A stretch of DNA of 64,000 nt from Lactococcus garvieae (GTDB taxonomy: Bacteria; Bacillota; Bacilli; Lactobacillales; Streptococcaceae): positions 4,836 to 68,835 of the forward strand of contig NZ_WIVG01000004.1 of assembly GCF_016758115.1 (NCBI RefSeq), given 5' to 3'. Position 1 is the first letter of the stretch, and each line of letters opens with the position of its first letter. The notes below the pieces were generated by a model. The model worked only from the letters and a program-made list of their open reading frames with translations. It was not told the DNA's origin and ran no database searches. Below are positions 1 to 64,000 of this stretch, piece by piece. A program made the translations under genes and the position numbers.

Positions 1-807
1 ATTAAGGGCAATGAAATTCAGCAATTCATACTAGGTTTGAATTTAGCGCCAACAACGCGAGTGTTGAGGCGAACTTATTATAATCTTCTGTTTACTTATG
101 CTCAAAATGTTGGCTATATAGAGCATAATCCCATGTCGCAGGTGGTTCTACCTAAAGTAAGAAGGACTTTAGAAGACATAAAGAAAAAGCAAAATGACTT
201 TTTGGATCAACGGGAAATGCGTCTTATTCTTGATTATGGCTATAGCCTTTCCAAATGTTATAGGAAAACGGCTATTTTAGAGTTTATGTTCTTAACGGGC
301 TTACGTACAGGAGAATTGTTGGCTTTAAGCTGGGAAGACATTCATTTTGAAGCGTCGACTTTAACAGTTGCGCACACCTTGAATCTTCATGGCTATGAGG
401 CAAATGCAAGACAGCTCCTTTTGCCTAAAACAGCCCATTCTTATAGAACAATTTCATTAAATGAAAGATGTCTAGAAATACTTACGCACTTTCTTACAGA
501 ATGTTATGATAAGGAGTTTGTTTTTGTGGATGAAAGAGGTCATATTTATAGTAAAAATGAGCTTTCTCATTATCTTAAGAAAATCTGCTTTGAAAAACTT
601 GGTAGAGAAGACCCTGGCAGAAATTATCACTTACACATGTTAAGGCATTCTCATATCTCCTTATTGGTTGAAATGAATGTACCAATTAAGGCGATTATGG
701 AGCGAGTAGGGTATTCGGATGAAAAAATGATTTTACAGGTGTATAGCCATGTGACCCAAAATATGCAAAATGATTTGAAAGCTAAACTGAACGCACTTGA
801 CTTTTGA
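1..807 (+). CDS. Tyrosine-family site-specific integrase, C-terminal part (5' end outside window)
   Basis: The frame is open from the first base, so the gene begins upstream and only its core-binding and catalytic parts are seen. The catalytic set of tyrosine recombinases is visible: Arg in TGLRTGEL, a beta-hairpin Lys in LLPKTAHSYR, HMLRHSHIS (H-x-x-R), and the nucleophile Tyr in LQVYSHVT. The usual His before the Tyr is replaced by Tyr (MERVGYSDEK). Integrases usually sit at one end of their element, so a phage or integrative element probably lies to the left, with its right attachment site between here and folD. It is distinct in sequence from the - strand integrase at 20770-21924. Confidence 0.9.
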   Translation: MKGNEIQQFILGLNLAPTTRVLRRTYYNLLFTYAQNVGYIEHNPMSQVVLPKVRRTLEDIKKKQNDFLDQREMRLILDYGYSLSKCYRKTAILEFMFLTGLRTGELLALSWEDIHFEASTLTVAHTLNLHGYEANARQLLLPKTAHSYRTISLNERCLEILTHFLTECYDKEFVFVDERGHIYSKNELSHYLKKICFEKLGREDPGRNYHLHMLRHSHISLLVEMNVPIKAIMERVGYSDEKMILQVYSHVTQNMQNDLKAKLNALDF

Positions 808-921
808 AAGTAACCAAAAGTATCAGAAAAGGGAGGAAAAAAGAGGAAATTAGGGGGATGAAAGAAATCTTGAAAAAGCTGTTATAGCGCTTGTTTACAG
901 GGTTTTTGTCCTATTTTTTTC

Positions 922-933
922 TAAAATAAAAGT
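922..933 (+). promoter_or_regulatory. Candidate leaderless promoter of folD (-10 TAAAAT)
   Basis: TAAAAT lies at 922-927, only six bases before the folD ATG, and no Shine-Dalgarno sequence precedes that ATG. Transcription starting about seven bases after the -10 would begin at or next to the start codon. The -35 is poor (TTTACA at 894-899 is too far away), so the call is tentative. The rest of 808-933 shows no gene. Confidence 0.35.
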
Positions 934-1779
934 ATGAAAATTATTGATGGAAAAGCTCTTGCAGAAACAATGCAAGAAAAACTTAAAAATAGAGTTGACA
1001 AACTGAAAGAAAAGGGCATTCAGCCAGGTCTTGCTGTTATTTTGCTTGGGGAAAATCCAGCAAGCCAAGTTTATGTTCGAAATAAAGAGCGTGTAGCTGC
1101 CAAACTTGGTCTTAAGTCTGAAATTGTTCGTTTACCAGACACAACTTCTGAAGCGGAGTTACTAGATTTGATTGAAAGCTATAATAACGACATTTCTTGG
1201 CACGGGCTTCTTGTACAGCTGCCACTCCCTCCACATATCTCGGAAGAAAAGGTTTTGCTCGCAATATCACCTGAAAAAGATGTTGATGGCTTTCATCCTA
1301 TTAACATGGGTAAGCTGTGGAGCGGCAGTCCCTTGATGCTTCCTTCAACACCAGCAGGCATTATGGAGATGTTCCGAGCTTATGGCGTGGAACTCTCAGG
1401 CAAAAAAGCAGTTGTCATTGGTCGGTCAAACATTGTTGGGAAGCCAATGGCTCAGCTGCTGATGATGGCGAATGCAACAGTAACGATTGCGCATTCACGT
1501 ACGGAAAATCTTTCTGAACTGACACGTTCGGCAGATATTTTAGTCGTGGCTATTGGGCAAGACCGTTTTATCAAGGCGGAAGATGTAAAAGCAGGTGCAG
1601 TTGTCATTGATGTGGGAATGAATCGTGATGAAAACGGTAAACTTCATGGTGATGTTGATTTTGAGCAGGTAAAAGAGGTTGCGGGCTTATTGACCCCAGT
1701 TCCCGGTGGAGTTGGACCGATGACAATCACTATGCTGATGGAACAAACTATACGTGCAGCAGAAACTTCGATGAAATAA
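934..1779 (+). CDS. folD: Bifunctional methylenetetrahydrofolate dehydrogenase/cyclohydrolase FolD
   Basis: FolD interconverts 5,10-methylene-, methenyl- and 10-formyl-tetrahydrofolate with NADP in the cytoplasm, supplying one-carbon units for purine synthesis and initiator tRNA formylation. The 281-residue length is normal. Family signatures are clear: the [13 protein letters not shown] segment with the catalytic Lys, the [13 protein letters not shown] motif, the Rossmann stretch [12 protein letters not shown], and the C-terminal [14 protein letters not shown] signature. It is followed 43 bases later by xseA on the same strand, a neighbour often seen in lactic acid bacteria. Confidence 0.97.
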
Positions 1780-1822
1780 TGAAGTCTAGGATAAATTAAG
1801 CACATCTAGAAAGAATAAAAAT

Positions 1823-3076
1823 ATGACAGAGTATTTAACAGTATCAGTTCTCACCAAATACTTGAAAGCAAAGTTTGATCGTGATCCTTATTTGGAACGT
1901 GTTTACTTGACAGGAGAGATTTCAAATTTTCGTCAACGTCCCAGTCATCAGTATTTTGCAATTAAAGATGAAAAAGCTGTAATACAGGCAACTATGTGGG
2001 CGGGACAGTTTAAAAAACTCGATTTTAAACTGGAAGATGGGATGAAAGTCCTTGTGACTGGTCGTATCAGCCTCTATGCCCCCTCAGGTTCTTATTCTAT
2101 CAATATTGAAAATATTGTTCCAGATGGTATTGGTGCTTTGGCTGTGAAGTTCGAACAGCTGAAAAAAAAATTAACAGCAGAAGGTTTATTCAATCCACAG
2201 TGGAAGCAAGAACTGCCACTTTTTTCTAAAAAAATTGCAGTGGTTACTAGCCCGTCTGGTGCTGTTATAAGAGACATCATCACAACAGTTAACCGTCGTT
2301 TTCCAATGAGTCAGATTTTACTTTATCCAACAAAGGTTCAGGGCGCAGGAGCTGCGGAAGAAATAGCAGCAAATATTGAAGCTGTGAATGAACGTGCGGA
2401 CGTTGACATACTCATCATTGGACGAGGTGGTGGCTCCATTGAAGATTTATGGGCTTTTAATGAAGAAATTGTTGTACGTGCTATTTTTGAATCTCGTATC
2501 CCAGTTATCTCCTCAGTGGGACATGAAACTGATACGACTTTAGCTGATTTCGTTGCCGATCGACGCGCAGCAACACCAACAGCAGCAGCCGAACTAGCAA
2601 CTCCTAATACAAAGCTGGATTTGTTAGCTTGGGCAGATGATCAAGAGCTCCGTATGCGCAACCGTGTCACTCACCTTATCCAGACACAGAGAGAGCGGGT
2701 GGAAAAACTGGCCAATTCAGTAGTTTTTCGGCAGCCTGAGCGTCTCTATGACGGGCATATTCAGAAGATTGACCATTTGACCAGCCGTTTACAAAATTTG
2801 ACTGAAAACAAAATTTATCGGGAGAAACATCGCTATGAATTATTGGCTGGTAGACTCACTCCTGCTTTTGCAAAACTTTATGAGCAAAAGAAAAATCAAG
2901 TGGATAATTTGGTGCAAGCTCTCCTCTTGATGGATATCAGCAAAATCAAAGCACGTGGATTTTCGCTTGTCACCACACACAGTGGTAAAATTATTAAAAG
3001 CGTCAATGATGTTCAAACTGGTGATCAAGTCAATCTTGAGTTGAGCGACGGTACAGTTCGTGCAGAAATAAAATAG
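1823..3076 (+). CDS. xseA: Exodeoxyribonuclease VII large subunit
   Basis: This is the catalytic subunit of exonuclease VII, which degrades single-stranded DNA into short oligonucleotides and takes part in repair and recombination. The N-terminal 100 residues form the OB-fold ([38 protein letters not shown]). The catalytic core carries [29 protein letters not shown] and [20 protein letters not shown] long helical region follows and then the C-terminal segment that contacts XseB. At 417 residues it is slightly short for the family. It is probably co-transcribed with xseB, whose start lies nine bases after its stop. Confidence 0.97.
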
Positions 3077-3085
3077 AGGATAAGT

Positions 3086-3310
3086 ATGGCTACAAAAAAA
3101 GAAGCAAAATTTGAAGAAAATTTAGTAGAACTTGAAACAATTGTCAAAAAACTAGAGAGTGGAGATGTGGCTTTAGAAGATGCCATCTCTGAATTTCAAA
3201 AGGGAATGCTTCTCTCTGAAAAACTTAAAGCAACCCTAAATGAAGCGGAAAAAACTTTGGTGAAGATTGTTGGCAAGGACGGCTCAGAAACTGACTTTTT
3301 AGGAGAATAA
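3086..3310 (+). CDS. xseB: Exodeoxyribonuclease VII small subunit
   Basis: This 74-residue helical protein matches XseB: the motif [18 protein letters not shown] followed by a second helix ending in [11 protein letters not shown]. Several copies of XseB decorate one XseA in the active exonuclease. An AGAGGAT ribosome site lies a few bases before the ATG and overlaps the end of xseA, which supports translational coupling. Confidence 0.96.
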
Positions 3311-3422
3311 GGCTTGTTCAAGTAACAATATTTTGTATTATAATTAGAAACGACTCAAGGAGAGTAAAAATAGTTTTTCCTTCACTATGATGACAATACA
3401 AGGCCGCGAAAGAGAGAAAAAT

Positions 3423-4457
3423 ATGAAAGTCGTAGTAGCGATAGATTCTTTTAAAGGCTCTGCCACAAGTGTAGAGCTAAATCAGGCAGTAAAGACTGCG
3501 ATTCTGTCGTTCTCTCCCGAGATAAAAGTTGAAACTTTTGAAATTGCTGACGGTGGAGAAGGAAGTCTTTCGGCAGTAAAAACTGGCTTGGGTGGACATT
3601 ATATCAATGTTGAAACAGTTGATTTATTACAACGTCCCTTGCAGGCTTCCTATCTATTGATTGATGGGGAGCTGGCTTTTATTGAGGCAGCCGAAGTGGT
3701 AGGAATTGATAAAGTTATACCCAGTGAAGAAACGGTTCAAAAGGCAACAACTTTTGGACTTGGCGCCTTGTTTTTAGATGCTAAAAAGAGAGGGGCAACT
3801 GAAATTATACTCAGTCTTGGAGGTACAGGAAGTTCTGATGGTGGCTTGGGTCTTTTGCAGGCCCTAGAAGGCGAAGACTTTTCAGATATAAAAATCACGG
3901 GTTTAGCTGATGTCACTAATGTTTATGCAGGACCAAAAGGTTATGCAAAATTCTTCGGCAGGCAAAAAGGAGGAAATTCTGAAATTCTTGAAGCCCAAGA
4001 CTTGGCTGCACAGAATTTTGCTCAAAAAATAAAACAAGAACGAAATATTGACCTGCAAGAGATACCAGGAACAGGTGCAGCTATTATCTTACTAGGTGGA
4101 AGACTAGAGTCAGGATTTTCTAAAATTGCTCAGCTTCTAAAAATTGAAGACAGTATTAAAAATGCAGACTTGATTATCACGGGCGAGGGACGGATGGACT
4201 TTCAGACTGCAAAGGGAAAGGTTCCTTTCGGAATGGCAAAGCTGGGAGAAAAATACAATGTACCGACGCTTGCTTTTTGTGGGGCTTTAGCAGATGAGCT
4301 AGGAGAAATGAACCGAGTACTGCTGGCAAGTTACAGTATTCAGCGCGCAGTACTTTCTTTGGAAGAAGCAATGGACAAAGAAGTAACCTTAAAAAACATC
4401 AAGGCTTTAACAGAGAACGTCATTAAAACCTGGCTTTACTGTGATAGAAATAAGTAA
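3423..4457 (+). CDS. Glycerate kinase (GarK/GlxK type)
   Basis: Type-1 glycerate kinase phosphorylates D-glycerate with ATP, feeding it into glycolysis. The N-terminus MKVVVAIDSFKGSATSVE, the DGGEGS loop, LSLGGTGSSDGGLG and ITGEGRMDFQT are family hallmarks. The start chosen is the ATG at 3423, because it follows AAAGAGAG and gives the conserved N-terminus; an in-frame ATG at 3387 has no ribosome site. Length is 344 residues, somewhat short against the roughly 370-380 usual. A weak promoter (TTGTTC at 3314, TATAAT at 3339-3344) lies in the gap after xseB, so it is probably a separate unit. Confidence 0.9.
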   Translation: MKVVVAIDSFKGSATSVELNQAVKTAILSFSPEIKVETFEIADGGEGSLSAVKTGLGGHYINVETVDLLQRPLQASYLLIDGELAFIEAAEVVGIDKVIPSEETVQKATTFGLGALFLDAKKRGATEIILSLGGTGSSDGGLGLLQALEGEDFSDIKITGLADVTNVYAGPKGYAKFFGRQKGGNSEILEAQDLAAQNFAQKIKQERNIDLQEIPGTGAAIILLGGRLESGFSKIAQLLKIEDSIKNADLIITGEGRMDFQTAKGKVPFGMAKLGEKYNVPTLAFCGALADELGEMNRVLLASYSIQRAVLSLEEAMDKEVTLKNIKALTENVIKTWLYCDRNK

Positions 4458-4510
4458 GCAAATAGGAAAAAATCGTTGTTTCCCCACCAAAATATAAAAA
4501 AGGGAGACAG

Positions 4511-4555
4511 ATGCAGATAAGAGCAACAAAAAGGATTCGAAAGTCTAAAAAATAA
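4511..4555 (+). CDS. Possible 14-residue basic peptide
   Basis: An ATG at 4511 follows AGGGAGACAG, a reasonable ribosome site, and opens a 15-codon frame ending in TAA at 4553-4555. The peptide is strongly basic (about half Lys/Arg). A terminator hairpin begins about 40 bases later. There is no family match that I recognise and such short frames arise by chance, so this is only a candidate leader or small protein. Confidence 0.2.
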   Translation: MQIRATKRIRKSKK

Positions 4556-4593
4556 GTTCATAGGCTATGGCAAAATCCTTAAAAATAGAGAAG

Positions 4594-4634
4594 GCTTAAC
4601 CCTAAGTACAAGAATAGATTGGTTAAGCTTTTTT
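4594..4634 (+). terminator. Intrinsic terminator after glycerate kinase
   Basis: GCTTAACC at 4594-4601 pairs perfectly with GGTTAAGC at 4621-4628 and is followed by TTTTTT. The loop is 19 nt. It closes the glycerate kinase transcript. Confidence 0.75.
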
Positions 4635-4738
4635 GCGTTTTGTTTTAAATCCATTAACTTTCGACTTTTGTTTCAGATTTCTGTTGAGAAAAGGCAATAA
4701 GTCATAAAAATATAAAGAGAAAATCGCTCAAGCATAAG

Positions 4739-4776
4739 ATTCTATTTTGTACAATTTTGGATAAAATAGAATTTTT
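4739..4776. terminator. Perfect 10-bp hairpin with T-run, second terminator
   Basis: ATTCTATTTT at 4739-4748 and AAAATAGAAT at 4763-4772 are exact reverse complements around a 14-nt loop, followed by TTTT. It sits between the first terminator and the ispA promoter; its A/T-rich arms could act in either direction. Confidence 0.55.
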
Positions 4777-4847
4777 TAGTCTCTTTCTTACAGAGAATGT
4801 TTTTCACTCAAAGGAACTTTTTCAGCTGCAGAGCACGCGATTTTCTA

Positions 4848-4884
4848 TTGGACATTATTTCTTTGAAATGGGATAATATAAGAA
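4848..4884 (+). promoter_or_regulatory. Promoter of ispA operon, candidate leaderless transcript
   Basis: TTGGAC at 4848-4853 and GATAAT at 4872-4877 are separated by 18 bases. The ispA ATG at 4885 is seven bases after the -10 and has no Shine-Dalgarno sequence, which is the geometry of a leaderless mRNA. Confidence 0.5.
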
Positions 4885-5736
4885 ATGGTTATCAATATGA
4901 AAATGCTTGAGAAAGAGCTCACAAAATTTTATGAAAAAGCTGAAATTCCTCAACACTTGGCAGCTTCAATAGTTTATTCACTTACAGCAGGTGGAAAAAG
5001 AATTCGTCCCCTTTTGTTCTTGCAGATGCTTAAAGCTTTTGGGATTCCACTTGAAACAGCGCACTATCAAGTTGCTGCTGCTGTAGAAATGATTCATACG
5101 GGCAGTTTGATTCATGACGACCTTCCGGCCATGGACAATGATGATTACCGTCGGGGACAGCTGACGAATCACAAAAAATTTGATGAAGCAACAGCAATCT
5201 TGGCAGGAGATTCGCTTTTTTTGGACCCTTACTATATACTGGCAAAGTCATCTTTTTCTGCACCAATAGTTGTAGACTTAGTGAAAGAGCTATCTTATGC
5301 AAGTGGTTCTTTGGGGATGGTCGCTGGACAAATTTTAGATATGGATGCTGAGAGAAAAACCTTATCCACGGAGCACGTTAAAAACATCCATCATTTGAAA
5401 ACAGGAAGAATGTTGGCTTTCCCTTTTGTAGCGGCTGGAATTATTGCTGAACAACCAGAAGATGTTATGGCAAAGTTACGAGAGATTGGACAAAATTTGG
5501 GATTGGCTTTCCAGATACGGGATGACATTCTTGATGTGACAGGAACATTTGAAGAAATCGGCAAAACACCAGGAAAAGATCAAGTGGAAGAAAAGTCAAC
5601 CTATGTTGCCCTACTTGGTTTACAAGGTGCACAGGAAGCTTTAAAGCGATTGCTGAAAACTGTAAAAGATGACTTGGCACAGGTTGCATCAAGTGCTGAA
5701 ATTATCGAAATTATAGAAAGTCTAGAAATAAAATGA
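4885..5736 (+). CDS. ispA: Polyprenyl (farnesyl) diphosphate synthase
   Basis: This enzyme condenses isopentenyl diphosphate onto allylic diphosphates to make farnesyl diphosphate for undecaprenyl and quinone synthesis. GGKRIRPLL binds substrate. The two Asp-rich motifs are HDDLPAMDND and QIRDDILD, and KTGRM supplies a conserved Lys. The 283-residue length fits. Three in-frame ATGs lie close together (4885, 4897, 4903); I chose 4885 because of its spacing from the promoter. It heads a coupled operon: its stop overlaps the start of tlyA by four bases. Confidence 0.93.
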   Translation: MVINMKMLEKELTKFYEKAEIPQHLAASIVYSLTAGGKRIRPLLFLQMLKAFGIPLETAHYQVAAAVEMIHTGSLIHDDLPAMDNDDYRRGQLTNHKKFDEATAILAGDSLFLDPYYILAKSSFSAPIVVDLVKELSYASGSLGMVAGQILDMDAERKTLSTEHVKNIHHLKTGRMLAFPFVAAGIIAEQPEDVMAKLREIGQNLGLAFQIRDDILDVTGTFEEIGKTPGKDQVEEKSTYVALLGLQGAQEALKRLLKTVKDDLAQVASSAEIIEIIESLEIK

Positions 5737-6542
5737 AAGAAAGAGTAGATGTTTTAGCAGCAAATCAAGGTTTATTTGAAACGAGGGAGCAGGCCAAACG
5801 TGGTGTTATGGCTGGCTTAGTGGTGGATGCTAAATCAGGTGAGCGCTTTGATAAGCCAGGACAAAAGATTGAAGACAGTACAGAACTAAGGCTCAAAGGA
5901 GAAAAGCTAAAGTATGTGAGTCGTGGTGGTCTGAAGTTAGAAAAAGCTCTGCAAGAGTTTTACCTTTCTGTGGAAGAAAAAACTTGCTTGGATATTGGTG
6001 CCTCAACAGGAGGTTTTACGGATGTTATGCTTCAAAATGGTGCTAAGCGTGTCTATGCCTTGGATGTTGGAACCAACCAGCTCGCATGGAAACTTCGTAA
6101 AGATAGTCGTGTTGTGGTGATGGAACAGTTTAACTTTCGCAAGGCTGTTTTAGAAGATTTTACACAAGGACAACCAGAATTCGCCTCAATTGATGTTAGC
6201 TTCATCTCTCTTGACTTGATTTTACCTCCCTTGTTTGATATTTTGGCAGAAGAGGGAGACGTTGCTGCTTTGATTAAACCACAGTTTGAGGCTGGGCGTA
6301 ATCAAGTGGGGAAAAATGGAATCATTAAGGATCCGAAAATACACAAGTGGACGATCGAAAAAGTCATAAATACAGCGCTGAGTACTGGATTTTCAGTAAA
6401 ACACTTAACCTTTTCTCCCATCAAAGGAGGGGCAGGGAATGTTGAATTTTTAGTGCATTTGAAAAAAGAAAAGGCAGCTACAGTCGCGTCTCATATTGAT
6501 ATTGAAGCTGTACTAAAAACAGAAAAGGAAACATTGACATGA
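5733..6542 (+). CDS. tlyA: TlyA family rRNA 2'-O-methyltransferase / hemolysin A
   Basis: TlyA proteins combine an N-terminal S4 RNA-binding domain (residues about 1-60, MKERVDVLAANQGLFETREQ onward) with an FtsJ-like SAM-dependent methyltransferase (CLDIGASTGGFTDVMLQNGA). In actinobacteria they methylate riboses in both ribosomal subunits; the exact target in lactococci is not shown by the sequence. The ATGA junction with ispA and another with argR show translational coupling. The order ispA-tlyA-argR-recN is common in Firmicutes. Confidence 0.92.
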   Translation: MKERVDVLAANQGLFETREQAKRGVMAGLVVDAKSGERFDKPGQKIEDSTELRLKGEKLKYVSRGGLKLEKALQEFYLSVEEKTCLDIGASTGGFTDVMLQNGAKRVYALDVGTNQLAWKLRKDSRVVVMEQFNFRKAVLEDFTQGQPEFASIDVSFISLDLILPPLFDILAEEGDVAALIKPQFEAGRNQVGKNGIIKDPKIHKWTIEKVINTALSTGFSVKHLTFSPIKGGAGNVEFLVHLKKEKAATVASHIDIEAVLKTEKETLT

Positions 6543-6985
6543 GAAGAGAAGAACGACTTGATTTTATTTCAAAACTCATTACCGCAAAAGAAGTGCAAAC
6601 TCAAGATGAACTTGTACAGGAGCTTTTGGAAAATGATATCGATGTGACTCAGGCGACAGTTTCACGGGATATTAAGTCCTTAGCTCTCATCAAAATCCCA
6701 GGAAGTCAAGGAGGCTATCGTTATGCTTTGCCACACCAGCATGACGAAAAACAAAAAGATCTCTTGCATAAAGAACTGGCCAATGAGGCGATTCTTGAAT
6801 TGAAAATGCATGAAAACATGATTTCAATCACGGCTAAACCTGGAACAACCAGCGTCATTAAAAAGAGTCTAATCAACCGTTACAATAAAAAAATATTTTC
6901 AATTATGACGGATGACGACAGTATTTTGATTATCTGTGAAACAAGACGGCAAGCGAATACAATTTATGACGAATTAAGTTTATAA
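6539..6985 (+). CDS. argR: ArgR/AhrC family arginine-responsive regulator
   Basis: The first 70 residues are the winged-helix DNA-binding domain, ending in the ATVSRDIKSLALIKIP signature. The C-terminal domain starts near GTTSVIKKSL and includes TDDDSILIICE, the oligomerisation and arginine-binding part. These regulators control arginine synthesis and catabolism. Lactococci usually have two paralogues (ArgR and AhrC), and which one this is cannot be settled from one copy. Its start overlaps the tlyA stop, and recN follows 11 bases later. Confidence 0.9.
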   Translation: MRREERLDFISKLITAKEVQTQDELVQELLENDIDVTQATVSRDIKSLALIKIPGSQGGYRYALPHQHDEKQKDLLHKELANEAILELKMHENMISITAKPGTTSVIKKSLINRYNKKIFSIMTDDDSILIICETRRQANTIYDELSL

Positions 6986-6996
6986 AAGGAAACGGT

Positions 6997-8661
6997 ATGC
7001 TACAAGAAATTTCTATCAAAAACTTTGCAATTATCGAAGAAATTCATATCTCTTTTGAAAATGGAATGACGATTTTGACAGGTGAAACTGGAGCTGGGAA
7101 GTCTATTATCATTGATGCAATGGGGCTTTTACTTGGCGGGCGTAGTTCGAGTGACTTTGTCCGTACAGGTAAAGATAAGGCCGAGATTGAGGGGCTATTT
7201 TTTGCAGAGGAAAACAAAGAACTTGAGCGGAGACTTGAAGATTTAGGTCTTGAAAGCAGCAGTGAACTTATTTTGCGTCGGGATATTTTTGCTAACGGCC
7301 GTTCAGTTTGTCGTGTGAATGGGCAAATGGTTAATCTTGCAACATTACGAGAAATAGGAGAGCTTTTGGTTGATATTCATGGTCAACATGACAATCAAGA
7401 ATTAATGAATGCTAAGCATCACCTCCGTTTGCTTGATGAGTTTGGAGATGAAACATTTGAACAAATCAAGTCGGAGTATCAGATTAAGTTTGAACACTAT
7501 AAAAAAATTCGACAAGCTTTAGAAACCCGCCAAAAAAATGAGCAGGAGTTTGCGCAGCGTATTGAAGTTTTACAATTTCAAGTGGAAGAAATTGAAGCAG
7601 CGGAAATTGACCTAAAAGAAGATGAGCAATTGCAAGTACGCAGAGCCAAGCTCAACAACGCTAAAAATATAGCAGATGCTCTGAATACAGCTTATTTAGC
7701 TTTGGACGATGACGAAGGTGACTTTTCAAGTCTGAGTGGCATCCGTACAGCTATGTCTGAGTTAGAACATGCTGCTGAATTCGATCAGGATTATCAAGAT
7801 TTGTCGGATAAAACGATGGATGCTTATTATTTACTTGAAGAAGTGTCTACAAGGTTAGCCACAGCTATGGATATGGTCGAGTTCAATCCAACAGAGCTTT
7901 TGCAAATTGAAGAAAGAATCCTAACTTTAAACACGCTGCGCAAAAAATACGGTCCAGAACTTTCTGATGTTTTGCAAAGCTTGGAAAAGATACAGCTCGA
8001 ACTGTCAGACTTGACCGGAGGAACAGAAGACAGTGAGAGTCTAGAAGAAGCACTTAAGGAAGCACAAGCAGAACTTTTGGTAGCGAGTGAAGAACTCAAT
8101 ACTGCGCGGCATGCTATAGCCAAAGAACTTGAAGAAGACATAAAAAAAGAGCTTGCTGATCTTTACATGGAAAAAGCCGACTTTTCTGTGAAATTTGAGA
8201 GTGGAAAATTCTCAAGCAGAGGTAATGAGCAAGTAGAATTTTATATTCAAACCAATCCAGGAGAGGGATTCAAGCCTTTGGCAAAAACAGCATCTGGTGG
8301 AGAGCTGTCCCGTCTAATGCTGGCCATTAAATCTAGTTTTTCAAGACGTGAAAATAAAACTTCCATTGTCTTTGATGAGGTAGATACAGGTGTATCAGGA
8401 CGCGTTGCTCAGGCAATTGCGCAAAAAATATATAAGATTGCACAAGCTGGGCAAGTATTGGCGATTTCCCACCTCCCTCAAGTTGTCGCTATTGCTGACA
8501 CGCAATTTTACATAGAAAAAGCTTCAACAGATGATGTCACAACTTCAACAGTTCGAAAACTTCACTTAGAAGAACGGATTGAGGAAGTTGCAAAAATGTT
8601 AGCAGGGGATGATGTAACTGTAGAAGCCTTAGCGCAAGCAAAACGATTACTAATGAAATGA
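6997..8661 (+). CDS. recN: DNA repair protein RecN
   Basis: RecN is an SMC-like ATPase recruited early to double-strand breaks. The N-terminus MLQEISIKNFAIIEEI leads to the Walker A motif GETGAGKS. A long coiled coil occupies roughly residues 150-380. The ABC signature region ASGGELSRLMLAIK and the Walker B FDEVDTGVSG follow, then the ISHLPQV switch. Length (554) is typical. AAAGGAAAC precedes the ATG. It is the last gene of the ispA-tlyA-argR-recN string before the DUF805 gene, eight bases away. Confidence 0.97.
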   Translation: MLQEISIKNFAIIEEIHISFENGMTILTGETGAGKSIIIDAMGLLLGGRSSSDFVRTGKDKAEIEGLFFAEENKELERRLEDLGLESSSELILRRDIFANGRSVCRVNGQMVNLATLREIGELLVDIHGQHDNQELMNAKHHLRLLDEFGDETFEQIKSEYQIKFEHYKKIRQALETRQKNEQEFAQRIEVLQFQVEEIEAAEIDLKEDEQLQVRRAKLNNAKNIADALNTAYLALDDDEGDFSSLSGIRTAMSELEHAAEFDQDYQDLSDKTMDAYYLLEEVSTRLATAMDMVEFNPTELLQIEERILTLNTLRKKYGPELSDVLQSLEKIQLELSDLTGGTEDSESLEEALKEAQAELLVASEELNTARHAIAKELEEDIKKELADLYMEKADFSVKFESGKFSSRGNEQVEFYIQTNPGEGFKPLAKTASGGELSRLMLAIKSSFSRRENKTSIVFDEVDTGVSGRVAQAIAQKIYKIAQAGQVLAISHLPQVVAIADTQFYIEKASTDDVTTSTVRKLHLEERIEEVAKMLAGDDVTVEALAQAKRLLMK

Positions 8662-8668
8662 GGAAAAT

Positions 8669-9628
8669 ATGTTTAGTTTCAGAGATTTCAAACAATCTTA
8701 TCAAAAATTTTGGTTAGGGTATATTTCTTTCAAAGAAAGAACCAATCGAAAAGACTATTGGTTGGCTATGTTGGGGCATGGTGTCTTAACACTGTGTTTA
8801 CTTATCTTAGCGGGATTATTTAACCTGTTATCAAATGATGTGCTGCCAGACATCTGGTCTGTTTTTTCCTATTTTTTCATTGGATTATGGGGGCTTTATA
8901 GCTTAGTGGCTGCTCTTCCTTTTTGCGCCATAGCTGTACGTCGTTTACGTGATACTGGTTTACCTTGGGAACTGATTTTTATCCTTATAGTACCTTTTGG
9001 TGGCTTTTTAAGTATGCTTATTCTTAATGCTTTGCCCTCATCCAAGTCACAAGCTGGTATGCCTGAGTTTTCACAACCTGTTTATAGAACACCTAAAATT
9101 CAAGAAATGGGTCATGAATCATTTTTTCAAGCTATAAAGAATTATTTTGTGGGCTATGTATCTTTTAGAGGAAGGAGTAGTCGTCTCAGCTTTTGGATGG
9201 TTCAACTTAGCATTGTTGCTCTTTTCACTGTTTTGGCACTGCTGTTTTCGGGCACTCAGCTCTTTGAGAATATATTTTTCGGACATGCTTTTCTTGCGAG
9301 CTGGCTGCTTTTATTTATTATTTTCCTCATTGCTTTAGGCTTATTTCTACCAACACTTGCCTTATTTGCACGCCGTTTTCGTGATGCTGGTTTATCAAAC
9401 TTTGGGATTGTTTTGCTCTTTTTTAGCGCTGCTTCTTTAAATTTATTAAGAAATATTATTCACACTGTGGATGTGGCGAGCTTTGGTATACGTGATTTTT
9501 CATTGCTAAACTATCTTTTATTCCTAGCAACTTTTGTTTTTGTAGCGCTTATTATTTTTGTGGCAGTTCAGGACAAGGATCAACTTGCGCAAAAGGAAAA
9601 AACGCTTTTGTTTAGAAAGAGAGGCTGA
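8669..9628 (+). CDS. Membrane protein with two tandem DUF805 domains
   Basis: The protein is an internal duplication. Residues about 12-125 and about 155-300 each open with a matching pattern, FWLGYISFKERTNRKDYW and YFVGYVSFRGRSSRLSFW, and each carries an RRLRDTGL/RRFRDAGL motif after hydrophobic segments. DUF805 proteins are small multi-spanning membrane proteins of unknown function, usually with one domain of about 110-130 residues. The gene follows recN by eight bases with an AGGAAA ribosome site. No role can be assigned. Confidence 0.85.
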   Translation: MFSFRDFKQSYQKFWLGYISFKERTNRKDYWLAMLGHGVLTLCLLILAGLFNLLSNDVLPDIWSVFSYFFIGLWGLYSLVAALPFCAIAVRRLRDTGLPWELIFILIVPFGGFLSMLILNALPSSKSQAGMPEFSQPVYRTPKIQEMGHESFFQAIKNYFVGYVSFRGRSSRLSFWMVQLSIVALFTVLALLFSGTQLFENIFFGHAFLASWLLLFIIFLIALGLFLPTLALFARRFRDAGLSNFGIVLLFFSAASLNLLRNIIHTVDVASFGIRDFSLLNYLLFLATFVFVALIIFVAVQDKDQLAQKEKTLLFRKRG

Positions 9629-9685
9629 AATATCTGGCCTTTTTTGCTATAATAAATAAAATCATTAAAGAAGTAAGGATATGTT

Positions 9686-10903
9686 TTGAATTATAAATTA
9701 AGAGAAATTTCGGCTGAAGATTTTGCCCAGTTCAATGAAAACGTAAGCCGTGGAAGTTTTTTACAGACTCCTGAAATGGCAGACTTGATGAAGGCGAATG
9801 GTTGGGAAGTCACTTTCTTGGCTGTCCAATCCGACAAAATAGAAATGGCCGCTCTTTTAGGGGCAAAAAGTATGACTGGAGGGAAGCATTACGAAATCCA
9901 GTATGGTCCAATTTATCAAGAATATCAAGAGGCTGTGGAAAAGTTTTTCTATAAAGAACTGCGCCAGTTTGTCAAAGAGCATGGTGGTATGGAACTCTTG
10001 GTTATTCCTAATACAAACTATCAAGAATTTGACAGCTCAGGGCATCCACTTACAGCAGAAAATCAAAAATTTATCGCAGACATGCAAGAGCTTGGCTATA
10101 ATCACACAGGTTTAGAAGTAGGCTATAATCAACGTGGAGAGTCAACTTGGCACTATATCAAAGATTTATCAGAAATTGCAGATGACAAAAAATTGCTTAA
10201 ATCTTACACTAAGGATGGGCAATATTCTGTAAAGAAAACACAGCAGTTCGGTATTCGGGTACGCCCTTTGGCCTATGAAGAACTAGACAAGTTCAAAAAA
10301 ATTACCTCTGAAACTTCGGAACGTCGTGGTTATGATGATCATGACTTAGCCTATTACCAAAGTCTTTATAAAACTTTTGGTGATAAAGCAGAGTTTCTGG
10401 TTGCAGAAATCAACTTTGCTGATTATGAGAAGGCTATTGTAACTCAAATTGATAAACTTACAGGTCAGATTGAAAAAACTAAAAAAGAGGGCAAACGTAA
10501 GGAATTAGAAAATCAGCTTGAAACTCAAAAAGTTCGTTTAGCAGAAGCGCGCGAGTTTATTGCGGAGCATGGTCGTGAAGATATCATATTAGCTGGTTCA
10601 CTCTTTATTTACGGCGCCAGCGAGACAATCTATTTGTTCAGTGGTTCATATGAAGCGTTTAAAAAATTATATGCACCATTCGCTATCCAACATTATGTGA
10701 TGAAAAAAACTTTGAATAAGGGTGTAAAGAGCTATAATTTCTTTGGGATTGCCGGTACTTTTGACGGCACAGATGGTGTCCTACACTTTAAACAAAATTT
10801 TTCAGGCTATGTCGTACGTAAGGTGGGTTATTTCACTTACTATCCAAAACCACTTAAGCATAAAATCTTAAGCATGGCTAAAACTATTTTAGGTAGAAAA
10901 TAA
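9686..10903 (+). CDS. FemABX family peptidoglycan aminoacyltransferase (with coiled-coil arm)
   Basis: FemABX enzymes use aminoacyl-tRNA to build the cross-bridge on the stem-peptide lysine of peptidoglycan. The family pattern is clear: SFLQTPEMADLMKANGW near the start, two acetyltransferase-like halves, and the C-terminal YNFFGIAGTFDGTDGVLHFK motif. Residues about 245-297 form a charged coiled coil, the tRNA-synthetase-like arm seen in FemA and MurM. The start is a TTG at 9686, eight bases after AAGGA; the nearby ATG at 9681 is in another frame and stops after two codons. A TATAAT lies about 30 bases upstream. Confidence 0.88.
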   Translation: MNYKLREISAEDFAQFNENVSRGSFLQTPEMADLMKANGWEVTFLAVQSDKIEMAALLGAKSMTGGKHYEIQYGPIYQEYQEAVEKFFYKELRQFVKEHGGMELLVIPNTNYQEFDSSGHPLTAENQKFIADMQELGYNHTGLEVGYNQRGESTWHYIKDLSEIADDKKLLKSYTKDGQYSVKKTQQFGIRVRPLAYEELDKFKKITSETSERRGYDDHDLAYYQSLYKTFGDKAEFLVAEINFADYEKAIVTQIDKLTGQIEKTKKEGKRKELENQLETQKVRLAEAREFIAEHGREDIILAGSLFIYGASETIYLFSGSYEAFKKLYAPFAIQHYVMKKTLNKGVKSYNFFGIAGTFDGTDGVLHFKQNFSGYVVRKVGYFTYYPKPLKHKILSMAKTILGRK

Positions 10904-11949
10904 TGGAATTCTTAGAAATCTCTCAAGAACAATTTACAGCATTTGCAGCTGAAGAAACAACATCTTTTTTGCAAACGCCGCAGATGGCAGACATGCTGGC
11001 AAAGCGGGGGTACAAGCTTAATTTTCTAGCCGTAACAATCAATGATAAGATTAAGATGGCAGCTTTGATAACTTCTATTTCTGTTTCTGGCGGTGCAAAG
11101 CTTGAAATTAATTTTGGACCGATTGGTAACTTTGACCAAGTCATTTTTAATTATTTTATTCAAGAATTAAAAAAATATGCTAAAAATCATCAAGCCCTAG
11201 AAGTGAAGGTGCGGCCAGACATAAACTATATGGTTTTTGACAGTAAGGGACAAGCGTTAGAAGAAGCTAATGAGTCCTTTATTTCTGAGATGAAAAAGCT
11301 AGGCTTGACTTATAATGGACGTCATGTTGGTTATGAAGAACAAGATGCAGTTGCAGAATGGCAATATATTAAGGATTTATCCGAAATCACTGACGAAGCA
11401 TCGCTTCTCAAAAGCTATAACTCCAATGCTAAGCGCAATGTAAAAAAAGCGATAAAAAATGAAGTTATCGTGAGAGCTGCAACTTATGATGAGCTTGCAG
11501 AAGTTGAACGATTGATTGGCAACACAGGAGAAAAACGCCACTTCGCAACAAAGGACTTGGACTATTATCAAGAACTCTATACGGCTTTCGGTGACAACAT
11601 TGAATTTCTGCTGACTTTTCAAGGTGAAACAGCAATTGCAGCGGGTGTTTTTATTGAAGTGAATCGCGAATTTCTCTACCTTTATGGTGGTTCAGATGGC
11701 GCCTATGGCAAGCTTGGAGGGCCTTTCCTCATGCAACATACAGCCATGCTTCATGCACTTGAACGTCAGTTGGTAACATATAACTTCTACGGTATTTCAG
11801 GTAAATTTGACGGCAGTGATGGTGTTTTGAAGTTTAAGCAAAACTTTGGCGGCTACATTACACAAAAGGTTGGAGAATTTTCATACTATCCACAACCGAT
11901 AAAATACAAGATTATTCAGGGGATAAAGAAACTGTTAGGACGTGTTTGA
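10903..11949 (+). CDS. Second FemABX family peptidoglycan aminoacyltransferase
   Basis: This paralogue overlaps the preceding gene by one base (TAATG). It shares the N-terminal SFLQTPQMADMLAKRGY and C-terminal YNFYGISGKFDGSDGVLKFK motifs but lacks the coiled-coil arm. Two consecutive Fem ligases usually add successive residues of a multi-residue bridge, as MurM and MurN do. L. lactis builds a D-Asp bridge with a different ligase (AslA), so a Fem pair fits a Lactococcus species with an alanine-containing bridge; that step is inference. Confidence 0.87.
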   Translation: MEFLEISQEQFTAFAAEETTSFLQTPQMADMLAKRGYKLNFLAVTINDKIKMAALITSISVSGGAKLEINFGPIGNFDQVIFNYFIQELKKYAKNHQALEVKVRPDINYMVFDSKGQALEEANESFISEMKKLGLTYNGRHVGYEEQDAVAEWQYIKDLSEITDEASLLKSYNSNAKRNVKKAIKNEVIVRAATYDELAEVERLIGNTGEKRHFATKDLDYYQELYTAFGDNIEFLLTFQGETAIAAGVFIEVNREFLYLYGGSDGAYGKLGGPFLMQHTAMLHALERQLVTYNFYGISGKFDGSDGVLKFKQNFGGYITQKVGEFSYYPQPIKYKIIQGIKKLLGRV

Positions 11950-12045
11950 AGCTGAAAACAAGGGTCTTGTTCCAGATATAACCAGAAGAATTGCAAAGAG
12001 AATCAAGTTAGAATTTGATTTTTCGGTGTGGGATAAAGACTATAA

Positions 12046-12080
12046 AACTCTATCGGAATGAACTTCGGTAGAGTTCTTTT
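12046..12080 (+). terminator. Terminator after the fem pair
   Basis: AACTCTATCG at 12046-12055 pairs with CGGTAGAGTT at 12066-12075 (one G-T pair), followed by CTTTT. It ends the fem transcript just before the next promoter. Confidence 0.7.
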
Positions 12081-12111
12081 AGAATTTCAAACCAAGGAAT
12101 GTCAAAAACTT

Positions 12112-12144
12112 TTGACAAATATGCTTTTCTGCTATAATGTCTTT
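12112..12144 (+). promoter_or_regulatory. Extended -10 promoter, leaderless start of flavoprotein gene
   Basis: TTGACA at 12112-12117 and TGCTATAAT (TATAAT at 12133-12138) form a strong promoter with a short 15-base spacer compensated by the TGn extension. The ATG at 12145 is six bases after the -10 and there is no ribosome site, so the mRNA should begin at the start codon. Confidence 0.65.
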
Positions 12145-13125
12145 ATGGAAAATTTATACGATTTAACAATTATCGGTGCAGGTCCTGTTGGACTCTATGC
12201 TGGATTTTATGCGGGTATGCGTGGAATGACGGTCAAAATTATTGAGGCTTTAGAAGAAGCAGGCGGTCAACCCCAAGCACTTTATCCAGATAAAATGATA
12301 TATGACATAGCAGGACTTCCTGAAATCTCAGGTGCAGCTTTGGCAGAAAATCTTTTGACACAGCTTGCGCGTGTTCCACATGAGCTTTATTTGGATGAGA
12401 AGGTGGAAAATATCAGTTTAGATGATGAGAGCAAGGAGTTTAAACTGCAAACGGATAAGGGGACACATCGTTCAAAAGCAGTTTTACTGACAACAGGTTC
12501 TGGATTATTAAGTCCGCGTAAGCTTAATCTTGAGGGCGAGGAAGAACTTCATAAATTAGGGAGGATTAACTATTTTATAAAAAATTTAGAGGAATACAGT
12601 GGGAAAGAAGTAGCTGTTCTAGGCGGTGGTGACAGTGCCTTAGATTGGTCACTTATGCTGGAGAAGGTGGCGAAAAAAGTTCACTTGGTTCATCGGCGAT
12701 CCTCGTTTAGAGCGCATGCTTTAACTGTAGCGGAACTTGAAAAATCAACAGTTGAAGTGCATACGCCATATCTCCCTGTCTTCTTATCCACAAATGGTCT
12801 TGTGCTTCAACGTGTGAAATCTGAGGAAATACAGAAATTAGAAGTGGAAAAAATCTTGGTAAATTATGGAATGATGACCAATCATGTGGATTTAAATGAA
12901 AAAATAGCTCTCAGTCGCAGAGGACGAATCCAGTCTAATCGGCAGCAGGAAACAAATGTTACGGGGCTATATGTAGCTGGTGATGCAAGTGACTATGAAG
13001 GAAAAGCACCTCTAATGTCTGTTGGGTTTGGCGAAGCAGTTCTCGCCATCAATGATATGACACAGAAGCTAAAATTTAGCCACAGCTTGCAAACAGGACA
13101 TTCTTCAAGCCTTTTTGGTAAATGA
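12145..13125 (+). CDS. Ferredoxin/flavodoxin-NADP reductase-like flavoprotein (TrxB2/YumC family)
   Basis: The 326-residue protein has the FAD-binding IIGAGPVGLYAGFYAG, the NADPH-binding VLGGGDSALDW and the C-terminal GDASDYEGKAPLMSVGFGEA. It lacks the CxxC pair of thioredoxin reductase, which is the mark of the thioredoxin-reductase-like ferredoxin-NADP reductases of Firmicutes. It moves electrons from NADPH to a flavodoxin or ferredoxin in the cytoplasm. An in-frame ATG at 12058 would add 29 residues, but it lies in the terminator upstream of the promoter, so 12145 is the start. Confidence 0.88.
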   Translation: MENLYDLTIIGAGPVGLYAGFYAGMRGMTVKIIEALEEAGGQPQALYPDKMIYDIAGLPEISGAALAENLLTQLARVPHELYLDEKVENISLDDESKEFKLQTDKGTHRSKAVLLTTGSGLLSPRKLNLEGEEELHKLGRINYFIKNLEEYSGKEVAVLGGGDSALDWSLMLEKVAKKVHLVHRRSSFRAHALTVAELEKSTVEVHTPYLPVFLSTNGLVLQRVKSEEIQKLEVEKILVNYGMMTNHVDLNEKIALSRRGRIQSNRQQETNVTGLYVAGDASDYEGKAPLMSVGFGEAVLAINDMTQKLKFSHSLQTGHSSSLFGK

Positions 13126-13185
13126 GGAGAAAATAAGGTATAATGAGTATAATACGAATGATTTACAGAAATTTAGGAAAAGATT

Positions 13186-13740
13186 ATGCTTATTAACTTA
13201 CTTATTTTAGCATTGCTGGTATGGGCCTTTTTAGTTGGTTATTTCCGCGGATTGGTTTTGCAGGCAATTTATAGTTTAGGCCTCATTGTATCAGCTATCA
13301 TTGCCTTTTTAAATTATAAGACGCTGGCAGCGCACCTCACAATGTGGGTCCCCTTTTCAAGTGCAACAGCAGACTCTCGCTTACTCTTTTTTGATAACAG
13401 CATACTGTTCCAAGTTGATGAAGCTTTTTACGCAGGGTTAGCTTTTATTGTCATTTTTGTGCTCTCCTATGTTGTCATTCGTCTTATTGGACTTTTTGTT
13501 CATATTACGCGCTTACAACCTCTTGGAAAAAATGGAAAAATTATTGCGGGTGTACTTGCTGTAGGAGCAACTTATTTTGGGATTCAGATGGCTCTTACTC
13601 TATTGGCACTTGTACCGATGATGAACGTTCAAAATCAGTTGAATGCCTCAGTATTAGCCCGGTTAATGGTCAGCTATACTCCGATTTCTTCGGGAATGCT
13701 GAAAAATATCTTTATTGAGAACATTATAGGTAATATTTAA
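13186..13740 (+). CDS. cvpA: CvpA family membrane protein
   Basis: The 184-residue protein has four predicted membrane segments and begins MLINLLILALLVWAFLVGY, with the FRGLVLQ pattern that marks CvpA proteins. The family was named for colicin V production; its general role is unclear. A site AGGAAAAG precedes the ATG, and two TATAAT boxes lie upstream at 13139 and 13148. It sits directly before mutS2, as in many Firmicutes. Confidence 0.85.
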   Translation: MLINLLILALLVWAFLVGYFRGLVLQAIYSLGLIVSAIIAFLNYKTLAAHLTMWVPFSSATADSRLLFFDNSILFQVDEAFYAGLAFIVIFVLSYVVIRLIGLFVHITRLQPLGKNGKIIAGVLAVGATYFGIQMALTLLALVPMMNVQNQLNASVLARLMVSYTPISSGMLKNIFIENIIGNI

Positions 13741-13745
13741 AACTT

Positions 13746-16082
13746 ATGAATAAAAAAATCATCCAAATTTTAGAATTTGATAAGGTCAAAGAGCAATTTT
13801 TGGCCTTTTTAACCACCGCTCAAGGGAAAAAAGAGCTGGAAGAACTAGAGCCTCTTTCTGATAGACGTAAAATACAACCCTTATTTGATGAACTGTCTGA
13901 GTTTGAAAAACTAATACAAGAAAATGGACAAATTCAGTTGTCTAAAACGGGTGACATTAGTGAGATCTTACGACGTTTAGAACTGGATGCTCAGCTGAGC
14001 GGCCGTGAATTTGTAGAAATTAAAAAAATTGTTCAGCAGGGACTGAATATCTTGCGCTATTTTGAGGAGGCAGAGAATGTTAATATTCCGGCTTTAGAAG
14101 AACTCATCAGCAAGTTTACGGACCTTTCTACCGTTCATAAAGCTCTTGAAATTTTTGATAATTCTGGAACACTTTATGACAATGCTTCACCCGAGCTGAT
14201 GCACATTCGTTCAGCCATCAAACGTTACCAATCAGAAATCAAAAAGGTTATGCAGGAACTCCTGTCTAAAAACACAGCTTCTTTGACTGAAAATCTGATT
14301 ACCGTTCGTAATGAACGTCAAGTTCTTCCTGTCCGTGCAGACAGTAAGAATAGAATCTCAGGTGTTGTACATGACATGTCCGCCTCGGGACAAACACTTT
14401 ATATTGAGCCGAATGCAGTCGTTTCCCTTAACAATAACCTCAATCAAAAGAAAATTGAGGAGAAAAACGAAATCCTTCGGATTTTACGTGAACTCAGTGA
14501 GCAATTAAAACCATTCAGTGCAGATATTCGACAAAATGCTTGGGTGCAAGGTCATCTGGACTTGATTAAAGCCAAATATAACTACTTGTTAAAATACAGG
14601 GCAAGTATTCCCGAATTGGCACATGATAATGATATTTGTTTTTACGATGCACGGCATCCACTCATTGATCCGAAAGTCGTTGTATCTAATGATATAAAGT
14701 TTGACAGCAGTTTAAATACGATTGTCATTACAGGTCCTAATACTGGCGGTAAAACCATTACCTTAAAGACGGTGGGTTTGCTGACTTTAATGGCGCAATC
14801 TGGCCTTCCTATTTTGACGGGTAAGGGAAGCCGAGTGCATGTCTTCAACGAAATCTTTGCAGATATTGGCGATGAACAATCAATTGAGCAAAGTCTTTCG
14901 ACTTTTTCAAGTCATATGACAAATATTGTAGAGATTTTGGAAAAATCTGACCACACTTCCTTGGTTCTTTTTGATGAGCTGGGAGCAGGTACAGATCCCA
15001 AGGAAGGAGCAGCGCTAGCCATTGCCATTTTAGAATTTTTACGTGAAAGGCATGTAAAGACATTGGCGAGTACACACTATCCAGAACTCAAGGCTTATGG
15101 TGTGGAAACATCTGGAGTTATTAATGCAAGCATGGAGTTTGATATTGAACAAATGCGTCCGATTTTTCGCTTGCAACTTGGCGTGCCAGGGCGTTCAAAT
15201 GCCTTAGAGATTTCACGGCGTTTAGGTTTGTCGGATTACATTATCCAACAAGCCAGTGACCTGCTTTCAGATGAAGAGCATGATGTGAATCAGATGATTG
15301 CTCGTTTGGAAGAAAAGACGCGTGAAGTGACGGAAGCTGCCGCCCATATTAAAAAGCTAGAGCATGAAAATATTGCACTTCATAGGGACTTGACCAGAGT
15401 TTATGACCAGATTAATCGAGAGCGTGAGCAAGAGCTGGAAAAGGCTAAACGTGAAGCACAAGAAGTTGTGAAAAAAGCAAGCCAAGAAGCACAAGCCATT
15501 CTCAAAACACTTAATGAGAAGGCACAGCTCAAACCTCATGAGATCATAGCTGCACGTGGCGAACTTGAAAACCTAGTTCCTGCGGTTGATTATAGTAAGA
15601 ATAAGGTTTTGAAAAAAGCTAAAGCTCAGCGTGGGCTCAAGCAGGGTGCTGAAGTCCTTGTTACGGCTTATGGTCAGCGCGGAAAACTTATTCGTCTTGA
15701 AAAAGATGGACGTTGGCAGGTTCAGATGGGTTCAATAATGACTAAACTACAAGAGAACGAGTTTGAGTTAACGGAGGAAGAAGCTGCTAAACACCAACCA
15801 GCTAAAACAAAATCAGTTACGCGAAAAGTAAGTAATAAAGTGAAGGCACAGTTGGATTTACGTGGGATGCGCTATGAAGAAGCAGAGTTCGAGTTGGATA
15901 ATTATATTGATCAAGCGCTTTTGGCAAATCTGTTACAAATTACGATTATACACGGTATAGGGACAGGAGTCATCCGTGAAATGGTTCAGAAAAAACTACA
16001 AAAACATCGACATATCAAGAGTTATGAGTATGCTCCTGTAAATGCTGGAGGAAGTGGAGCAACAATTGCTACCCTAAAATGA
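13746..16082 (+). CDS. mutS2: MutS2 ATPase/endonuclease
   Basis: MutS2 lacks the mismatch-recognition domain of MutS. It acts on branched DNA and, in B. subtilis, on collided ribosomes. The Walker A GPNTGGKT is near residue 330, the Walker B LFDELGAGTDP near 410, a coiled coil covers about 510-600, and the Smr nuclease domain closes the protein (LDLRGMRYEEA, IIHGIGTGVIREMV). The 778-residue length is typical. Only five bases separate it from cvpA and no strong ribosome site is visible, so it is probably translated by coupling. Confidence 0.96.
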   Translation: MNKKIIQILEFDKVKEQFLAFLTTAQGKKELEELEPLSDRRKIQPLFDELSEFEKLIQENGQIQLSKTGDISEILRRLELDAQLSGREFVEIKKIVQQGLNILRYFEEAENVNIPALEELISKFTDLSTVHKALEIFDNSGTLYDNASPELMHIRSAIKRYQSEIKKVMQELLSKNTASLTENLITVRNERQVLPVRADSKNRISGVVHDMSASGQTLYIEPNAVVSLNNNLNQKKIEEKNEILRILRELSEQLKPFSADIRQNAWVQGHLDLIKAKYNYLLKYRASIPELAHDNDICFYDARHPLIDPKVVVSNDIKFDSSLNTIVITGPNTGGKTITLKTVGLLTLMAQSGLPILTGKGSRVHVFNEIFADIGDEQSIEQSLSTFSSHMTNIVEILEKSDHTSLVLFDELGAGTDPKEGAALAIAILEFLRERHVKTLASTHYPELKAYGVETSGVINASMEFDIEQMRPIFRLQLGVPGRSNALEISRRLGLSDYIIQQASDLLSDEEHDVNQMIARLEEKTREVTEAAAHIKKLEHENIALHRDLTRVYDQINREREQELEKAKREAQEVVKKASQEAQAILKTLNEKAQLKPHEIIAARGELENLVPAVDYSKNKVLKKAKAQRGLKQGAEVLVTAYGQRGKLIRLEKDGRWQVQMGSIMTKLQENEFELTEEEAAKHQPAKTKSVTRKVSNKVKAQLDLRGMRYEEAEFELDNYIDQALLANLLQITIIHGIGTGVIREMVQKKLQKHRHIKSYEYAPVNAGGSGATIATLK

Positions 16083-16109
16083 TTTAAAATTTAAAGAGAA
16101 TCATAATAT

Positions 16110-16138
16110 TTGTAAAGCAGAGAAAAATTCGCTAGAAT
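16110..16138 (+). promoter_or_regulatory. Promoter of trxA
   Basis: TTGTAA at 16110-16115 and TAGAAT at 16133-16138 are separated by exactly 17 bases, about 30 bases before the trxA start. Confidence 0.6.
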
Positions 16139-16168
16139 GTACTCATAACAAAGAATGAGGGTACGAAA

Positions 16169-16483
16169 ATGGAATATAATATTACTGATGCTACTTTTAG
16201 AGAAGAAATCAAAGAAGGATTAGTTCTTGTAGACTTTTGGGCTACATGGTGTGGTCCATGTCGTATGCAAGCGCCTATCTTGGAACAATTGGCTGAGGAA
16301 CTTGATGAGTCAGAACTTAAAATCTGCAAGTTGGATGTTGATGAAAACCCAGCAACACCACAAGCCTTCGGCGTAATGAGTATCCCAACATTGATTTTCT
16401 TTAAAGACGGTCAAATGGTTAAACAGGTTGTGGGAGTTCAAACAAAAGCGCAGCTCAAAGCCATTGTTGCGGAGTTATCATAA
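16169..16483 (+). CDS. trxA: Thioredoxin
   Basis: This 104-residue cytoplasmic thiol-disulfide oxidoreductase carries the active-site [13 protein letters not shown] and the cis-proline loop [24 protein letters not shown] precedes the ATG. It has its own promoter and terminator and is therefore a single-gene unit downstream of mutS2. Confidence 0.97.
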
Positions 16484-16489
16484 GATAAG

Positions 16490-16555
16490 AGGAACCAAGT
16501 AAAATAGACGCCACAGTAAAGGCTAGGGCAATCTATTTTAGGAGGTTCTTTTTTA
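16490..16555 (+). terminator. Large two-part terminator hairpin after trxA
   Basis: GAACC at 16492-16496 pairs with GGTTC at 16544-16548, and AAAATAGA at 16501-16508 pairs with TCTATTTT at 16532-16539, with a short internal loop between the stems. A TTTTTT run follows. Confidence 0.7.
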
Positions 16556-16629
16556 TGCAGAGAAATATAATATTATAGTTCAGACTTTGTTATAATAGAG
16601 TTAGCTACCCAAATGAAAAGGAGAAATCT

Positions 16630-17679
16630 ATGAGAATCAGTAACTTAAAAGAAAAAATAGCACGAGAAAATTTAGAGGGCTTAATCTTGACTGACATGAA
16701 AAATATCTACTATTTGACGGGGTTTTCAGGTACGGCTGGAACGGTTTTCATGACAGCAGATAATTCCTACTTTATGACTGATGATCGTTATATTGGGATT
16801 GCACGTCAATTAATTACGGGTTTTGAGATTATCCAGACGCGGGATGCCTTGGCCGAAATTGCAAAGCTTGCTGAAGGACTTCAAGCCGTTGGTTTTGAAG
16901 ATACTGTTGATTTTGCATTTTATCGTATGTTGGCTGAAAAATTAAAGAATGCTAAGCTAGTTCCTACAGCTAACTTTGTAGCAGAGTTACGTCAAATTAA
17001 AGATTCAGATGAAATCGCCACAATCAAGAAAGCTTGTCAAATTGCTGATAAGGCATTTGAAGCTGTACTGAAATATATCGAGCCGGGAAGAACAGAGATA
17101 GAAGTCGCTAATTTTCTTGACTTCAAAATGCGAGAAATGGGTGCAAGCGGTATTTCTTTTGATACTATTGTGGCTTCAGGAAAACGCAGCAGTTTGCCGC
17201 ACGGTGTAGCCACTCACAAAATGATTGAGTTTGGTGATCCTGTAACTATTGATTTCGGGTGCTACTACAATCATTATGCGAGTGACATGACAAGAACCGT
17301 CTTCGTTGGTGAGGTCGATCCAAAGATGCGAGAAATTTATCATACTGTGCATCAGGCAAATGAAGCCTTAATCACAGAAGCAAAGGAAGGTATGTCCCTG
17401 GCTGACTTTGACAAGGTACCACGTGATGTGATTGAAGAAGCCTCATATGGAGAGTACTTTACACATGGTATCGGTCATGGTTTAGGGCTAGATGTGCACG
17501 AGATTCCTTATTTTGGCGCCAAAGCAAAAGGAACACTCAAGTCTAACATGGTCGTTACTGATGAACCAGGAATCTATATTCCTGACTTTGGTGGTGTCCG
17601 GATAGAGGATGATTTACTTATCACTGAGGAAGGCTGTCAAGTCTTGACACAATCGCCAAAAGAACTTCTGATACTTTGA
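16630..17679 (+). CDS. pepP: Xaa-Pro aminopeptidase/dipeptidase (peptidase family M24B)
   Basis: The enzyme removes N-terminal residues that precede proline. The N-terminal creatinase-like domain (residues 1-125) is followed by the pita-bread fold with the metal ligands in DFGCYYNHYASDMTRT, GIGHGLGLDVHE and TDEPGIYIPDFGGVRIED. Length is 349 residues. An extended -10 (TGTTATAAT, TATAAT at 16591-16596) lies upstream. The position directly before efp is that of aminopeptidase P in lactococci, hence pepP; PepQ-like prolidase is the alternative. Confidence 0.85.
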   Translation: MRISNLKEKIARENLEGLILTDMKNIYYLTGFSGTAGTVFMTADNSYFMTDDRYIGIARQLITGFEIIQTRDALAEIAKLAEGLQAVGFEDTVDFAFYRMLAEKLKNAKLVPTANFVAELRQIKDSDEIATIKKACQIADKAFEAVLKYIEPGRTEIEVANFLDFKMREMGASGISFDTIVASGKRSSLPHGVATHKMIEFGDPVTIDFGCYYNHYASDMTRTVFVGEVDPKMREIYHTVHQANEALITEAKEGMSLADFDKVPRDVIEEASYGEYFTHGIGHGLGLDVHEIPYFGAKAKGTLKSNMVVTDEPGIYIPDFGGVRIEDDLLITEEGCQVLTQSPKELLIL

Positions 17680-17742
17680 TCTAATATCTTGAAGCAAAGC
17701 TCTATTTACTTTAAACGCTCCCTTTAGCAAATAAACAGAAAT

Positions 17743-17771
17743 TTGAAAAAAGGGTGAATTTGTGCTAAAAT
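17743..17771 (+). promoter_or_regulatory. Promoter of efp
   Basis: TTGAAA at 17743-17748 and TGCTAAAAT (TAAAAT at 17766-17771) are 17 bases apart. The leader to the efp start is about 57 nt and holds the weak inverted pair CTGC/GCAG. Confidence 0.65.
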
Positions 17772-17834
17772 GAGTTGTTAAAGGCTGCCTCTTTGAGCAG
17801 TAAATAGAATATTCACTAGGAGATATATATAATT

Positions 17835-18392
17835 ATGGTAGCAGCAAAAGACCTCAAAGCCGGAATGACATTTTTGAACGGAGACAAGCTTCTCCGTGTT
17901 ATGGAAGCAAGTCATCACAAACCAGGTAAAGGTAACACAATCATGCGTATGAAATTACGTGATGTACGTTCAGGCTCTACATTTGACGACACATACCGTC
18001 CAGAAGACAAGTTTGAACAAGCAGTTATTGATACAGTAGCTGCACAATACCTTTATCAAATGGACGATACAGCTTTCTTCATGAACAATGAAACATATGA
18101 TCAATACGAAATTCCAGTTGAACAAGTCAAAGAAGAGTTGCTCTATGTTCTTGAAAATACAGATGTAAAAATCCAATTTTATGGCACAGAGGTCATCGGT
18201 ATCCAATTGCCAACAACTGTTGTTCTTGAAGTAACTGAAACTCAACCTTCTATTAAGGGTGCAACAGTGACAGGTTCAGGTAAACCAGCAACGATGGAAA
18301 CTGGTTTGGTCGTTAACGTTCCTGACTTTGTAGAAGTAGGAACAAAGCTCGAAATTAACACACAAACGGGTGAATACCTTAAACGTGTATAA
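17835..18392 (+). CDS. efp: Translation elongation factor P
   Basis: EF-P relieves ribosomes stalled at polyproline stretches. The three-domain protein is intact at 185 residues. It has the loop [15 protein letters not shown] with the modifiable residue of domain I, the ...[16 protein letters not shown] central domain, and the C-terminal motif [37 protein letters not shown] precedes the ATG. Confidence 0.97.
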
Positions 18393-18479
18393 GCAGTTTA
18401 TTGTTAGACCTCACTTATATTGAGGTGCTATAAAAGCTCAGCTCCGTGGAGAAGCAAAAGAAAAGATAGAGGAGAGAAG

Positions 18480-18881
18480 ATGACAGATACAACTGTTCAT
18501 ACTGCAGAACTTGGTGAAATCGTTATTGCACCAGAAGTTCTTGAAGTCATTATCGGCATCACAACTGCAAAAATTGACGGTGTTTATGCATTACGCAACA
18601 AGCACTTTTCAGACAGTCTCGGCAAAAAATCAGAAGGCCGTGGTGTTTATATCGAAAGCAAAAAAGATAAGGTTATTGTTAATATTTATGTCTACTTGGC
18701 TTTCGGCATTAACGTGCCACAAGTAGCTCTCAATATTCAAAAAGAAGTGAAAGAAGCAGTTGAACAAGCAACAGAAATTGTAATTGATGATGTGAACATC
18801 CATGTTGTAGGTATTGTTCCTGAAAAATTACCAAAACCAAGCTTTGACGATTTGTTTGATGAGGGCTTCTTTGATGCCTAA
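18480..18881 (+). CDS. Asp23/Gls24 family envelope stress protein (YqhY-like)
   Basis: This 133-residue DUF322 protein has the family pattern GEIVIAPEVLEVIIGITTAKIDGV and the C-terminal VNIHVVGI. YqhY-type Asp23 proteins between efp and nusB are widespread in Firmicutes and are linked to envelope or acetyl-CoA carboxylase homeostasis. The start at 18480 follows GGAGAGAAG; an upstream in-frame ATG at 18420 is poorly placed. Its last eight bases overlap nusB. Confidence 0.88.
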   Translation: MTDTTVHTAELGEIVIAPEVLEVIIGITTAKIDGVYALRNKHFSDSLGKKSEGRGVYIESKKDKVIVNIYVYLAFGINVPQVALNIQKEVKEAVEQATEIVIDDVNIHVVGIVPEKLPKPSFDDLFDEGFFDA

Positions 18882-19848
18882 CAAGCTAACGCAACATAAT
18901 ATTCGTCAGCGTGCAGTACAAACACTTTTTGAATACGATATCCGAAAAGCCATGTCAGAAACTGTTCTGACAGAGTTTAAGAACAACATAGAAAAAATTA
19001 ATCGTGAATTGGCAAAGCCAATTCGCTTTGATATTGCCTATAAGGATGAGCGCATCACAGTCCGTGACTTTCCGCGTTTTTTCACCAAACCTTTAAAAGA
19101 AATTGACAAGATTTATGAAATTTTGGACATTCCTAATCGTGAAAAAACAGCAGTTTACAAGGCATTGAGCTTCATTCGTGATTTTGGGGGCTATACCAAA
19201 CGTATGACGGATCAAGAAGCTGTTGATTTATACAAAGATATTTTCTTGAATTTGAATTTGGTACGCCTTTTTAATATCGAACTTGAAGAAGAAAACATTG
19301 CGGTTCGTGTTCGTGATTTCTTGCGTGCAAGCTTCAGAGCTGAAACTCCAGAAGAAAAACTAGAAGTTTTTAATAAGGTGTTCTCTGATGTACATTCAAG
19401 TGTTCGTGAAAAGATTACAGTTGAGCTTTTTAAACCTCTGACCGTTCAAGATGAAGTTGCAGAAATTTTGGCGATGACTGAACCAAAGTTTGCTACAGCT
19501 TCTCAGGATATCTTGGTTCAAGCAAAAGCTTTTGCCTTGAATTACGATAATGATACAGATGAGCCAGTAGAAGCACCCGCTTATTTCACAGAATTAGTTG
19601 ATGGTGTCTTAGAAAAGCAAAACAGTCTTGATTCTGCCTTGTCGGAATATTTGGCTAAAGGCTGGAGCTTTTCTCGCTTGACAATGATTGAGCAGGTCTT
19701 GCTCCGCTTAGGTGCTTATGAAATCTTATTCACAGAAACACCGAATCTCGTTGCCATTAATGAGTCTATTGAATTAGCAAAAGATTTTAGTGATGAAAAA
19801 TCAAGTAAATTTATTAATGGAATGTTGACAAATTTAATCAAAGAATAA
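18874..19848 (+). CDS. nusB: Transcription antitermination factor NusB, enlarged
   Basis: NusB with NusE binds boxA RNA and supports rRNA antitermination. The N-terminal helix QHNIRQRAVQTLFEYD and the C-terminal core, with SRLTMIEQVLLRLGAYEIL, VAINESIELAKDF and SSKFINGMLTNL, match the family well. At 324 residues the protein is more than twice the usual length of about 140. The extra block, residues roughly 27-235, is helical and charged and is inserted between the N-terminal helix and the core. The start at 18874 overlaps the Asp23 gene, and an upstream in-frame ATG at 18814 is inside that gene. Confidence 0.9.
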   Translation: MPNKLTQHNIRQRAVQTLFEYDIRKAMSETVLTEFKNNIEKINRELAKPIRFDIAYKDERITVRDFPRFFTKPLKEIDKIYEILDIPNREKTAVYKALSFIRDFGGYTKRMTDQEAVDLYKDIFLNLNLVRLFNIELEEENIAVRVRDFLRASFRAETPEEKLEVFNKVFSDVHSSVREKITVELFKPLTVQDEVAEILAMTEPKFATASQDILVQAKAFALNYDNDTDEPVEAPAYFTELVDGVLEKQNSLDSALSEYLAKGWSFSRLTMIEQVLLRLGAYEILFTETPNLVAINESIELAKDFSDEKSSKFINGMLTNLIKE

Positions 19849-19855
19849 TATATTG

Positions 19856-19891
19856 AAGACACAGAATGATTACATTTCTGTGTCTTTTTGC
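19856..19891 (+). terminator. Terminator of the efp-asp23-nusB unit
   Basis: AAGACACAGAA at 19856-19866 pairs perfectly with TTCTGTGTCTT at 19876-19886, 9-nt loop, followed by a T-run. Confidence 0.85.
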
Positions 19892-20327
19892 GTAAATGTT
19901 GGTAAATTTTCTTGTAAAATATTATAATTAAACCATATTAGGTCACTTATATGTGGAAATTCTGTTAAGGCTCACTGAGTCTCAAAAAAAAATCATAAGT
20001 TTTCTGAATTTTGGGATATATAACGTAATGAAACTTTTGTCAAAATATCAATCTTATTTTTATGGAAAGTTGAAAATGAAAAATTAAATTTTCTTTATAA
20101 TTATGAGTTTAAATAATGTGTTTTAAAAGATTATCTTTTCTATACCATAAATCTTATAAAATGGATGAATAACAGCTTTTTCTGGTGGTGTTTCTCACAA
20201 AATTTCATTTTGTTTATAAAAGTAAAATGAGTTTTATATTAAAAACATTTGACTTTGCTATTTTAATTATATAAACTTGTATTAAGTTGATAAAAAATTT
20301 CTAATGCTACAAAGATGGAGGTCTGTT
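19892..20327 (+). promoter_or_regulatory. Long AT-rich upstream region of glgC with promoter at 20249-20277
   Basis: No gene is visible in these 436 bases. The best promoter is TTGACT at 20249-20254 with TAAACT at 20272-20277, a 17-base spacer, 50 bases before the glgC start. A second candidate is TTGGTA at 19899-19904 with TATAAT at 19923-19928. I found no clear catabolite-responsive element. The ribosome site GGAGG at 20317-20321 decides the glgC start at 20328. Confidence 0.5.
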
Positions 20328-20687
20328 ATGGGAATAGAAATGCTTGGACTTATTCTTGCAGGAGGACAAGGAACGCGTCTGGGAAAGCTGACCAAGGATG
20401 TTGCAAAACCAGCTGTGCCCTTTGGAGGGCGTTATCGTATCATTGATTTTTCCCTGTCCAACTGTGTCAATTCAAACGTTAAAAATGTCGGTGTCATTAC
20501 ACAATATGAACCTTTGGTACTTAATGAACATATCGGAAATGGGGCGCCTTGGGGATTAAATGGCGTTAACAGTGACGTAACAATTTTGCAACCTTATTCT
20601 TCAGCAGAGGGAAGCAAGTATTTTGAAGGAACAGCGCATGCTATTTATCAGAATATCGCTTATATTGCTAGTTTTAAAAATAAATAG
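20328..20687 (+). pseudogene. glgC: glgC 5' fragment, interrupted by prophage
   Basis: Glucose-1-phosphate adenylyltransferase makes ADP-glucose for glycogen. The fragment holds the N-terminal nucleotide-binding signature [20 protein letters not shown] and continues to the residues AYI at the attachment core. It then runs seven codons into phage sequence and stops at 20685-20687. The start is the ATG at 20328 after GGAGG, not the ATG at 20304. Joined to the fragment at 60373-61175 it gives 1143 nt, a full-length 380-residue enzyme. The fragment lacks most of the catalytic and all of the beta-helix domain, so it should be inactive. Confidence 0.95.
20654..20667 (+). other. attL core
   Basis: TATCGCTTATATTG is identical at 20654-20667 and 60359-60372. 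The flanking bases differ immediately on both sides, so the shared core is exactly 14 bp. It encodes the residues IAY(I) of GlgC and keeps the reading frame on both sides. Confidence 0.9.
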
Positions 20688-20733
20688 CTTAACAATAGCT
20701 TTTTTGGAGTATTTTTATAAAATTGTATCTTCT

Positions 20734-20754
20734 AGTGGGCCAAAAGTGGGCCAA
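20734..20754 (+). repeat. Left arm-type direct repeats (candidate integrase sites)
   Basis: AGTGGGCCAA occurs at 20734-20743 and again at 20745-20754, an 11-bp period, 67 bp from the attL core. A matching pair lies near attR at 60221-60241. Paired short repeats flanking the core are typical of arm-binding sites of lambda-type integrases; that role is inferred. Confidence 0.5.
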
Positions 20755-20763
20755 TTGAGTTTA

Positions 20764-20792
20764 AAACTGCTAGAGTAGTTCTAGCAGTTTTT
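20764..20792 (-). terminator. Hairpin over the 3' end of the integrase gene
   Basis: AAACTGCTAGA at 20764-20774 pairs with TCTAGCAGTTT at 20780-20790 and includes the integrase stop codon. T-runs flank it on both strands, so it may stop transcripts from the phage and from the glg side. Confidence 0.65.
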
Positions 20793-21924
20793 TGGTCTTA
20801 TCTTTTGCTTTTGAAGTAATATGCAAGTAGATATCTCGTGTTATATCCTCACTAGCATGTCCTACACGACGTTGAATAATATGAAGGGGAATATCTAATT
20901 CAGCAAGTTTAGAAACATGAGTATGCCGAAATATATGGGTAGATATGCGCTTATCTTGACTAAGGTTCATTTTGTCTTTGTGTGTTCTAAAGTATGTGTT
21001 GAGCGCAGAAATGGAGAGTGGGGTTTGTTTTGAAGTTGTAAAGATATATTCAGAGTTCTTGGAAAGCTTACAAGCCTCTTGAAATATTTTTATGGCTTGA
21101 GAGTTCAATTCAACCTCTCGCATACCGGAACTAGTTTTTGTCTGAGAACTTTTTGTTTGACTCTTGGTTTTCTTTCCGGCATAATCAAGAGTCCCTGTAA
21201 CTTTGCAATAACTCCGTTCTTCGGTTATTATTACATCAGATTTGAGCATTGCTGCTGCTTCACCGAAACGTAAACCATTAAGGTATAGCCATTGACAAAA
21301 AAGATAATAGCGCATATTATGATTTTTGAGATAGTTCATCACATTTTTTAGCTCATCTTCTTCAAGAAAAAATTCAGTTACTACATGTGCTTCTTTTTTC
21401 TTATTTGGAATCTTTAGTTTGTCTATAGGATTCTCAATCAAATAGTGGTGATCAATGCCATAATTAAAAATTGCATTTAAACGTGATTTAAGAGAACGGG
21501 CGTAGCTGGTAGAAACTTTGTGTTTAGTTGTGTCGCTGAACATAATCTCTTCAAATTTGTGCCGTAAGTATTGTGGAGTGATTTTCGCAGGAAGTGTATC
21601 TTTGCCGACCATTTCAATTATAATTTTCACTTGCCCTTGTACAGAATAGACAGTAGAATCTTTGACTTGTTTTTTATAATATTCAAACCATTTGTTGGCC
21701 AAATTTTCAAAAGTGATGGTCTTGAGTGAACGAGAGCTGTCTTGTTGGCGAAGTGAAATTCTTGATAATAGGATTTTCTGAGCTTTTGTTCTCGTTTCAC
21801 GAGTATTCTTATCAAAAGTTACGGAAATTGTCCGCTTTTTACCTGTCAAATTATCATTATATTTTTCTCTAAATAAATATTTTACTTTGTTTGTTTCTGG
21901 ATTTATCTTTTTTTCTATCCACAT
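20770..21924 (-). CDS. int: Phage integrase, tyrosine recombinase
   Basis: The 384-residue protein has an arm-binding N-terminal domain (residues 1-65), a core-binding helical domain (about 70-170) and a catalytic domain. The catalytic residues are visible: Arg219 in LNGLRFGEA, H330-x-x-R333 in HIFRHTHVS, His356 in VGHASED and the nucleophile Tyr366 in IYLHIT. A Lys-rich beta hairpin lies near 251-264. AAGGAGTGAATTTCAA precedes the ATG. It lies next to attL, as expected, and should catalyse insertion into and excision from glgC. A + strand promoter overlaps its start region. Confidence 0.96.
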   Translation of the reverse strand: MWIEKKINPETNKVKYLFREKYNDNLTGKKRTISVTFDKNTRETRTKAQKILLSRISLRQQDSSRSLKTITFENLANKWFEYYKKQVKDSTVYSVQGQVKIIIEMVGKDTLPAKITPQYLRHKFEEIMFSDTTKHKVSTSYARSLKSRLNAIFNYGIDHHYLIENPIDKLKIPNKKKEAHVVTEFFLEEDELKNVMNYLKNHNMRYYLFCQWLYLNGLRFGEAAAMLKSDVIITEERSYCKVTGTLDYAGKKTKSQTKSSQTKTSSGMREVELNSQAIKIFQEACKLSKNSEYIFTTSKQTPLSISALNTYFRTHKDKMNLSQDKRISTHIFRHTHVSKLAELDIPLHIIQRRVGHASEDITRDIYLHITSKAKDKTKKLLELL

Positions 21925-22040
21925 TTGAAATTCACTCCTTTTTCATGTAAAATAGAGTACAGGAAAACACACGTTTGACGTGTTGTTTCTGTCTTTGATC
22001 TAAAGTCGCCCCTCGTCGCCAAACTTGGGCGGCTTTTTTA
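21925..22040 (+). ncRNA. Candidate small RNA from a promoter upstream of int
   Basis: On the + strand TTGAAA at 21925-21930 and TAAAAT at 21948-21953 are separated by exactly 17 bases. Transcription from about 21960 would run to AAGTCGCCC (from 22000) pairing with GGGCGGCTT (to 22034), which is followed by six T. A smaller hairpin ACACG/CGTGT lies in the 5' half. No open frame fits in these roughly 80 nt. The RNA would be antisense to the leader of any lysogeny-operon mRNA that reads through into int. Confidence 0.45.
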
Positions 22041-22041
22041 G

Positions 22042-22497
22042 TTATTTAGTGAAAAAATTTTTTATTATTGCTGAAATTATCGCAATAATAACTCCAGTTC
22101 CGATAATTCCCATTATCCACCAAATTAATTTGGTTAAGGAATCTATTTTAGAGTTTAATGAATCAAATTTTCCCTCAATTGTAGCATTCAATGTATTAAT
22201 TTTTTCGTCAACTACATCGAATTTTCCATCTATTTTAGAAGTTAGGGTATTAAATTTTTCATCAATTATTTTTGATTGTGAATCAATCTTTCCTTCAAGT
22301 TGGCAAATTTTATTGTCAATTTGTGAATTCAACAGTTGTGTTTGAAGTTGTAATTCATCTTTTGTTACGTATTTATCGCTCATATTATCTTCCCCATCTT
22401 CATTCATGTCAATTCCCATTTTAACATTTGGGTTTGGTGAAGTAAATATTTTTTGTTCATCGTACCCATTTATTGCGATAATACCCCTATTTTCCAT
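22042..22497 (-). CDS. Membrane-anchored coiled-coil protein
   Basis: The start is the ATG at 22497, four bases after GGAGG; the longer frame would need a TTG upstream. The 151-residue protein has a polar N-terminus, a coiled coil of heptad-like repeats from about residue 45 to 115 (KIDSQSKIIDEKF, KIDGKFDVVDEKI and similar) and one C-terminal membrane segment (LIWWIMGIIGTGVIIAIISA). Genes between repressor and integrase in lactococcal prophages often encode superinfection exclusion proteins that are membrane-associated; that role is only a suggestion from position. It overlaps the next - strand gene by 11 bases. Confidence 0.7.
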   Translation of the reverse strand: MENRGIIAINGYDEQKIFTSPNPNVKMGIDMNEDGEDNMSDKYVTKDELQLQTQLLNSQIDNKICQLEGKIDSQSKIIDEKFNTLTSKIDGKFDVVDEKINTLNATIEGKFDSLNSKIDSLTKLIWWIMGIIGTGVIIAIISAIIKNFFTK

Positions 22498-22930
22498 TTT
22501 CACCTCCAAGTTTCAGAGATAATTCCTTGGTATCTTGAACAACTCCACCACTTTTATTAGGGTTAGAATCCAATACCCTGAGTAAAATTGTTTGTACTTT
22601 AAATTCTTTTATTTCGCCTGTTATAAAATCAAGATTTAATGTCATAGGTATTTTTTCCTCTGGATTAAGGGGTTTTTGGTATCCAAAGGGAGGAGGCGTT
22701 CCTTGCCAGATTACATTATCTTCAGTATCTTTTACAACAAGGGCTATGGTATATGGTTTAAACGGTTCGAGATTTGATAAAGAAAAGTGAATCAAAGTGA
22801 AAACAGAGCCGTTTTTAATTTCAAAAAGTTTTCCTTTGTTATTCTTTTGAAATTTTGCGGATTCTATCTTTGCATGTCGTTCAAATTGAGTTATCCTTTG
22901 ATACTCCTGCATGAATTGATGTGTATTCAT
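22487..22930 (-). CDS. Unknown lysogeny-module protein
   Basis: I do not recognise this 147-residue protein. The start at 22930 follows AAGGAGAAAT, whereas the longer frame to 22993 would run into the par-like locus. The N-terminus is charged and helical (MNTHQFMQEYQRITQFERHA). The rest looks beta-rich, with the pattern FTLIHFSLSNLEPFKPYTI. No signal peptide or membrane segment is seen. It is probably translated together with the coiled-coil gene downstream, from a transcript starting in or beyond the immunity region. Confidence 0.65.
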   Translation of the reverse strand: MNTHQFMQEYQRITQFERHAKIESAKFQKNNKGKLFEIKNGSVFTLIHFSLSNLEPFKPYTIALVVKDTEDNVIWQGTPPPFGYQKPLNPEEKIPMTLNLDFITGEIKEFKVQTILLRVLDSNPNKSGGVVQDTKELSLKLGGENGK

Positions 22931-22975
22931 ATTTCTCCTTGCCCTTTTAACGTGGATAGCGCACGTGTTTTTTGT

Positions 22976-23112
22976 TATAATATTTTTTGGCATCTCCTTG
23001 CCTAGAGAGGAGGTGACAGAAAATGATGAGTATGCTGACTCAGATAATTGCTTCTATAGTATCAGGAGTAATCATCACTATCTTTGCAAGATGGTACAAT
23101 CACAAGGAATAG
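22976..23112 (+). CDS. Fst-like type I toxin peptide with SD-sequestering leader
   Basis: The coding part is 23023-23112: 29 residues, with a hydrophobic helix (TQIIASIVSGVIITIFARW) and a charged tail YNHKE, the plan of Fst/par membrane toxins. Transcription should start near 22988 from the extended -10 TGTTATAAT (TATAAT at 22976-22981). In the leader CATCTCCT at 22991-22998 can pair with AGGAGGTG at 23008-23015 and so hide the ribosome site, as in the par toxin mRNA of plasmid pAD1. The repeats GAAAATGA and GAGTATGCTG overlap the start codon and recur in the facing antisense gene. The frame is too short for routine gene calling. Confidence 0.75.
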
Positions 23113-23158
23113 TGTAATTTTTCTAGGCAAGATTGTCCCGCATTGCTTTTATTAGCAT

Positions 23159-23223
23159 AAAAAACACCCTAGTAGCTGGAACTACTAGGGTATTTGCGTT
23201 CGAAAATGAACGAGTATGCTGTT
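23159..23223 (-). ncRNA. Antisense antitoxin RNA (RNA II-like) of the par-like locus
   Basis: A - strand promoter reads TTGACA (top-strand 23252-23257), 16 bases, then TGATATAAT (TATAAT at top 23230-23235). A transcript from about 23223 would run toward the toxin gene and end at the hairpin ACCCTAGTAG/CTACTAGGGT (23166-23191) with its T-run. That gives about 65 nt, close to RNA II of pAD1. Its 5' half carries complements of the toxin-start repeats: GAAAATGA at 23202-23209 (copy at 23019-23026) and GAGTATGCTG at 23212-23221 (copy at 23028-23037). Confidence 0.75.
23166..23191. terminator. Shared bidirectional terminator of toxin and antitoxin RNAs
   Basis: ACCCTAGTAG (23166-23175) and CTACTAGGGT (23182-23191) form a perfect 10-bp stem with a 6-nt loop. 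The two convergent RNAs share this hairpin, so their loops are complementary, as in the par system. The T-run is good only in the leftward direction. Confidence 0.75.
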
Positions 23224-23259
23224 AAGGTTATTATATCATACCCTAGTTTTTTGTCAATA

Positions 23260-23504
23260 TACTTAGCTGATACAATGTTCTTTTAGTGAAAATATTCTTA
23301 AGCTTTCAATTTGTATTAGCTATTTGTAGTTTAAAAATTAATTCAAAGCAAAAGCGCCTAGGAGACTAGACACTTTTAACATAACTTAGAAAAAATTATT
23401 CTATTCATTAGGATGAATATGTTTACAAAAATATTCTATAAAAAATTTTTTCTCTTGTCAAAAGTTACCGTCAAGCTTATAATTTTTTATTTGTATTTAA
23501 TTGT
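23260..23504 (-). terminator. AT-rich gap with a - strand terminator at 23350-23377
   Basis: AAAAGCGCCTAG (23350-23361) and CTAGACACTTTT (23366-23377) form a 12-bp stem in the - strand RNA, where two positions become G-U pairs; the + strand RNA would have mismatches there. A T-rich tail follows on the left. It probably ends the repressor-ImmA transcript. Nothing else is recognisable in this stretch. Confidence 0.55.
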
Positions 23505-23933
23505 TTAAAGTGCATTCAAAATCGCATAATCAATTTCTTCTTGAGCGATTTTGAGATTTTCAAAGGTATTTCTTAATCCAAGGCAAGTACAAAGTTTTTC
23601 TGGAGTTGCCCAAACATGATTGTAATCGTTAGCTTCTACGAATTCAGGGGCTTTCTTACGAAGCAAAAAGCGATTAGCTTTCGCTTCATTTCTGCAATGT
23701 TCAAGATGTTTTAAACATTTGTTTACTTGTATTAAAGTTCTTCCAGATACAAGATGCCCTATTTCATGGAGAGCTACATATTCAATGCATTCTTCTTCCA
23801 AATTTAAATTGAGAATAATTGCTCCATTTGGATACAGAGAGCATTTAGGAATATATGACCCATCTTCACTGTATTCTTTTTCTATCCAGATAACTTCAAT
23901 GCCTGCTTCATTGATAATATCTTTCCAGTTCAT
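23505..23933 (-). CDS. ImmA/IrrE family metallopeptidase (peptidase M78)
   Basis: The 142-residue protein has the zinc motif EYVALHEIGHLVSG with HEIGH at residues 56-60, preceded by a beta strand with conserved Asn/Leu (AIILNLNLEEE). In ICEBs1 the homologous ImmA cleaves the repressor ImmR during the SOS response. Here the gene starts two bases after the repressor stop, so the pair is one operon and the peptidase is likely the trigger of prophage induction. Confidence 0.88.
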   Translation of the reverse strand: MNWKDIINEAGIEVIWIEKEYSEDGSYIPKCSLYPNGAIILNLNLEEECIEYVALHEIGHLVSGRTLIQVNKCLKHLEHCRNEAKANRFLLRKKAPEFVEANDYNHVWATPEKLCTCLGLRNTFENLKIAQEEIDYAILNAL

Positions 23934-23935
23934 GG

Positions 23936-24286
23936 TTACTCTTTTATTTTTTTATTTTCTTTCTCTACTGCAGCTTTTTTTGCTTCAATGATTATTCTAA
24001 GCATTTCGCGATCAGAAGCATTCAATTCACCACCAGAGTAGTTTTCTACACTATCAAGAATTTGGTCTACTGTGAGTTCTGGAAGTTCTTTTTTTTCTTC
24101 ACGTCCTAATAGATAGTCAACTGAAACATGGAAGTAATCGGCAACTTTTGCTAAGTCACTTGCTTTAGGGTTAGTTTTTTTCCATGTATAAAATAAATTT
24201 TCGCTAAATCCCAGCTCAAGTGCTAAATCTTTCATAGTTACATGTCTACTTTTAGCTAAGTTTTTTATATTTTCAAATACAGTCAT
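23936..24286 (-). CDS. Phage repressor, XRE family (cI/ImmR-like)
   Basis: The 116-residue protein starts at the ATG at 24286 (MTVFENIKNLAKSRH). It has a helix-turn-helix of the XRE/Cro class, MKDLALELGFSENLFYTWKK, followed by KVADYFHVSVDYLLGRE. The C-terminus is a short charged helix; there is no S24 self-cleavage domain, which fits repressor removal by the adjacent ImmA. The -10 TATAGA (top 24296-24301) is only nine bases from the start, so the mRNA has almost no leader, a trait known for cI genes of lactococcal phages. Confidence 0.88.
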   Translation of the reverse strand: MTVFENIKNLAKSRHVTMKDLALELGFSENLFYTWKKTNPKASDLAKVADYFHVSVDYLLGREEKKELPELTVDQILDSVENYSGGELNASDREMLRIIIEAKKAAVEKENKKIKE

Positions 24287-24317
24287 ATCGCTCTTTCTAT
24301 AAAATAAGTCCACAAAA

Positions 24318-24369
24318 GCACAAAAACTTATAGTTTTAACTTGACAAAAGCAATAAGATATTATAGAAT
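24318..24369. promoter_or_regulatory. Divergent immunity promoters and palindromic operator
   Basis: Rightward: TTGACA at 24341-24346 and TAGAAT at 24364-24369, 17-base spacer. Leftward repressor promoter: -35 TTGTGC (top 24318-24323) and -10 TATAGA (top 24296-24301), 16-base spacer. Between them lies the perfect 15-bp palindrome AAAACTTATAGTTTT at 24323-24337. A near copy, with one mismatch in an arm, lies at 24494-24508. These are candidate repressor operators. Confidence 0.65.
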
Positions 24370-24702
24370 TGTTTTTGTAAAGATAAGTTAGTCTTTCGGT
24401 TAACGAATAGCCCTATAAAAAGCACATAAAACGCTCCACCAAGAATGTTTGTAAAGCTTTTTTTAGGTGTTTTAACTATGCATTAATTGTACAAGAACTT
24501 ATAGTTTTTGTCAAATATAAACATAAAACACTAACTTTTTCTTATACAAAAGTATATACCAAATTAGCGAACAAACATAGCAACACCTAGTACGGCGGAC
24601 GGAACGATGTTGCGACTGTAGGTACACGGCGTATTCACCTCGACGTAAGTAGTGAGTTTGGTAAATAAAAAAGCCCTAGTGGGGGCGGAAATAAGATAGC
24701 AG
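24370..24702 (+). other. Untranslated rightward leader with second operator and a GC-rich block
   Basis: No gene is seen here. The stretch holds the second operator-like palindrome (24494-24508). It also holds a 107-nt block at 24557-24663 bounded by TACCAAA and TTTGGTA, which is richer in G and C than its surroundings and contains the 6-bp pair GCAACA (24580-24585)/TGTTGC (24608-24613). The leader would be transcribed from the rightward immunity promoter. A structured RNA is possible; no family is recognised. Confidence 0.4.
24665..24686 (-). terminator. Terminator of the lone - strand gene
   Basis: In the - strand RNA, GCCC CCACTA GGGC (top 24673-24686) is followed by TTTTTT. It lies 17 bases past the stop of the gene at 24703-25359. 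Confidence 0.6.
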
Positions 24703-25359
24703 TTATTTCGTCTGAGAAATTCTACGATGTATTTCTAGGTAAAGGCTAGTTACCACATTTTGAGCGGTAGGAACACCATATGTTATAGCAAGGGAAAAGA
24801 ACACACTACACAAGGAGGAAAACATGATTTCAAAAACAAGTTTACCTAATTCTTCTGGATCTTTAATAGGAGCGAAAAAACCATGAGAGAATTTTTTACC
24901 GTAATTAGTAGCCTGTTTGAGCAAGTTATTACTTACTTCGCTTATTTCATCGCTTTCTATATCATTGGAAGTTTTTTCTTCCATATTGTTTGGAAAGTCA
25001 GAAATGGAATCATCTTCGCTTTTTTCCCAAGCGCTAAGAGGAGCCTGATTGAAAAGAGTATCAGACGATACGAGATGGATATCACTAAGAAGATGGCTGA
25101 TATTAGAAGTATTAGTAGAAAAATTGGTACTTTGAAAAATTTGCTCTAGATTTTTGGATACTTGATTAACAGCAAAATTTTCTTTGTAGTATTTTCCCAT
25201 ACTAGGTATATTCTTATAGATTCTTGAACTTGCTATTAATTTTGTATAGTCAATCCTATTAGCTACAGATTCCATATTTTTTATTACTTTACCAGCTAAA
25301 CCAAAGTTGTGTTCGAAATTTTTGTCGTTAAAAGGCGACACTAAATAATCTTTATTCAT
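24703..25359 (-). CDS. Unknown protein with C-terminal membrane segment, counter-oriented cargo gene
   Basis: I do not recognise this 218-residue protein. Residues 1-155 are polar, rich in Asn/Ser/Asp and predicted soluble. A hydrophobic stretch near 170-205 (LVFEIMFSSLCSVFFSLAIT) looks like one or two membrane segments. It has a strong ribosome site (AGGAGGTTTT), its own extended -10 TGATATAAT (TATAAT at top 25395-25400) and a terminator, so it is a self-contained unit. It lies inside the rightward early region on the opposite strand, so lytic transcription would run antisense to it. This is typical of a gene expressed in the lysogen. Confidence 0.65.
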   Translation of the reverse strand: MNKDYLVSPFNDKNFEHNFGLAGKVIKNMESVANRIDYTKLIASSRIYKNIPSMGKYYKENFAVNQVSKNLEQIFQSTNFSTNTSNISHLLSDIHLVSSDTLFNQAPLSAWEKSEDDSISDFPNNMEEKTSNDIESDEISEVSNNLLKQATNYGKKFSHGFFAPIKDPEELGKLVFEIMFSSLCSVFFSLAITYGVPTAQNVVTSLYLEIHRRISQTK

Positions 25360-25409
25360 AAAACCTCCTATATAATTTTAGTTTGGTCGCTTACATTATA
25401 TCACGGAGT

Positions 25410-25490
25410 TATGAAACGTGGCACTAGCCACAGGGAAGACTGGCGAAGAGGTTCGATTCCTCAACTTCCCATACTGCGAAAGCAGAATAA
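25410..25490 (+). ncRNA. Structured leader with tRNA T-arm-like hairpin
   Basis: Three helices occur in 81 nt: GGC/GCC around ACTA at 25420-25429, a two-part stem at 25433-25470, and CTGC-GAAA-GCAG at 25474-25485 with a GNRA loop. In the middle element GGGAAG (25433-25438) pairs with CTTCCC (25465-25470) and encloses GAGG-TTCGATT-CCTC (25448-25462). The seven-base loop TTCGATT matches the TPsiC loop of tRNAs. There is no D or anticodon arm, so it is not a normal tRNA. It directly precedes the first early gene. Confidence 0.45.
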
Positions 25491-25512
25491 ATTTCTTGAA
25501 AGGAGTAGTCAC

Positions 25513-25704
25513 ATGCCAACAAGTGATAATGGATTAAAACTTGTTAATTCATTTATTGAAGAAACAGGAATTGAAAAGATGAGTTTAGCAGCCAAATATG
25601 GAATTGCTAAAAACGTCATGATTGATATCTTGTCAGGACGTTTACAAACACCCAAAGCTCATCAAATTATTTTGAAAATAATTGATGATTTCAAACTTCG
25701 TTAG
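25513..25704 (+). CDS. Small helix-turn-helix early protein (Cro-like candidate)
   Basis: The 63-residue protein starts at 25513 after AAGGAGTAGTCAC; an in-frame ATG at 25411 lies in the structured leader. The segment KMSLAAKYGIAKNVMIDIL followed by a Pro-containing turn and a last helix resembles an XRE/Cro helix-turn-helix. It is the first gene of the rightward early operon, the usual place of Cro. The assignment is by fold pattern and position only. Confidence 0.55.
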   Translation: MPTSDNGLKLVNSFIEETGIEKMSLAAKYGIAKNVMIDILSGRLQTPKAHQIILKIIDDFKLR

Positions 25705-25716
25705 AAAGGAAACAAA

Positions 25717-25908
25717 ATGGAAGCCAAAAAACTAGAATTCGAGGTTCGAGCACCTGGTAGTGATATGCGAACTACTGTCAAAGTAGATGGATATAATTAC
25801 CAAGCCATTGACAAAATTTGTAAGCAGACAAACATTACACTGTTTGAAGTTACAAATCGGTTGCTTGAGTTTGCTCTTAAGCATGTAGAAATTACTGACA
25901 AGCAGTAA
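25717..25908 (+). CDS. Small early protein, possibly ribbon-helix-helix
   Basis: The 63-residue protein has an N-terminal strand (KKLEFEVRAPGSDMRTTVKV) followed by two helices (YQAIDKICKQTNITLFEVTN, LLEFALKHVEI). This order resembles Arc/MetJ-type folds, but no conserved motif decides it. AAAGGAAACAAA precedes the ATG. It is part of the early operon. Confidence 0.5.
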   Translation: MEAKKLEFEVRAPGSDMRTTVKVDGYNYQAIDKICKQTNITLFEVTNRLLEFALKHVEITDKQ

Positions 25909-25919
25909 AAGGGGGTTAT

Positions 25920-26168
25920 ATGGCACTAAATTTAGCCGATGAAAATTGGCTAACAAAAGCAGAGTTTAAAAAGAGATTTGGTATGAATGGTAAACCTATG
26001 AGCGAGGGAACTTATCAGTCTAGAATGAGGAAAATGACTGCTGGAGATTCTGAGTTTAAGAATGGTTATGCCAAAGTCAACAACAGAGAGGTGTATATCA
26101 ACGCAGAAGTATATAACGCTTGGCGAAGTGCTGAGGCCGAGAAAAATATATTTTGGGTTGATTACTAG
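25920..26168 (+). CDS. Small early protein, possible DNA-binding/excisionase-like
   Basis: This 82-residue protein opens with a helical stretch (NWLTKAEFKKRFGMNGKPMS) and ends with VNNREVYINAEVYNAWRSAEA. The order, a helix pair and then a strand carrying the residues of a tyrosine-based turn, is reminiscent of Xis and related winged-helix proteins. I cannot confirm the family. The ribosome site is GGGGG at 25911-25915. Confidence 0.45.
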   Translation: MALNLADENWLTKAEFKKRFGMNGKPMSEGTYQSRMRKMTAGDSEFKNGYAKVNNREVYINAEVYNAWRSAEAEKNIFWVDY

Positions 26169-26184
26169 AAACAGGGGAATATAA

Positions 26185-26382
26185 ATGTACAAAAGAAAAT
26201 TTTATGCAGTACTTACTGCCAAACGCAAACAACTTGATCCAAAGACAAAGAAAGCTGTGACTGTAAATAAAGATTTCATCGTAGACTTGTTTCAACCTAT
26301 GAGAATCAATGCATACAACGAAGCTAAAGCAATTGCTAAGCGTTCAAAAATGAAACTTTCTGGAATCTATCTCTATAAGTAA
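26185..26382 (+). CDS. Small basic early phage protein
   Basis: The 65-residue, Lys/Arg-rich protein has no recognised family. CAGGGGAATATAA precedes the ATG. It lies between two other small early genes and is probably co-transcribed with them. Confidence 0.5.
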   Translation: MYKRKFYAVLTAKRKQLDPKTKKAVTVNKDFIVDLFQPMRINAYNEAKAIAKRSKMKLSGIYLYK

Positions 26383-26394
26383 AAGGAGTAGAAA

Positions 26395-26601
26395 ATGTCT
26401 TATAAAAATAATCAATCTTTATGGCTTAAAAAGCAACAAATGGAAATCCAAGCACTAATGATGGAAAACCGTAAATTACGTAATGAAAACCGTAACTTGA
26501 AGATAGAGTTATCTTCAAGAGAAACAATGGCTGAGGAAGGGCGATTGAGTTCTCGATTTCATGGTTTTACATCAATAGTCCAAGAAGCGAGGATGAGATA
26601 G
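26395..26601 (+). CDS. Small coiled-coil early phage protein
   Basis: The 68-residue protein has a strong coiled coil in its first 45 residues (KQQMEIQALMMENRKLRNEN onward). AAAGGAG lies seven bases before the ATG. It has no recognised family. A hairpin at 26622-26643 follows. Confidence 0.5.
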   Translation: MSYKNNQSLWLKKQQMEIQALMMENRKLRNENRNLKIELSSRETMAEEGRLSSRFHGFTSIVQEARMR

Positions 26602-26621
26602 TGAGTGTAAAAAAACAAAAA

Positions 26622-26643
26622 ACTCCTAGCGGCAACTAGGAGT
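26622..26643. terminator. Perfect 8-bp hairpin between early gene blocks
   Basis: ACTCCTAG (26622-26629) and CTAGGAGT (26636-26643) enclose a 6-nt loop. A run of A lies on the left, so it is terminator-like for the - strand and only a pause or antitermination element for the + strand. The left arm with its flank (AAACTCCTAGCGGC) recurs at 56308-56321. Confidence 0.45.
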
Positions 26644-26698
26644 AAAGTAGAAACCTTGGAGGGAATCTACTCTGATTGTACCATAATTCGGAGGAAAC

Positions 26699-27055
26699 AT
26701 GAAGATTGAAAATATTCAAGAGTACTTGCAAAATGGGGGGGCTCCAATTGTCGAAGAATATAGGGGATATAAAATTTGTGCTTTACCTCATGCTAGGGAA
26801 TTAAGTCCCAATTATTATCGAAAAATATTGGGAGATGTTCCGATTATTCACGGAACTGCAAACGGTTATATTGAAATCCCAGAGTGGGAAGGTAAATTTT
26901 ATGAAGATATACCTGAGGGAGTTCATGGAGGTTGGACTTTTTCATCTGGCTGTTTGTTTGGTTTTGACACCTTACATGCACATAGCAAGCCATATATGGA
27001 TGAACAGTGGGTATTAAAACATCTTAAAGAATATATTGATGAGGTTCTGACATGA
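26699..27055 (+). CDS. Unknown early phage protein
   Basis: The 118-residue protein contains the segments EEYRGYKICALPHAR and HGGWTFSSGCLFGFDTLHAH, which look like a compact enzyme-like or metal-binding fold, but I do not recognise a family. GGAGGAAAC precedes the ATG. Its last four bases overlap the ATPase gene (ATGA). Confidence 0.55.
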   Translation: MKIENIQEYLQNGGAPIVEEYRGYKICALPHARELSPNYYRKILGDVPIIHGTANGYIEIPEWEGKFYEDIPEGVHGGWTFSSGCLFGFDTLHAHSKPYMDEQWVLKHLKEYIDEVLT

Positions 27056-28332
27056 TAAAAATAAACAAACTTGAAATTGAAAATGTAAAACGGGTTAAAG
27101 CAGTAAAGCTTGAACCTACGAAAAATGGCTTAACAGTCATCGGTGGGCGTAATGGACAAGGCAAGACATCCATCCTTGATTCTATTGCTTGGGCATTGGG
27201 AGGAAATAAATTCAAGCCTAGTCAACCTCATCGTGAAGGAAGTGTTCTTCCACCTCGTTTGCACATTACGATGAGCAATGGATTAGAAGTTCGTAGGGAC
27301 GGAAAAAATAGCGATTTAAAAGTTATTGATCCAAGTGGAAATAAAGCTGGACAACAGTTGCTTAATGAATTTGTTGAAGAGTTGGCCATAAATTTGCCTA
27401 AATTCATGCAGTCATCGAGTTCGGAAAAAGCTAAAACTCTATTACAGATTATCGGGGTAGGTGAACAATTACTTGCTTTAGAGCAAAAAGAAAAAGAACT
27501 CTATAATGAGCGGCATATGATTGGACAAATTGCTGACCAAAAAAAGAAGTTTGCAGAAGAACAAACGTATTATCCAGAGGCTCCTCATGAGCTTGTCAGT
27601 GCTTCGGAACTCATTAAGCAACAACAAACTATACTTGAAAAAAATGCTGAAAATGGGCGAATTAGAGCCCAGAGAGATAGCCTAAAACAACGACAAGCAG
27701 AACTTGATTCGGAAATAGCTCGACTGATTGAAGAAAAAGCTAAAGTTGACCAACAGCTTGTAATTGCTGAAAAATCAGCACTAGATTTACATGATGAGTC
27801 AACAGAAGAGTTAGAGCGCAATATTGAGCAGGTGGATGAAATCAATCGCAAGGTTCGAGCCAATCTGGATAAAGATAAGGCGTTTGAGGATGCGCAGGAG
27901 TATAAAAATCAGTATCTAGAACTCAACGAAGCTATTGAAAATATTCGTAAAGATAAAAGAAAATTGCTTGATGATGCGGATCTTCCTTTGCCTGGACTAT
28001 CCGTTTCTGATGGAGAGCTGCTTTATAAAGGACAGCGCTGGGATAATATGTCAGGGGCTGAACAGCTCAAAGTTTCTACGGCTATCGTGCGTAAGCTAAA
28101 GCCTGAATGTGGTTTCATTCTAATCGACAAACTGGAGCAGATGGACCTTGAGACATTAGAGGAGTTTGGAAAATGGTTAGAACAAGAACAACTCCAAGCT
28201 ATTGCAACACGAGTTTCAACAGGTGATGAGTGTTCCATTATTATCTCTGACGGTTATAGTGAGGAGAGGGTACAGGTAACAAGTGCCTCTTCTCGTCCAG
28301 CCAATCCAGAGGCACCCAAATATCAATTTTGA
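27052..28332 (+). CDS. SMC/RecF-like AAA ATPase, phage recombination module
   Basis: The 426-residue protein opens with the SMC-type N-terminus INKLEIENVKRVKAVKLEP and a Walker A GGRNGQGKTSI. A coiled coil spans about residues 145-300. The C-terminal head has a signature-like NMSGAEQLKVS and a Walker B strand GFILIDKLEQMD, in which the usual catalytic Glu after Asp is replaced by Lys. Phages often pair such an ATPase with a single-strand-annealing or RecA-like protein; here the partner is the gene at 28967. An HNH gene separates the two. Confidence 0.8.
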   Translation: MIKINKLEIENVKRVKAVKLEPTKNGLTVIGGRNGQGKTSILDSIAWALGGNKFKPSQPHREGSVLPPRLHITMSNGLEVRRDGKNSDLKVIDPSGNKAGQQLLNEFVEELAINLPKFMQSSSSEKAKTLLQIIGVGEQLLALEQKEKELYNERHMIGQIADQKKKFAEEQTYYPEAPHELVSASELIKQQQTILEKNAENGRIRAQRDSLKQRQAELDSEIARLIEEKAKVDQQLVIAEKSALDLHDESTEELERNIEQVDEINRKVRANLDKDKAFEDAQEYKNQYLELNEAIENIRKDKRKLLDDADLPLPGLSVSDGELLYKGQRWDNMSGAEQLKVSTAIVRKLKPECGFILIDKLEQMDLETLEEFGKWLEQEQLQAIATRVSTGDECSIIISDGYSEERVQVTSASSRPANPEAPKYQF

Positions 28333-28341
28333 GGCATAGCC

Positions 28342-28977
28342 ATGGAAATAAGACAGATACCTGATTATCCTAATTATGGTGTGACGAAAGACGGTCGTGT
28401 CTGGTCCTATACTAGAAATAGATTTATGTACTGTTACTCTCGTAAAACTGGCTCAGTCATTTTCTTAAGTTATGAGGGTGTGAAATTCATGAAACAAGTT
28501 CGGAGGTTAGTTTTTGAAACTTTCAAAGGATATTCTCCAGAAATTGTGACCCACAAAGATGGAAATGTTCTAAATAACAAGCTTGAAAATTTAGTGGGCA
28601 TGTCGAGAACAGAGTTAAACCAGATAATTTTGAAGAAACCTAAGAAAATTAGAGCAATCTGTAGAGTTGAAATTGCTACAGGGAAATTAAGTACTATTGA
28701 GGTTCGTAAAAAAGATAAATCTTACGCAAGAATTCATCAAGCAGTTCGGAGAAAAAGTATCACAAGTGGTGGATGTTTCTATTATTATCCTGATGAAAAA
28801 GATGAATTGATTGCTGAAATTAAAGCACGTATCTATTCAAATGAACTTTCTTTAAACAATATATTGTTGTGGGACAAATATAATCCATTTATTCCAGTAG
28901 TCAAAAAACATATAAAAAAGCACAAAAAATATTTAGAAATTTTAGAAAGGATAGAGGATCATAACTATGAGTTTTAA
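28342..28977 (+). CDS. HNH homing endonuclease with NUMOD4-like N-terminus
   Basis: The N-terminal pattern RQIPDYPNYGVTKDGRVWS is a NUMOD4 DNA-binding motif. It is followed by a degenerate HNH core (EIVTHKDGNVLNNKLENLVG), the usual plan of free-standing phage homing endonucleases. The C-terminal 90 residues are Lys-rich. It sits between two replication/recombination genes and overlaps the downstream gene by 11 bases, as expected of an inserted selfish gene. AGGCATAGCC precedes the ATG, a poor ribosome site. Confidence 0.85.
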   Translation: MEIRQIPDYPNYGVTKDGRVWSYTRNRFMYCYSRKTGSVIFLSYEGVKFMKQVRRLVFETFKGYSPEIVTHKDGNVLNNKLENLVGMSRTELNQIILKKPKKIRAICRVEIATGKLSTIEVRKKDKSYARIHQAVRRKSITSGGCFYYYPDEKDELIAEIKARIYSNELSLNNILLWDKYNPFIPVVKKHIKKHKKYLEILERIEDHNYEF

Positions 28978-29962
28978 CATTTCAAGCGGTCCAACTGCTA
29001 TCGCTCAAAAAGTAGTTTTATATGGAGTAGAGGGGATTGGGAAATCAACTCTTGCTTCACAGTTTCCTTCACCAGTGTTTATTGATACTGAAGGATCAAC
29101 CTCAAATATGGATGTCAAACGCTTAGACAAACCACAAAGTTGGCAGATGTTGCTGGATGAAGTAAAGTACATCAAGCATAGTAAGGTATGTGAAACCTTA
29201 GTCATTGATACGGCAGATTGGGCGGAAACATTGGCTAATCAAGCAGTATGTGCTCGAAATAACATCAGTTCTATTGAAGATTTGGGCTATGGTAAAGGAT
29301 ATACCATGGTAAAAGAAGAATTTGGTAAATTACTCAATTTACTTTCTGAGTTGACAGAACAAGGAATAAATGTGGTAGTTACAGCTCATGCAGATATTAA
29401 AAAGTTTGAAAAGCCAGATGAAATGGGGGCATTTGATCGCTACCAGCTTAAACTTTCTAAGCAGTGTGCGCCATTGTTAAAAGAATGGGCGGACATGGTG
29501 CTATTTGCTAACTATGAAACCACGATTGTTACAGATAGTAAAACAAAATCCAAAAAAGCTACCGGTGGGAAACGTGTAATGTTCACAACGCATCACCCAG
29601 CTTGGGATGCTAAAAATCGGCATAACCTACCAGAGAAGTTGCCGCTTGAGTATGAAGCAATTGCGCATATTTTCCAAAAAGAAAAGCCAACCCAAGTTGT
29701 TGATAAGATTTCACAAGTACCGCAAGATAATCCATTTACTCGTGAGCCGCTGGCAATTGATTCTGCTATCCCCCAAGAACTTGCACAGCTTATGCAAACA
29801 AATGGAGTCACTGAGGAAGAAATTCGTAGTCTTGTAGCTGAGAAAGGATTCAAGCCCTATGAAATGTTAATTCGAGACTATCCGGATGATTTAATTCAAG
29901 GTGGCTTAATTGCACAATGGGACAAAATTTTTGCGGAAATTAAATCTAAAAGAACTTACTAA
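28967..29962 (+). CDS. Sak4-like RecA-fold ATPase (AAA_24)
   Basis: The 331-residue protein has Walker A YGVEGIGKSTLAS, FIDTEGS after the first strand, and Walker B ETLVIDTADWAE. This is the pattern of the phage Sak4/AAA_24 family, single-strand annealing or recombination ATPases. The C-terminal 80 residues are a separate helical tail (IPQELAQLMQTNGVTEEEIR). DUF669 follows 20 bases later, a common partner that acts as a single-stranded DNA-binding protein. Confidence 0.85.
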   Translation: MSFNISSGPTAIAQKVVLYGVEGIGKSTLASQFPSPVFIDTEGSTSNMDVKRLDKPQSWQMLLDEVKYIKHSKVCETLVIDTADWAETLANQAVCARNNISSIEDLGYGKGYTMVKEEFGKLLNLLSELTEQGINVVVTAHADIKKFEKPDEMGAFDRYQLKLSKQCAPLLKEWADMVLFANYETTIVTDSKTKSKKATGGKRVMFTTHHPAWDAKNRHNLPEKLPLEYEAIAHIFQKEKPTQVVDKISQVPQDNPFTREPLAIDSAIPQELAQLMQTNGVTEEEIRSLVAEKGFKPYEMLIRDYPDDLIQGGLIAQWDKIFAEIKSKRTY

Positions 29963-29982
29963 ACCAAAAGGAGGATATAAAA

Positions 29983-30567
29983 ATGAATAATGATATGGAA
30001 ATTCTAGACTGGGATGATGAAGTAGAAGAAGGCAGTCCTTTCGTTTTGTTACCGGAGGGAGAGTATCCTTTTGTAATCACTAATTTAGAAAAAGGTATTT
30101 ATGAAAAGCCAGCAAACCGTGAAAGTAAGGTGCCAGCTAATGCCCCTATGGCAACAGTAACGTTTGAAATAGCGGCTCCAACTGGTGAGACGATAACTTT
30201 GACAGAAAAATTTTATCTTTATAAAAAGATGCAATGGAAGATTAATCAGTTCTTTACTTCTATTGGTGCACCTAAAAATGCAGAAGGTAAAGTAAAAATG
30301 AATTGGGGGAGTGTCCTCGGTGCTCGCGGCAAGGTGAAAATTATTGTTGAAAACTATACGAACCGTTCGGGTAAGGATGCCCAAACTAACCGAATCGACA
30401 GTTTCCTTGAACCAGAAACACCCAATTATCAAAACACAGCGCCACAACAAAGCTACCAACAACCACCAATGCAACAAGCTACTTCAGGTATGCAACAGCC
30501 ACAGCCGAATGTTACACCGTTTCCAGATAATACTGGTGCACCGCAACAAGGCACGTATAACTTTTAA
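29983..30567 (+). CDS. DUF669 family protein (phage single-stranded DNA-binding-like)
   Basis: The N-terminal DWDDEVEEGSPFVLLPEGEY and the beta-rich core up to about residue 130 fit DUF669. The tail is long, flexible and rich in Gln/Pro (residues 145-190, QQSYQQPPMQQATSGMQQPQ), like the acidic or Gln-rich tails of SSB proteins. Together with the Sak4-like ATPase it forms the phage recombination pair. AAGGAGGATATAAAA precedes the ATG. Confidence 0.8.
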   Translation: MNNDMEILDWDDEVEEGSPFVLLPEGEYPFVITNLEKGIYEKPANRESKVPANAPMATVTFEIAAPTGETITLTEKFYLYKKMQWKINQFFTSIGAPKNAEGKVKMNWGSVLGARGKVKIIVENYTNRSGKDAQTNRIDSFLEPETPNYQNTAPQQSYQQPPMQQATSGMQQPQPNVTPFPDNTGAPQQGTYNF

Positions 30568-30578
30568 GGAGGCTTGAA

Positions 30579-30809
30579 ATGTTCGTTGAAAAAACAATTA
30601 CAGGTAAATTTACTTTTCAGTTTGAGCAAGCAACTAAAAATTTTATTCAATGGCTAATGGACAACAATAAAGATTTTTCCTACAAAATGAATTCCAATGC
30701 GGTTACTGTAAAGTTTACTGAAGATGAAGAGTTTGAAGCTGCATTCGCTATGCGAGATAAGCTTGATAATGAGGCTAACCCACAAATGCAGCTAGATTTG
30801 GAGGATTAG
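30579..30809 (+). CDS. Small replication-module protein
   Basis: The 76-residue acidic protein has no recognised family. It contains EKTITGKFTFQFEQATKNFI and ends ANPQMQLDLED. AAGGAGGCTTGAA precedes the ATG, and the helicase gene begins at its stop. Confidence 0.55.
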   Translation: MFVEKTITGKFTFQFEQATKNFIQWLMDNNKDFSYKMNSNAVTVKFTEDEEFEAAFAMRDKLDNEANPQMQLDLED

Positions 30810-32405
30810 ATGGAATTACGTCCATATCAAAAAGAAGCCAATCAAAAAATTAAAGAAGAATGGGCGAGCGGCGTTAAGAAGACACTGCTCGTTCTTCCTA
30901 CTGGGTTAGGAAAAACGGTCACCTTTTCTGATTTAACTAAAGACTTAGTCAAGAAAGGTGAGCGTGTGCTTATCATGGCACATCGTGGGGAGTTGTTAGA
31001 CCAAGCAGCAGATAAGCTCTATAAGGTAACAGGACTAAGAGCAGCTGTTGAAAAGGCAGAACAGACAGCTAAAAATTCATTTTATAGTGTGACTGTAGGG
31101 AGTGTTCAAACTCTCATGCGTGAATCACGTTTAGAGCAATTTCCTAAAGACTACTATGACACAATTATTGTCGATGAAGCACATCATGTCTTGGCTTCCA
31201 GTTATCAAAAAGTATTTTCTTATTTTGAGCAAGCAAAAGTTTTGGGAGTTACAGCAACAGCTGATCGAACGGATAAGAAAAATCTTGGAGAATTTTTTGA
31301 AACATTGGCCTATGAGTACACTTTGCCTGATGCAATTAAAAATAAATATTTAGCACCTATGAAGGCTCTGACTATACCGCTTAGAATCGATTTGTCGTCT
31401 GTCTCCATATCAGCCGGTGATTTTAAAGCCAGTGAAGTGGGCAGCGCTCTAGACCCTTATCTTTACCAGATAGCGGATGAAATGCTTAAACATTGTCGAA
31501 ATAGAAAGACAGTTGTTTTCCTTCCATTAGTTGCGACTTCCAAAAAGTTTAGAGATATCCTTAACGAAAAAGGATTTAGAGCTGCAGAAGTCAACGGAGA
31601 ATCAAAAGACCGTACAGAAATTCTCAAAGACTTTGACGATGGCAAATACAATGTTTTGTGCAACTCAATGTTGCTTACTGAGGGTTGGGATTCACCAGAA
31701 GTGGACTGTGTGATTATGTTAAGACCAACGAAATCACGGCCTCTCTATGTGCAATGTATTGGACGTGGTCTTCGACTTGCGGAAGGAAAAGAAGATTGTT
31801 TAATATTGGATTTTCTTTGGCACACTGAACGTCATGAACTGGTGCATCCGGCTCATTTAATTGCCAAAGATGAAGAAGTGGCCAAAAAGATGACCGACAA
31901 AATGGCCAAGCTGGAAGAAGAGGCAGAACCTATTCCATTTGATTTGGAAGAAGTTGCAAAAATGGCAGAAAATGAAGTGATTCAAGACCGTGAAAATTCT
32001 CTAGCAGAAAAGTTAGCAGCGATGAAAAAACGAAAAAGAAAACTGGTTGATCCTCTTCAATTTGAAATGTCTATTCAATCTGAAGACTTGATTAACTATA
32101 GCCCATCGTTTGCTTGGGAAATGGCCCCAGCTTCTGACAAACAAATTGCAGCTCTTGAAAAATTTGGAATTTTTCCGGAAGAAATCGAAAATGCGGGTAA
32201 AGCTAAGATACTACTGGATAAATTGAATAAACGGAGAGTGGCGGGATTAACAACACCGAAACAAATTCGTTTCTTGGAAAGTCGAGGCTTTTATCATGTG
32301 GGAACTTGGCAATTTGAAAATGCAAGTAGGTTAATTGACAGAATTGCAGGGAATGGTTGGCGAATTCCGGCAGATATTAATCCAAGAGAGTTTGAGGGGA
32401 TATAA
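30810..32405 (+). CDS. DEAD/DEAH-box superfamily 2 helicase
   Basis: The 531-residue protein has the SF2 motifs in order: Q-like motif ELRPYQKEA, Walker A LPTGLGKTV, motif II VDEAHH, motif III VTATADRTD and motif VI YVQCIGRGLRLAEGK. The C-terminal 100 residues include a repeat-like segment that reads ASDKQIAALEKFG and TTPKQIRFLESRG, a paired small domain. It is the ATP-dependent unwinding factor of the phage replication module. Confidence 0.92.
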   Translation: MELRPYQKEANQKIKEEWASGVKKTLLVLPTGLGKTVTFSDLTKDLVKKGERVLIMAHRGELLDQAADKLYKVTGLRAAVEKAEQTAKNSFYSVTVGSVQTLMRESRLEQFPKDYYDTIIVDEAHHVLASSYQKVFSYFEQAKVLGVTATADRTDKKNLGEFFETLAYEYTLPDAIKNKYLAPMKALTIPLRIDLSSVSISAGDFKASEVGSALDPYLYQIADEMLKHCRNRKTVVFLPLVATSKKFRDILNEKGFRAAEVNGESKDRTEILKDFDDGKYNVLCNSMLLTEGWDSPEVDCVIMLRPTKSRPLYVQCIGRGLRLAEGKEDCLILDFLWHTERHELVHPAHLIAKDEEVAKKMTDKMAKLEEEAEPIPFDLEEVAKMAENEVIQDRENSLAEKLAAMKKRKRKLVDPLQFEMSIQSEDLINYSPSFAWEMAPASDKQIAALEKFGIFPEEIENAGKAKILLDKLNKRRVAGLTTPKQIRFLESRGFYHVGTWQFENASRLIDRIAGNGWRIPADINPREFEGI

Positions 32406-32430
32406 AAAAGCCAGCCCATAGGCTAGCTTC
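32404..32430. terminator. Bidirectional terminator between helicase and RelE toxin genes
   Basis: GCCAGCC and GGCTAGC around CATA form a 7-bp stem with one mismatch, flanked by AAAAAA on the left. It serves the helicase and the convergent toxin gene. Confidence 0.5.
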
Positions 32431-32704
32431 ACTTATCATAGATGATTTCTCGTTTGCCTGATTGAACTACAAGAACCAAAGCAATGTCATCTTGAATATT
32501 ACAGATAATACGATATTTTCCAACACGGTATCGCCATAGTCCGGATTTATCTCCTACCAATGCCTTACCGTGAATTCTGGGATTATCGGTTCCCTCAATA
32601 TTTTTTTTGAGCCAGAATAAAATTTGTTTTTGAATCTGATGATCAAGCTTATTAAATTGCTTTTTAGCTTTTAAGTCGAACTCAACGTGATACAGTTTCG
32701 CCAA
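32429..32704 (-). CDS. relE: RelE/ParE family toxin
   Basis: The toxin reads YHVEFDLKAKKQFNKLDHQI, then GKALVGDKSGLWRYRVGKYRIIC, the beta-sheet core of RelE mRNA interferases that cut mRNA on the ribosome. The start is a TTG at 32704, nine bases after GGAGG in the antitoxin gene; the longer open frame to 32746 is an overlap artefact. Length is 91 residues. It overlaps relB by 23 bases, giving coupled synthesis with antitoxin first. Confidence 0.9.
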   Translation of the reverse strand: MAKLYHVEFDLKAKKQFNKLDHQIQKQILFWLKKNIEGTDNPRIHGKALVGDKSGLWRYRVGKYRIICNIQDDIALVLVVQSGKREIIYDK

Positions 32705-32915
32705 TGTTAAGTTCCTCCAACATCTCATCAAGGGTGACAGTTTCACCAGATAAGTTTTTCATTGCTTCAAGTCCAGCTTGTAAGTCAAGGTAGTCCTCAA
32801 TTTTTTCAGCTAAGGCATTTTTGAAAAGTGTAGACATATTTTCACCGGTTAAATCAGCATAAGCTTTGAAGAACTTTTCTTCTTCTTTGTTTAAGCGAAT
32901 AGTAGTTACAGTCAT
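32682..32915 (-). CDS. relB: RelB family antitoxin
   Basis: The 77-residue protein begins with a ribbon-helix-helix strand (TVTTIRLNKEEEKFFKAYAD) and ends with an acidic toxin-binding tail (LDEMLEELNIGE). AGGAGGTATCTACT precedes the ATG. It should bind the toxin and repress its own promoter through the repeats at 32949-32985. Confidence 0.9.
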   Translation of the reverse strand: MTVTTIRLNKEEEKFFKAYADLTGENMSTLFKNALAEKIEDYLDLQAGLEAMKNLSGETVTLDEMLEELNIGETVSR

Positions 32916-32919
32916 AGTA

Positions 32920-32985
32920 GATACCTCCTATAACTAATATATCACAGTATTACAATGTAGTCAATAAAAAGCATTACAATGTAGT
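32920..32985 (-). promoter_or_regulatory. relBE promoter with two palindromic operators
   Basis: ATTACAATGTAGT occurs at 32949-32961 and 32973-32985, 24 bp apart; each contains the palindrome TACA-A-TGTA. On the - strand TTGACT, 17 bases and TATATT form a promoter that overlaps the left copy. The arrangement suits autorepression by RelB and RelBE. Confidence 0.75.
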
Positions 32986-33014
32986 TTTTTATAAAGAAAG
33001 GGAAAAATGGAATA

Positions 33015-35327
33015 ATGAATGAAAAATTCGACTTGATACCTCTTTTAGACTTCATTCCACCAGCCACACTTGACTATATAGAGTGGGTATCTGTTGGAAT
33101 AGCCTTAAAATATGAGGGTTATAGCTTTGAGGTATGGGATAGTTGGTCTCAATCCGATTCACGTTACAATGCGAACGAAATGGAAGCTAAATGGAATTCT
33201 CTTGGCCATAATGAGGGCACACCAGTAACAGGAGCTTTCATTACGATGAAAGCCAAGGAAGGTGGTTGGAAACCCCGCCAAGCTTATACAGGAGATGACG
33301 GGAACGAATTCCTCTCTTGGGATGATGAAGTGAGTGCAGCTCAAGATTATAAATTTATTGACAAAGCTTGGCTAGAGGGAGAGGAAATAAGAGAGCCCGC
33401 CCACTGGAACCCAATACAAGAGCTAAAAACTTATATTCAGACTCTTTTCAAGAATGATGATTATATTGGCTATGTTGTTGATTCTTGGCTACGTGACGAT
33501 GGAAAATACTCAGTAAGCGGTAAAGGCAATTATACTCGAACTGCCGAGGAGATGCTCAACCAGCTAGAAAAATTCAAAAATGAACGTGATCTAGGTTTCA
33601 TAGTTGGAGATTCTAACCCAGAAGCTGGTGCTTGGATTCGCTTTAATCCTCTGGATGGGAAAGGTGTAAAAAATGAAAATGTTACGGAGTTTAAATATGC
33701 TTTAGTTGAATCAGATAATTTGAGCATTGATAAACAGCATGCAATTATGCGAGAGCTTGAACTACCTATTGCAGCACTTGTTTATTCTGGAGGAAAATCA
33801 GTACATGCTATTGTAAAGATTAATGCCAAAGATAAAAATGAATATCGTGAGCGTGTAGAATATCTTTATAAGATTTGTAATAAGAATGGTTTACAGGTTG
33901 ATAGTCAAAATAAGAATCCTTCTCGTCTTTCACGAATGCCTGGAGTAATCCGAGGACAACACAAGCAATTTCTTATAGATACCAACATTGGTAAGGCGGA
34001 TTGGGAAGAGTGGCAAACATGGATTGAGGACTTGAATGATGATTTACCAGAATTTGAAAGCCTCGCCGAAATGTTTGAAGAAAATCCACCGCTTGCGCCG
34101 GTTCTTATTGCTAATATACTTCGACGAGGGCATAAGATGTTAATTGCTGGACCCTCTAAAGCTGGTAAATCTTTTGCACTTATGGAAATGTGTATTGCTA
34201 TTGCAGAAGGACTCCCTTGGTTTGGTTTTAATTGTGAGCGGGGGAAAGTACTCTATATCAATATGGAGCTTGATCGTCCATCTGCTTACAAGCGTTTTAA
34301 GGACATCTATAAGGCCATGGGATTACGTCCGGACCATGTAAGAAATATTCATATTTGGAATATGCGAGGGCATTCTATTCCCATGGACAAACTTACTCCG
34401 AAACTGATTCGGCGTGCGCAGAAAGAAAAATTTGATGCGGTCATTATTGACCCGATTTACAAAGTATTGACGGGTTCTGAAAATGATGCGGAACAAATGG
34501 CTAAATTTACCAATAACTTTGACAGGGTAGCCGCAGAACTTGGAACATCTGTTATTTACTGTCACCACCATTCTAAGGGGGCACAGGGTGGGAAGTCTTC
34601 AATGGACCGTAGTTCGGGATCTGGAGTCTTTGCCCGTGATCCAGATGCGATTCTTGATTTGATTGAACTTGAAGTTACGGACAATCTTCGTAAAATGCAA
34701 GAAGGACGTGCAACCGCCAACTTCTACGCAGAGAAAATCCGAAATGAAAACCCAGAATACTTAAGTGAGATTGACCAAGATGAATTTTTATCACCCTCTG
34801 CTATGCGTGAACATCTTACTAAGGCTCTAGGTAAAGATAGGGCATGGAAGATATCAAGTTTTGAACTTGAAGGAGTTCATAAGGTTGTAAAGCTCATGAC
34901 GGCTTGGCGACTAGAAGGAACACTTCGAGAGTTTCCAAAGTTTGAACCCGTTAATCTTTGGTTCAACTATCCTTTACATAGAGTGGATGAAGTAGGGAGT
35001 TTGAAAGACTTAGATCCTGTGGGATTGAACGATAATAAATGGGCAAAAGGTGGGAAGAAAAGTGGGGAAGTACGTTCTTCTGAAGAAAAGAAAGCCGCAC
35101 GTATCAAGAAAAATACTGAAAAATTACATATAGCTTTTGAATCATTAGACATGGATGGAACAGGTAAGGTTCGCATTGGACAAATTGTTACTTACTTTGA
35201 AGATAAGGTAACTCGGAATACCATAAAAAATTGGATAAAAGAACAAGAATTTTTGACAATTGATGATAAAGGATGGATTACTAAATTAGAAAATAATAAG
35301 GAAAGCTCTTTGGAAAATGAGAACTAA
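33015..35327 (+). CDS. Phage primase/helicase, RepA-like ATPase
   Basis: The 770-residue protein has several parts. Residues 1-80 resemble the PriCT-type primase C-terminal domain (FIPPATLDYIEWVSVGIALKY). Residues about 120-340 resemble an archaeo-eukaryotic primase-like segment (PIAALVYSGGKSVHAIVKI). Residues about 350-620 form a RecA-like hexameric helicase core with Walker A IAGPSKAGKSFAL, Walker B AVIIDPIYK and a VIYCHHHSKGAQGGK sensor motif. The tail has a winged-helix-like region (IGQIVTYFEDKVTRNTIKNW). It initiates phage DNA replication, probably at the repeat region that follows. Confidence 0.82.
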   Translation: MNEKFDLIPLLDFIPPATLDYIEWVSVGIALKYEGYSFEVWDSWSQSDSRYNANEMEAKWNSLGHNEGTPVTGAFITMKAKEGGWKPRQAYTGDDGNEFLSWDDEVSAAQDYKFIDKAWLEGEEIREPAHWNPIQELKTYIQTLFKNDDYIGYVVDSWLRDDGKYSVSGKGNYTRTAEEMLNQLEKFKNERDLGFIVGDSNPEAGAWIRFNPLDGKGVKNENVTEFKYALVESDNLSIDKQHAIMRELELPIAALVYSGGKSVHAIVKINAKDKNEYRERVEYLYKICNKNGLQVDSQNKNPSRLSRMPGVIRGQHKQFLIDTNIGKADWEEWQTWIEDLNDDLPEFESLAEMFEENPPLAPVLIANILRRGHKMLIAGPSKAGKSFALMEMCIAIAEGLPWFGFNCERGKVLYINMELDRPSAYKRFKDIYKAMGLRPDHVRNIHIWNMRGHSIPMDKLTPKLIRRAQKEKFDAVIIDPIYKVLTGSENDAEQMAKFTNNFDRVAAELGTSVIYCHHHSKGAQGGKSSMDRSSGSGVFARDPDAILDLIELEVTDNLRKMQEGRATANFYAEKIRNENPEYLSEIDQDEFLSPSAMREHLTKALGKDRAWKISSFELEGVHKVVKLMTAWRLEGTLREFPKFEPVNLWFNYPLHRVDEVGSLKDLDPVGLNDNKWAKGGKKSGEVRSSEEKKAARIKKNTEKLHIAFESLDMDGTGKVRIGQIVTYFEDKVTRNTIKNWIKEQEFLTIDDKGWITKLENNKESSLENEN

Positions 35328-35333
35328 AAATTG

Positions 35334-35593
35334 CCTGTCAAAGTGTCAAAATTTAGTTAAATTGATACCCCCTGTCAAAGTGTCAAACGAACTAAAAGTG
35401 ACACCTAAATCACCTGTCAAATTAACTAAAAATTGACAGTTTGACACCTGTCAAAAAAGGGTGTCAACGAATTCTATACTACCGTATAGAATTACCTGGG
35501 GGTGTAGGTGTATTGACAAGTCAAATTTGCTCTTGAGTGGTGCAAATTTTGACAAGTCAATGACACCCCACCGAGTCGTGCGAGGGTGGGTGG
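35334..35593 (+). other. Iteron-like repeat region, candidate phage origin
   Basis: No gene is seen between 35328 and 35642. The motif TGTCAA(A) or its complement occurs about a dozen times, including two exact copies of CCTGTCAAAGTGTCAAA (35334-35350 and 35371-35387). A 10-bp perfect inverted repeat AATTCTATAC/GTATAGAATT lies at 35470-35493, and a GC-rich pair CCCACC/GGTGGG at 35567-35590. Position right after the replication initiator supports an origin; the role is inferred. Confidence 0.55.
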
Positions 35594-35642
35594 AGGGAAG
35601 TAGAAAAATTAAAAAATTTTCTTAAGAAATGAGGTGGAAAAT

Positions 35643-35867
35643 TTGGACTATGAAAAATTTTTCAACGATGTAAAAAATTGGATTTTAGAGTGTAATTCCC
35701 AAGCGATAAAATTAGGGTTCGGAAACGATAAATTTTGGAACTGGGCTGTGATGTCTCTTGGGGAGTTATCAACAAAATATAATAATCAACCGCTGGTCAT
35801 GGCTCAAACAAATATGTTGCTGGATTGGCTAGACAATACTTGGGAGGAAATGAAAAATGGCTCATAA
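35643..35867 (+). CDS. Unknown small acidic phage protein
   Basis: This 74-residue protein has no recognised family. The TTG at 35643 is spaced eight bases after GAGG at 35631-35634 and is preferred to the GTG at 35634, which lies inside the ribosome site. It contains the helical segments YEKFFNDVKNWILECNSQAI and MLLDWLDNTWEEM. It overlaps the next gene by 11 bases. Confidence 0.55.
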   Translation: MDYEKFFNDVKNWILECNSQAIKLGFGNDKFWNWAVMSLGELSTKYNNQPLVMAQTNMLLDWLDNTWEEMKNGS

Positions 35868-36189
35868 GTACAATGCAAAAAAGGTTACTGTTGACGGTAT
35901 TACCTTTGACAGTGTGGCAGAAAGTATTTACTATGAAGAACACAAGAATGTACCTAATATGCGGCGTCAAGAAAAATTTGTACTTTTGGATAAGTTCCGC
36001 CTGAATGGTAAAGCCTATCGAGAAGTTTCTTATAAGCCCGATTTTACGTTCTATGATGATGAGGGGAACCTAATCAAAGTCGTGGATGTAAAAGGGATGA
36101 TCTTACCCGAATTTAAAATGAAGGCAAAGTTCTTTGCGGCTAGATATGGGGTACAAGTTACAATCGCAAAGCGTGTTGGAAAAAAATGA
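35857..36189 (+). CDS. DUF1064 family protein, nuclease-like (PD-(D/E)xK fold)
   Basis: The 110-residue protein has YNAKKVTVDGITFDSVAES near the start, SYKPDFTFYDDEG, and VDVKGMILPEF. The D-S-x-x-E, PDF and D-x-K elements are the active-site pattern of PD-(D/E)xK nucleases. In phages this family may act as a Holliday-junction resolvase in place of RusA; the exact substrate is unknown. GGAGGAAATGAAA precedes the ATG. Confidence 0.8.
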   Translation: MAHKYNAKKVTVDGITFDSVAESIYYEEHKNVPNMRRQEKFVLLDKFRLNGKAYREVSYKPDFTFYDDEGNLIKVVDVKGMILPEFKMKAKFFAARYGVQVTIAKRVGKK

Positions 36190-36212
36190 ATTTTTCGCGA
36201 GGAGGTCATCTA

Positions 36213-36392
36213 ATGAAATCAATTAAAAAAGGAAATATAAAGAAGCTTTTGGAAAAGCTAGTCGTTAACTTCATAATCAGTATATTCGTGTGTAATATAT
36301 TAGACCAGTTCATAAACAATGCAAATTTATTCCGTTGGATGCTTGTTGCAGTGGCTGTTGTATTAGCAACACTGCTGGATTTTGACGACTAA
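36213..36392 (+). CDS. Small membrane protein, phage
   Basis: The 59-residue protein starts at 36213, after GAGGAGG. It has a basic N-terminus (MKSIKKGNIKKLLEKL) and two hydrophobic segments (VVNFIISIFVCNIL and WMLVAVAVVLATLL). No family is recognised. A weak hairpin (CCCG/CGGG at 36404-36418) follows. Confidence 0.5.
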   Translation: MKSIKKGNIKKLLEKLVVNFIISIFVCNILDQFINNANLFRWMLVAVAVVLATLLDFDD

Positions 36393-36470
36393 AAACAAAA
36401 AAACCCGCTGGAGACGGGCTTAGACATATGCTGAACTACCTTATTATTATAACATAACAGGAGTTAGAAT

Positions 36471-36770
36471 ATGGTAGGAGAACTGACAAAAGAACAATGG
36501 CATGATATTCGTATGACTTTAAGGATTATTCTTCGCAATAAACCTAATGCTCATAAGTCTGCTTTGATTAATGAAGCATTGTTAAATATTACGGATGAAG
36601 ATGATCGCGAGATCTTTAAACATTACTATATTGACGGTTGGGGAATTGTTAAAATCACAATGAGTATGTTTTATTCTAAAAGTGCAGTAATAGCCAGAAA
36701 TAATAAAGCTACTCGTCAATTTGTAGAAAAATACGATAATGGACATTTGCTCAAGATGTTTCAAGATTAG
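36471..36770 (+). CDS. Candidate late-transcription regulator (ArpU/RinA-like by position)
   Basis: The 99-residue protein is charged and helical, and has DREIFKHYYIDGWGIVKITM followed by a second helix region. The middle reads like a sigma-region-4 or ArpU-type helix-turn-helix. It is the last gene before the packaging module, where lactococcal and streptococcal phages keep their late regulator. The assignment rests mainly on position. AGGAGTTAGAAT precedes the ATG. Confidence 0.45.
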   Translation: MVGELTKEQWHDIRMTLRIILRNKPNAHKSALINEALLNITDEDDREIFKHYYIDGWGIVKITMSMFYSKSAVIARNNKATRQFVEKYDNGHLLKMFQD

Positions 36771-36775
36771 TTAAG

Positions 36776-36801
36776 ACGCGACTTTTTTGTCGTGTTTTTT
36801 G
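36776..36801 (+). terminator. Hairpin with ACGCGACTTTTTT repeat, copy 1
   Basis: ACGCGAC (36776-36782) can pair with GTCGTGT (36789-36795) and is followed by TTTTT, so it can act as a terminator. The same ACGCGACTTTTTTGT occurs at 39577-39591 and, shortened, at 45410-45421, where the second arm is missing. Confidence 0.5.
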
Positions 36802-36815
36802 TTTACCATAAACTT

Positions 36816-37115
36816 ATGATTGATGTTAGTACAAGGGTGGCACGCCATAAGTTCTATTGTTCTGGTGATTGGAGGAGAGTGCGGGAACAGGTTCTTCAAC
36901 GTGACAATAAAGAATGTCAATGGTGCAAGGCAGAGGGAAAAGTAACTACTGGTAAGACTGCAATACTAGAAGTGGACCACATTAAGGAGTTAGAACGTTA
37001 TCCAGAATTAGCGTTAGAAATGAGTAATCTACGTACTCTGTGTCATAATTGCCACAATAAACGCCATAACAGAAGTAAAAATAAAAAGTTTGATGATGAA
37101 ATCTTTGAATTTTAA
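36816..37115 (+). CDS. HNH endonuclease of the packaging module
   Basis: The 99-residue protein has two zinc-knuckle CxxC pairs (CQWC and CHNC) and the HNH core LEVDHIKELERYPELAL with LRTLCHNCHNKRHN. In HK97-like cos phages an HNH protein next to terminase is needed for cos cleavage. The ATG at 36816 gives the conserved N-terminus but has no clear ribosome site; an in-frame GTG at 36792 is the alternative. Confidence 0.85.
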   Translation: MIDVSTRVARHKFYCSGDWRRVREQVLQRDNKECQWCKAEGKVTTGKTAILEVDHIKELERYPELALEMSNLRTLCHNCHNKRHNRSKNKKFDDEIFEF

Positions 37116-37247
37116 AGATAATGTTCGTTAATTAGTCCCATAACCCCCCGGGTCTAAAAAAATAGGTAATAATGTTCGGAAATTTCAGACCGGTTGGGGT
37201 CTTTTAACCAAAAAAAGGACTATATTTTTAGAGAGGAGCTGAAAAAA
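37116..37247 (+). other. Candidate cos region
   Basis: A GC-rich imperfect inverted repeat sits in this gap: ACCCCCCGGGTCT at 37143-37155 and AGACCGGTTGGGGT at 37187-37200. It lies between the HNH nuclease and the terminase genes, which is where cos lies in many HK97-like siphophages. The cut positions cannot be given. Confidence 0.45.
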
Positions 37248-37838
37248 TTGAACAATCGTCTAAGACGAATACTTGAAGAACGGGGAATGAGTTTTTCCGA
37301 TTTGAAAAGATTGTTGGAAGAAAAGGGAGTGAAGGTAAATAATAGTCAACTTTCCTTATATTCCAGCGGAAAGAGAAATCCTAAAAATAAAAAAATTTGG
37401 TTAGAAATTTCGGAAGTTTTGAATGTGGAGTTACAAGAAATTATCACCGATATTAATTATTATTTAGCAATTATAGGTGAAATATCTGAAACTGCTAATG
37501 AAAAAAATTGCAAAACTGAAAACGAGAGGGTTAATGATTTACTTTACCAAGAATTACTTTCACTTATTGATATAAGCAAAGCTTCAGAAATGGAAAAAGT
37601 CCAAAGATATTGCAGTTTGGCATCCACTTTTGAAAAACTTGGCGAAGATATCAGAAAGGAAGGTGCAGTTATTTATGTTCCTTCGGGAGATAGTGTGGTG
37701 AAAAAGACAAATCCTGCAATAGCAGAACAAGTAAGAGTAAATGCTGCCTTGATAAAATTGGACGAATTTTTTGAGGGAAAACGATTATCAACCCCTAAAC
37801 AGAGTACGGAAAAAGATTGGAGTAAATTTACAAAGTGA
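37248..37838 (+). CDS. Terminase small subunit with N-terminal HTH
   Basis: The TTG at 37248 follows GAGGAGCTGAAAAAA and is preferred to the TTG at 37194, which lies in the candidate cos repeat. The first 65 residues form an XRE-like helix-turn-helix (LEERGMSFSDLKRLLEEKG, SQLSLYSSGKRNPKNKK), as expected for DNA recognition. The C-terminal part NPAIAEQVRVNAALIKLDEF matches the P27-type small terminase. At 196 residues it is long for that family. It overlaps terL by four bases. Confidence 0.75.
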   Translation: MNNRLRRILEERGMSFSDLKRLLEEKGVKVNNSQLSLYSSGKRNPKNKKIWLEISEVLNVELQEIITDINYYLAIIGEISETANEKNCKTENERVNDLLYQELLSLIDISKASEMEKVQRYCSLASTFEKLGEDIRKEGAVIYVPSGDSVVKKTNPAIAEQVRVNAALIKLDEFFEGKRLSTPKQSTEKDWSKFTK

Positions 37839-39574
37839 TTGATTACGTTCAAAATTATATTGACGCTTATTATGCGGGCATGGTTAATTTTAACCATGAA
37901 CGTAAATTACTTGTTGATTATATTAAACGTGAAATCGTACCTCGGTTGGAATCAAGCGAGGTGTTTTTTGACGTTGAACAAATTGAAAACTGCATTGGTT
38001 ACACCGAGAAATATTTCTTTGAGTTGGAAGATTTCCAAAAATTTATCATTAGCTTTGTTTTCTTATATTTCTCAGAAAACCACCGGAACGTTTACAGGAA
38101 AATATTAATCATGATTGCTCGAGGAAATGGTAAAAATGGCTTGTTATCTGCGATAGGAAGTTACTTAACAACTCCTATGCACGGAATTTCCAAATATAAT
38201 ATTTCAATTGTGGCTAATAGTGAAGATCAGGCTAAAACAAGTTTTGAAGAAGTTTACGATACTATTGAGAGTCACGAAGAGCTAGAAGAGTTATTTGGAA
38301 AACCTAGTAAGTCCGAAATAAAGAATTTGCAGACTAAATCGCTTTTTAAATTTAGAACGTCAAATGGTAATACTAAAGATGGTTTGCGTGATGGCGCTGT
38401 TATTTTTGATGAAATACATCAATATGAGAGCAATAAAGATGTAAAAGTTCATATATCAGGTTTAGGGAAACGTCCCAATCCTCGTGAATTTTACATCGGT
38501 ACAGATGGTTATGTTCGTGATGGATTTATTGATCAGATGAAAGATATGGCACTTAAAGTTTTGAAAGGTGAAGCAAAATGGAATGCTATGTTTCCGTTTA
38601 TTTGTAAGCTTGACAAAGCAGAGCAAGTGGATGAGCCAAAAAAATGGGAGCTTTCAAGTCCGATGTTTTCACTTCCGATGACAGGGTATGCGCAAGGACT
38701 TTATGAAACCGTACTGGAGGAATATGAAGACTTAGAGTTAAATCCGAGTGGACGTGATGAATTTATGACCAAGCGAATGAATTTCCCAGTTACTGATATT
38801 GAGCGAAGCGTGGCGACTTATGAGGAGCTGAGAGCAACTAAAAGAGATTTCCCAGAATTAAGAGGCCTTCCTGCGATAGGTGGTTTTGATTTTGCTTCTA
38901 CTCGTGATTTTATTGCGGTTGGAGCATTATTTAAGATTGATGGAGATTATGTTTTTAAATGCCATTCCTTTGTACGTAAGGAATTTGTAGACAGAATTTA
39001 TAGCTATTCAAAACCAAATGAAAACGTCAATGGTAAGCGAAGATTTGCGCCCATTAGACAATGGGAAGATGAAGGCTTACTTACTGTTTTAGATGAACCC
39101 TCAATGGACCCACAACATGTCATTGATTGGTTTATTCGAATGCGAGATGAAGAAGGTTATGATTTTCAAACCATATGTGGAGATGCTTATAAGATGAAAG
39201 GGCTCCTTCAACCTTTATTTGAAAAAGCTGGTTTTGAAGTATCTTGGAATGGCAAATTTGAAGCACCTTTAGGTTATCGTGTGGAAGTTATTCGTAATTT
39301 TAGAGCTATTGATGCCCAATTGTCAGCTGTAATCGAAGATGGCTTTGCGAATCAGAAATTTAATTTTGGAGATAATGATATGATGCGCTGGTATACAAAC
39401 AATGTGCTTAGACATTTGAAAAAAGATGGAAATGTAGAATATGTCAAAAAAGAAGATGTAAGGCGAAAAACAGACGGCTTTAAAGCATTTGAAGCTGCAA
39501 TGTTTAAAGCCGAGTTATTGAATGAGGTAGATACTAGTGACTTCTATGATAATTTAGACTGGTTTATTGGTTAA
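37835..39574 (+). CDS. terL: Terminase large subunit
   Basis: The 579-residue protein has the ATPase Walker A-like IARGNGKNGLLSA, the Walker B AVIFDEIHQYES and a C-terminal nuclease domain with GGFDFASTRDFIAVG and ICGDAYKMKGLLQ. It packages DNA into the prohead using ATP. The start is a GTG overlapping the small-subunit stop (GTGA). The type is the P27/HK97-like terminase of siphophages. Confidence 0.93.
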   Translation: MIDYVQNYIDAYYAGMVNFNHERKLLVDYIKREIVPRLESSEVFFDVEQIENCIGYTEKYFFELEDFQKFIISFVFLYFSENHRNVYRKILIMIARGNGKNGLLSAIGSYLTTPMHGISKYNISIVANSEDQAKTSFEEVYDTIESHEELEELFGKPSKSEIKNLQTKSLFKFRTSNGNTKDGLRDGAVIFDEIHQYESNKDVKVHISGLGKRPNPREFYIGTDGYVRDGFIDQMKDMALKVLKGEAKWNAMFPFICKLDKAEQVDEPKKWELSSPMFSLPMTGYAQGLYETVLEEYEDLELNPSGRDEFMTKRMNFPVTDIERSVATYEELRATKRDFPELRGLPAIGGFDFASTRDFIAVGALFKIDGDYVFKCHSFVRKEFVDRIYSYSKPNENVNGKRRFAPIRQWEDEGLLTVLDEPSMDPQHVIDWFIRMRDEEGYDFQTICGDAYKMKGLLQPLFEKAGFEVSWNGKFEAPLGYRVEVIRNFRAIDAQLSAVIEDGFANQKFNFGDNDMMRWYTNNVLRHLKKDGNVEYVKKEDVRRKTDGFKAFEAAMFKAELLNEVDTSDFYDNLDWFIG

Positions 39575-39576
39575 AA

Positions 39577-39591
39577 ACGCGACTTTTTTGT
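39577..39591 (+). repeat. ACGCGACTTTTTTGT repeat, copy 2
   Basis: This copy follows the terL stop by two bases and lies 46 bases before the portal start. Downstream of it, as in the other copies, comes a TTTTTG stretch and an A/T-rich GTTTA/AGTAAAC-like block. Here there is no second hairpin arm, so it is not a simple terminator. Confidence 0.5.
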
Positions 39592-39637
39592 TCTACTTTT
39601 TGAGTAAACTTGAATAAAAAGACAGAAAGGAGAAATT

Positions 39638-40828
39638 TTGGGATTATTTTCAGCGATTTGGAATTCATCAAAAAATAAAAGTCTAAATACAGATATTTCT
39701 GGATACTCAGCCTTGTTTAATCTTGATGCTACTCTGGGAATGAAGAATGCAGCTTTAGAAGCTTGTACGACGTATCTGGCACGTATAATTTCTAAAGGTA
39801 AATTTGTATTCAAGCGTGAAAACTCTATTATAGCTTCGGATTTTGATTACATATTAAATGTAAAGCCGAATCCAAATCAAACTGCGAGTGAATTTAAAAT
39901 CGCCATGGTAAAGAAATTACTGAATGGAGAATTACTTGTTGTAAAAGATGACGACAAATTTTATGTTGCAGACAATTTTATAACCAATTATTCACTTGAA
40001 GGAAATACATTTTCCAACGTTGTTGTTAACTTTGATGAAAGTAATGTCGTTTTTTCTGATTCTGGATTGAGTACACAAAAATATTTTGAAAAAGTGTTTA
40101 TTCAAGGAGTGGATTGTTTTCACTTATCGAACGATAACATTGAGCTTCAAAAATATATAGATAGTTTATGGAAAGATTATGGCAAAATGTTTGGAATATT
40201 AATAACCAACCAACTTCGCGTAGGTCAATTAAGAGCAAAACTTAGTATTCCAGTTACCAGTAAGCTTGATGATGATGAAAGAAAAAAACTACAACAACAA
40301 TTTGCGACGACTCTTTTTGAAAAGATGAAACGTGATCCAGTGGTTTTTGTTCCATCTGATGGAACTTCTAAGTCATCTTATGAAGAAATATCCGCAAATA
40401 AGTCAGCTTCGCTTCAAAATCAAATCACGGACTTTGGAAATTTACGGAAAGTATTTATCGGAGAAGTAGCAGCATTGCTAGGAATCCCTCCTGCTTTGGT
40501 TCTTGGAGAAACGGCTAATAATTCTGAGAATCTTGATTTAGCGATTGAAGCTGCAGTGTTGCCAATTGGCAATAAATTATCAGAAGGTTTTACAAGTTTG
40601 CTTATCAAAGAATCTGGATACAAAGTGGGTAAAACTTTGAGTATGACAGGATTTAAAACGGTCAATATTCTTGATCGAGCAGATGCCATCGATAAGGTGG
40701 GTTCAAGCGGTGTAGTGAAAATCAACGAAGTTCGTGAAGCTGCAGGTTTGCCGGCAATGGCCGATGGAGATCGAGTTATTATGACTAAAAATTACACAAA
40801 AGAAGGAGAGTATAGTGAAAACACTTAA
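39638..40828 (+). CDS. HK97-family portal protein
   Basis: The 396-residue portal forms the ring through which DNA enters the head. It starts at a TTG after AAAGGAG (MGLFSAIWNSSKNKS) and shows the family features AALEACTTYLARIISKG, VKPNPNQTASEFK and GEVAALLGIPPALVLGETA. It overlaps the protease gene by 14 bases. Confidence 0.92.
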   Translation: MGLFSAIWNSSKNKSLNTDISGYSALFNLDATLGMKNAALEACTTYLARIISKGKFVFKRENSIIASDFDYILNVKPNPNQTASEFKIAMVKKLLNGELLVVKDDDKFYVADNFITNYSLEGNTFSNVVVNFDESNVVFSDSGLSTQKYFEKVFIQGVDCFHLSNDNIELQKYIDSLWKDYGKMFGILITNQLRVGQLRAKLSIPVTSKLDDDERKKLQQQFATTLFEKMKRDPVVFVPSDGTSKSSYEEISANKSASLQNQITDFGNLRKVFIGEVAALLGIPPALVLGETANNSENLDLAIEAAVLPIGNKLSEGFTSLLIKESGYKVGKTLSMTGFKTVNILDRADAIDKVGSSGVVKINEVREAAGLPAMADGDRVIMTKNYTKEGEYSENT

Positions 40829-41597
40829 ATTTAACGGTGTGGTTTCAGATAATGATTTTGAAGAAATCTATGATTGGTTAGGTATGGAATGTATAACTCC
40901 AAAAAAAGTTTCGGATTTTTTGAATGAAGCAAATGGAGAAGATGTTACCATCCAAATTAATTCTGGAGGTGGCTCTGTATTTGCAGGCAGTGAAATTTTC
41001 ACAGATTTAAGTAAATATCAAGGGAAAGTTATTGTCGAAATTTCTGGAATTTGTGCGAGTGCTGCAACATTTCCACTACTAGCGGCTGATTCTGTAGGAA
41101 TTTCTCCAATAGGGCAGGTAATGATTCATAATGTTTCTTCGATTCAGCAAGGTGATTATAGAGATATGGCGGCGAGTTCAGAATATTTACTAGGTTCTAG
41201 TAATAATTTGGCTAATTTGTATGCCCAGCGAATGGGGATTTCAGAGGAAGAAGCACGAGCATTAATGGATAAAGAAACTTGGTTTAATGCGAAACAAGCT
41301 GTTGAATCAGGTATCGCGGATGAAATTCTTTTCGAAAATAATCACCCAGTGAAATTAGTAGCCAGTTTTTCACCGATATTGTCTGCTGAAAAAATTAATC
41401 AAATCAAAAATATGATTAAGGGGGAGAAGAAAACAAGTACAATTGATGTCCACTTTGATGAAAAACAAATGAAAAAACTTACAGCGATGATTGAGGAGAA
41501 AATAGCTGCAATAAAAGCAGAATTTCAAGTTGACAATTTGGCAGATAAGCCAGTAAAAAATAAAAAATTTAAACCAATGTTTGGAGGAATTAAATAA
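40815..41597 (+). CDS. ClpP-like prohead maturation protease
   Basis: The 260-residue protein has the S14-type pattern IQINSGGGSVFAGSEIF, then the nucleophile Ser in GICASAATF and the His in MIHNVSS. It trims the scaffold and capsid precursor during head assembly. The last 60 residues may act as a scaffold domain (QMKKLTAMIEEKIAAIKAEF). The start is a GTG after GGAG, inside the portal gene. Confidence 0.92.
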   Translation: MKTLKFNGVVSDNDFEEIYDWLGMECITPKKVSDFLNEANGEDVTIQINSGGGSVFAGSEIFTDLSKYQGKVIVEISGICASAATFPLLAADSVGISPIGQVMIHNVSSIQQGDYRDMAASSEYLLGSSNNLANLYAQRMGISEEEARALMDKETWFNAKQAVESGIADEILFENNHPVKLVASFSPILSAEKINQIKNMIKGEKKTSTIDVHFDEKQMKKLTAMIEEKIAAIKAEFQVDNLADKPVKNKKFKPMFGGIK

Positions 41598-42743
41598 ATG
41601 GATTACACAAAATTACCTAATTACAAAGCAGCTGTCGAAAACTATACTAACGCAGTGAAAGAAGGGGCTGATGAAACAAAACAATCAGAGGCCTTTAGCA
41701 ATATGATGGATGTTCTTGGAACAGAACTCATGGAAAATATGACCGCTTCTACTTCTGAGAAAATTAATGACTTGCTTGCTTCACGTCCAGTTAACGGTCT
41801 TTCAGAAAATGAAACAAAATTCTTTAATGACATCACTTCTGGTGTAGGCAATCCGGAAGTTACCCTACCTCTTGAAATTATGAATCAAGTTTTCTTAGAA
41901 CTCCAAGAAGCGCACCCGCTTTTAAACATTATTAAATTCCAAAGCGCAGGGCTGAAAATGAAAGCTGTTGTATCTGATTCGGTTTATTCTGGTGGTACAG
42001 CCGTGTGGGGAGATATTTTTGGAGATATTAAGGGCCAATTAAATCAAGCTTTCCATGAAGTAGATTTTTCACAAAGCAAATTGACAACATTTGTTGCTAT
42101 TCCAAAAGATGCTCTAGAGAACGGTTACGATTGGTTAAAATCATTCATTATCATCCAAATGTCTGAAGCGATGGCTGTAGCCCTTGAAACAGCTTTGGTA
42201 TGTGGTGATGGAGATAATAAGCCAATCGGTTTGATGAAAGACCTCTCTAAAGGTGCAGTTTCAAATGGCAAAACAACTTATCCAGACAAGGCGGAAGACG
42301 GTGATTTGACAGATTTAACACCGGAAAATGCCGCGACTAAAATTGCGCCATTGATGCAAAAACTGTCTAAAAATGAAAAGGGTGTGACAGTTAACATTTC
42401 GGGACAAGTTAAACTTCTTGTTAATCCAGATGATTATTACAATACTTTGGCTAAATTCATGTATTTGACTCAAAACGGACAATGGGTAGCAGTTCTTCCG
42501 TTTGGGGTAGAAATTGTTCAATCTATTGCAGTACCAGCAGGACAAGGAGTTGTTTTTGCAGCCAATCGTTATTGGGCTTACATGGGGGGGACGAAAATGC
42601 AAGAATTTGGTGAAACTCTTGCAATCGAAGACCTTCAGTTGTATACTGTAAAATCTTTTTACTACGGTAAAGCTTATGACAATAATACTGCTTTGGTTGT
42701 GAAAGTAAATGCTTCAACTGCAAAAAAAGCCGTTAAAGAATAA
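41598..42743 (+). CDS. Major capsid protein, HK97 fold
   Basis: The 381-residue protein follows the protease directly and has the HK97 layout: an N-terminal delta-like region (about 1-85), the capsid core with PLEIMNQVFLELQEAHPLL, VFGDIKGQLNQAFHE-like segments and VCGDGDNKPIGLM. GGAGGAATTAAATA precedes the ATG. Confidence 0.92.
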   Translation: MDYTKLPNYKAAVENYTNAVKEGADETKQSEAFSNMMDVLGTELMENMTASTSEKINDLLASRPVNGLSENETKFFNDITSGVGNPEVTLPLEIMNQVFLELQEAHPLLNIIKFQSAGLKMKAVVSDSVYSGGTAVWGDIFGDIKGQLNQAFHEVDFSQSKLTTFVAIPKDALENGYDWLKSFIIIQMSEAMAVALETALVCGDGDNKPIGLMKDLSKGAVSNGKTTYPDKAEDGDLTDLTPENAATKIAPLMQKLSKNEKGVTVNISGQVKLLVNPDDYYNTLAKFMYLTQNGQWVAVLPFGVEIVQSIAVPAGQGVVFAANRYWAYMGGTKMQEFGETLAIEDLQLYTVKSFYYGKAYDNNTALVVKVNASTAKKAVKE

Positions 42744-42760
42744 AAAGTGGAGTTGTGAAG

Positions 42761-43093
42761 ATGGATAAAGCCAAAAGCTGGGCAAATGAAAATTTGGAAG
42801 ATTTTAAGCAAAGGATGCGAATAAGTACTACAGATTCTGATGAACTTGCCAATTTAACAAAGATGTTGGTGGCGTCCTATACTTCAATTCTTCGATTAGT
42901 CGGTGTTTCTGATGCTAGTGATCCTGAAGTTGAGGAGTTAATCTATGAGCGATCACGTTATGTCTACAATGATGCACTTGATGAGTTCAAAGAGAATTAT
43001 AGACACAATATACGTGATATTTATCTCGCCAATTTACCAAAAGAAAGCGAGGAAAGTAATGATAAAGTCACAGAAAATTCTTCGGACTTCTAA
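42761..43093 (+). CDS. Head-tail connector (gp6-like)
   Basis: The helical protein of about 110 residues matches the position and composition of HK97 gp6-like adaptors (LTKMLVASYTSILRLVGV, LIYERSRYVYNDALDEFKEN). The ATG at 42761 is eight bases after GGAG; the in-frame GTG at 42755 is too close. It overlaps the next gene by 35 bases. Confidence 0.75.
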   Translation: MDKAKSWANENLEDFKQRMRISTTDSDELANLTKMLVASYTSILRLVGVSDASDPEVEELIYERSRYVYNDALDEFKENYRHNIRDIYLANLPKESEESNDKVTENSSDF

Positions 43094-43445
43094 TCGAACA
43101 AACAATGGAACAATGCGCACATTGATTACTTTCAAGAGAGTTAAGATTGACACAAGTTTTGACGGTAGAGGGGGAGAGCTTGTGGATCAGTTTAAAACTT
43201 ATGCGGATGTGTATAGTCCAAGTAACAAAGACTTGAATATTTTGGGAAATCAAAATGTGAAGAATGGGGCTACAATTAAAATTCGTGATCCCTTAACGAG
43301 TTATCAACCCAAAAACGATGATAAAGTTGTTATTGACGATCCAAGATATTCTGGACAAATTTGGTCAATTATTGATATTCAACCCGATTTTCATGATAGA
43401 ACTTTCTTAAAAATTATCCTAGGAGGTACAAATCTTAATGAATAG
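43059..43445 (+). CDS. Head-tail adaptor / head closure protein
   Basis: The start is the ATG at 43059 after GAGGAAAG, giving 128 residues. The beta-rich protein has FKRVKIDTSFDGRGG near the start and PRYSGQIWSIIDIQPDFHDR, as in SPP1 gp16-like head closure proteins. Order (capsid, gp6-like, this, gp10-like) supports the call. Confidence 0.7.
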   Translation: MIKSQKILRTSNRTNNGTMRTLITFKRVKIDTSFDGRGGELVDQFKTYADVYSPSNKDLNILGNQNVKNGATIKIRDPLTSYQPKNDDKVVIDDPRYSGQIWSIIDIQPDFHDRTFLKIILGGTNLNE

Positions 43446-43842
43446 CACAATGAATATCAAGGGATTAGAAGAAATCGAAAGGAAATTGAGAGAAAAGTTT
43501 AGTGAAACACGTGTGAAGGCTATTGAAAATAAGGCCCTAAGAGCAGCAGCTGATGAAGCTGTAGAGGATTTGAAAGGGACTTTGTCACAGTTTTCGGACA
43601 CAGGAGACACGGTCGCTGGTGTAGTCCACGGTAACGTATCGCGTGCTTCGGGACAACCTATTATAAAAATAGGGAACAATGGTAAGCATTGGCGTTTGGT
43701 TCATTTAGAAAATAATGGTTTCACTAGATATGGTAAAAGTTATCGATATAGAAGTTTTGGTGCTTTACAAAAATTTGCGATATCCCAGGGCAAGAAGTTT
43801 GTGCAAACGGCTCAAAAAGAATTAAAGGAGTTGATTGAATGA
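43438..43842 (+). CDS. HK97 gp10-family head-tail joining protein
   Basis: The 134-residue protein reads MNIKGLEEIERKLREKFSET and later GKHWRLVHLENNGFTRYGKS, the pattern of gp10-like neck/tail-end proteins. AGGAGGTACAAATCTTA precedes the ATG. Its end overlaps the next gene by four bases. Confidence 0.8.
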   Translation: MNSTMNIKGLEEIERKLREKFSETRVKAIENKALRAAADEAVEDLKGTLSQFSDTGDTVAGVVHGNVSRASGQPIIKIGNNGKHWRLVHLENNGFTRYGKSYRYRSFGALQKFAISQGKKFVQTAQKELKELIE

Positions 43843-44228
43843 AAGACATGCTTCATGAATTGATGTTAACTTTAACTGAAGAACCTGAGATTTTAAAAAT
43901 AAAAGAAACTGGTGGACTGAAAAGCTACAAAAGGCGAGAAGAATTAGGAAAAGAAATGACAAGTATTACTGTTATTCCTGTAGGACCACCAGAACAAGCC
44001 GGTTTTGGAAGTAATATTTCACTTGGGAAGCATTTTATCTATCAAGTAAGTATTGAAGCTACAGATCGCATGGTATGTAAAGAGCTTCATAAAAAAGTTG
44101 AGACTTTATTTCAAATGAAGGGATTTTATCAAATGCCAGGCGGTATGGATGAACATTTTATAGAAACGCAAAGGTTTGTGGATGCTCGTTTTTATCAAGG
44201 GTACAGCAAGCTTTATGAAGAATATTAA
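43839..44228 (+). CDS. Tail terminator/completion protein
   Basis: The 129-residue protein starts in an ATGA overlap and precedes the major tail protein, the position of the tail terminator. It contains a conserved-looking VIPVGPPEQAGFGSNISLGK stretch and KHFIYQVSIEATDRM. The family is assigned from gene order and length. Confidence 0.65.
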   Translation: MKDMLHELMLTLTEEPEILKIKETGGLKSYKRREELGKEMTSITVIPVGPPEQAGFGSNISLGKHFIYQVSIEATDRMVCKELHKKVETLFQMKGFYQMPGGMDEHFIETQRFVDARFYQGYSKLYEEY

Positions 44229-44243
44229 AGTTAGGAGAATAAT

Positions 44244-44852
44244 ATGGGAACTGCAGCAGTAGGTTTTGAAAAATTAACAATTCGAGTACTGGATGGCAAG
44301 GCAGCAACACTCGATACAAATTTATTTGTTATAGAGGGTAAAAAAGATAAAGGTGCAACATCAAGCGCTAAAATTTCAGGACTTGCCGTTGATCCAGTGA
44401 AGACATGGGGATCAAATAAGGTTTATCACATTTCAGGTAAAGGTGTAGGAGATGGAAAGGTAGAGCTTGATATCATTGACATCCCTGATAATGTGTTAGC
44501 TGTAATTTTAGGATATCATGTTGATGAAAATAAAATTATCACTGCAGGAAGCGACATTCAAGCGCCAGACTGTTCTATCCTTATAGAGGATAGTGATGTA
44601 CGTGGTAATAAGTATATGCTTGGTTTTATGACTGGGGTTTTCTCATTTGATGGTGTAGAACTTTCAACTGCCCAAGGGAAAGCGGAAGAAATTAAAGCAG
44701 ATACTGTAAGTTATTCTGTAGGTTCGGCAGATAATGGTGACTTTTTCAAAAAATACGTTGGTGATGATGCAACTGCGCAAGAAGCAGTGCGTACGGCTTT
44801 AGGTATGGCCGTAGTAGCTCCAAATTCTGTAACAACTAGATCTACTAAATAG
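44244..44852 (+). CDS. Major tail protein
   Basis: The 202-residue beta-rich protein is the tail tube subunit: AAVGFEKLTIRVLDGKAATL at the start, then VYHISGKGVGDGKVELDIID and GNKYMLGFMTGVFSFDGVEL. GGAGAATAAT precedes the ATG. It is followed by the tail chaperone gene, as in other siphophages. Confidence 0.82.
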   Translation: MGTAAVGFEKLTIRVLDGKAATLDTNLFVIEGKKDKGATSSAKISGLAVDPVKTWGSNKVYHISGKGVGDGKVELDIIDIPDNVLAVILGYHVDENKIITAGSDIQAPDCSILIEDSDVRGNKYMLGFMTGVFSFDGVELSTAQGKAEEIKADTVSYSVGSADNGDFFKKYVGDDATAQEAVRTALGMAVVAPNSVTTRSTK

Positions 44853-44862
44853 GAGTTAGATT

Positions 44863-45165
44863 ATGGCAAAATTAGAAATTACCTTACATGAAAAAGGCGG
44901 AGACGTCACATATAAACAGCATCATGTCAGCGGGCAAAAATATTTAGATTTCTGGAATCTCCAAGAAAAAATTGAAGTAGGGAACCTAACAACTGCTGAA
45001 ATAATCATGTTGCGCTTAGAATTCATTGCAGGATTATTTTCGAATGATAAATTAACTCCTGAACAAATTATTCAAGGTATTGATCCTTGGGATCTAGAGG
45101 AGACGATTGTTCGTATCAATAATATAGTTTTGGGAGTAGATAAAAACGCCGAAAAAAAGAACTGA
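44863..45165 (+). CDS. Tail assembly chaperone, zero-frame product (gpG-like)
   Basis: The 100-residue protein (MAKLEITLHEKGGDVTYKQH onward) lies between major tail and tape measure genes, the place of lambda gpG-like chaperones. It ends at TGA 45163-45165 shortly after the slippery sequence A AAA AAG at 45153-45159. Confidence 0.8.
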   Translation: MAKLEITLHEKGGDVTYKQHHVSGQKYLDFWNLQEKIEVGNLTTAEIIMLRLEFIAGLFSNDKLTPEQIIQGIDPWDLEETIVRINNIVLGVDKNAEKKN

Positions 45166-45368
45166 TAACTGCTAAAGAAGGAAAGAGAAATTTTCTTAAT
45201 TTCATTAAACATCTTGTTTTGAATACCAATTTTACGGCATCAGATATTCTTGATAATGATTTTGATACTATTATTGGCGTTATTAATGCAAAAGAGAGTA
45301 TTGAAAAAGAGACTTTAAAAGAGGAACCAGAAGTAATGTCTCTTGGTGATTTTATGAATAAGTTATAA
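45159..45368 (+). CDS. Tail assembly chaperone extension by -1 frameshift (gpT-like part)
   Basis: The zero-frame codons AAA AAG at 45154-45159 form the classic -1 slippery heptamer A AAA AAG with the preceding A. A shift there continues in an open frame for 69 more residues (ELITAKEGKRNFLNFIKHLV ... MSLGDFMNKL) and stops at 45366-45368. The fusion 44863-45368 would be the gpGT-like chaperone that binds the tape measure protein. The extension has no start codon or ribosome site of its own, which supports frameshifting. Confidence 0.8.
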   Translation, partial: ELITAKEGKRNFLNFIKHLVLNTNFTASDILDNDFDTIIGVINAKESIEKETLKEEPEVMSLGDFMNKL

Positions 45369-45391
45369 AAACAGCATCATGAGCTGTTTTT
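45368..45391 (+). terminator. Hairpin between chaperone and tape measure genes
   Basis: AAAACAGC (45368-45375) pairs with GCTGTTTT (45383-45390), followed by T-rich sequence. Inside the late operon it would act as an attenuator. Confidence 0.6.
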
Positions 45392-45409
45392 ATTTATAGA
45401 AATAAAAAA

Positions 45410-45421
45410 ACGCGACTTTTT
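45410..45421 (+). repeat. ACGCGACTTTTT repeat, copy 3
   Basis: The repeat lies 55 bases before the tape measure start. It is followed by TTTTGTTTATTCTTGAATTA, which resembles the downstream part of copies 1 and 2. Confidence 0.5.
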
Positions 45422-45476
45422 AGGGGAATATTTTGTTTATTCTTGAATTAATAATAAAAAGTTCAGGGAGAAAGTA

Positions 45477-48400
45477 ATGGCAGATACACCTTTAGGAAAA
45501 ATGATAATTGAAATGGGTTTGGATGATGCCAATTTTTCAAAAGGGATTACTGGTGTTAATAAACAGCTTTCAGCTTTAAAAAATGATTTGAAAACTTCTC
45601 AAACTTCATTCAAAACTTTCGGTAAAGGAATGGAGGATGTTAGAAGCCCAATAGAAATTTTAAATAAGTCTATCGCAAAGCAAAAAGAACAGATAGACTT
45701 ACTGAAAAAATCTTATGATGGCTCTATTATTGATGGCAAAGCGACATCAAGTACACAAAATTATGCCAATCAAATTTCTAGAGCCAATTCACAGCTTGCA
45801 CAGTATCAATCACAATTAAAAGCAGCTGCTATTGAACAATATAAACAAACATCCATCCTTCCGAAAATTTCTTCTGGTTTTGGAAAAGTGAGTAGCGGTC
45901 TTGATTCTGTTGCTTCTAAAACAGCTCCGATCAGTGTTGGAATAACTGCGGCTTTTGCAAAAAGTATCAAAGCAGCGACGGATTTTAATGGCCAAATGAC
46001 AGAAATTCGGGCACTACTTTCGGATGGAACACCCACGGATATATTATCTAAGCAAATGGATGTTTTAGCGGATAAATCGAAAAAATGGGCACAGCAGTAT
46101 GGTATTGATACTTCCTCCATTAACGAAGGAATGGAAGAAATGATAAAACGCGGTTATGATTTTAATCAAACAGTAGGAGCCATGCCATCAGTGTTAGATG
46201 CGGCGAGAGCTTCTGGTGATGATTTTGGAACAGTCATGTCTTCGTCTACAGCTATTCTTGAACAATTTGGATTGAAAACAAATGATACAACTTCAATGAT
46301 GAAGAATACTCAACGTGTCACAGATAGTTTGACTTTTGTTGCAAATAAAACATCGGCCGGTTTTTCAGATATGGGGACAGCGATGGAATACGTAGGTCCA
46401 GTTGCCCATGCATTAAATATAAGTTTAGAGGAAACCTCAGCAGCTATAGGCTTGCTTTCAAATAATGGTATTGAAGGCGACAAAGCAGGTACAGCTTTGA
46501 GAGGGGCATTAACTCGACTACTTAAGCCCACAAAAGAATCTTCGCTTGCATTTAAGCAGCTTGGAGTTAATCTTGATGAGTGGAAAAAGGGAAACATTGG
46601 ACTTCCCGATATGCTAGATACGATTAAGCATTCAACGGAAGGGATGACGGATGCAGAAAAAAGCTCATTAATCGCAAAAGCTTTTGGAACTCAGGCTCAA
46701 ACAGGCATGAATATATTGATTGAGCAAGGTGGGGAGGCTTTGCGAAATTTGACAAAAGAGACTCAAAATGCAACAGGTTATACCAAAAAGCTAGCAGATC
46801 AAATGAATAATTCGGATAAAAATGCTTTTAATAGAGCTAAAGCAACATTAGAAACTCTATCTATTAGTTTGGGAGAAAAACTACTCCCATCTATTATTCC
46901 AATTGTAAAAGAGGTTGATAATTTAGCAAGTTCATTTGAAAAATTAGATCCTAAAACACAACAATTAATTATAAAAATGGCTTTAACCGCTGCAGCAGTT
47001 GCTCCAACAGCAAAAGCACTAAGCGGATTGACTCGAATAGTATCTGGAACAACAGGTATGCTGGCTAAACTTGGAGCTAGAAGAGCGGGAGAATTAGCTC
47101 TTAAAGGTATAGCCACTGAAGCAACTGTTGCAAGTACAGCTATTGGAGCTGGCGGTAGAGGATTGGCAGGAAGTATTAGTGGACTTACCCCAATTTTATC
47201 TGGCATTGGTCCAGTAGGGTGGACTGCGATATCAGTTTTGGGCGCTGCAGGTTTAGCAGGTGTAATCTGGAAATTAACAGAAGGAATTAGAGAGCAAGAA
47301 GCTGAAACAAAAAAATGGGGAGTAGTAGTTGGCCAAGAAGCCAGTGGGAAACTTGATGTTTTAAATGAGAAATTTGTAAAAGTTACAAGTGCAGCGGAGG
47401 ATTTTGATAGTAGGGGGTCACAAGCACTAGGGAATGTAAAAAAAGCTATTGATGAGTTAGGAGGAGTTGCAACAGATTCTATTTCTGAAATGGAAAAAGC
47501 TTTAGAAAAAGGGGGCTCAAAAGCGGGATTAACAGATAAACAACTCGCCGAGTCTAAAAAAGGATTTGAGGAACAAAAAAATAATGTCAAACTTATGACA
47601 GATAAAATTTCTCAAATTTACGAGGCGGCTGCTCAGCGTAATGGAGAACTTTCAAATCTTGAACGCTCAATAATTCAAGAAAATCAGCAAGCTATTATAA
47701 AAAGTACATTAGAAAATTATGGAATTACAGGTAATAAAGCAGTAGAAGTCATGAAAGCTTTCACAGGAAGGATTTCTGATATGAATAATGAAGCACTTAA
47801 GCAATCTTCAGAAAGTATTAAGAAAATGATGAATGATGAGGCTAAAGCTTATGAGGCTGCTAAAATTTCTTTAAAAACTGCATTGGAATCAAAAGGAATT
47901 ACTCAGGAAGAATATGATAAAAAAATTGAAGCTTTAAATAAGGCTCATTATGATACTTTAGAAAAATATGGTGAAGACTATATTAATATAAAGCGGGAAC
48001 AGCAGAAACGTGAAAGCGAGGGAGCGAAGAACAATGCTCGTCTTATTTCAAATATTAGACAAAAATATAATAATGAAATTCGCCAATCTTTGAAGAAATT
48101 AGGGTTAGACTACGATGAATTGACTAAAAAAATGGGGGAAAGTGGGAAAAAAGGCGCAAAAGATTTCGGAGATTCTGCTCATCTGATAGCAAAGTATTCT
48201 ACAAATATGTCTAAAGATGCGAAAGAAGCAGCGGATATGTGGAATACAATGATATTTGATAAAAAAACTGGAGAAATAAAAACAAATGCTAAGGAAGTAA
48301 TTCAAGATACTATTAAAACCCCAGAGGGCTGGGAACAAATGAAATTTATTACTAAAGAAGCAAATTTAACAACGAATGCTCGTAAAACAATAGTTGAAGC

Positions 48401-49475
48401 TTTACAGGCTAATGGTCAGTGGGAACAACTTACTCCAGAGGAAAAACAATTAGTGATTGGGAATAATGTTGCTTTATTCAAATTGTATTCTAGTAAGGAA
48501 TCGCTGAAAGAATGGAATAATTTGCCAGCTAAACAAAAAGAGCTTTGGGCGAAAGATTCAACTAAGGCTGGTGTAGAAGCAGCCCAAGCCACAATGAATA
48601 CTTTAAAAGATGTTGAGCGTTTATTGAAATCGAAAAATTTAACAGGAGCAGAAAAAGAAAAAGCTCAAGCTACCATGAATAGCTTGAAAGATGTACAGCG
48701 TGTTTTAACAGCCAAAAATTCGACTCTTCCTGAGAAAATTAAAGCTCAAAATACGATGAATAGCTTACGTGATGTAGTTCGAAATCTTCAAGCTTCTAAC
48801 CTTACAGGACCAGGTGTAGCTGCAGCAAATAGTTTTATTGATAGAAATTTTAAAGGGAAAACAGCAATTCTTACAGCAGATTCAAGTGAAGCTTTTAGAG
48901 TTCAAGATGCTTTCATAACTACTCCTGCATCAAAAACGATTCAATTGATAGCTTCTACTACACATAATGCCCAAGGTACTCCTTATCACCCTGGAGGCTT
49001 AGCGATGGTCAATGACCAAAAAGGACCAACATATAAAGAGTTAATTACTCTTCCAAATGGTGTTAGTTTTGTTCCTCAAGGACGAGATGTGTTATTGCCT
49101 TTGCCTAAGGGTTCTAAAGTATTGAAAGCGAGTCAAACAGCAAAGCTCATTCCTAAGTATGCAGGAGGTGTAGGTGGAGTACCCAAAAATGCAGAAATTT
49201 TTCAAAAGATGGATGAAGTACAGCAACAAGTTGTTGTTAATACCCCAAAAGTGAATGATGATAGACAGCTGGTACTGTTGAGAGAAATATTACAAGCATT
49301 ATTACAAAATGGAACGAATAACAATGTGGTCGAAGCACTAGAAGAATTTTCTAAGCGTCCAGTAATAGGTATATTTGATATTCAAGATATAACTAAAAAA
49401 ATTGCGCCATTATTGACAAAGGAACAGGCAAAAAATAACTTAATCAATAAATTAATAGAGGGGAGAAATCCGTGA
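45477..49475 (+). CDS. Tape measure protein
   Basis: The 1332-residue protein sets tail length. It has a long helical N-terminal coil (residues 1-170), a TP901-type tape-measure core (residues about 170-330, with ATDFNGQMTEIRALLSDG and LNISLEETSAAIGLLSNNGI), a hydrophobic stretch near 560-590 (LSGIGPVGWTAISVLGAAGL) and further coiled coils. A GGAGAAAGTA site precedes the ATG. By the usual 1.5 angstrom per residue the tail would be about 200 nm, minus the part that is not helical. Confidence 0.93.
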   Translation: MADTPLGKMIIEMGLDDANFSKGITGVNKQLSALKNDLKTSQTSFKTFGKGMEDVRSPIEILNKSIAKQKEQIDLLKKSYDGSIIDGKATSSTQNYANQISRANSQLAQYQSQLKAAAIEQYKQTSILPKISSGFGKVSSGLDSVASKTAPISVGITAAFAKSIKAATDFNGQMTEIRALLSDGTPTDILSKQMDVLADKSKKWAQQYGIDTSSINEGMEEMIKRGYDFNQTVGAMPSVLDAARASGDDFGTVMSSSTAILEQFGLKTNDTTSMMKNTQRVTDSLTFVANKTSAGFSDMGTAMEYVGPVAHALNISLEETSAAIGLLSNNGIEGDKAGTALRGALTRLLKPTKESSLAFKQLGVNLDEWKKGNIGLPDMLDTIKHSTEGMTDAEKSSLIAKAFGTQAQTGMNILIEQGGEALRNLTKETQNATGYTKKLADQMNNSDKNAFNRAKATLETLSISLGEKLLPSIIPIVKEVDNLASSFEKLDPKTQQLIIKMALTAAAVAPTAKALSGLTRIVSGTTGMLAKLGARRAGELALKGIATEATVASTAIGAGGRGLAGSISGLTPILSGIGPVGWTAISVLGAAGLAGVIWKLTEGIREQEAETKKWGVVVGQEASGKLDVLNEKFVKVTSAAEDFDSRGSQALGNVKKAIDELGGVATDSISEMEKALEKGGSKAGLTDKQLAESKKGFEEQKNNVKLMTDKISQIYEAAAQRNGELSNLERSIIQENQQAIIKSTLENYGITGNKAVEVMKAFTGRISDMNNEALKQSSESIKKMMNDEAKAYEAAKISLKTALESKGITQEEYDKKIEALNKAHYDTLEKYGEDYINIKREQQKRESEGAKNNARLISNIRQKYNNEIRQSLKKLGLDYDELTKKMGESGKKGAKDFGDSAHLIAKYSTNMSKDAKEAADMWNTMIFDKKTGEIKTNAKEVIQDTIKTPEGWEQMKFITKEANLTTNARKTIVEALQANGQWEQLTPEEKQLVIGNNVALFKLYSSKESLKEWNNLPAKQKELWAKDSTKAGVEAAQATMNTLKDVERLLKSKNLTGAEKEKAQATMNSLKDVQRVLTAKNSTLPEKIKAQNTMNSLRDVVRNLQASNLTGPGVAAANSFIDRNFKGKTAILTADSSEAFRVQDAFITTPASKTIQLIASTTHNAQGTPYHPGGLAMVNDQKGPTYKELITLPNGVSFVPQGRDVLLPLPKGSKVLKASQTAKLIPKYAGGVGGVPKNAEIFQKMDEVQQQVVVNTPKVNDDRQLVLLREILQALLQNGTNNNVVEALEEFSKRPVIGIFDIQDITKKIAPLLTKEQAKNNLINKLIEGRNP

Positions 49476-51001
49476 ATAAGACTATGAAGATTATTTATAA
49501 CGGTATTAATCTATCAGATCTGTTTTATTCTGTCACGAATATTAAAAGAAACATTGGTTCAAACTGGATAAATTCTACAGAAGCGCGAAAACAAGGTGTA
49601 GATTTTCTTTATAATTCCAGAGGCTCAAAACAAATTTCTTTTGATTATATTATTGCCAGAGATAAAAACTTTGATGAAATTAATGCGAACAAAGATTTGT
49701 TAACTCAATATATCAATGTAGATGAACCAGTGGCTTTAATATTTGAAGACGAGCCTAACAAAGTTTGGAGGGTAGTTCCTGATGGAGAGCAATCATTTGA
49801 AATGAATTCTGGGACTCTTACCTTCCTTGTTCCCTCTGGTTATGCAGAATCCATTGACACCAAGGTGCTGAATACTATCAGCTTAGGCGGGGATAATGGA
49901 ACAATTATATACAATTCCGATGGCAGTGCAACAGTTGAAATCAACAATAATGGAACTCTACCTATCTACCCCACAATCAATATTACACCGACATCTGAAA
50001 CAGGTTTTCTAGCCTTAGTTGGAGAAAACGGAGTACTTGAAATTGGAAATCCAGATGAGGCAGACACTGGCACATCTAAAAATCAAAAATTGGTCTGTGA
50101 TATGAGAACACAGGCAGATTTTGAAGCGAACTTTTTACCGGATACAAGCTGGACGACTTCGTGGCCCACAAACCTTGAAGGCATTCCTTTGAACAGCATC
50201 ATTGGCTGGGGGAAAGATGGCATCAGAATCAAAAAGATGGTCAATACTAACTTGTGGAACGGTGGTGTCCTCAGATACGAGGTTCCAAAGGATGAAGCGG
50301 GGAATTATGTCAAAGACTGGCATGCACAATTTAATACTCTCTTCATTCAAGAAAGACTTGTACAATGTGGCAGACTTCAAGTCCACTTTGCGGATGAAAA
50401 CAAGCAACCGCTGGCTTGCTTTGAGGTTTATAAAGGTGGAACTGGAGAAAATGCTTCTTTAAATTTTTGGCTCATTGGTGGAGACAGAAGGCTGAAACAC
50501 TTTAAGAGCCATACTTTTTCGGCCACGACAGGGAAAGCGGATATAAAAGGCTCTCCTCTATTTGGACCTAGTAGGGGTGGGCAAGCGATTATTAAACAAG
50601 GCAATAAGATCTCCTTTTATTGGAAAGGAGCTGCGGAGACTTATCTTATAAATAATGGCCCAGCTTCTACAAAACTCGCTTATGTTTATGTTGTTTTGGC
50701 AAAGCGCCATAATTATCAAATGGTTAAAGATACAAGTCTAAGGTCTTTTAAACTCATGAATTTAAACAATGAGTTCCCCGTTGATATTTTAAATAAATAT
50801 CAGCCTGGAGATAAGGTAACTGTGGATATGGCTAAATCTAAAATCATAGTTAATGATATTGAAGCGAACTCTGATTTTATTACAGGTTCAAATTTCTTTG
50901 CGATTCCCCCAGGCGAAAAACAAAAATTGAACTTGGTATGTTCGCCATGGACAAAAACCCCGCCTGATATTGAGGTGAGCTGGAAAGAGAGGTACTTATA
51001 A
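49472..51001 (+). CDS. Distal tail protein (Dit), enlarged with probable carbohydrate-binding insertion
   Basis: Dit forms the hub at the tail tip. The N-terminal belt domain is clear (KIIYNGINLSDLFYSVTNIK, YNSRGSKQISFDYIIARDKN), and the C-terminus carries the galectin-like end. At 509 residues it is about twice a minimal Dit of roughly 250. The middle region (about residues 205-400) looks like an added beta-sandwich of the sort found in Dit proteins with a carbohydrate-binding module. It starts with a GTG overlapping the tape measure stop and ends overlapping Tal by one base. Confidence 0.85.
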   Translation: MNKTMKIIYNGINLSDLFYSVTNIKRNIGSNWINSTEARKQGVDFLYNSRGSKQISFDYIIARDKNFDEINANKDLLTQYINVDEPVALIFEDEPNKVWRVVPDGEQSFEMNSGTLTFLVPSGYAESIDTKVLNTISLGGDNGTIIYNSDGSATVEINNNGTLPIYPTINITPTSETGFLALVGENGVLEIGNPDEADTGTSKNQKLVCDMRTQADFEANFLPDTSWTTSWPTNLEGIPLNSIIGWGKDGIRIKKMVNTNLWNGGVLRYEVPKDEAGNYVKDWHAQFNTLFIQERLVQCGRLQVHFADENKQPLACFEVYKGGTGENASLNFWLIGGDRRLKHFKSHTFSATTGKADIKGSPLFGPSRGGQAIIKQGNKISFYWKGAAETYLINNGPASTKLAYVYVVLAKRHNYQMVKDTSLRSFKLMNLNNEFPVDILNKYQPGDKVTVDMAKSKIIVNDIEANSDFITGSNFFAIPPGEKQKLNLVCSPWTKTPPDIEVSWKERYL

Positions 51002-53640
51002 TGCTTATAAGCATTCATGATCAAACTTTGCGACGTGTAGGCTTTTTGAGTAACGAAAATCTGCATACTCCAGATTTTAAGAATGACAAGTTTCATCGTT
51101 ATCTCGCACAAGGAGCTTCTACTTTTGATTTTACGGTTAACAAACGTAAAAATGGAGTATTACAGGATTACGTAAAGTATTTGAATGAGCATGCCTATTT
51201 TAGTTTTCAATATGAGGGAGAAGACTTTCTTTTTGACTCGGTTATTGTAGAAGAAGACGACGATGAGATCACTTTTAATTGTTTGACGCTTAATCTTGAA
51301 ATGCGTAATGAAGAAGTCAAGAAACTAGAGAATTCAACCAGTCATGATATCCAATGGTATTTTGACAAGATGGGACTGATTAATTTCTCTCAAATTAAAT
51401 TGGGAAAAAATGAAGTATCAGACTATAGGCGAGTTATAAAGTACGACTCAGAAGATACAAAGCTTTCTCGCTTGATTTCTGTGATTCAAAATTTTGATGC
51501 AGAATTTGAATTTGTAACAAAATTAAAATATGATGGTACGCTTGATAATATTACTCTTAACATTTACAAGAAAAATGATGGAGGGAATGTTCAAGGTGTT
51601 GGCCAAAACCGGAATGATGTTATCTTAATTTTTGAAGAAAACGTCAAAGGAGTTTCAAGAAAAGTTGATAAATCTCAAATCTTTAATTCGCTTTTTGTAA
51701 CGGGGAAAAATGGGCTGAGTTGGAAAAATAAAGCTTGGTCTGTTAAGAACGCGGAAGGCGTAGAAGAATTTTATAAACGTGCGGGAGAAAGCTATGCGAA
51801 AGCGCCACTCTCTGCTCAAATGTTTCCTTCTCAAATTCAATCCACAAGAGGCGACATCTATACTAACAAAAACAAAGAAACGGAGTACACATCAGTAGAA
51901 GCTATGTGGGGTTATGCACTGAGTGAACTTAGGAAAAATGCTTATCCATTGGTTGAGTATGAGGTGTTGGCGACAAGTAGTGTCACTAGTTCAAATATGG
52001 GAGATGGAACACCGCTTCATATTGGGGATACTGTTCGCATTCAGGATATGAATTTCATGGATTCAAACGGGGATACGGGATTGTTCTTGTCGGCTCGAGT
52101 GTCTGAACTGGAAATTAGCTTTACAAATCCAACTCAGAATAAAATCAGTTTCTCAAATTATGTGAAATTAAAAAGTGAAGTTTCTGATGACCTCCTTGAC
52201 CGTATGCAATCAATCATTGAACAAAACGCTCCTTTTCGCTCTGAAATAAGGACTACTCAGGGGATTCAATTTAAGAATGGTACAGGGGCAACGGATTTAT
52301 CTGCGCATATTTTCAAGGGAAGAAATACAGTTGAAACCATAGCAGACAGCTACTCGTGGTTTAAAGATGGCGTGTCAATAGCAGAAACTCAAACAATAAG
52401 AGTAACTGCAGCAAGTGTACCAGAAAAAGCAGTTTATTCTTATGAAGCACGAATCAATGGTGCTGTTGTTGGGGCAGCATCTGTGACAATTACTAATGTG
52501 AATGATGGTAGAGATGGCATAGATGGTTTAGGAATCAAAGCAACAGATATTACTTACTCTCTTTCCCCAAGTGGGACAACAGCTCCAACTGATGGTTGGA
52601 CGAGTTCTGTGCCTAGCCTAATCAAAGGGAAATATTTGTGGACAAAGACAGTTTGGACTTATACGGATGATTCTTCTGAAACGGGCTATTCTGTTACGTA
52701 TATTTCTAAAGATGGAAATAATGGAGAAAAAGGTGATGCTGGAGAACCTGGTAAAGTTGTCCAACAAAGCACTGAACCTACAGAGCGTTTCAAGGCTATG
52801 CTTTGGCAATATACGGGAGATGTACCTCTTAAAGTGACAGGGATTACTGTACAGCCTAACATGACCTATGTTTGGAATGGAAGTGCGTGGCAAATATGGT
52901 TCTTGAATCCTGCGAATCTTCAAGCTGTCAATGCTTGGATTACCAACGCCATGATTGGAAATGCGGCGATTGATTTTGCCAAAATTGATTCAGCAACAAT
53001 CGAAAACTTAGCAGCCGTTAATTCCGTTCTAGGTGATGTCGAAGCTGGAAGTATAACCAATCCCTTCATCATTGATGCAGGAGATGGGCATAAGTACAAA
53101 GGAGAGTTGACTATTGGTAATTCAACGATTTCTATTCATTTTGAAACAGATGAAAATCCTACTAATAACTCGAGATTGCTTTTGTCACCGGGGAATGGTG
53201 TGACATTAAATGTACAAGACGGCGAAGGCGGACACAGTGGCGCTTCCTTTAACAATAATCAATTGGTTATTGTTAAAGGGAGTGATGAGTATGTTTTGTT
53301 AAATTCAAAAGAGCTAAAGTTTTCTTCAGATACAAAAACCCTCAATTTACCACTGAGCGGGGTCGTCAGTGCAAGTGTTTCCTATCAACGAAAAAACGGT
53401 GTAGTTTATATCACTGGCTCAGGAAATTGGGGAAATTTCCCAGATAACAAATCAAGAACCATGGGGAAACTTCCAGAGGGATTTAGGCCACCGGCCACTT
53501 GGGGGGCAGGAATGAACCCTCAAGGTGGGAAGCGATTAATGAGTGTTGCAGTTGAAACGAATGGAGATTTAAAAGTTACCTCTGATGCAGCGCAAAATAA
53601 TGTATATGCCCAATTTTCAATGAGTTATCCGGTGGACTAG
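51001..53640 (+). CDS. Tail-associated lysin/tail spike (Tal) with collagen-like and receptor-binding C-terminus
   Basis: The 879-residue protein has an N-terminal gp27/gp44-like hub domain (residues about 1-380, MLISIHDQTLRRVGFLSNEN). It then has fibre-like domains (about 415-500), a collagen-like GNNGEKGDAGEPG stretch near 575-590, and a C-terminal beta domain (about 700-879). I do not see an obvious peptidase motif. It is the likely adhesion part with Dit and the baseplate-like gene at 55051. Confidence 0.82.
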   Translation: MLISIHDQTLRRVGFLSNENLHTPDFKNDKFHRYLAQGASTFDFTVNKRKNGVLQDYVKYLNEHAYFSFQYEGEDFLFDSVIVEEDDDEITFNCLTLNLEMRNEEVKKLENSTSHDIQWYFDKMGLINFSQIKLGKNEVSDYRRVIKYDSEDTKLSRLISVIQNFDAEFEFVTKLKYDGTLDNITLNIYKKNDGGNVQGVGQNRNDVILIFEENVKGVSRKVDKSQIFNSLFVTGKNGLSWKNKAWSVKNAEGVEEFYKRAGESYAKAPLSAQMFPSQIQSTRGDIYTNKNKETEYTSVEAMWGYALSELRKNAYPLVEYEVLATSSVTSSNMGDGTPLHIGDTVRIQDMNFMDSNGDTGLFLSARVSELEISFTNPTQNKISFSNYVKLKSEVSDDLLDRMQSIIEQNAPFRSEIRTTQGIQFKNGTGATDLSAHIFKGRNTVETIADSYSWFKDGVSIAETQTIRVTAASVPEKAVYSYEARINGAVVGAASVTITNVNDGRDGIDGLGIKATDITYSLSPSGTTAPTDGWTSSVPSLIKGKYLWTKTVWTYTDDSSETGYSVTYISKDGNNGEKGDAGEPGKVVQQSTEPTERFKAMLWQYTGDVPLKVTGITVQPNMTYVWNGSAWQIWFLNPANLQAVNAWITNAMIGNAAIDFAKIDSATIENLAAVNSVLGDVEAGSITNPFIIDAGDGHKYKGELTIGNSTISIHFETDENPTNNSRLLLSPGNGVTLNVQDGEGGHSGASFNNNQLVIVKGSDEYVLLNSKELKFSSDTKTLNLPLSGVVSASVSYQRKNGVVYITGSGNWGNFPDNKSRTMGKLPEGFRPPATWGAGMNPQGGKRLMSVAVETNGDLKVTSDAAQNNVYAQFSMSYPVD

Positions 53641-53663
53641 AGGGGAGAAAGGAGAAAGAAGAG

Positions 53664-54002
53664 GTGGAACTAGAGAAAATAGTGATGCAGCATGATGACA
53701 AGCTGAAGCAACATGACAAAGAGTTGGCCCATCTCAGTGAGTTCACATCAGAAATGCGTAAGAACATGGATGAAAGCTTAACTCGTGTTGATGAGTCAAA
53801 TCGTTTTTTGCGTGAACAAAATACCAGACAGTCCGAGCAGAATACAGAAATCTTGCAGGCAATTTTAAATCGCAATCATCAAGCCGATATAAGAGATTAT
53901 GAGATGAAAATGCTAGACAAGCAGAATCTGTGGAAAGCTATCTTCGGTATTGGTGGAACTGTAGGTCTTATTGTCACTGCGGCACTTAAAATATTTTTTT
54001 AG
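53664..54002 (+). CDS. XhlA-like holin-associated protein
   Basis: The 112-residue protein has a coiled coil (residues 1-85, VMQHDDKLKQHDKELAHLSE) and one C-terminal membrane segment (AIFGIGGTVGLIVTAALKIFF), the XhlA/hemolysin layout. It starts with a GTG after AAGAGG. Its position before the holin fits a lysis cassette. Confidence 0.75.
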   Translation: MELEKIVMQHDDKLKQHDKELAHLSEFTSEMRKNMDESLTRVDESNRFLREQNTRQSEQNTEILQAILNRNHQADIRDYEMKMLDKQNLWKAIFGIGGTVGLIVTAALKIFF

Positions 54003-54014
54003 GAGGAAAAACAA

Positions 54015-54233
54015 ATGAATGTTAGTAATAAAGTTTATGACAGAGTGAAGTGGATTGTTCTTACTGTATTACCAGCTTTTAGTGCCTTTGTAGGCGTGTT
54101 GGGAAATGCTTATGGCTGGGAAGGCACGGATTTAGCAGTCATTACAATCAATGCATTCACTGTCTTTTTAGGAGCTGTTACAGGATATAGCTCTTATCAG
54201 TATGGCAAGAAAGAAGGAGAAGACCATGCGTGA
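54015..54233 (+). CDS. Holin
   Basis: The 72-residue protein has two hydrophobic segments (WIVLTVLPAFSAFVGVLG and LAVITINAFTVFLGAVTGY) and a charged end, like the phi LC3-type holins of lactococcal phages. It makes the lesion through which the endolysin reaches the wall. GGAGGAAAAACAA precedes the ATG. Confidence 0.85.
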   Translation: MNVSNKVYDRVKWIVLTVLPAFSAFVGVLGNAYGWEGTDLAVITINAFTVFLGAVTGYSSYQYGKKEGEDHA

Positions 54234-54360
54234 AGAAAAAGTTGAAAAAGTAGAGCAACCCCTAGGCATGCAACCTATGACGGCAGAAGAACGCAAGCAG
54301 TATGGCTTGCCCCCTTTGAAGGAGGAAACAGACAATGTGGAAACAAAAAGTAATACCTGA
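54226..54360 (+). CDS. Small ORF between holin and endolysin
   Basis: ATG at 54226 follows GAAGGAGAAGACC and opens a 44-residue charged frame (MREEKVEKVEQPLGMQPMTA onward) that stops at 54358-54360. It overlaps the holin end by eight bases and the endolysin start by 26. Good ribosome site and tight overlaps on both sides support a real gene; the function is unknown. Confidence 0.6.
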   Translation: MREEKVEKVEQPLGMQPMTAEERKQYGLPPLKEETDNVETKSNT

Positions 54361-55024
54361 TGTCAATGTGCCAGGCTACAGTGGTGGCTGTTTAGCCTAT
54401 GTGGATGACGGGATTAATCCCCCTAACCGCCAACCCACGGCACAAGTTTCTTGGCAACATGCAAAAGATATGAAAGTGGCTCATCCTCATGAAGAACCAC
54501 CGCTTCATGTTTGGGTAGCCGTTTATTATGAAATCTTGAATGGCCCATGGGCAGGTTATGGGCATGTGGCATGGTTCTATTCAGACGGAGTAAGCACACA
54601 AATTTATGACAGCGAATTTGGCTGTGGCAACCGTTCTGTGCCCTATTCGAGCGGTGCAGAGATGTATAACTATATGGGGTGGCAAATGCGCTATCTGGGC
54701 TGGTCTGAGGCTGTGGACGGCAAACAAGTTGTGACAGCGGCTAAAGAAGAGCCTCAAAAGGAAAGTATCCCTAGTTCATCATCTCAAGTTCCTAGATCAT
54801 CAAATCAAAAAGGAGAAATCGAAATGTATTTAATTCAAATTGTAGACACTAAAGGACCTCATAAAGGAAAATGGTATGTATCAAATGGTGTAAGTTGCCG
54901 TTACGTACGTACTCCACGTATGTTGGATAACTACAGAAACAAGTTTGGACAGCTCAATTTGCGAGTTGACAAGATGTATTCCAGTGAGTTGTTTAAAGAG
55001 TTTCCAGAAAATAAAATTTTATAA
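54335..55024 (+). CDS. Endolysin with C-terminal wall-binding domain
   Basis: The 229-residue endolysin has an N-terminal enzymatic domain with an active-site-like Cys and His (GYSGGCLAYVDDG at residue 19; GYGHVAWFYSD), a CHAP-like pattern. A Ser/Pro/Lys linker spans about residues 135-163, and a C-terminal domain from residue 164 (MYLIQIVDTKGPHKGKWYVS) looks like a wall-binding module. There is no signal peptide, so export depends on the holin. AAGGAGG precedes the start. An internal ribosome site and ATG begin at 54811. Confidence 0.82.
   Translation: MWKQKVIPDVNVPGYSGGCLAYVDDGINPPNRQPTAQVSWQHAKDMKVAHPHEEPPLHVWVAVYYEILNGPWAGYGHVAWFYSDGVSTQIYDSEFGCGNRSVPYSSGAEMYNYMGWQMRYLGWSEAVDGKQVVTAAKEEPQKESIPSSSSQVPRSSNQKGEIEMYLIQIVDTKGPHKGKWYVSNGVSCRYVRTPRMLDNYRNKFGQLNLRVDKMYSSELFKEFPENKIL
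54811..55024 (+). CDS. Internal in-frame start giving the separate wall-binding domain
   Basis: AGGAG at 54811-54815, after AAAA, lies eight bases before an ATG at 54824 that is in frame with the endolysin (codon 164). Translation there would give the 66-residue C-terminal wall-binding domain alone. Endolysins of some Gram-positive phages are known to make such a product, which joins the full-length protein in a hetero-oligomer. Confidence 0.6.
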
Positions 55025-55050
55025 AGCACACGATGTCAACCGGAGGCAAT

Positions 55051-56220
55051 ATGGAGAAAACCAAATTAAAATGGTTGAGCGGCTCAATCATCAAACAAGG
55101 GGATAGTTCCTCAGTCTTTAAATTAAAGCTGAAAACTGAGGATAATAAAAGTCTGAGCGGTCCAGCAGTCTTGGAGTTGATTAATGAAAAAAATGCCAAG
55201 GCGACATACGATGTGGAGGTAACCGAAAATGTCATTATGTTCAGCCTAGATAAGTCCTTACCTGTTGGCTTATACATTGTAGAGGTTGAACATGCAGGCT
55301 ATGTTTTCCCTTCTAAAAACTCGCCAGTATTGACTGTTACGGAGAATCTGGGCGACTACGTGAGTGAAGAAGTTGAAAAGCTTCTTGACCTTAAAGAATA
55401 TATCAAGAAATATCTGGAAGACTATCAAGTAGGCTCAATTGACCTTGATGAGCTAGCCAAAAAGCTCAATATCGAAGCGTATGACGATGAGCCGATAAAA
55501 GCTCAAATCAGCTCAATTCTTGGCGAAATTAGGGCATTAAAGGATAAAGTTGAACAATTAGTCACCTATGATGATACGGCGCTTAAAAACGAAATCAAGG
55601 CGCTTTCTGAACGTCTGGAAAACATCCAGCTGATGCCTGGACCAAGAGGAGAAACAGGACCTCGTGGTTTATCCGGTCAAGATGGAAAGTCTGCTTATCA
55701 GCTTGCGTTAGAGAATGGCTTTAGTGGTACTGAACAAGAGTGGTTGGTGAGCTTGAAAGGTGATTCTGGTGGCTCTGGTGGCGATTCTGAACGTTATGGT
55801 CCAACAGGCTGGTTCTTAGATCGTTCTGTGACACCTTGGCAGTTCCGTTTTGATAATGGTTCGAGCCTGACTCTTGGCAACGTGGACCAGAGAGCTTATA
55901 TCTACTCAGAAAGTTCCCCACTGACCATTGACAAGCTTTCTGAGTATCGTGTCATATTAAGCTTAATGCGAACTGCGAATGGTAGTACTCCTATTTCAAG
56001 TTGGAACACGGCGAATATTGTAGCCCGATTTTGGGGGAGCGCGGAGGTGACTAATCCTGTGAACGATTCTTCCCATTTTGACTTTAGCAAGGCGCAATAC
56101 AATCCAAGTGACTCGAGTGGTCCTTCAAAGCGTAATCAGCCTATTTTGATTCGGTGTTACTACGAGTTAGGTGTGTTTACAGAAGATGATATTCTGTCCT
56201 TTGGAGCAGTGAGAAAATGA
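55051..56220 (+). CDS. Baseplate/receptor-binding-like protein with collagen-like segment, after the lysin
   Basis: The ATG at 55051 is preceded by GGAGG at a spacing of four bases; an in-frame ATG at 55033 has no ribosome site. The 389-residue protein has a beta-rich N-terminal domain (KLKWLSGSIIKQGDSSSVFK), helical linkers (about 115-200), a collagen-like MPGPRGETGPRGLSGQDG, and a C-terminal beta head. This order resembles lactococcal baseplate upper proteins and receptor-binding proteins. Its place downstream of the endolysin is unusual, since tail-tip genes normally precede the holin. Confidence 0.65.
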   Translation: MEKTKLKWLSGSIIKQGDSSSVFKLKLKTEDNKSLSGPAVLELINEKNAKATYDVEVTENVIMFSLDKSLPVGLYIVEVEHAGYVFPSKNSPVLTVTENLGDYVSEEVEKLLDLKEYIKKYLEDYQVGSIDLDELAKKLNIEAYDDEPIKAQISSILGEIRALKDKVEQLVTYDDTALKNEIKALSERLENIQLMPGPRGETGPRGLSGQDGKSAYQLALENGFSGTEQEWLVSLKGDSGGSGGDSERYGPTGWFLDRSVTPWQFRFDNGSSLTLGNVDQRAYIYSESSPLTIDKLSEYRVILSLMRTANGSTPISSWNTANIVARFWGSAEVTNPVNDSSHFDFSKAQYNPSDSSGPSKRNQPILIRCYYELGVFTEDDILSFGAVRK

Positions 56221-56223
56221 TTT

Positions 56224-56252
56224 TATCCCAGCTTTGGCTGGGATATTTTTTG
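56224..56252 (+). terminator. Terminator of the late operon
   Basis: TATCCCAGC (56224-56232) pairs perfectly with GCTGGGATA (56237-56245) around a TTTG loop and is followed by TTTTTTG. Confidence 0.85.
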
Positions 56253-56320
56253 TTATATTTAAGGATGAGTGATTATAATGTTCTGCATACGATACTTTTT
56301 TCACAAATAAACTCCTAGCG

Positions 56321-56347
56321 GCTCGGTCGACTGATTGAGCTTTTTTT
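56321..56347 (+). terminator. Second terminator before the right-end cargo
   Basis: GCTCGGTC (56321-56328) and GATTGAGC (56333-56340) form an 8-bp stem with two G-U pairs and a GACT loop, then TTTTTTT. The left flank AAACTCCTAGCGGC repeats that at 26620. Confidence 0.75.
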
Positions 56348-56370
56348 GATATAATTGTCTACAAGAATAA

Positions 56371-57282
56371 ATGATAGACAGAGAACATTTACTAATGAAA
56401 AATGATACTATTGATTTTTGTACGGGGACTGTTGAAAGAATTAATTTTAGAATTAAAGGAAAAAACTTTAATAAAGAAGCTGGATATGATTTAAGAACAG
56501 TTGCAAAATCATTAGATGAGTTTGGTAAGATTATTGAAAAGGCATACCTTGTGACTATTAATGAACCGTCATTAACCAAAGAGAATAGAACCAATCTACA
56601 AATAAAATTAATGACTGTTGAAGATGGTTCTTTTCTCGGGGGTATTGATATAGGGATTGTTGGAACGACATTACAACTTTTTCAAACTATTGATGTAAAA
56701 AGTATAATTGAAGTTACTAAAGGAGCATTTGAATTCTTAAAATTAAGAAATAAATTTGCAAAAGAAGGCGTGCCTATGACTATTAATAATTCAGAAAATG
56801 GGATAGTAGTAATAAATACAGGAAACGGAAATGATGTACAAATTACAATACCTGAGAAATCAGTCGAATTAGCAGGTAAAGCTCAAAATAATTTTTCTGC
56901 CTTAGCAAAACTTCCTACCAAAGATGGAGAAGTTGATTCTATTACTATCGAAGAGGAAGGTGACTCAATATCTCCTGTTATAAAATTTGATAACACTATC
57001 AAAGAGAATTTTAAACCGAGTTCTGCGTATGAAAAAGATACGGTAGAAATTATAGGCCGAATAATATCAGCAACTGAGAAAACTGGGACAGGGAAAATCG
57101 TTGTGTCAGACTGTGCAGATATGCAAGCGGGAGAATATCCATTTGAGTTAATTGATAACTCTCCTTCCTTTTTTAAAGAAAAAGCATTTTCTGATGGGAT
57201 GAAATTTGTGGCATTAAGGAAAATTAAATATGATCCAGCTACGAACAAGAAAGAAGTCGAACTACTAAAGTTAATTAGTTAA
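56371..57282 (+). CDS. Unknown cargo protein
   Basis: I do not recognise this protein of up to 303 residues. The N-terminal part is an alpha/beta region with GTVERINFRIKGKNFNKEAG; a short hydrophobic GGIDIGIVGTTLQLF follows, and a beta-rich C-terminal half ends near KIKYDPATNKKEVELLKLIS. Promoter TGATATAAT (TATAAT at 56350-56355) would start the mRNA about nine bases before the first ATG. The second ATG at 56395 is an alternative. It has its own terminator, so it is a single-gene unit. A role in phage defence is possible from location only. Confidence 0.6.
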   Translation: MIDREHLLMKNDTIDFCTGTVERINFRIKGKNFNKEAGYDLRTVAKSLDEFGKIIEKAYLVTINEPSLTKENRTNLQIKLMTVEDGSFLGGIDIGIVGTTLQLFQTIDVKSIIEVTKGAFEFLKLRNKFAKEGVPMTINNSENGIVVINTGNGNDVQITIPEKSVELAGKAQNNFSALAKLPTKDGEVDSITIEEEGDSISPVIKFDNTIKENFKPSSAYEKDTVEIIGRIISATEKTGTGKIVVSDCADMQAGEYPFELIDNSPSFFKEKAFSDGMKFVALRKIKYDPATNKKEVELLKLIS

Positions 57283-57289
57283 TAATATA

Positions 57290-57313
57290 ATACCTATTTA
57301 TAGGTATTTTTTT
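57290..57313 (+). terminator. Terminator of the unknown cargo gene
   Basis: ATACCTA and TAGGTAT (57290-57307) enclose a TTTA loop and are followed by six to seven T. Confidence 0.75.
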
Positions 57314-57398
57314 ATTTTCCAAAAATTCAATGTTTTAAATTTTCATTTTCTATATAGAAGAATAATCATGTATTACAACATTTAGTTTTGCGTTTTAA

Positions 57399-57427
57399 TT
57401 GACAAAAAAACGAAACTGCGATAAACT
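57399..57427 (+). promoter_or_regulatory. Promoter of the Panacea-toxSAS operon
   Basis: TTGACA at 57399-57404 and TAAACT at 57422-57427 are separated by 17 bases. The flanks contain an imperfect inverted repeat (AGTTTTGCGTTTT and AAAACGAAACT) that could be an operator. The Panacea pseudogene starts at 57460. Confidence 0.65.
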
Positions 57428-57459
57428 GAGAAATGATACAATTAGGGGAGAGATTGCTC

Positions 57460-57952
57460 ATGGCTCATTCTATTTTTGAAATAGCTAATTGGTTTTTGGC
57501 TAAAGAATCTATGACACCAAAAAAACTTCAAAAATTAACCTACTATGCAGAAGCTTGGAGTCATGCGCTACTAGACCGTTCTATCGTTAATGATACTAAA
57601 TTTGAAACTTGGGCACATGGTCCAGTATCTAGTGAGCTATATGGTAAATATCGAGACTATGGTTGGAATGATATTCCTAAGTAAGATTCATATCCGAATA
57701 TAGGAGATACAAAAGACCTCGATTTATTAGAATCTGTATGGGAAACATATGGTGATATGAGTGCGAACGCGTTGGAAGCGCAGACTTATTCTGAAGAACT
57801 GTGGAAAAAGCTCGGAGACTAAAGATTTTCATAAGTTTACAGATGAGATTTTGTCTAAGCGTTTGACTATAAGTCAAGTTGATAAGCTTTTTTTGCGTAT
57901 AAAAGGTAAAGTTATTGAAAAAATGGAGAATGAAAGTGGAGCAAGAAATTGA
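57460..57952 (+). pseudogene. Panacea-domain (DUF4065/SocA-like) gene, broken by a stop and frameshift
   Basis: The start ATG at 57460 follows GGGGAGAG. The first 74 codons are a good Panacea domain (IFEIANWFLAKESMTPKKLQ, KLTYYAEAWSHALLD, FETWAHGPVSSELY). A TAA at 57682-57684 interrupts it; the same frame then continues with matching sequence (DSYPNIGDTKDLDLLESVWE, QTYSEELWKK) until a second stop. The last part (KDFHKFTDEILSKRLTISQV) is in another frame. One nonsense change and at least one small indel explain this. The remnant precedes and slightly overlaps the toxin gene. Confidence 0.8.
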
Positions 57953-58580
57953 TTCATATTTAGAAGTTCTTAAAGTCATAAATGAAATCAATAATTTACA
58001 TAAAGCTTTTTCTCTAGAACGAGCGGATTTTTTGAATTATAATTTAAGAAAAAATGTCAAAACTGTAGTTAATAGTTCAGGTATTAATGATAATTTTTCT
58101 GTCTTAATAAACCAGTATAAAAGAGAGTTGAATGCCAGTGTAACTTGTTTTCTAGATATACAAATGACTTTTCCTAACCTAAGATATCGTATAAAGCAAG
58201 GTGAATCTATTAGTGAGAAACTTCTCTATTATATGACTGATGCACACCAAAATGGTGAAGTTCCATTGAATAAGTGTTTGAATGATTTTCTTGGATTTAG
58301 AATATTGGTGCCTAACTTGGATGCGATTTATAATTGTCTAAATCTTGATGAAGATTTAAATAAAGTTGTTAAATTATATTTAAGAAAAGATGGTCAATAT
58401 AAAGGAGCGCATATATATTTTAAAAATGGCAATAATAAGTTCTTTCCGTGGGAATTACAGTTATGGGATATTGATCAGGCGGAGACAAATGAGTTGTCAC
58501 ATAAGGAACATAAGCAGAAACGTAAGTATATTTCGTTACCACAAAATTATCATGATGGAAATCTAGAAAAGGAGGGGTAG
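57936..58580 (+). CDS. RelA/SpoT-domain toxin (toxSAS-like)
   Basis: The C-terminal two-thirds carry the synthetase pattern: LRYRIKQGESISEKL, LNDFLGFRILVPNLDAIYNC, YKGAHIYF, and WELQLWDIDQAETNELSHKE ending HKQKRKY. There is no hydrolase or regulatory domain, so it is a small single-domain alarmone synthetase-like protein. Toxic relatives (toxSAS) either make (p)ppApp-type alarmones or pyrophosphorylate tRNA 3' ends; which one applies here is unknown. The start is probably the GTG at 57936, six bases after GGAGA (214 residues); TTG 57915 and ATG 57930 are alternatives. The partner antitoxin follows three bases later. Confidence 0.82.
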   Translation: MEQEIDSYLEVLKVINEINNLHKAFSLERADFLNYNLRKNVKTVVNSSGINDNFSVLINQYKRELNASVTCFLDIQMTFPNLRYRIKQGESISEKLLYYMTDAHQNGEVPLNKCLNDFLGFRILVPNLDAIYNCLNLDEDLNKVVKLYLRKDGQYKGAHIYFKNGNNKFFPWELQLWDIDQAETNELSHKEHKQKRKYISLPQNYHDGNLEKEG

Positions 58581-58583
58581 TAC

Positions 58584-59327
58584 ATGTATCAACATTTTAT
58601 AATAATTGCTAGTTCATATACAGAGGGTAGAAGAATTGGCTTTCATTTATTTGCAAAAGATCAAATAGAAAAAAATATTATCGAAGATAAGATGAGGAGA
58701 ATTAGCCAGATTAAGCGTGAAGATGTTGGTGTTCACTCTTTAATGACAGATAGTCCTAACTGGGAAAGTGTTATTAAATTGGATTCTTTCTTTGAAGATA
58801 TTATGGTATGTCAAAGCTTTGATGAATTTGAAGAAGTCTTAACATTTGATTCAAAAATAACAGCTATAGATATTGCTAAGTTCTTTTTATCTTTAAAACC
58901 TATGTCTCACCTAAAGATACAGAAATTAGTTTACTTGGCATATAAAGAATATCTTTTTAAATATAAACAGTCACTGTTTGAAGAAAAAATAGTTGCTTAT
59001 AAATACGGTCCTGTGGTAGAAGAAGTGTACCAAACTTTTAAAGAGTATGGTGCAAGTACAATTACAATGGATGATAGTACAGAATATATTTTAAAGGATA
59101 TACACTTTCCACAAGCTATGGGAAGGATGTTATTGGCAAGAGATGTGGATAAAATTGTACCCATTCTGTTAAAAATAGTTGAAGAATATGGTGATTTTAG
59201 TGGAGGAGATTTGGTTGATTTTACCCATGTAGAAAAAGGTCCATGGAGTACAGTTTATCAACCATATTTAAATTGTGAAATAACTGATGATGTAATTTTT
59301 TCACAAGGAAAATACGAAAAACTATAA
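58584..59327 (+). CDS. Panacea-domain antitoxin with N-terminal extension
   Basis: Residues about 92-230 form a Panacea domain (ITAIDIAKFFLSLKPMSHLK, IQKLVYLAYKEYLFKYK, VAYKYGPVVEEVYQTFKEYG, and LVDFTHVEKGPWSTVYQP). Residues 1-90 are an extra domain that I do not recognise. Panacea proteins neutralise several unrelated toxins, including toxSAS. GGAGGGG inside the toxin end is the ribosome site, so the pair is coupled, toxin first. It is intact at 247 residues. Confidence 0.83.
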   Translation: MYQHFIIIASSYTEGRRIGFHLFAKDQIEKNIIEDKMRRISQIKREDVGVHSLMTDSPNWESVIKLDSFFEDIMVCQSFDEFEEVLTFDSKITAIDIAKFFLSLKPMSHLKIQKLVYLAYKEYLFKYKQSLFEEKIVAYKYGPVVEEVYQTFKEYGASTITMDDSTEYILKDIHFPQAMGRMLLARDVDKIVPILLKIVEEYGDFSGGDLVDFTHVEKGPWSTVYQPYLNCEITDDVIFSQGKYEKL

Positions 59328-59346
59328 AAAGAATAAACAAATATAT

Positions 59347-59380
59347 AAAAACCATGTCTTGCCAGCGTGGTTTTTATTTT
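59347..59380. terminator. Bidirectional terminator between the toxSAS operon and YjbR pseudogene
   Basis: AAAAACCATG (59347-59356) pairs with CGTGGTTTTT (59366-59375), one G-U pair, followed by ATTTTTGG on the right and preceded by A-rich sequence on the left. It serves both convergent units. Confidence 0.75.
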
Positions 59381-59715
59381 TGGGTAAGATTGTTGCTTTC
59401 TTTAATCATTTGAATTAGATCTCTCTGTGTAAGAGTAGTATGATTTACACTCACAGTATTCCAGTGCGTTTTATTCATATGGTAGCCAGGAAAAACGCCA
59501 GAAATTTGTCTCGCTTCTTCGCCGTGTTCAGGAGAAAGTTTTAAGTCAATTAATAGTGCATTATCTTTTTCAAATATTAAGCAAATTATTTTTTTGCTGG
59601 ATTTTTGTCTAATAGCTGTCCAAAGAATTTTTTAACGGTTATTGTTGTTAAAGGGATAATCTTCATATGAGTTTGTTAGTTTCAATACTAGATTGATCAG
59701 TTCTTGGCTTTCCAT
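59374..59715 (-). pseudogene. YjbR/MmcQ-like gene with one nonsense codon
   Basis: The - strand frame starts at an ATG (top 59713-59715) after AGGAGGATAT. It reads MESQELINLVLKLTNSYEDY PFNNNNR, then a TAA (top 59632-59634), then in the same frame KILWTAIRQKSSKKIICLIF and on through KLSPEHGEEARQISGVFPGY HMNKTHWNTVSV to the stop at top 59374-59376. The pattern YPF, K..LKLSPEHGEE, GVFPGYHMNKTHW is that of the small YjbR/MmcQ (DNA-binding-like) family. A single base change would restore the 113-codon frame. Confidence 0.8.
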
Positions 59716-59799
59716 ATATCCTCCTTTTATTTGTATTCATTATAGCATTTCAGTCGTTTGTCAAAAGGATTATCGTAGATGTGGTATAATTAGAGAGTT

Positions 59800-60066
59800 A
59801 TGAAGGCGATAAATTTGAAAACGGGAAAAGAAGTAGAGTTTTGGGTGGTAAGTCGTGAAGCTCCTCAACCTGCTTGGATAGAGAGAGAATTTTATACAGG
59901 ATATATGGGCTGGATTGATGAGAAGTCGTTGAGATATGGTCTTGCCTACATTCGTTCAACGGGTTCAAGACTTTACATAGGTGATGTCTTTATCTATGAT
60001 GGAAAAACTATCGATTTTATGTCGAATGCAAAATTTTTAAAGAAATATGAAGTCATCGCTCAATAA
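59800..60066 (+). CDS. Small unknown cargo protein near attR
   Basis: The 88-residue protein (MKAINLKTGKEVEFWVVSRE onward) has no recognised family and no membrane segment. The promoter TGGTATAAT (TATAAT at 59785-59790) ends nine bases before the ATG, so the transcript has almost no leader. It is the last phage gene before attR. Confidence 0.6.
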   Translation: MKAINLKTGKEVEFWVVSREAPQPAWIEREFYTGYMGWIDEKSLRYGLAYIRSTGSRLYIGDVFIYDGKTIDFMSNAKFLKKYEVIAQ

Positions 60067-60358
60067 CTTCTAGTTTCCAGAAAGTTAGTCTATTTGATAA
60101 AATATAAAATATGTTATAATGAATGTCTGTTCTTATAGGTGAATCCCTACTTCGGTGGGGATTTTGTGATACAATGGGAACACAATTCAATTTGCCTCCC
60201 TTGTTTTGGGGAGGTTTTTTGGTGGGCAAAAAGTGGGCCAGTTTTTAATGAGTTGTTAATAATTGATTGATTATAGTTTGTTTCAAGAATGCTGTATAAT
60301 CCTTTGTTTATCCCTGTTTATATAGTTTTTAGAGATAAACAAAATCTTTGAACTTCTT
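60067..60358 (+). other. Right-end non-coding region with two terminators and arm repeats
   Basis: AATCCCTAC-TTCG-GTGGGGATT at 60142-60163 is a 9-bp stem with a UUCG loop. CCTCCC/GGGAGG at 60195-60214 is a second hairpin followed by TTTTTT. The repeats GGTGGGCAAA (60221-60230) and AGTGGGCCAG (60232-60241) match the left arm pair, 118 bp from attR. No gene is seen. Confidence 0.65.
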
Positions 60359-60372
60359 TATCGCTTATATTG
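60359..60372 (+). other. attR core
   Basis: Second copy of TATCGCTTATATTG. Downstream sequence reads on into the GlgC frame ([20 protein letters not shown]). Confidence 0.9.
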
Positions 60373-61175
60373 ATAAAAAAGATCCTGAATATATTTTGAT
60401 TTTATCCGGTGACCATATCTATAAGATGGATTATGAAGCAATGCTAAACAGCCATAAAGAGCATGGCGCCAGTTTGACGGTTTCTGTTATGGAATTGCCT
60501 CTAGAAGAAGCCAGTCGTTTTGGCATTATGAACACGGATGATAACGGCCGTATCATTGAATTTGCAGAAAAGCCCTCTGAGCCCAAATCTAATCTGGCTT
60601 CGATGGGGATTTATATTTTTAATTGGAAACGGCTACGTGAAGTCTTGGTTACAGGCTATGCAAAAGGTGTTGACATGGAGGATTTTGGAGGCAATGTGAT
60701 TCCTGCCTACATTGATTCAGGAGAGAATGTTTTTGCTTACCGATTTAAGGGCTATTGGAAGGATGTGGGAACGATTGATAGCCTGCACGAGTCAAGCATG
60801 GAATTTCTTGATTTAAAAAACGAACTTAATATTACAGATAAAGAATGGCGCATTTACTCACGTAACGATATCTCAGCGCCGCAATTTCTTACGTCTAAAG
60901 CCAATGTCAAAGCTTCTTTGGTCGGTGATGGCAGCTATGTTGACGGTCAGGTAACAGATTCCATTTTATCGCAGAATGTCCATGTTCAGGAAGGAACTGA
61001 GATAGAAAAAAGCTTCGTTATGTCGGGGGCACATATTGGAAAAAATGTAACCATAAAATATGCAATTCTTGGAGAAAAAGCTTATATAGGTGATAATGTA
61101 GAGATTATCGGCAAGCCAGGTGATATTGCTGTGATTGGTCACAGAGAAGTAAAAGGTGAAGAAAATGAAGACTGA
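60373..61175 (+). pseudogene. glgC: glgC 3' fragment, separated from its start by the prophage
   Basis: The fragment has the catalytic pattern [53 protein letters not shown] and the C-terminal beta-helix ([20 protein letters not shown]). Without the N-terminal AGGQGTR loop it cannot make ADP-glucose. A TTG at 60348 opens an in-frame ORF through attR but has no ribosome site. Its stop overlaps glgD by 11 bases. Confidence 0.95.
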
Positions 61176-62310
61176 AAATAAAATTTGTGCTCTTTTATCT
61201 AACGTAACACGCAACGAAAGCTTAGCTCCTCTGATTAGTCAACGTCCTATTGCGACATTACCTTTTGATTGTAAGTATCGTTTGCTTGATTTCCCACTTT
61301 CTTCATTAGCAAATGCCCACGTCAGTTCTATTTTTATGACAGCAAATCAAGGTGAAACACAGTCAATATTTGATCATATGGGTTCAGGGAGTGAATGGGG
61401 ATTAGACAGTTTCAAAAATCGTTATTTTGTTTATATTCAGCAGGATTTTCAACGTCTTAAAGAGCAGGGACTTCCTTATTTTGAACAACAAATTAGCTTC
61501 TTACGAAAGTCTAAGGCTGCTTATACAGTTCTGATAGACAGTAAGTTTATATGTAATGTTGACTTGACTGCTGTTTTGAAAATCCATAAAACTTCAAATA
61601 AGCACATCACGGCTATCTATAAAAAAGTTACACCGGATATAGCTGAAGATGTCGATACGATTATTCGCTTTGACGAAAACAATAAGGCTTCAAGCAGTTT
61701 TCTCGCACAACTTACAGATGTTCAAGATAAAGAAGCACTGAGTTTAAACATGTTTATTGTAGATACAGAGTGGCTGATTGGCTTTCTTCAACGGATGCAA
61801 GCCGAAGGGGAATATGCCTCTAGTTCACGACTTCTCCGTAAATATTTATCTGAATTTGATATCAATACTTATGAATATACAGGTTATATGAGCAACATTA
61901 GAAGTATTAAATCTTACTATGATGCCAATATGTCGATGTTGGATTCGAGTAATTTCACTGCTTTACTCTACGGAAGTCAGCCTGTTCGTACAAAGGTAAG
62001 CAATGAAGTTCCCACTTACTTTTCTAAAGAAAGTAACGTAACAAATAGTCAACTCAGCTCAGGCTGTATTGTTGAAGGAAGTGTTACAGATTCTTTAATC
62101 TCACGCCGTTCAAAAATTGAAAAAGATGCAGTGGTGGAAAAATCAATAGTGTTCACAGAAAGTGAGATTAAAGCAGGAGCTAAAGTCAAATATGCAATTA
62201 TAGATAAGCACGTAGTTATTGAACCTAATGTACGGGTAGAAGGAAGTCTTGAGCGTCCCGTTGTTATTTCAAAACATACGGTTGTCACAGAGAATATCAT
62301 TCAGAAGTAA
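61165..62310 (+). CDS. glgD: GlgD, regulatory/non-catalytic subunit of ADP-glucose pyrophosphorylase
   Basis: GlgD resembles GlgC but lacks the intact AGGQGTR loop: the N-terminus reads [20 protein letters not shown]. In Firmicutes GlgC-GlgD hetero-oligomers are more active than GlgC alone. The start at 61165 follows AAGG at a spacing of nine bases. The C-terminal beta-helix repeats are intact ([20 protein letters not shown]). The gene should be silent or useless in the lysogen if its promoter is upstream of glgC. Confidence 0.92.
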
Positions 62311-62312
62311 CA

Positions 62313-62344
62313 AAAGTTGTCGTTGATAAATAGACGACAACTTT
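62313..62344 (+). terminator. 11-bp hairpin between glgD and glgA
   Basis: AAAGTTGTCGT (62313-62323) and ACGACAACTTT (62334-62344) are exact complements with a 10-nt loop. The following ATG is short of a T-run, so it may be an mRNA processing or attenuation element rather than a full terminator. Confidence 0.5.
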
Positions 62345-62363
62345 ATGTCTATAAGGAGAAAAT

Positions 62364-63803
62364 ATGAAAGTATTATTTGCATCCAGTGAGTGTGCTCCCT
62401 TTTTCAAAACAGGAGGGTTGGGCGATGTGACTGGCGCTCTTCCAAAGGCGCTGGCTATGAAAGGTCTAGACATGCAGATTGCTGTTATCTTGCCTTACTA
62501 CAAACATGGTATAGCAGAAAGCTATAAGGCACAGATAAAAGACGAATTTTGGGATTATGTTAATGTGGGATGGCGGCATGAATATGTTGGCGTGAAAAGC
62601 TTGGTTCAAGACAATGTCAAATACTATTTCTTAGATAATGAAAGTTATTTTGGTCGTGATGAAATCTATGGTTACGAGGATGATGGTGAACGATGGGCCT
62701 TTTTTAGTCTAGCTATCGTGCAGCTCATGGAACGCCTTGAATTTATTCCCGATGTCCTTCACGTTAATGATTGTCATACTGCAATGATTCCTTTTCTCTT
62801 GAAAGAGAAATTTCAGTGGATAGAGGCCTACAAGGGTATTAAAACGGTCTTGACCATACATAATATTGAATTTCAGGGGATTATGCAGGGAACGGCATTG
62901 ACAGAACTCTTTGGTATGGGGATGGAACGATATTTCGAAGGTGTAGTACGTCACAATGAGATGCTGAACAGTTTAAAGACAGGGATTCTTTATGCTGATC
63001 GTGTCAATACTGTATCCCCCAGCTATGCACAGGAAATCCAAACGCCTGAATTTGGCTGTGGCTTAGACTCTGTTTTACGTTTTGTTTCGGATAAACTTAT
63101 AGGTATTGTGAATGGTATTGATTATGATGTCTATAATCCCCAAAATGACAGGATGATTGAACACCACTTTTCTCCTTCTGACTTATCAGGAAAAAAGAAG
63201 ATGAAGAGGCTGTTACAAGAACGGGTAGGACTGCCGAGAGACGCGGACAACCCCTTACTTGGCATAGTGAGTCGGTTGACAACCCAAAAAGGATTTAATC
63301 TTGTTTTGGAGCGTATGGATGAAATCCTGAGCAAAGATGTTCAAATCGTCCTCTTAGGAACGGGTTATGATGATATTGAAAATGGTTTTAAATATTTTTC
63401 AGAAAAATATCCGGACAAATGTGCTGCAATTATTAGTTTTGACGTGAAGCTTGCACAGGAAATATATGCAGCAAGTGATTTCTTTTTGATGCCCTCTGCT
63501 TTTGAGCCTTGCGGCCTTTCACAAATGATTGCAATGCGCTATGGTACGCTACCTATCGTTCATGAAATTGGTGGTTTAAGAGATACGGTCAAACCCTATA
63601 ATCCTCAAACAAAGGAGGGCACAGGATTTGGTTTCGTTGACTTTACCGGACAGGTTTTGATGAATACGATTAATCAAGCGCTGGATTTGTATAAGACCCA
63701 GAAGGAAGTTCTTCAGAAACTCAGACTTAGAGCGATGGAAGAAGACTTCTCTTGGAAGACAAAGGCGGATCAGTATATCCAACTTTACAGAGAGATGTTT
63801 TAA
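62364..63803 (+). CDS. glgA: Glycogen synthase
   Basis: The 479-residue GT5 enzyme adds glucose from ADP-glucose to the growing glucan. It has the N-terminal SSECAPFFKTGGLGDVTGAL (with the KTGGLGDV substrate loop) and the C-terminal APSAFEPCGLSQ-type acceptor site, here MPSAFEPCGLSQMIAMRYG. AAGGAGAAAATATG is the start context. Confidence 0.96.
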   Translation: MKVLFASSECAPFFKTGGLGDVTGALPKALAMKGLDMQIAVILPYYKHGIAESYKAQIKDEFWDYVNVGWRHEYVGVKSLVQDNVKYYFLDNESYFGRDEIYGYEDDGERWAFFSLAIVQLMERLEFIPDVLHVNDCHTAMIPFLLKEKFQWIEAYKGIKTVLTIHNIEFQGIMQGTALTELFGMGMERYFEGVVRHNEMLNSLKTGILYADRVNTVSPSYAQEIQTPEFGCGLDSVLRFVSDKLIGIVNGIDYDVYNPQNDRMIEHHFSPSDLSGKKKMKRLLQERVGLPRDADNPLLGIVSRLTTQKGFNLVLERMDEILSKDVQIVLLGTGYDDIENGFKYFSEKYPDKCAAIISFDVKLAQEIYAASDFFLMPSAFEPCGLSQMIAMRYGTLPIVHEIGGLRDTVKPYNPQTKEGTGFGFVDFTGQVLMNTINQALDLYKTQKEVLQKLRLRAMEEDFSWKTKADQYIQLYREMF

Positions 63804-63884
63804 CAAAAGCAGTTAGAAAAATGAACATATAACCCCTTTCTTGAAAAAATTCATGAATAGAAAATAAAATCGGAGTAAGATATA

Positions 63885-64000
63885 TTGAAGCTTTCAAAAA
63901 CGCAATTTAGAAAAGACTTTGAACAAAGTCTCACATCAGAGTTTGCAACAGATGTTGCTAAAGCTGGAATAACAGAAACTTTTGCAGCACTTTCATCTGT
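63885..64000 (+). CDS. glgP: Glycogen phosphorylase, N-terminal start (3' end outside window)
   Basis: A TTG at 63885 follows CGGAGTAAGATATA and opens a frame that runs off the window (LSKTQFRKDFEQSLTSEFAT...). Gene order in the glg operon and the N-terminal helix support glycogen phosphorylase. Only 38 codons are seen. Confidence 0.7.
   Translation, partial: MKLSKTQFRKDFEQSLTSEFATDVAKAGITETFAALSS

Follow-up and report, generated by a model that had tools for sequence, protein, structure and literature searches.

An internal start codon at the wall-binding domain of a Lactococcus prophage endolysin and its likely use in a two-polypeptide enzyme

The endolysin locus and its two start signals

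The window analysed here, a stretch of 64,000 nucleotides from Lactococcus garvieae (contig NZ_WIVG01000004.1; all coordinates refer to this window), appears to hold a prophage of roughly 39.7 kb that interrupts the glycogen gene glgC. Copies of a direct repeat of 14 bp, TATCGCTTATATTG, lie at 20654-20667 and 60359-60372, the two break points of the apparent glgC, with an N-terminal NTP_transferase half at 20304-20687, a C-terminal half carrying the GlgC-type helix at 60348-61175 and an integrase on the minus strand at 20770-21924. At the prophage end, two SocA_Panacea ORFs (57433-57684, which is short, and 58584-59327) flank an ORF (57915-58580) with a sub-threshold RelA_SpoT match, so that 57433-59327 is possibly a toxSAS-like Panacea toxin-antitoxin pair. 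The endolysin gene (54335-55024, plus strand) adjoins a Dp-1-type holin gene (54015-54233, plus strand; Phage_holin_Dp1, Pfam 2.6e-20; phrog_881). Its ORF runs from an ATG at 54335 to a stop codon at 55022-55024, encodes a full-length product of 229 residues and matches the PHROG endolysin families phrog_7, phrog_670 and phrog_1110; a genome of the same genus (G007) contains the nearest copy, at 94% identity. An additional ORF of 44 residues (54226-54360), which has its own AAGGAG and no Pfam family, overlaps the end of the holin and the start of the endolysin.

Two start signals are present in this gene. The full-length start is preceded by the Shine-Dalgarno (SD) sequence AAGGAGG (54319-54325, plus strand), a 7-nt SD match. 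The internal SD, AAAGGAG (54809-54815, plus strand; AGGAG core 54811-54815), lies 8 nt ahead of an in-frame ATG (54824-54826, plus strand), from which 66 residues are encoded up to the stop codon. The first-pass annotation had placed the AGGAG at 54811 and the in-frame ATG of the 66-residue product at 54824, codon 164, and re-reading of the sequence gave exactly these positions. The internal SD match is as long as the main one (7 nt each), and the predicted local structure of 70-nt segments amounts to -2.5 kcal/mol at the internal start versus -7.8 at the main start.

How often such a signal arises inside genes was estimated from the 58 non-overlapping ORFs of at least 100 aa in the window (a mechanical, uncurated list), which contain 360 in-frame internal ATGs. 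An SD match of at least 6 nt precedes seven of these ATGs, spread over seven of the 58 ORFs, and a match of 7 nt precedes three, ATG 54824 among them. A strong SD match by itself occurs in roughly every eighth ORF, and the single site is unusual, not decisive. A chance SD-like sequence ahead of a methionine codon, on which no selection acts, would be compatible with these three 7-nt matches; it is the position at the domain border, together with the conservation in relatives, that places the internal start of the endolysin beyond chance.

Domains on either side of the internal start

For the complete 229-residue chain, AlphaFold2 (25 aligned sequences, mean pLDDT 84) predicts two confident domains, at about residues 1-136 and 164-226, connected by a linker (residues 137-163; 54743-54823, plus strand) that is mostly disordered, its residues 140-145 and 147-161 having pLDDT below 50. 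A first model with few rows for the catalytic domain was poor in that part (mean pLDDT 52), and more divergent relatives were then added; the means of ten-residue blocks are 70-97 over residues 1-140 and 161-229. The claim of the first-pass annotation that the internal ATG coincides with the border between linker and domain is borne out by the model, which sets Met164 between the disordered linker and the folded C-terminal domain, the first strand of which comprises residues 165-169. The gene thereby displays an in-frame internal start with a ribosome-binding site between its catalytic and wall-binding domains, the arrangement found in two-polypeptide endolysins.

The catalytic domain (residues 1-136; 54335-54742, plus strand) is predicted to have an NlpC/P60- or CHAP-like fold. 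VIA-align matched it to Tae3 (Z 8.9), to Tse1 (Z 7.6) and, with Z 6.9, to residues 1-143 of the full chain of LysIME-EF1. The best 28 structure rows, with a top Z of 8.9, are what we take to be Tae/Tse amidases and proteins of the NlpC/P60, CHAP and Gsp- or trypanothione-amidase types. The NlpC/P60-CHAP superfamily is defined by a cysteine that begins a helix and a histidine located on the sheet. Cys19 opens helix 19-27 and His77 opens strand 77-83 in the model, and both are kept in all 15 catalytic rows of the alignment (A6). By its modelled fold only, the N-terminal domain would be a cysteine peptidase or amidase of the NlpC/P60-CHAP kind. It is not assigned to any Pfam family, as Pfam searches up to E 1 gave no family for the whole protein or for the 66-residue domain, the models of the NlpC/P60-CHAP superfamily included. 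The stretch 54335-54742 also matches phrog_12298, which carries the label "membrane associated protein" and is probably a mislabelled endolysin domain.

The wall-binding domain, which is at the same time the predicted free C-terminal product (66 aa; 54824-55024, plus strand), belongs to a domain family common to the endolysins of lactococcal phages, and its model resembles PlyCB and the wall-binding domains of LysIME-EF1 and Lys170. These three proteins account for six of the best nine structure rows of the C-terminal domain model (PlyCB for four of them), all with modest Z values: PlyCB at the top (Z 6.6, 5-6% identity), LysIME-EF1 chain 6ist_A (Z 5.4, rmsd 3.4, 59 aligned residues, 12% identity) and the Lys170 domain (7d55; Z 4.9). 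The other three of the nine are no endolysins, namely a hypothetical domain of Streptococcus mutans (5.8) and ESX EccB (5.2-5.3), and fold Z values of 5-7 can reflect a common arrangement; unrelated EccB chains also reach 5. PlyCB recurs in the structure search that gave the Tae3 match. The best Foldseek match of the whole-protein model is LysIME-EF1 (E 2.6e-3, probability 0.60), with no match at E 0.001 or better. Sequence homology with the wall-binding domain of LysIME-EF1 was considered and not established, as hhalign aligned 10 columns only, around WYVSNG/WFVIGG (probability 1.8%, E 0.028). Against the sequences of solved structures, phmmer gave one insignificant match and the A1 profile none. 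Phage records with this domain number 295 and carry the names Lactococcus (292), Ceduovirus (2) or Skunavirus (1). In sampled genome searches it occurred in 8 of 335 genomes of the family, within two of ten genera, and at the level of the order in 1 of 395 genomes, namely its own; a pattern-limited scan of the genome collection returned two loci, both from Lactococcus.

Conservation of the internal start and its movement with the domain

For the comparison with relatives, 119 of 120 tblastn places were used (L063 has no upstream DNA and was left out), and repeats of one gene were merged to give 64 unique junctions. As only some of the 295 phage records were fetched, mostly via pattern scans of viral contigs, phages of the 936 and c2 types are over-represented in the sample. 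Of the 64 junctions, 63 share the position of the ATG and the remaining one has it a codon further, and GGAG, AGGA or GAGG is present upstream in 59, such that five junctions are without an SD core. Among 25 divergent representatives (less than 85% identity), the SD match reaches at least 5 nt in 21 and at least 6 nt in 17; for the 94 remaining in-frame ATGs in these genes the corresponding counts are 5 and none. The site is thus found at the same place in relatives, with a weak SD of just 4 nt in four of the 25 representatives (L032 and three of the 936 type), and the border ATG is strictly the best in-frame ATG by SD in 23 of the 25. Both the 64 and the 25 include the junction of L034, a possibly decayed cassette in genome G011. 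At this locus (4819-8246) three endolysin-like ORFs follow one another, of which two appear to be broken, and a wall-binding domain that is not fused keeps its SD and ATG; it was considered as a natural two-gene version and set aside, as the cassette seems to hold two broken endolysin frames and may reflect decay. Two c2-type records were excluded from the counts, namely that of phage CHPC967 (L133), with ambiguous bases and a broken endolysin gene without a junction, and PC_S1 (L134), with a stop inside the wall-binding domain and the SD and ATG kept.

A conserved SD could in principle be the trace of a conserved peptide. Under a synonymous-codon null model, with codon usage pooled from the same genes, a summed SD match length of 124.2 +/- 5.0 is expected, versus 149 observed, a value that none of 4000 simulations reached, and over the 17 distinct junction peptides 97 was observed versus 81.7 +/- 4.2 (P 0.00025); these pooled P values are optimistic, as the genes are related and recombine. 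Taken gene by gene, none of the tests is significant (P 0.059 to 0.81). The SD core occurs in differing codon phases among the relatives, e.g. over KGEIEM as opposed to NKELLDM in phages LW31 and LW32, and since the SD of the latter two lies in another phase over another junction peptide, a conserved peptide cannot explain the SD. Together these patterns suggest that selection acts on the internal start in most of the lineages compared. Chance without selection, which the window control left conceivable, fails as the sole explanation against the counts in representatives and the synonymous null, and with SD and ATG conserved across relatives it is very improbable.

The domain is placed behind many different catalytic halves. 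In lactococcal phages those ahead of it fall into eight Pfam families, with matches to NLPC_P60 and ELLD, Phage_lysozyme2 plus Amidase_5, CHAP plus Phage_lysozyme, Phage_lysozyme, Amidase_2, CHAP, Amidase_5 and Peptidase_M23, and some have no Pfam family (L030, L031 and the present gene). CHAP, NLPC_P60 and Amidase_5 are distantly related to each other, which does not hold for the lysozymes, Amidase_2 and M23. When 26 genes were compared in the 285 pairs that differ in catalytic label (the labels were assigned by us from Pfam matches of representatives and from similarity, and two of them share a lysozyme domain), identity per codon is 0.24-0.46 from -45 to -16, then 0.61-0.68 from -15, the position of the SD, and 1.00 at the ATG. 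This rise at the SD between genes whose catalytic halves differ indicates that the SD moves with the domain. The lactococcal wall-binding domain might then travel as a full expression cassette that comprises an SD, the ATG, the domain itself and the stop codon. Placed behind one catalytic domain after another, such a cassette would give each new endolysin a binding end together with an independent supply of free binding subunits, and the ratio of the two start sites would set the stoichiometry of the complex, a proposal to which we give even chances. Internal-start endolysins are already known; the part that is possibly new is the SD-ATG travelling with the domain as a portable cassette. In the open literature consulted, with subscription papers mostly outside its reach, there was no account in which this SD-ATG passes together with the lactococcal domain from one catalytic family to another, though Oechslin 2022 compares the 25 bp upstream within two groups (PMC9371310).

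The same rise in identity can be read differently. If the linker joint were a short shared piece of DNA at which catalytic and binding halves recombine, the SD and ATG would be a by-product of it and the enzyme would work as a single chain; identity between differing endolysins that begins just ahead of the SD is expected of such a joint, and the five of 64 junctions without an SD core also fit. A recombination joint accounts less well for an SD-like core that is kept over different junction peptides and codon phases, or for what is seen behind the same catalytic family. Of 11 distinct genes that combine this family with another C-terminal domain, some of them from other genera of the family, eight have an SD of at least 5 nt and a start (seven ATG, one TTG) at the border. 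The remaining cases without SD and start at the border are L120 (the same as L121), the C-terminus of which looks SH3-like, L126 (with near-identical copies L130 and L131) and L128. Further small C-terminal domains with an SD and ATG at the border, and no obvious similarity by eye, were noted in L003 (3845-4477), L118 (2495-3193), L124, L125, L127, L129 and L131. Judged from these sequences, the internal-start habit would not be tied to one binding-domain family.

Published lysins and the proposed two-polypeptide enzyme

Pinto 2022 screened Gram-positive endolysins and predicted internal starts in roughly half of them, although its predictor also flagged 15.2% of the portal genes that served as a control. 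Two products were shown for four endolysins, one of them LysLW32 of Lactococcus phage LW32, which was expressed in E. coli (PMC9430671). LysLW32 has the same wall-binding domain as the present gene (62% identity over 60 residues) and an internal ATG at the same place, preceded by AAGGAG, but differs in having an Amidase_2 catalytic domain (as judged by Pfam on the closely similar LW31 gene) and in its SD, which occupies a different codon phase and has a spacing of 9 nt. We infer that its published start is this same ATG from its place between the two domains, as the part of the source consulted gives no coordinate; the complex was not analysed there, since too little was soluble (PMC9430671). 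That LysLW32 makes two products argues against a by-product of recombination. On the other side, Oechslin 2022 noted an internal start in LysP008, Lysc2 and their relatives, and reported that E. coli made one polypeptide from each gene, even when the gene had not been codon-optimised, and that both enzymes showed lytic activity in vitro (PMC9371310). These two share the wall-binding domain family and the internal start with the present gene (junctions were taken from bIL170 for the 936 type and from a c2 record), but have Amidase_2 and lysozyme-like catalytic domains. In the case of LysIME-EF1, the 8-kDa band had earlier been overlooked owing to long gel runs (Zhou 2020; PMC7098653), and by analogy, as a conjecture, the same could explain the single-product result for LysP008 and Lysc2. 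Taken together, a by-product of recombination appears rather unlikely for the present gene.

Among the closest known systems are endolysins that form oligomers. LysIME-EF1, from an enterococcal phage, resembles the present endolysin in its cysteine peptidase-fold domain, linker, AAAGGAG, internal ATG and small wall-binding domain of possibly similar fold, and differs in its 11-nt SD-ATG spacing and in a wall-binding domain without significant sequence similarity; one full chain carries three free domains (Zhou 2020; PMC7098653). The complex of Lys170, likewise from an enterococcal phage, is also 1:3 (PMC9430671). LysP7951 of Streptococcus thermophilus phage P7951, likened here by its description and not by sequence, has the same plan, an internal start that separates a single catalytic domain from a single wall-binding domain, but a Glyco_hydro_25 catalytic domain and a 1:5 complex (PMC9430671). 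PlyC of streptococcal phage C1 contains the best fold match, PlyCB, as a separate chain in eight copies (PMC7098653), but PlyCA and PlyCB are encoded by two separate genes, and identity to the present domain is 5-6%.

The gene is probably that of a two-polypeptide endolysin of a Lactococcus prophage, in which the full enzyme and the free 66-residue domain assemble together. Ribosomes that start at 54335 would produce the full enzyme, i.e. a cysteine peptidase or amidase of NlpC/P60-CHAP fold, a flexible linker and the small wall-binding domain, while ribosomes loading independently at the internal SD and ATG 54824 would produce the wall-binding domain alone; the two starts most likely work in parallel. 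Within the two-product claim of the first-pass annotation, the internal start that would yield a free wall-binding domain is well supported by the conservation of SD and ATG, by LysLW32 and by the fold, and is opposed by the single polypeptide published for LysP008 and Lysc2. The present computations show the two signals, where the linker and the domain meet, the fold as predicted and the conservation; production of the second product from the present gene is likely. Since the internal SD is as long as the main one and lies in a region of little local structure, free domains may be in excess, which would suit complexes such as the 1:3 of Lys170 and LysIME-EF1 or the 1:5 of LysP7951. By analogy with these endolysins, the free domains most likely join the wall-binding end of the full enzyme, with a stoichiometry inferred from the same comparison, so that one catalytic arm would be placed on several binding units and would gain high avidity for the wall.

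Two products could also be made without associating, with the free domain acting alone, e.g. by occupying wall sites to limit the lysis of neighbouring cells or by tuning the time of lysis. A molecular-anchor role was proposed for the binding domain of CD16/50L (PMC9045149), and the two products of LysJavan488 were reported not to associate, although its short product still has a catalytic domain (PMC9430671). Against such independent action, the wall-binding domains closest in fold, those of PlyC, LysIME-EF1 and Lys170, sit in oligomers (PMC7098653; PMC9430671), and we regard it as improbable, compared with assembly of the full-length and short chains.

For the lactococcal domain, the available accounts of expression disagree about its internal start, which was used in LysLW32 (PMC9430671) but not in LysP008 and Lysc2 (PMC9371310); an 8-kDa product may have been missed in the latter, or its production may depend on the host. 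When lysP2 was codon-optimised, in work published in 2023, the internal ATG was kept, the ribosome site was lost and the enzyme was inactive, a result for which the authors regard the cause as unproven (PMC9894900) and which is suggestive support for the two-product reading. Since an internal ribosome site can be lost in this way when codons are optimised (PMC9894900), lactococcal lysins made from optimised genes may lack their free binding subunits.
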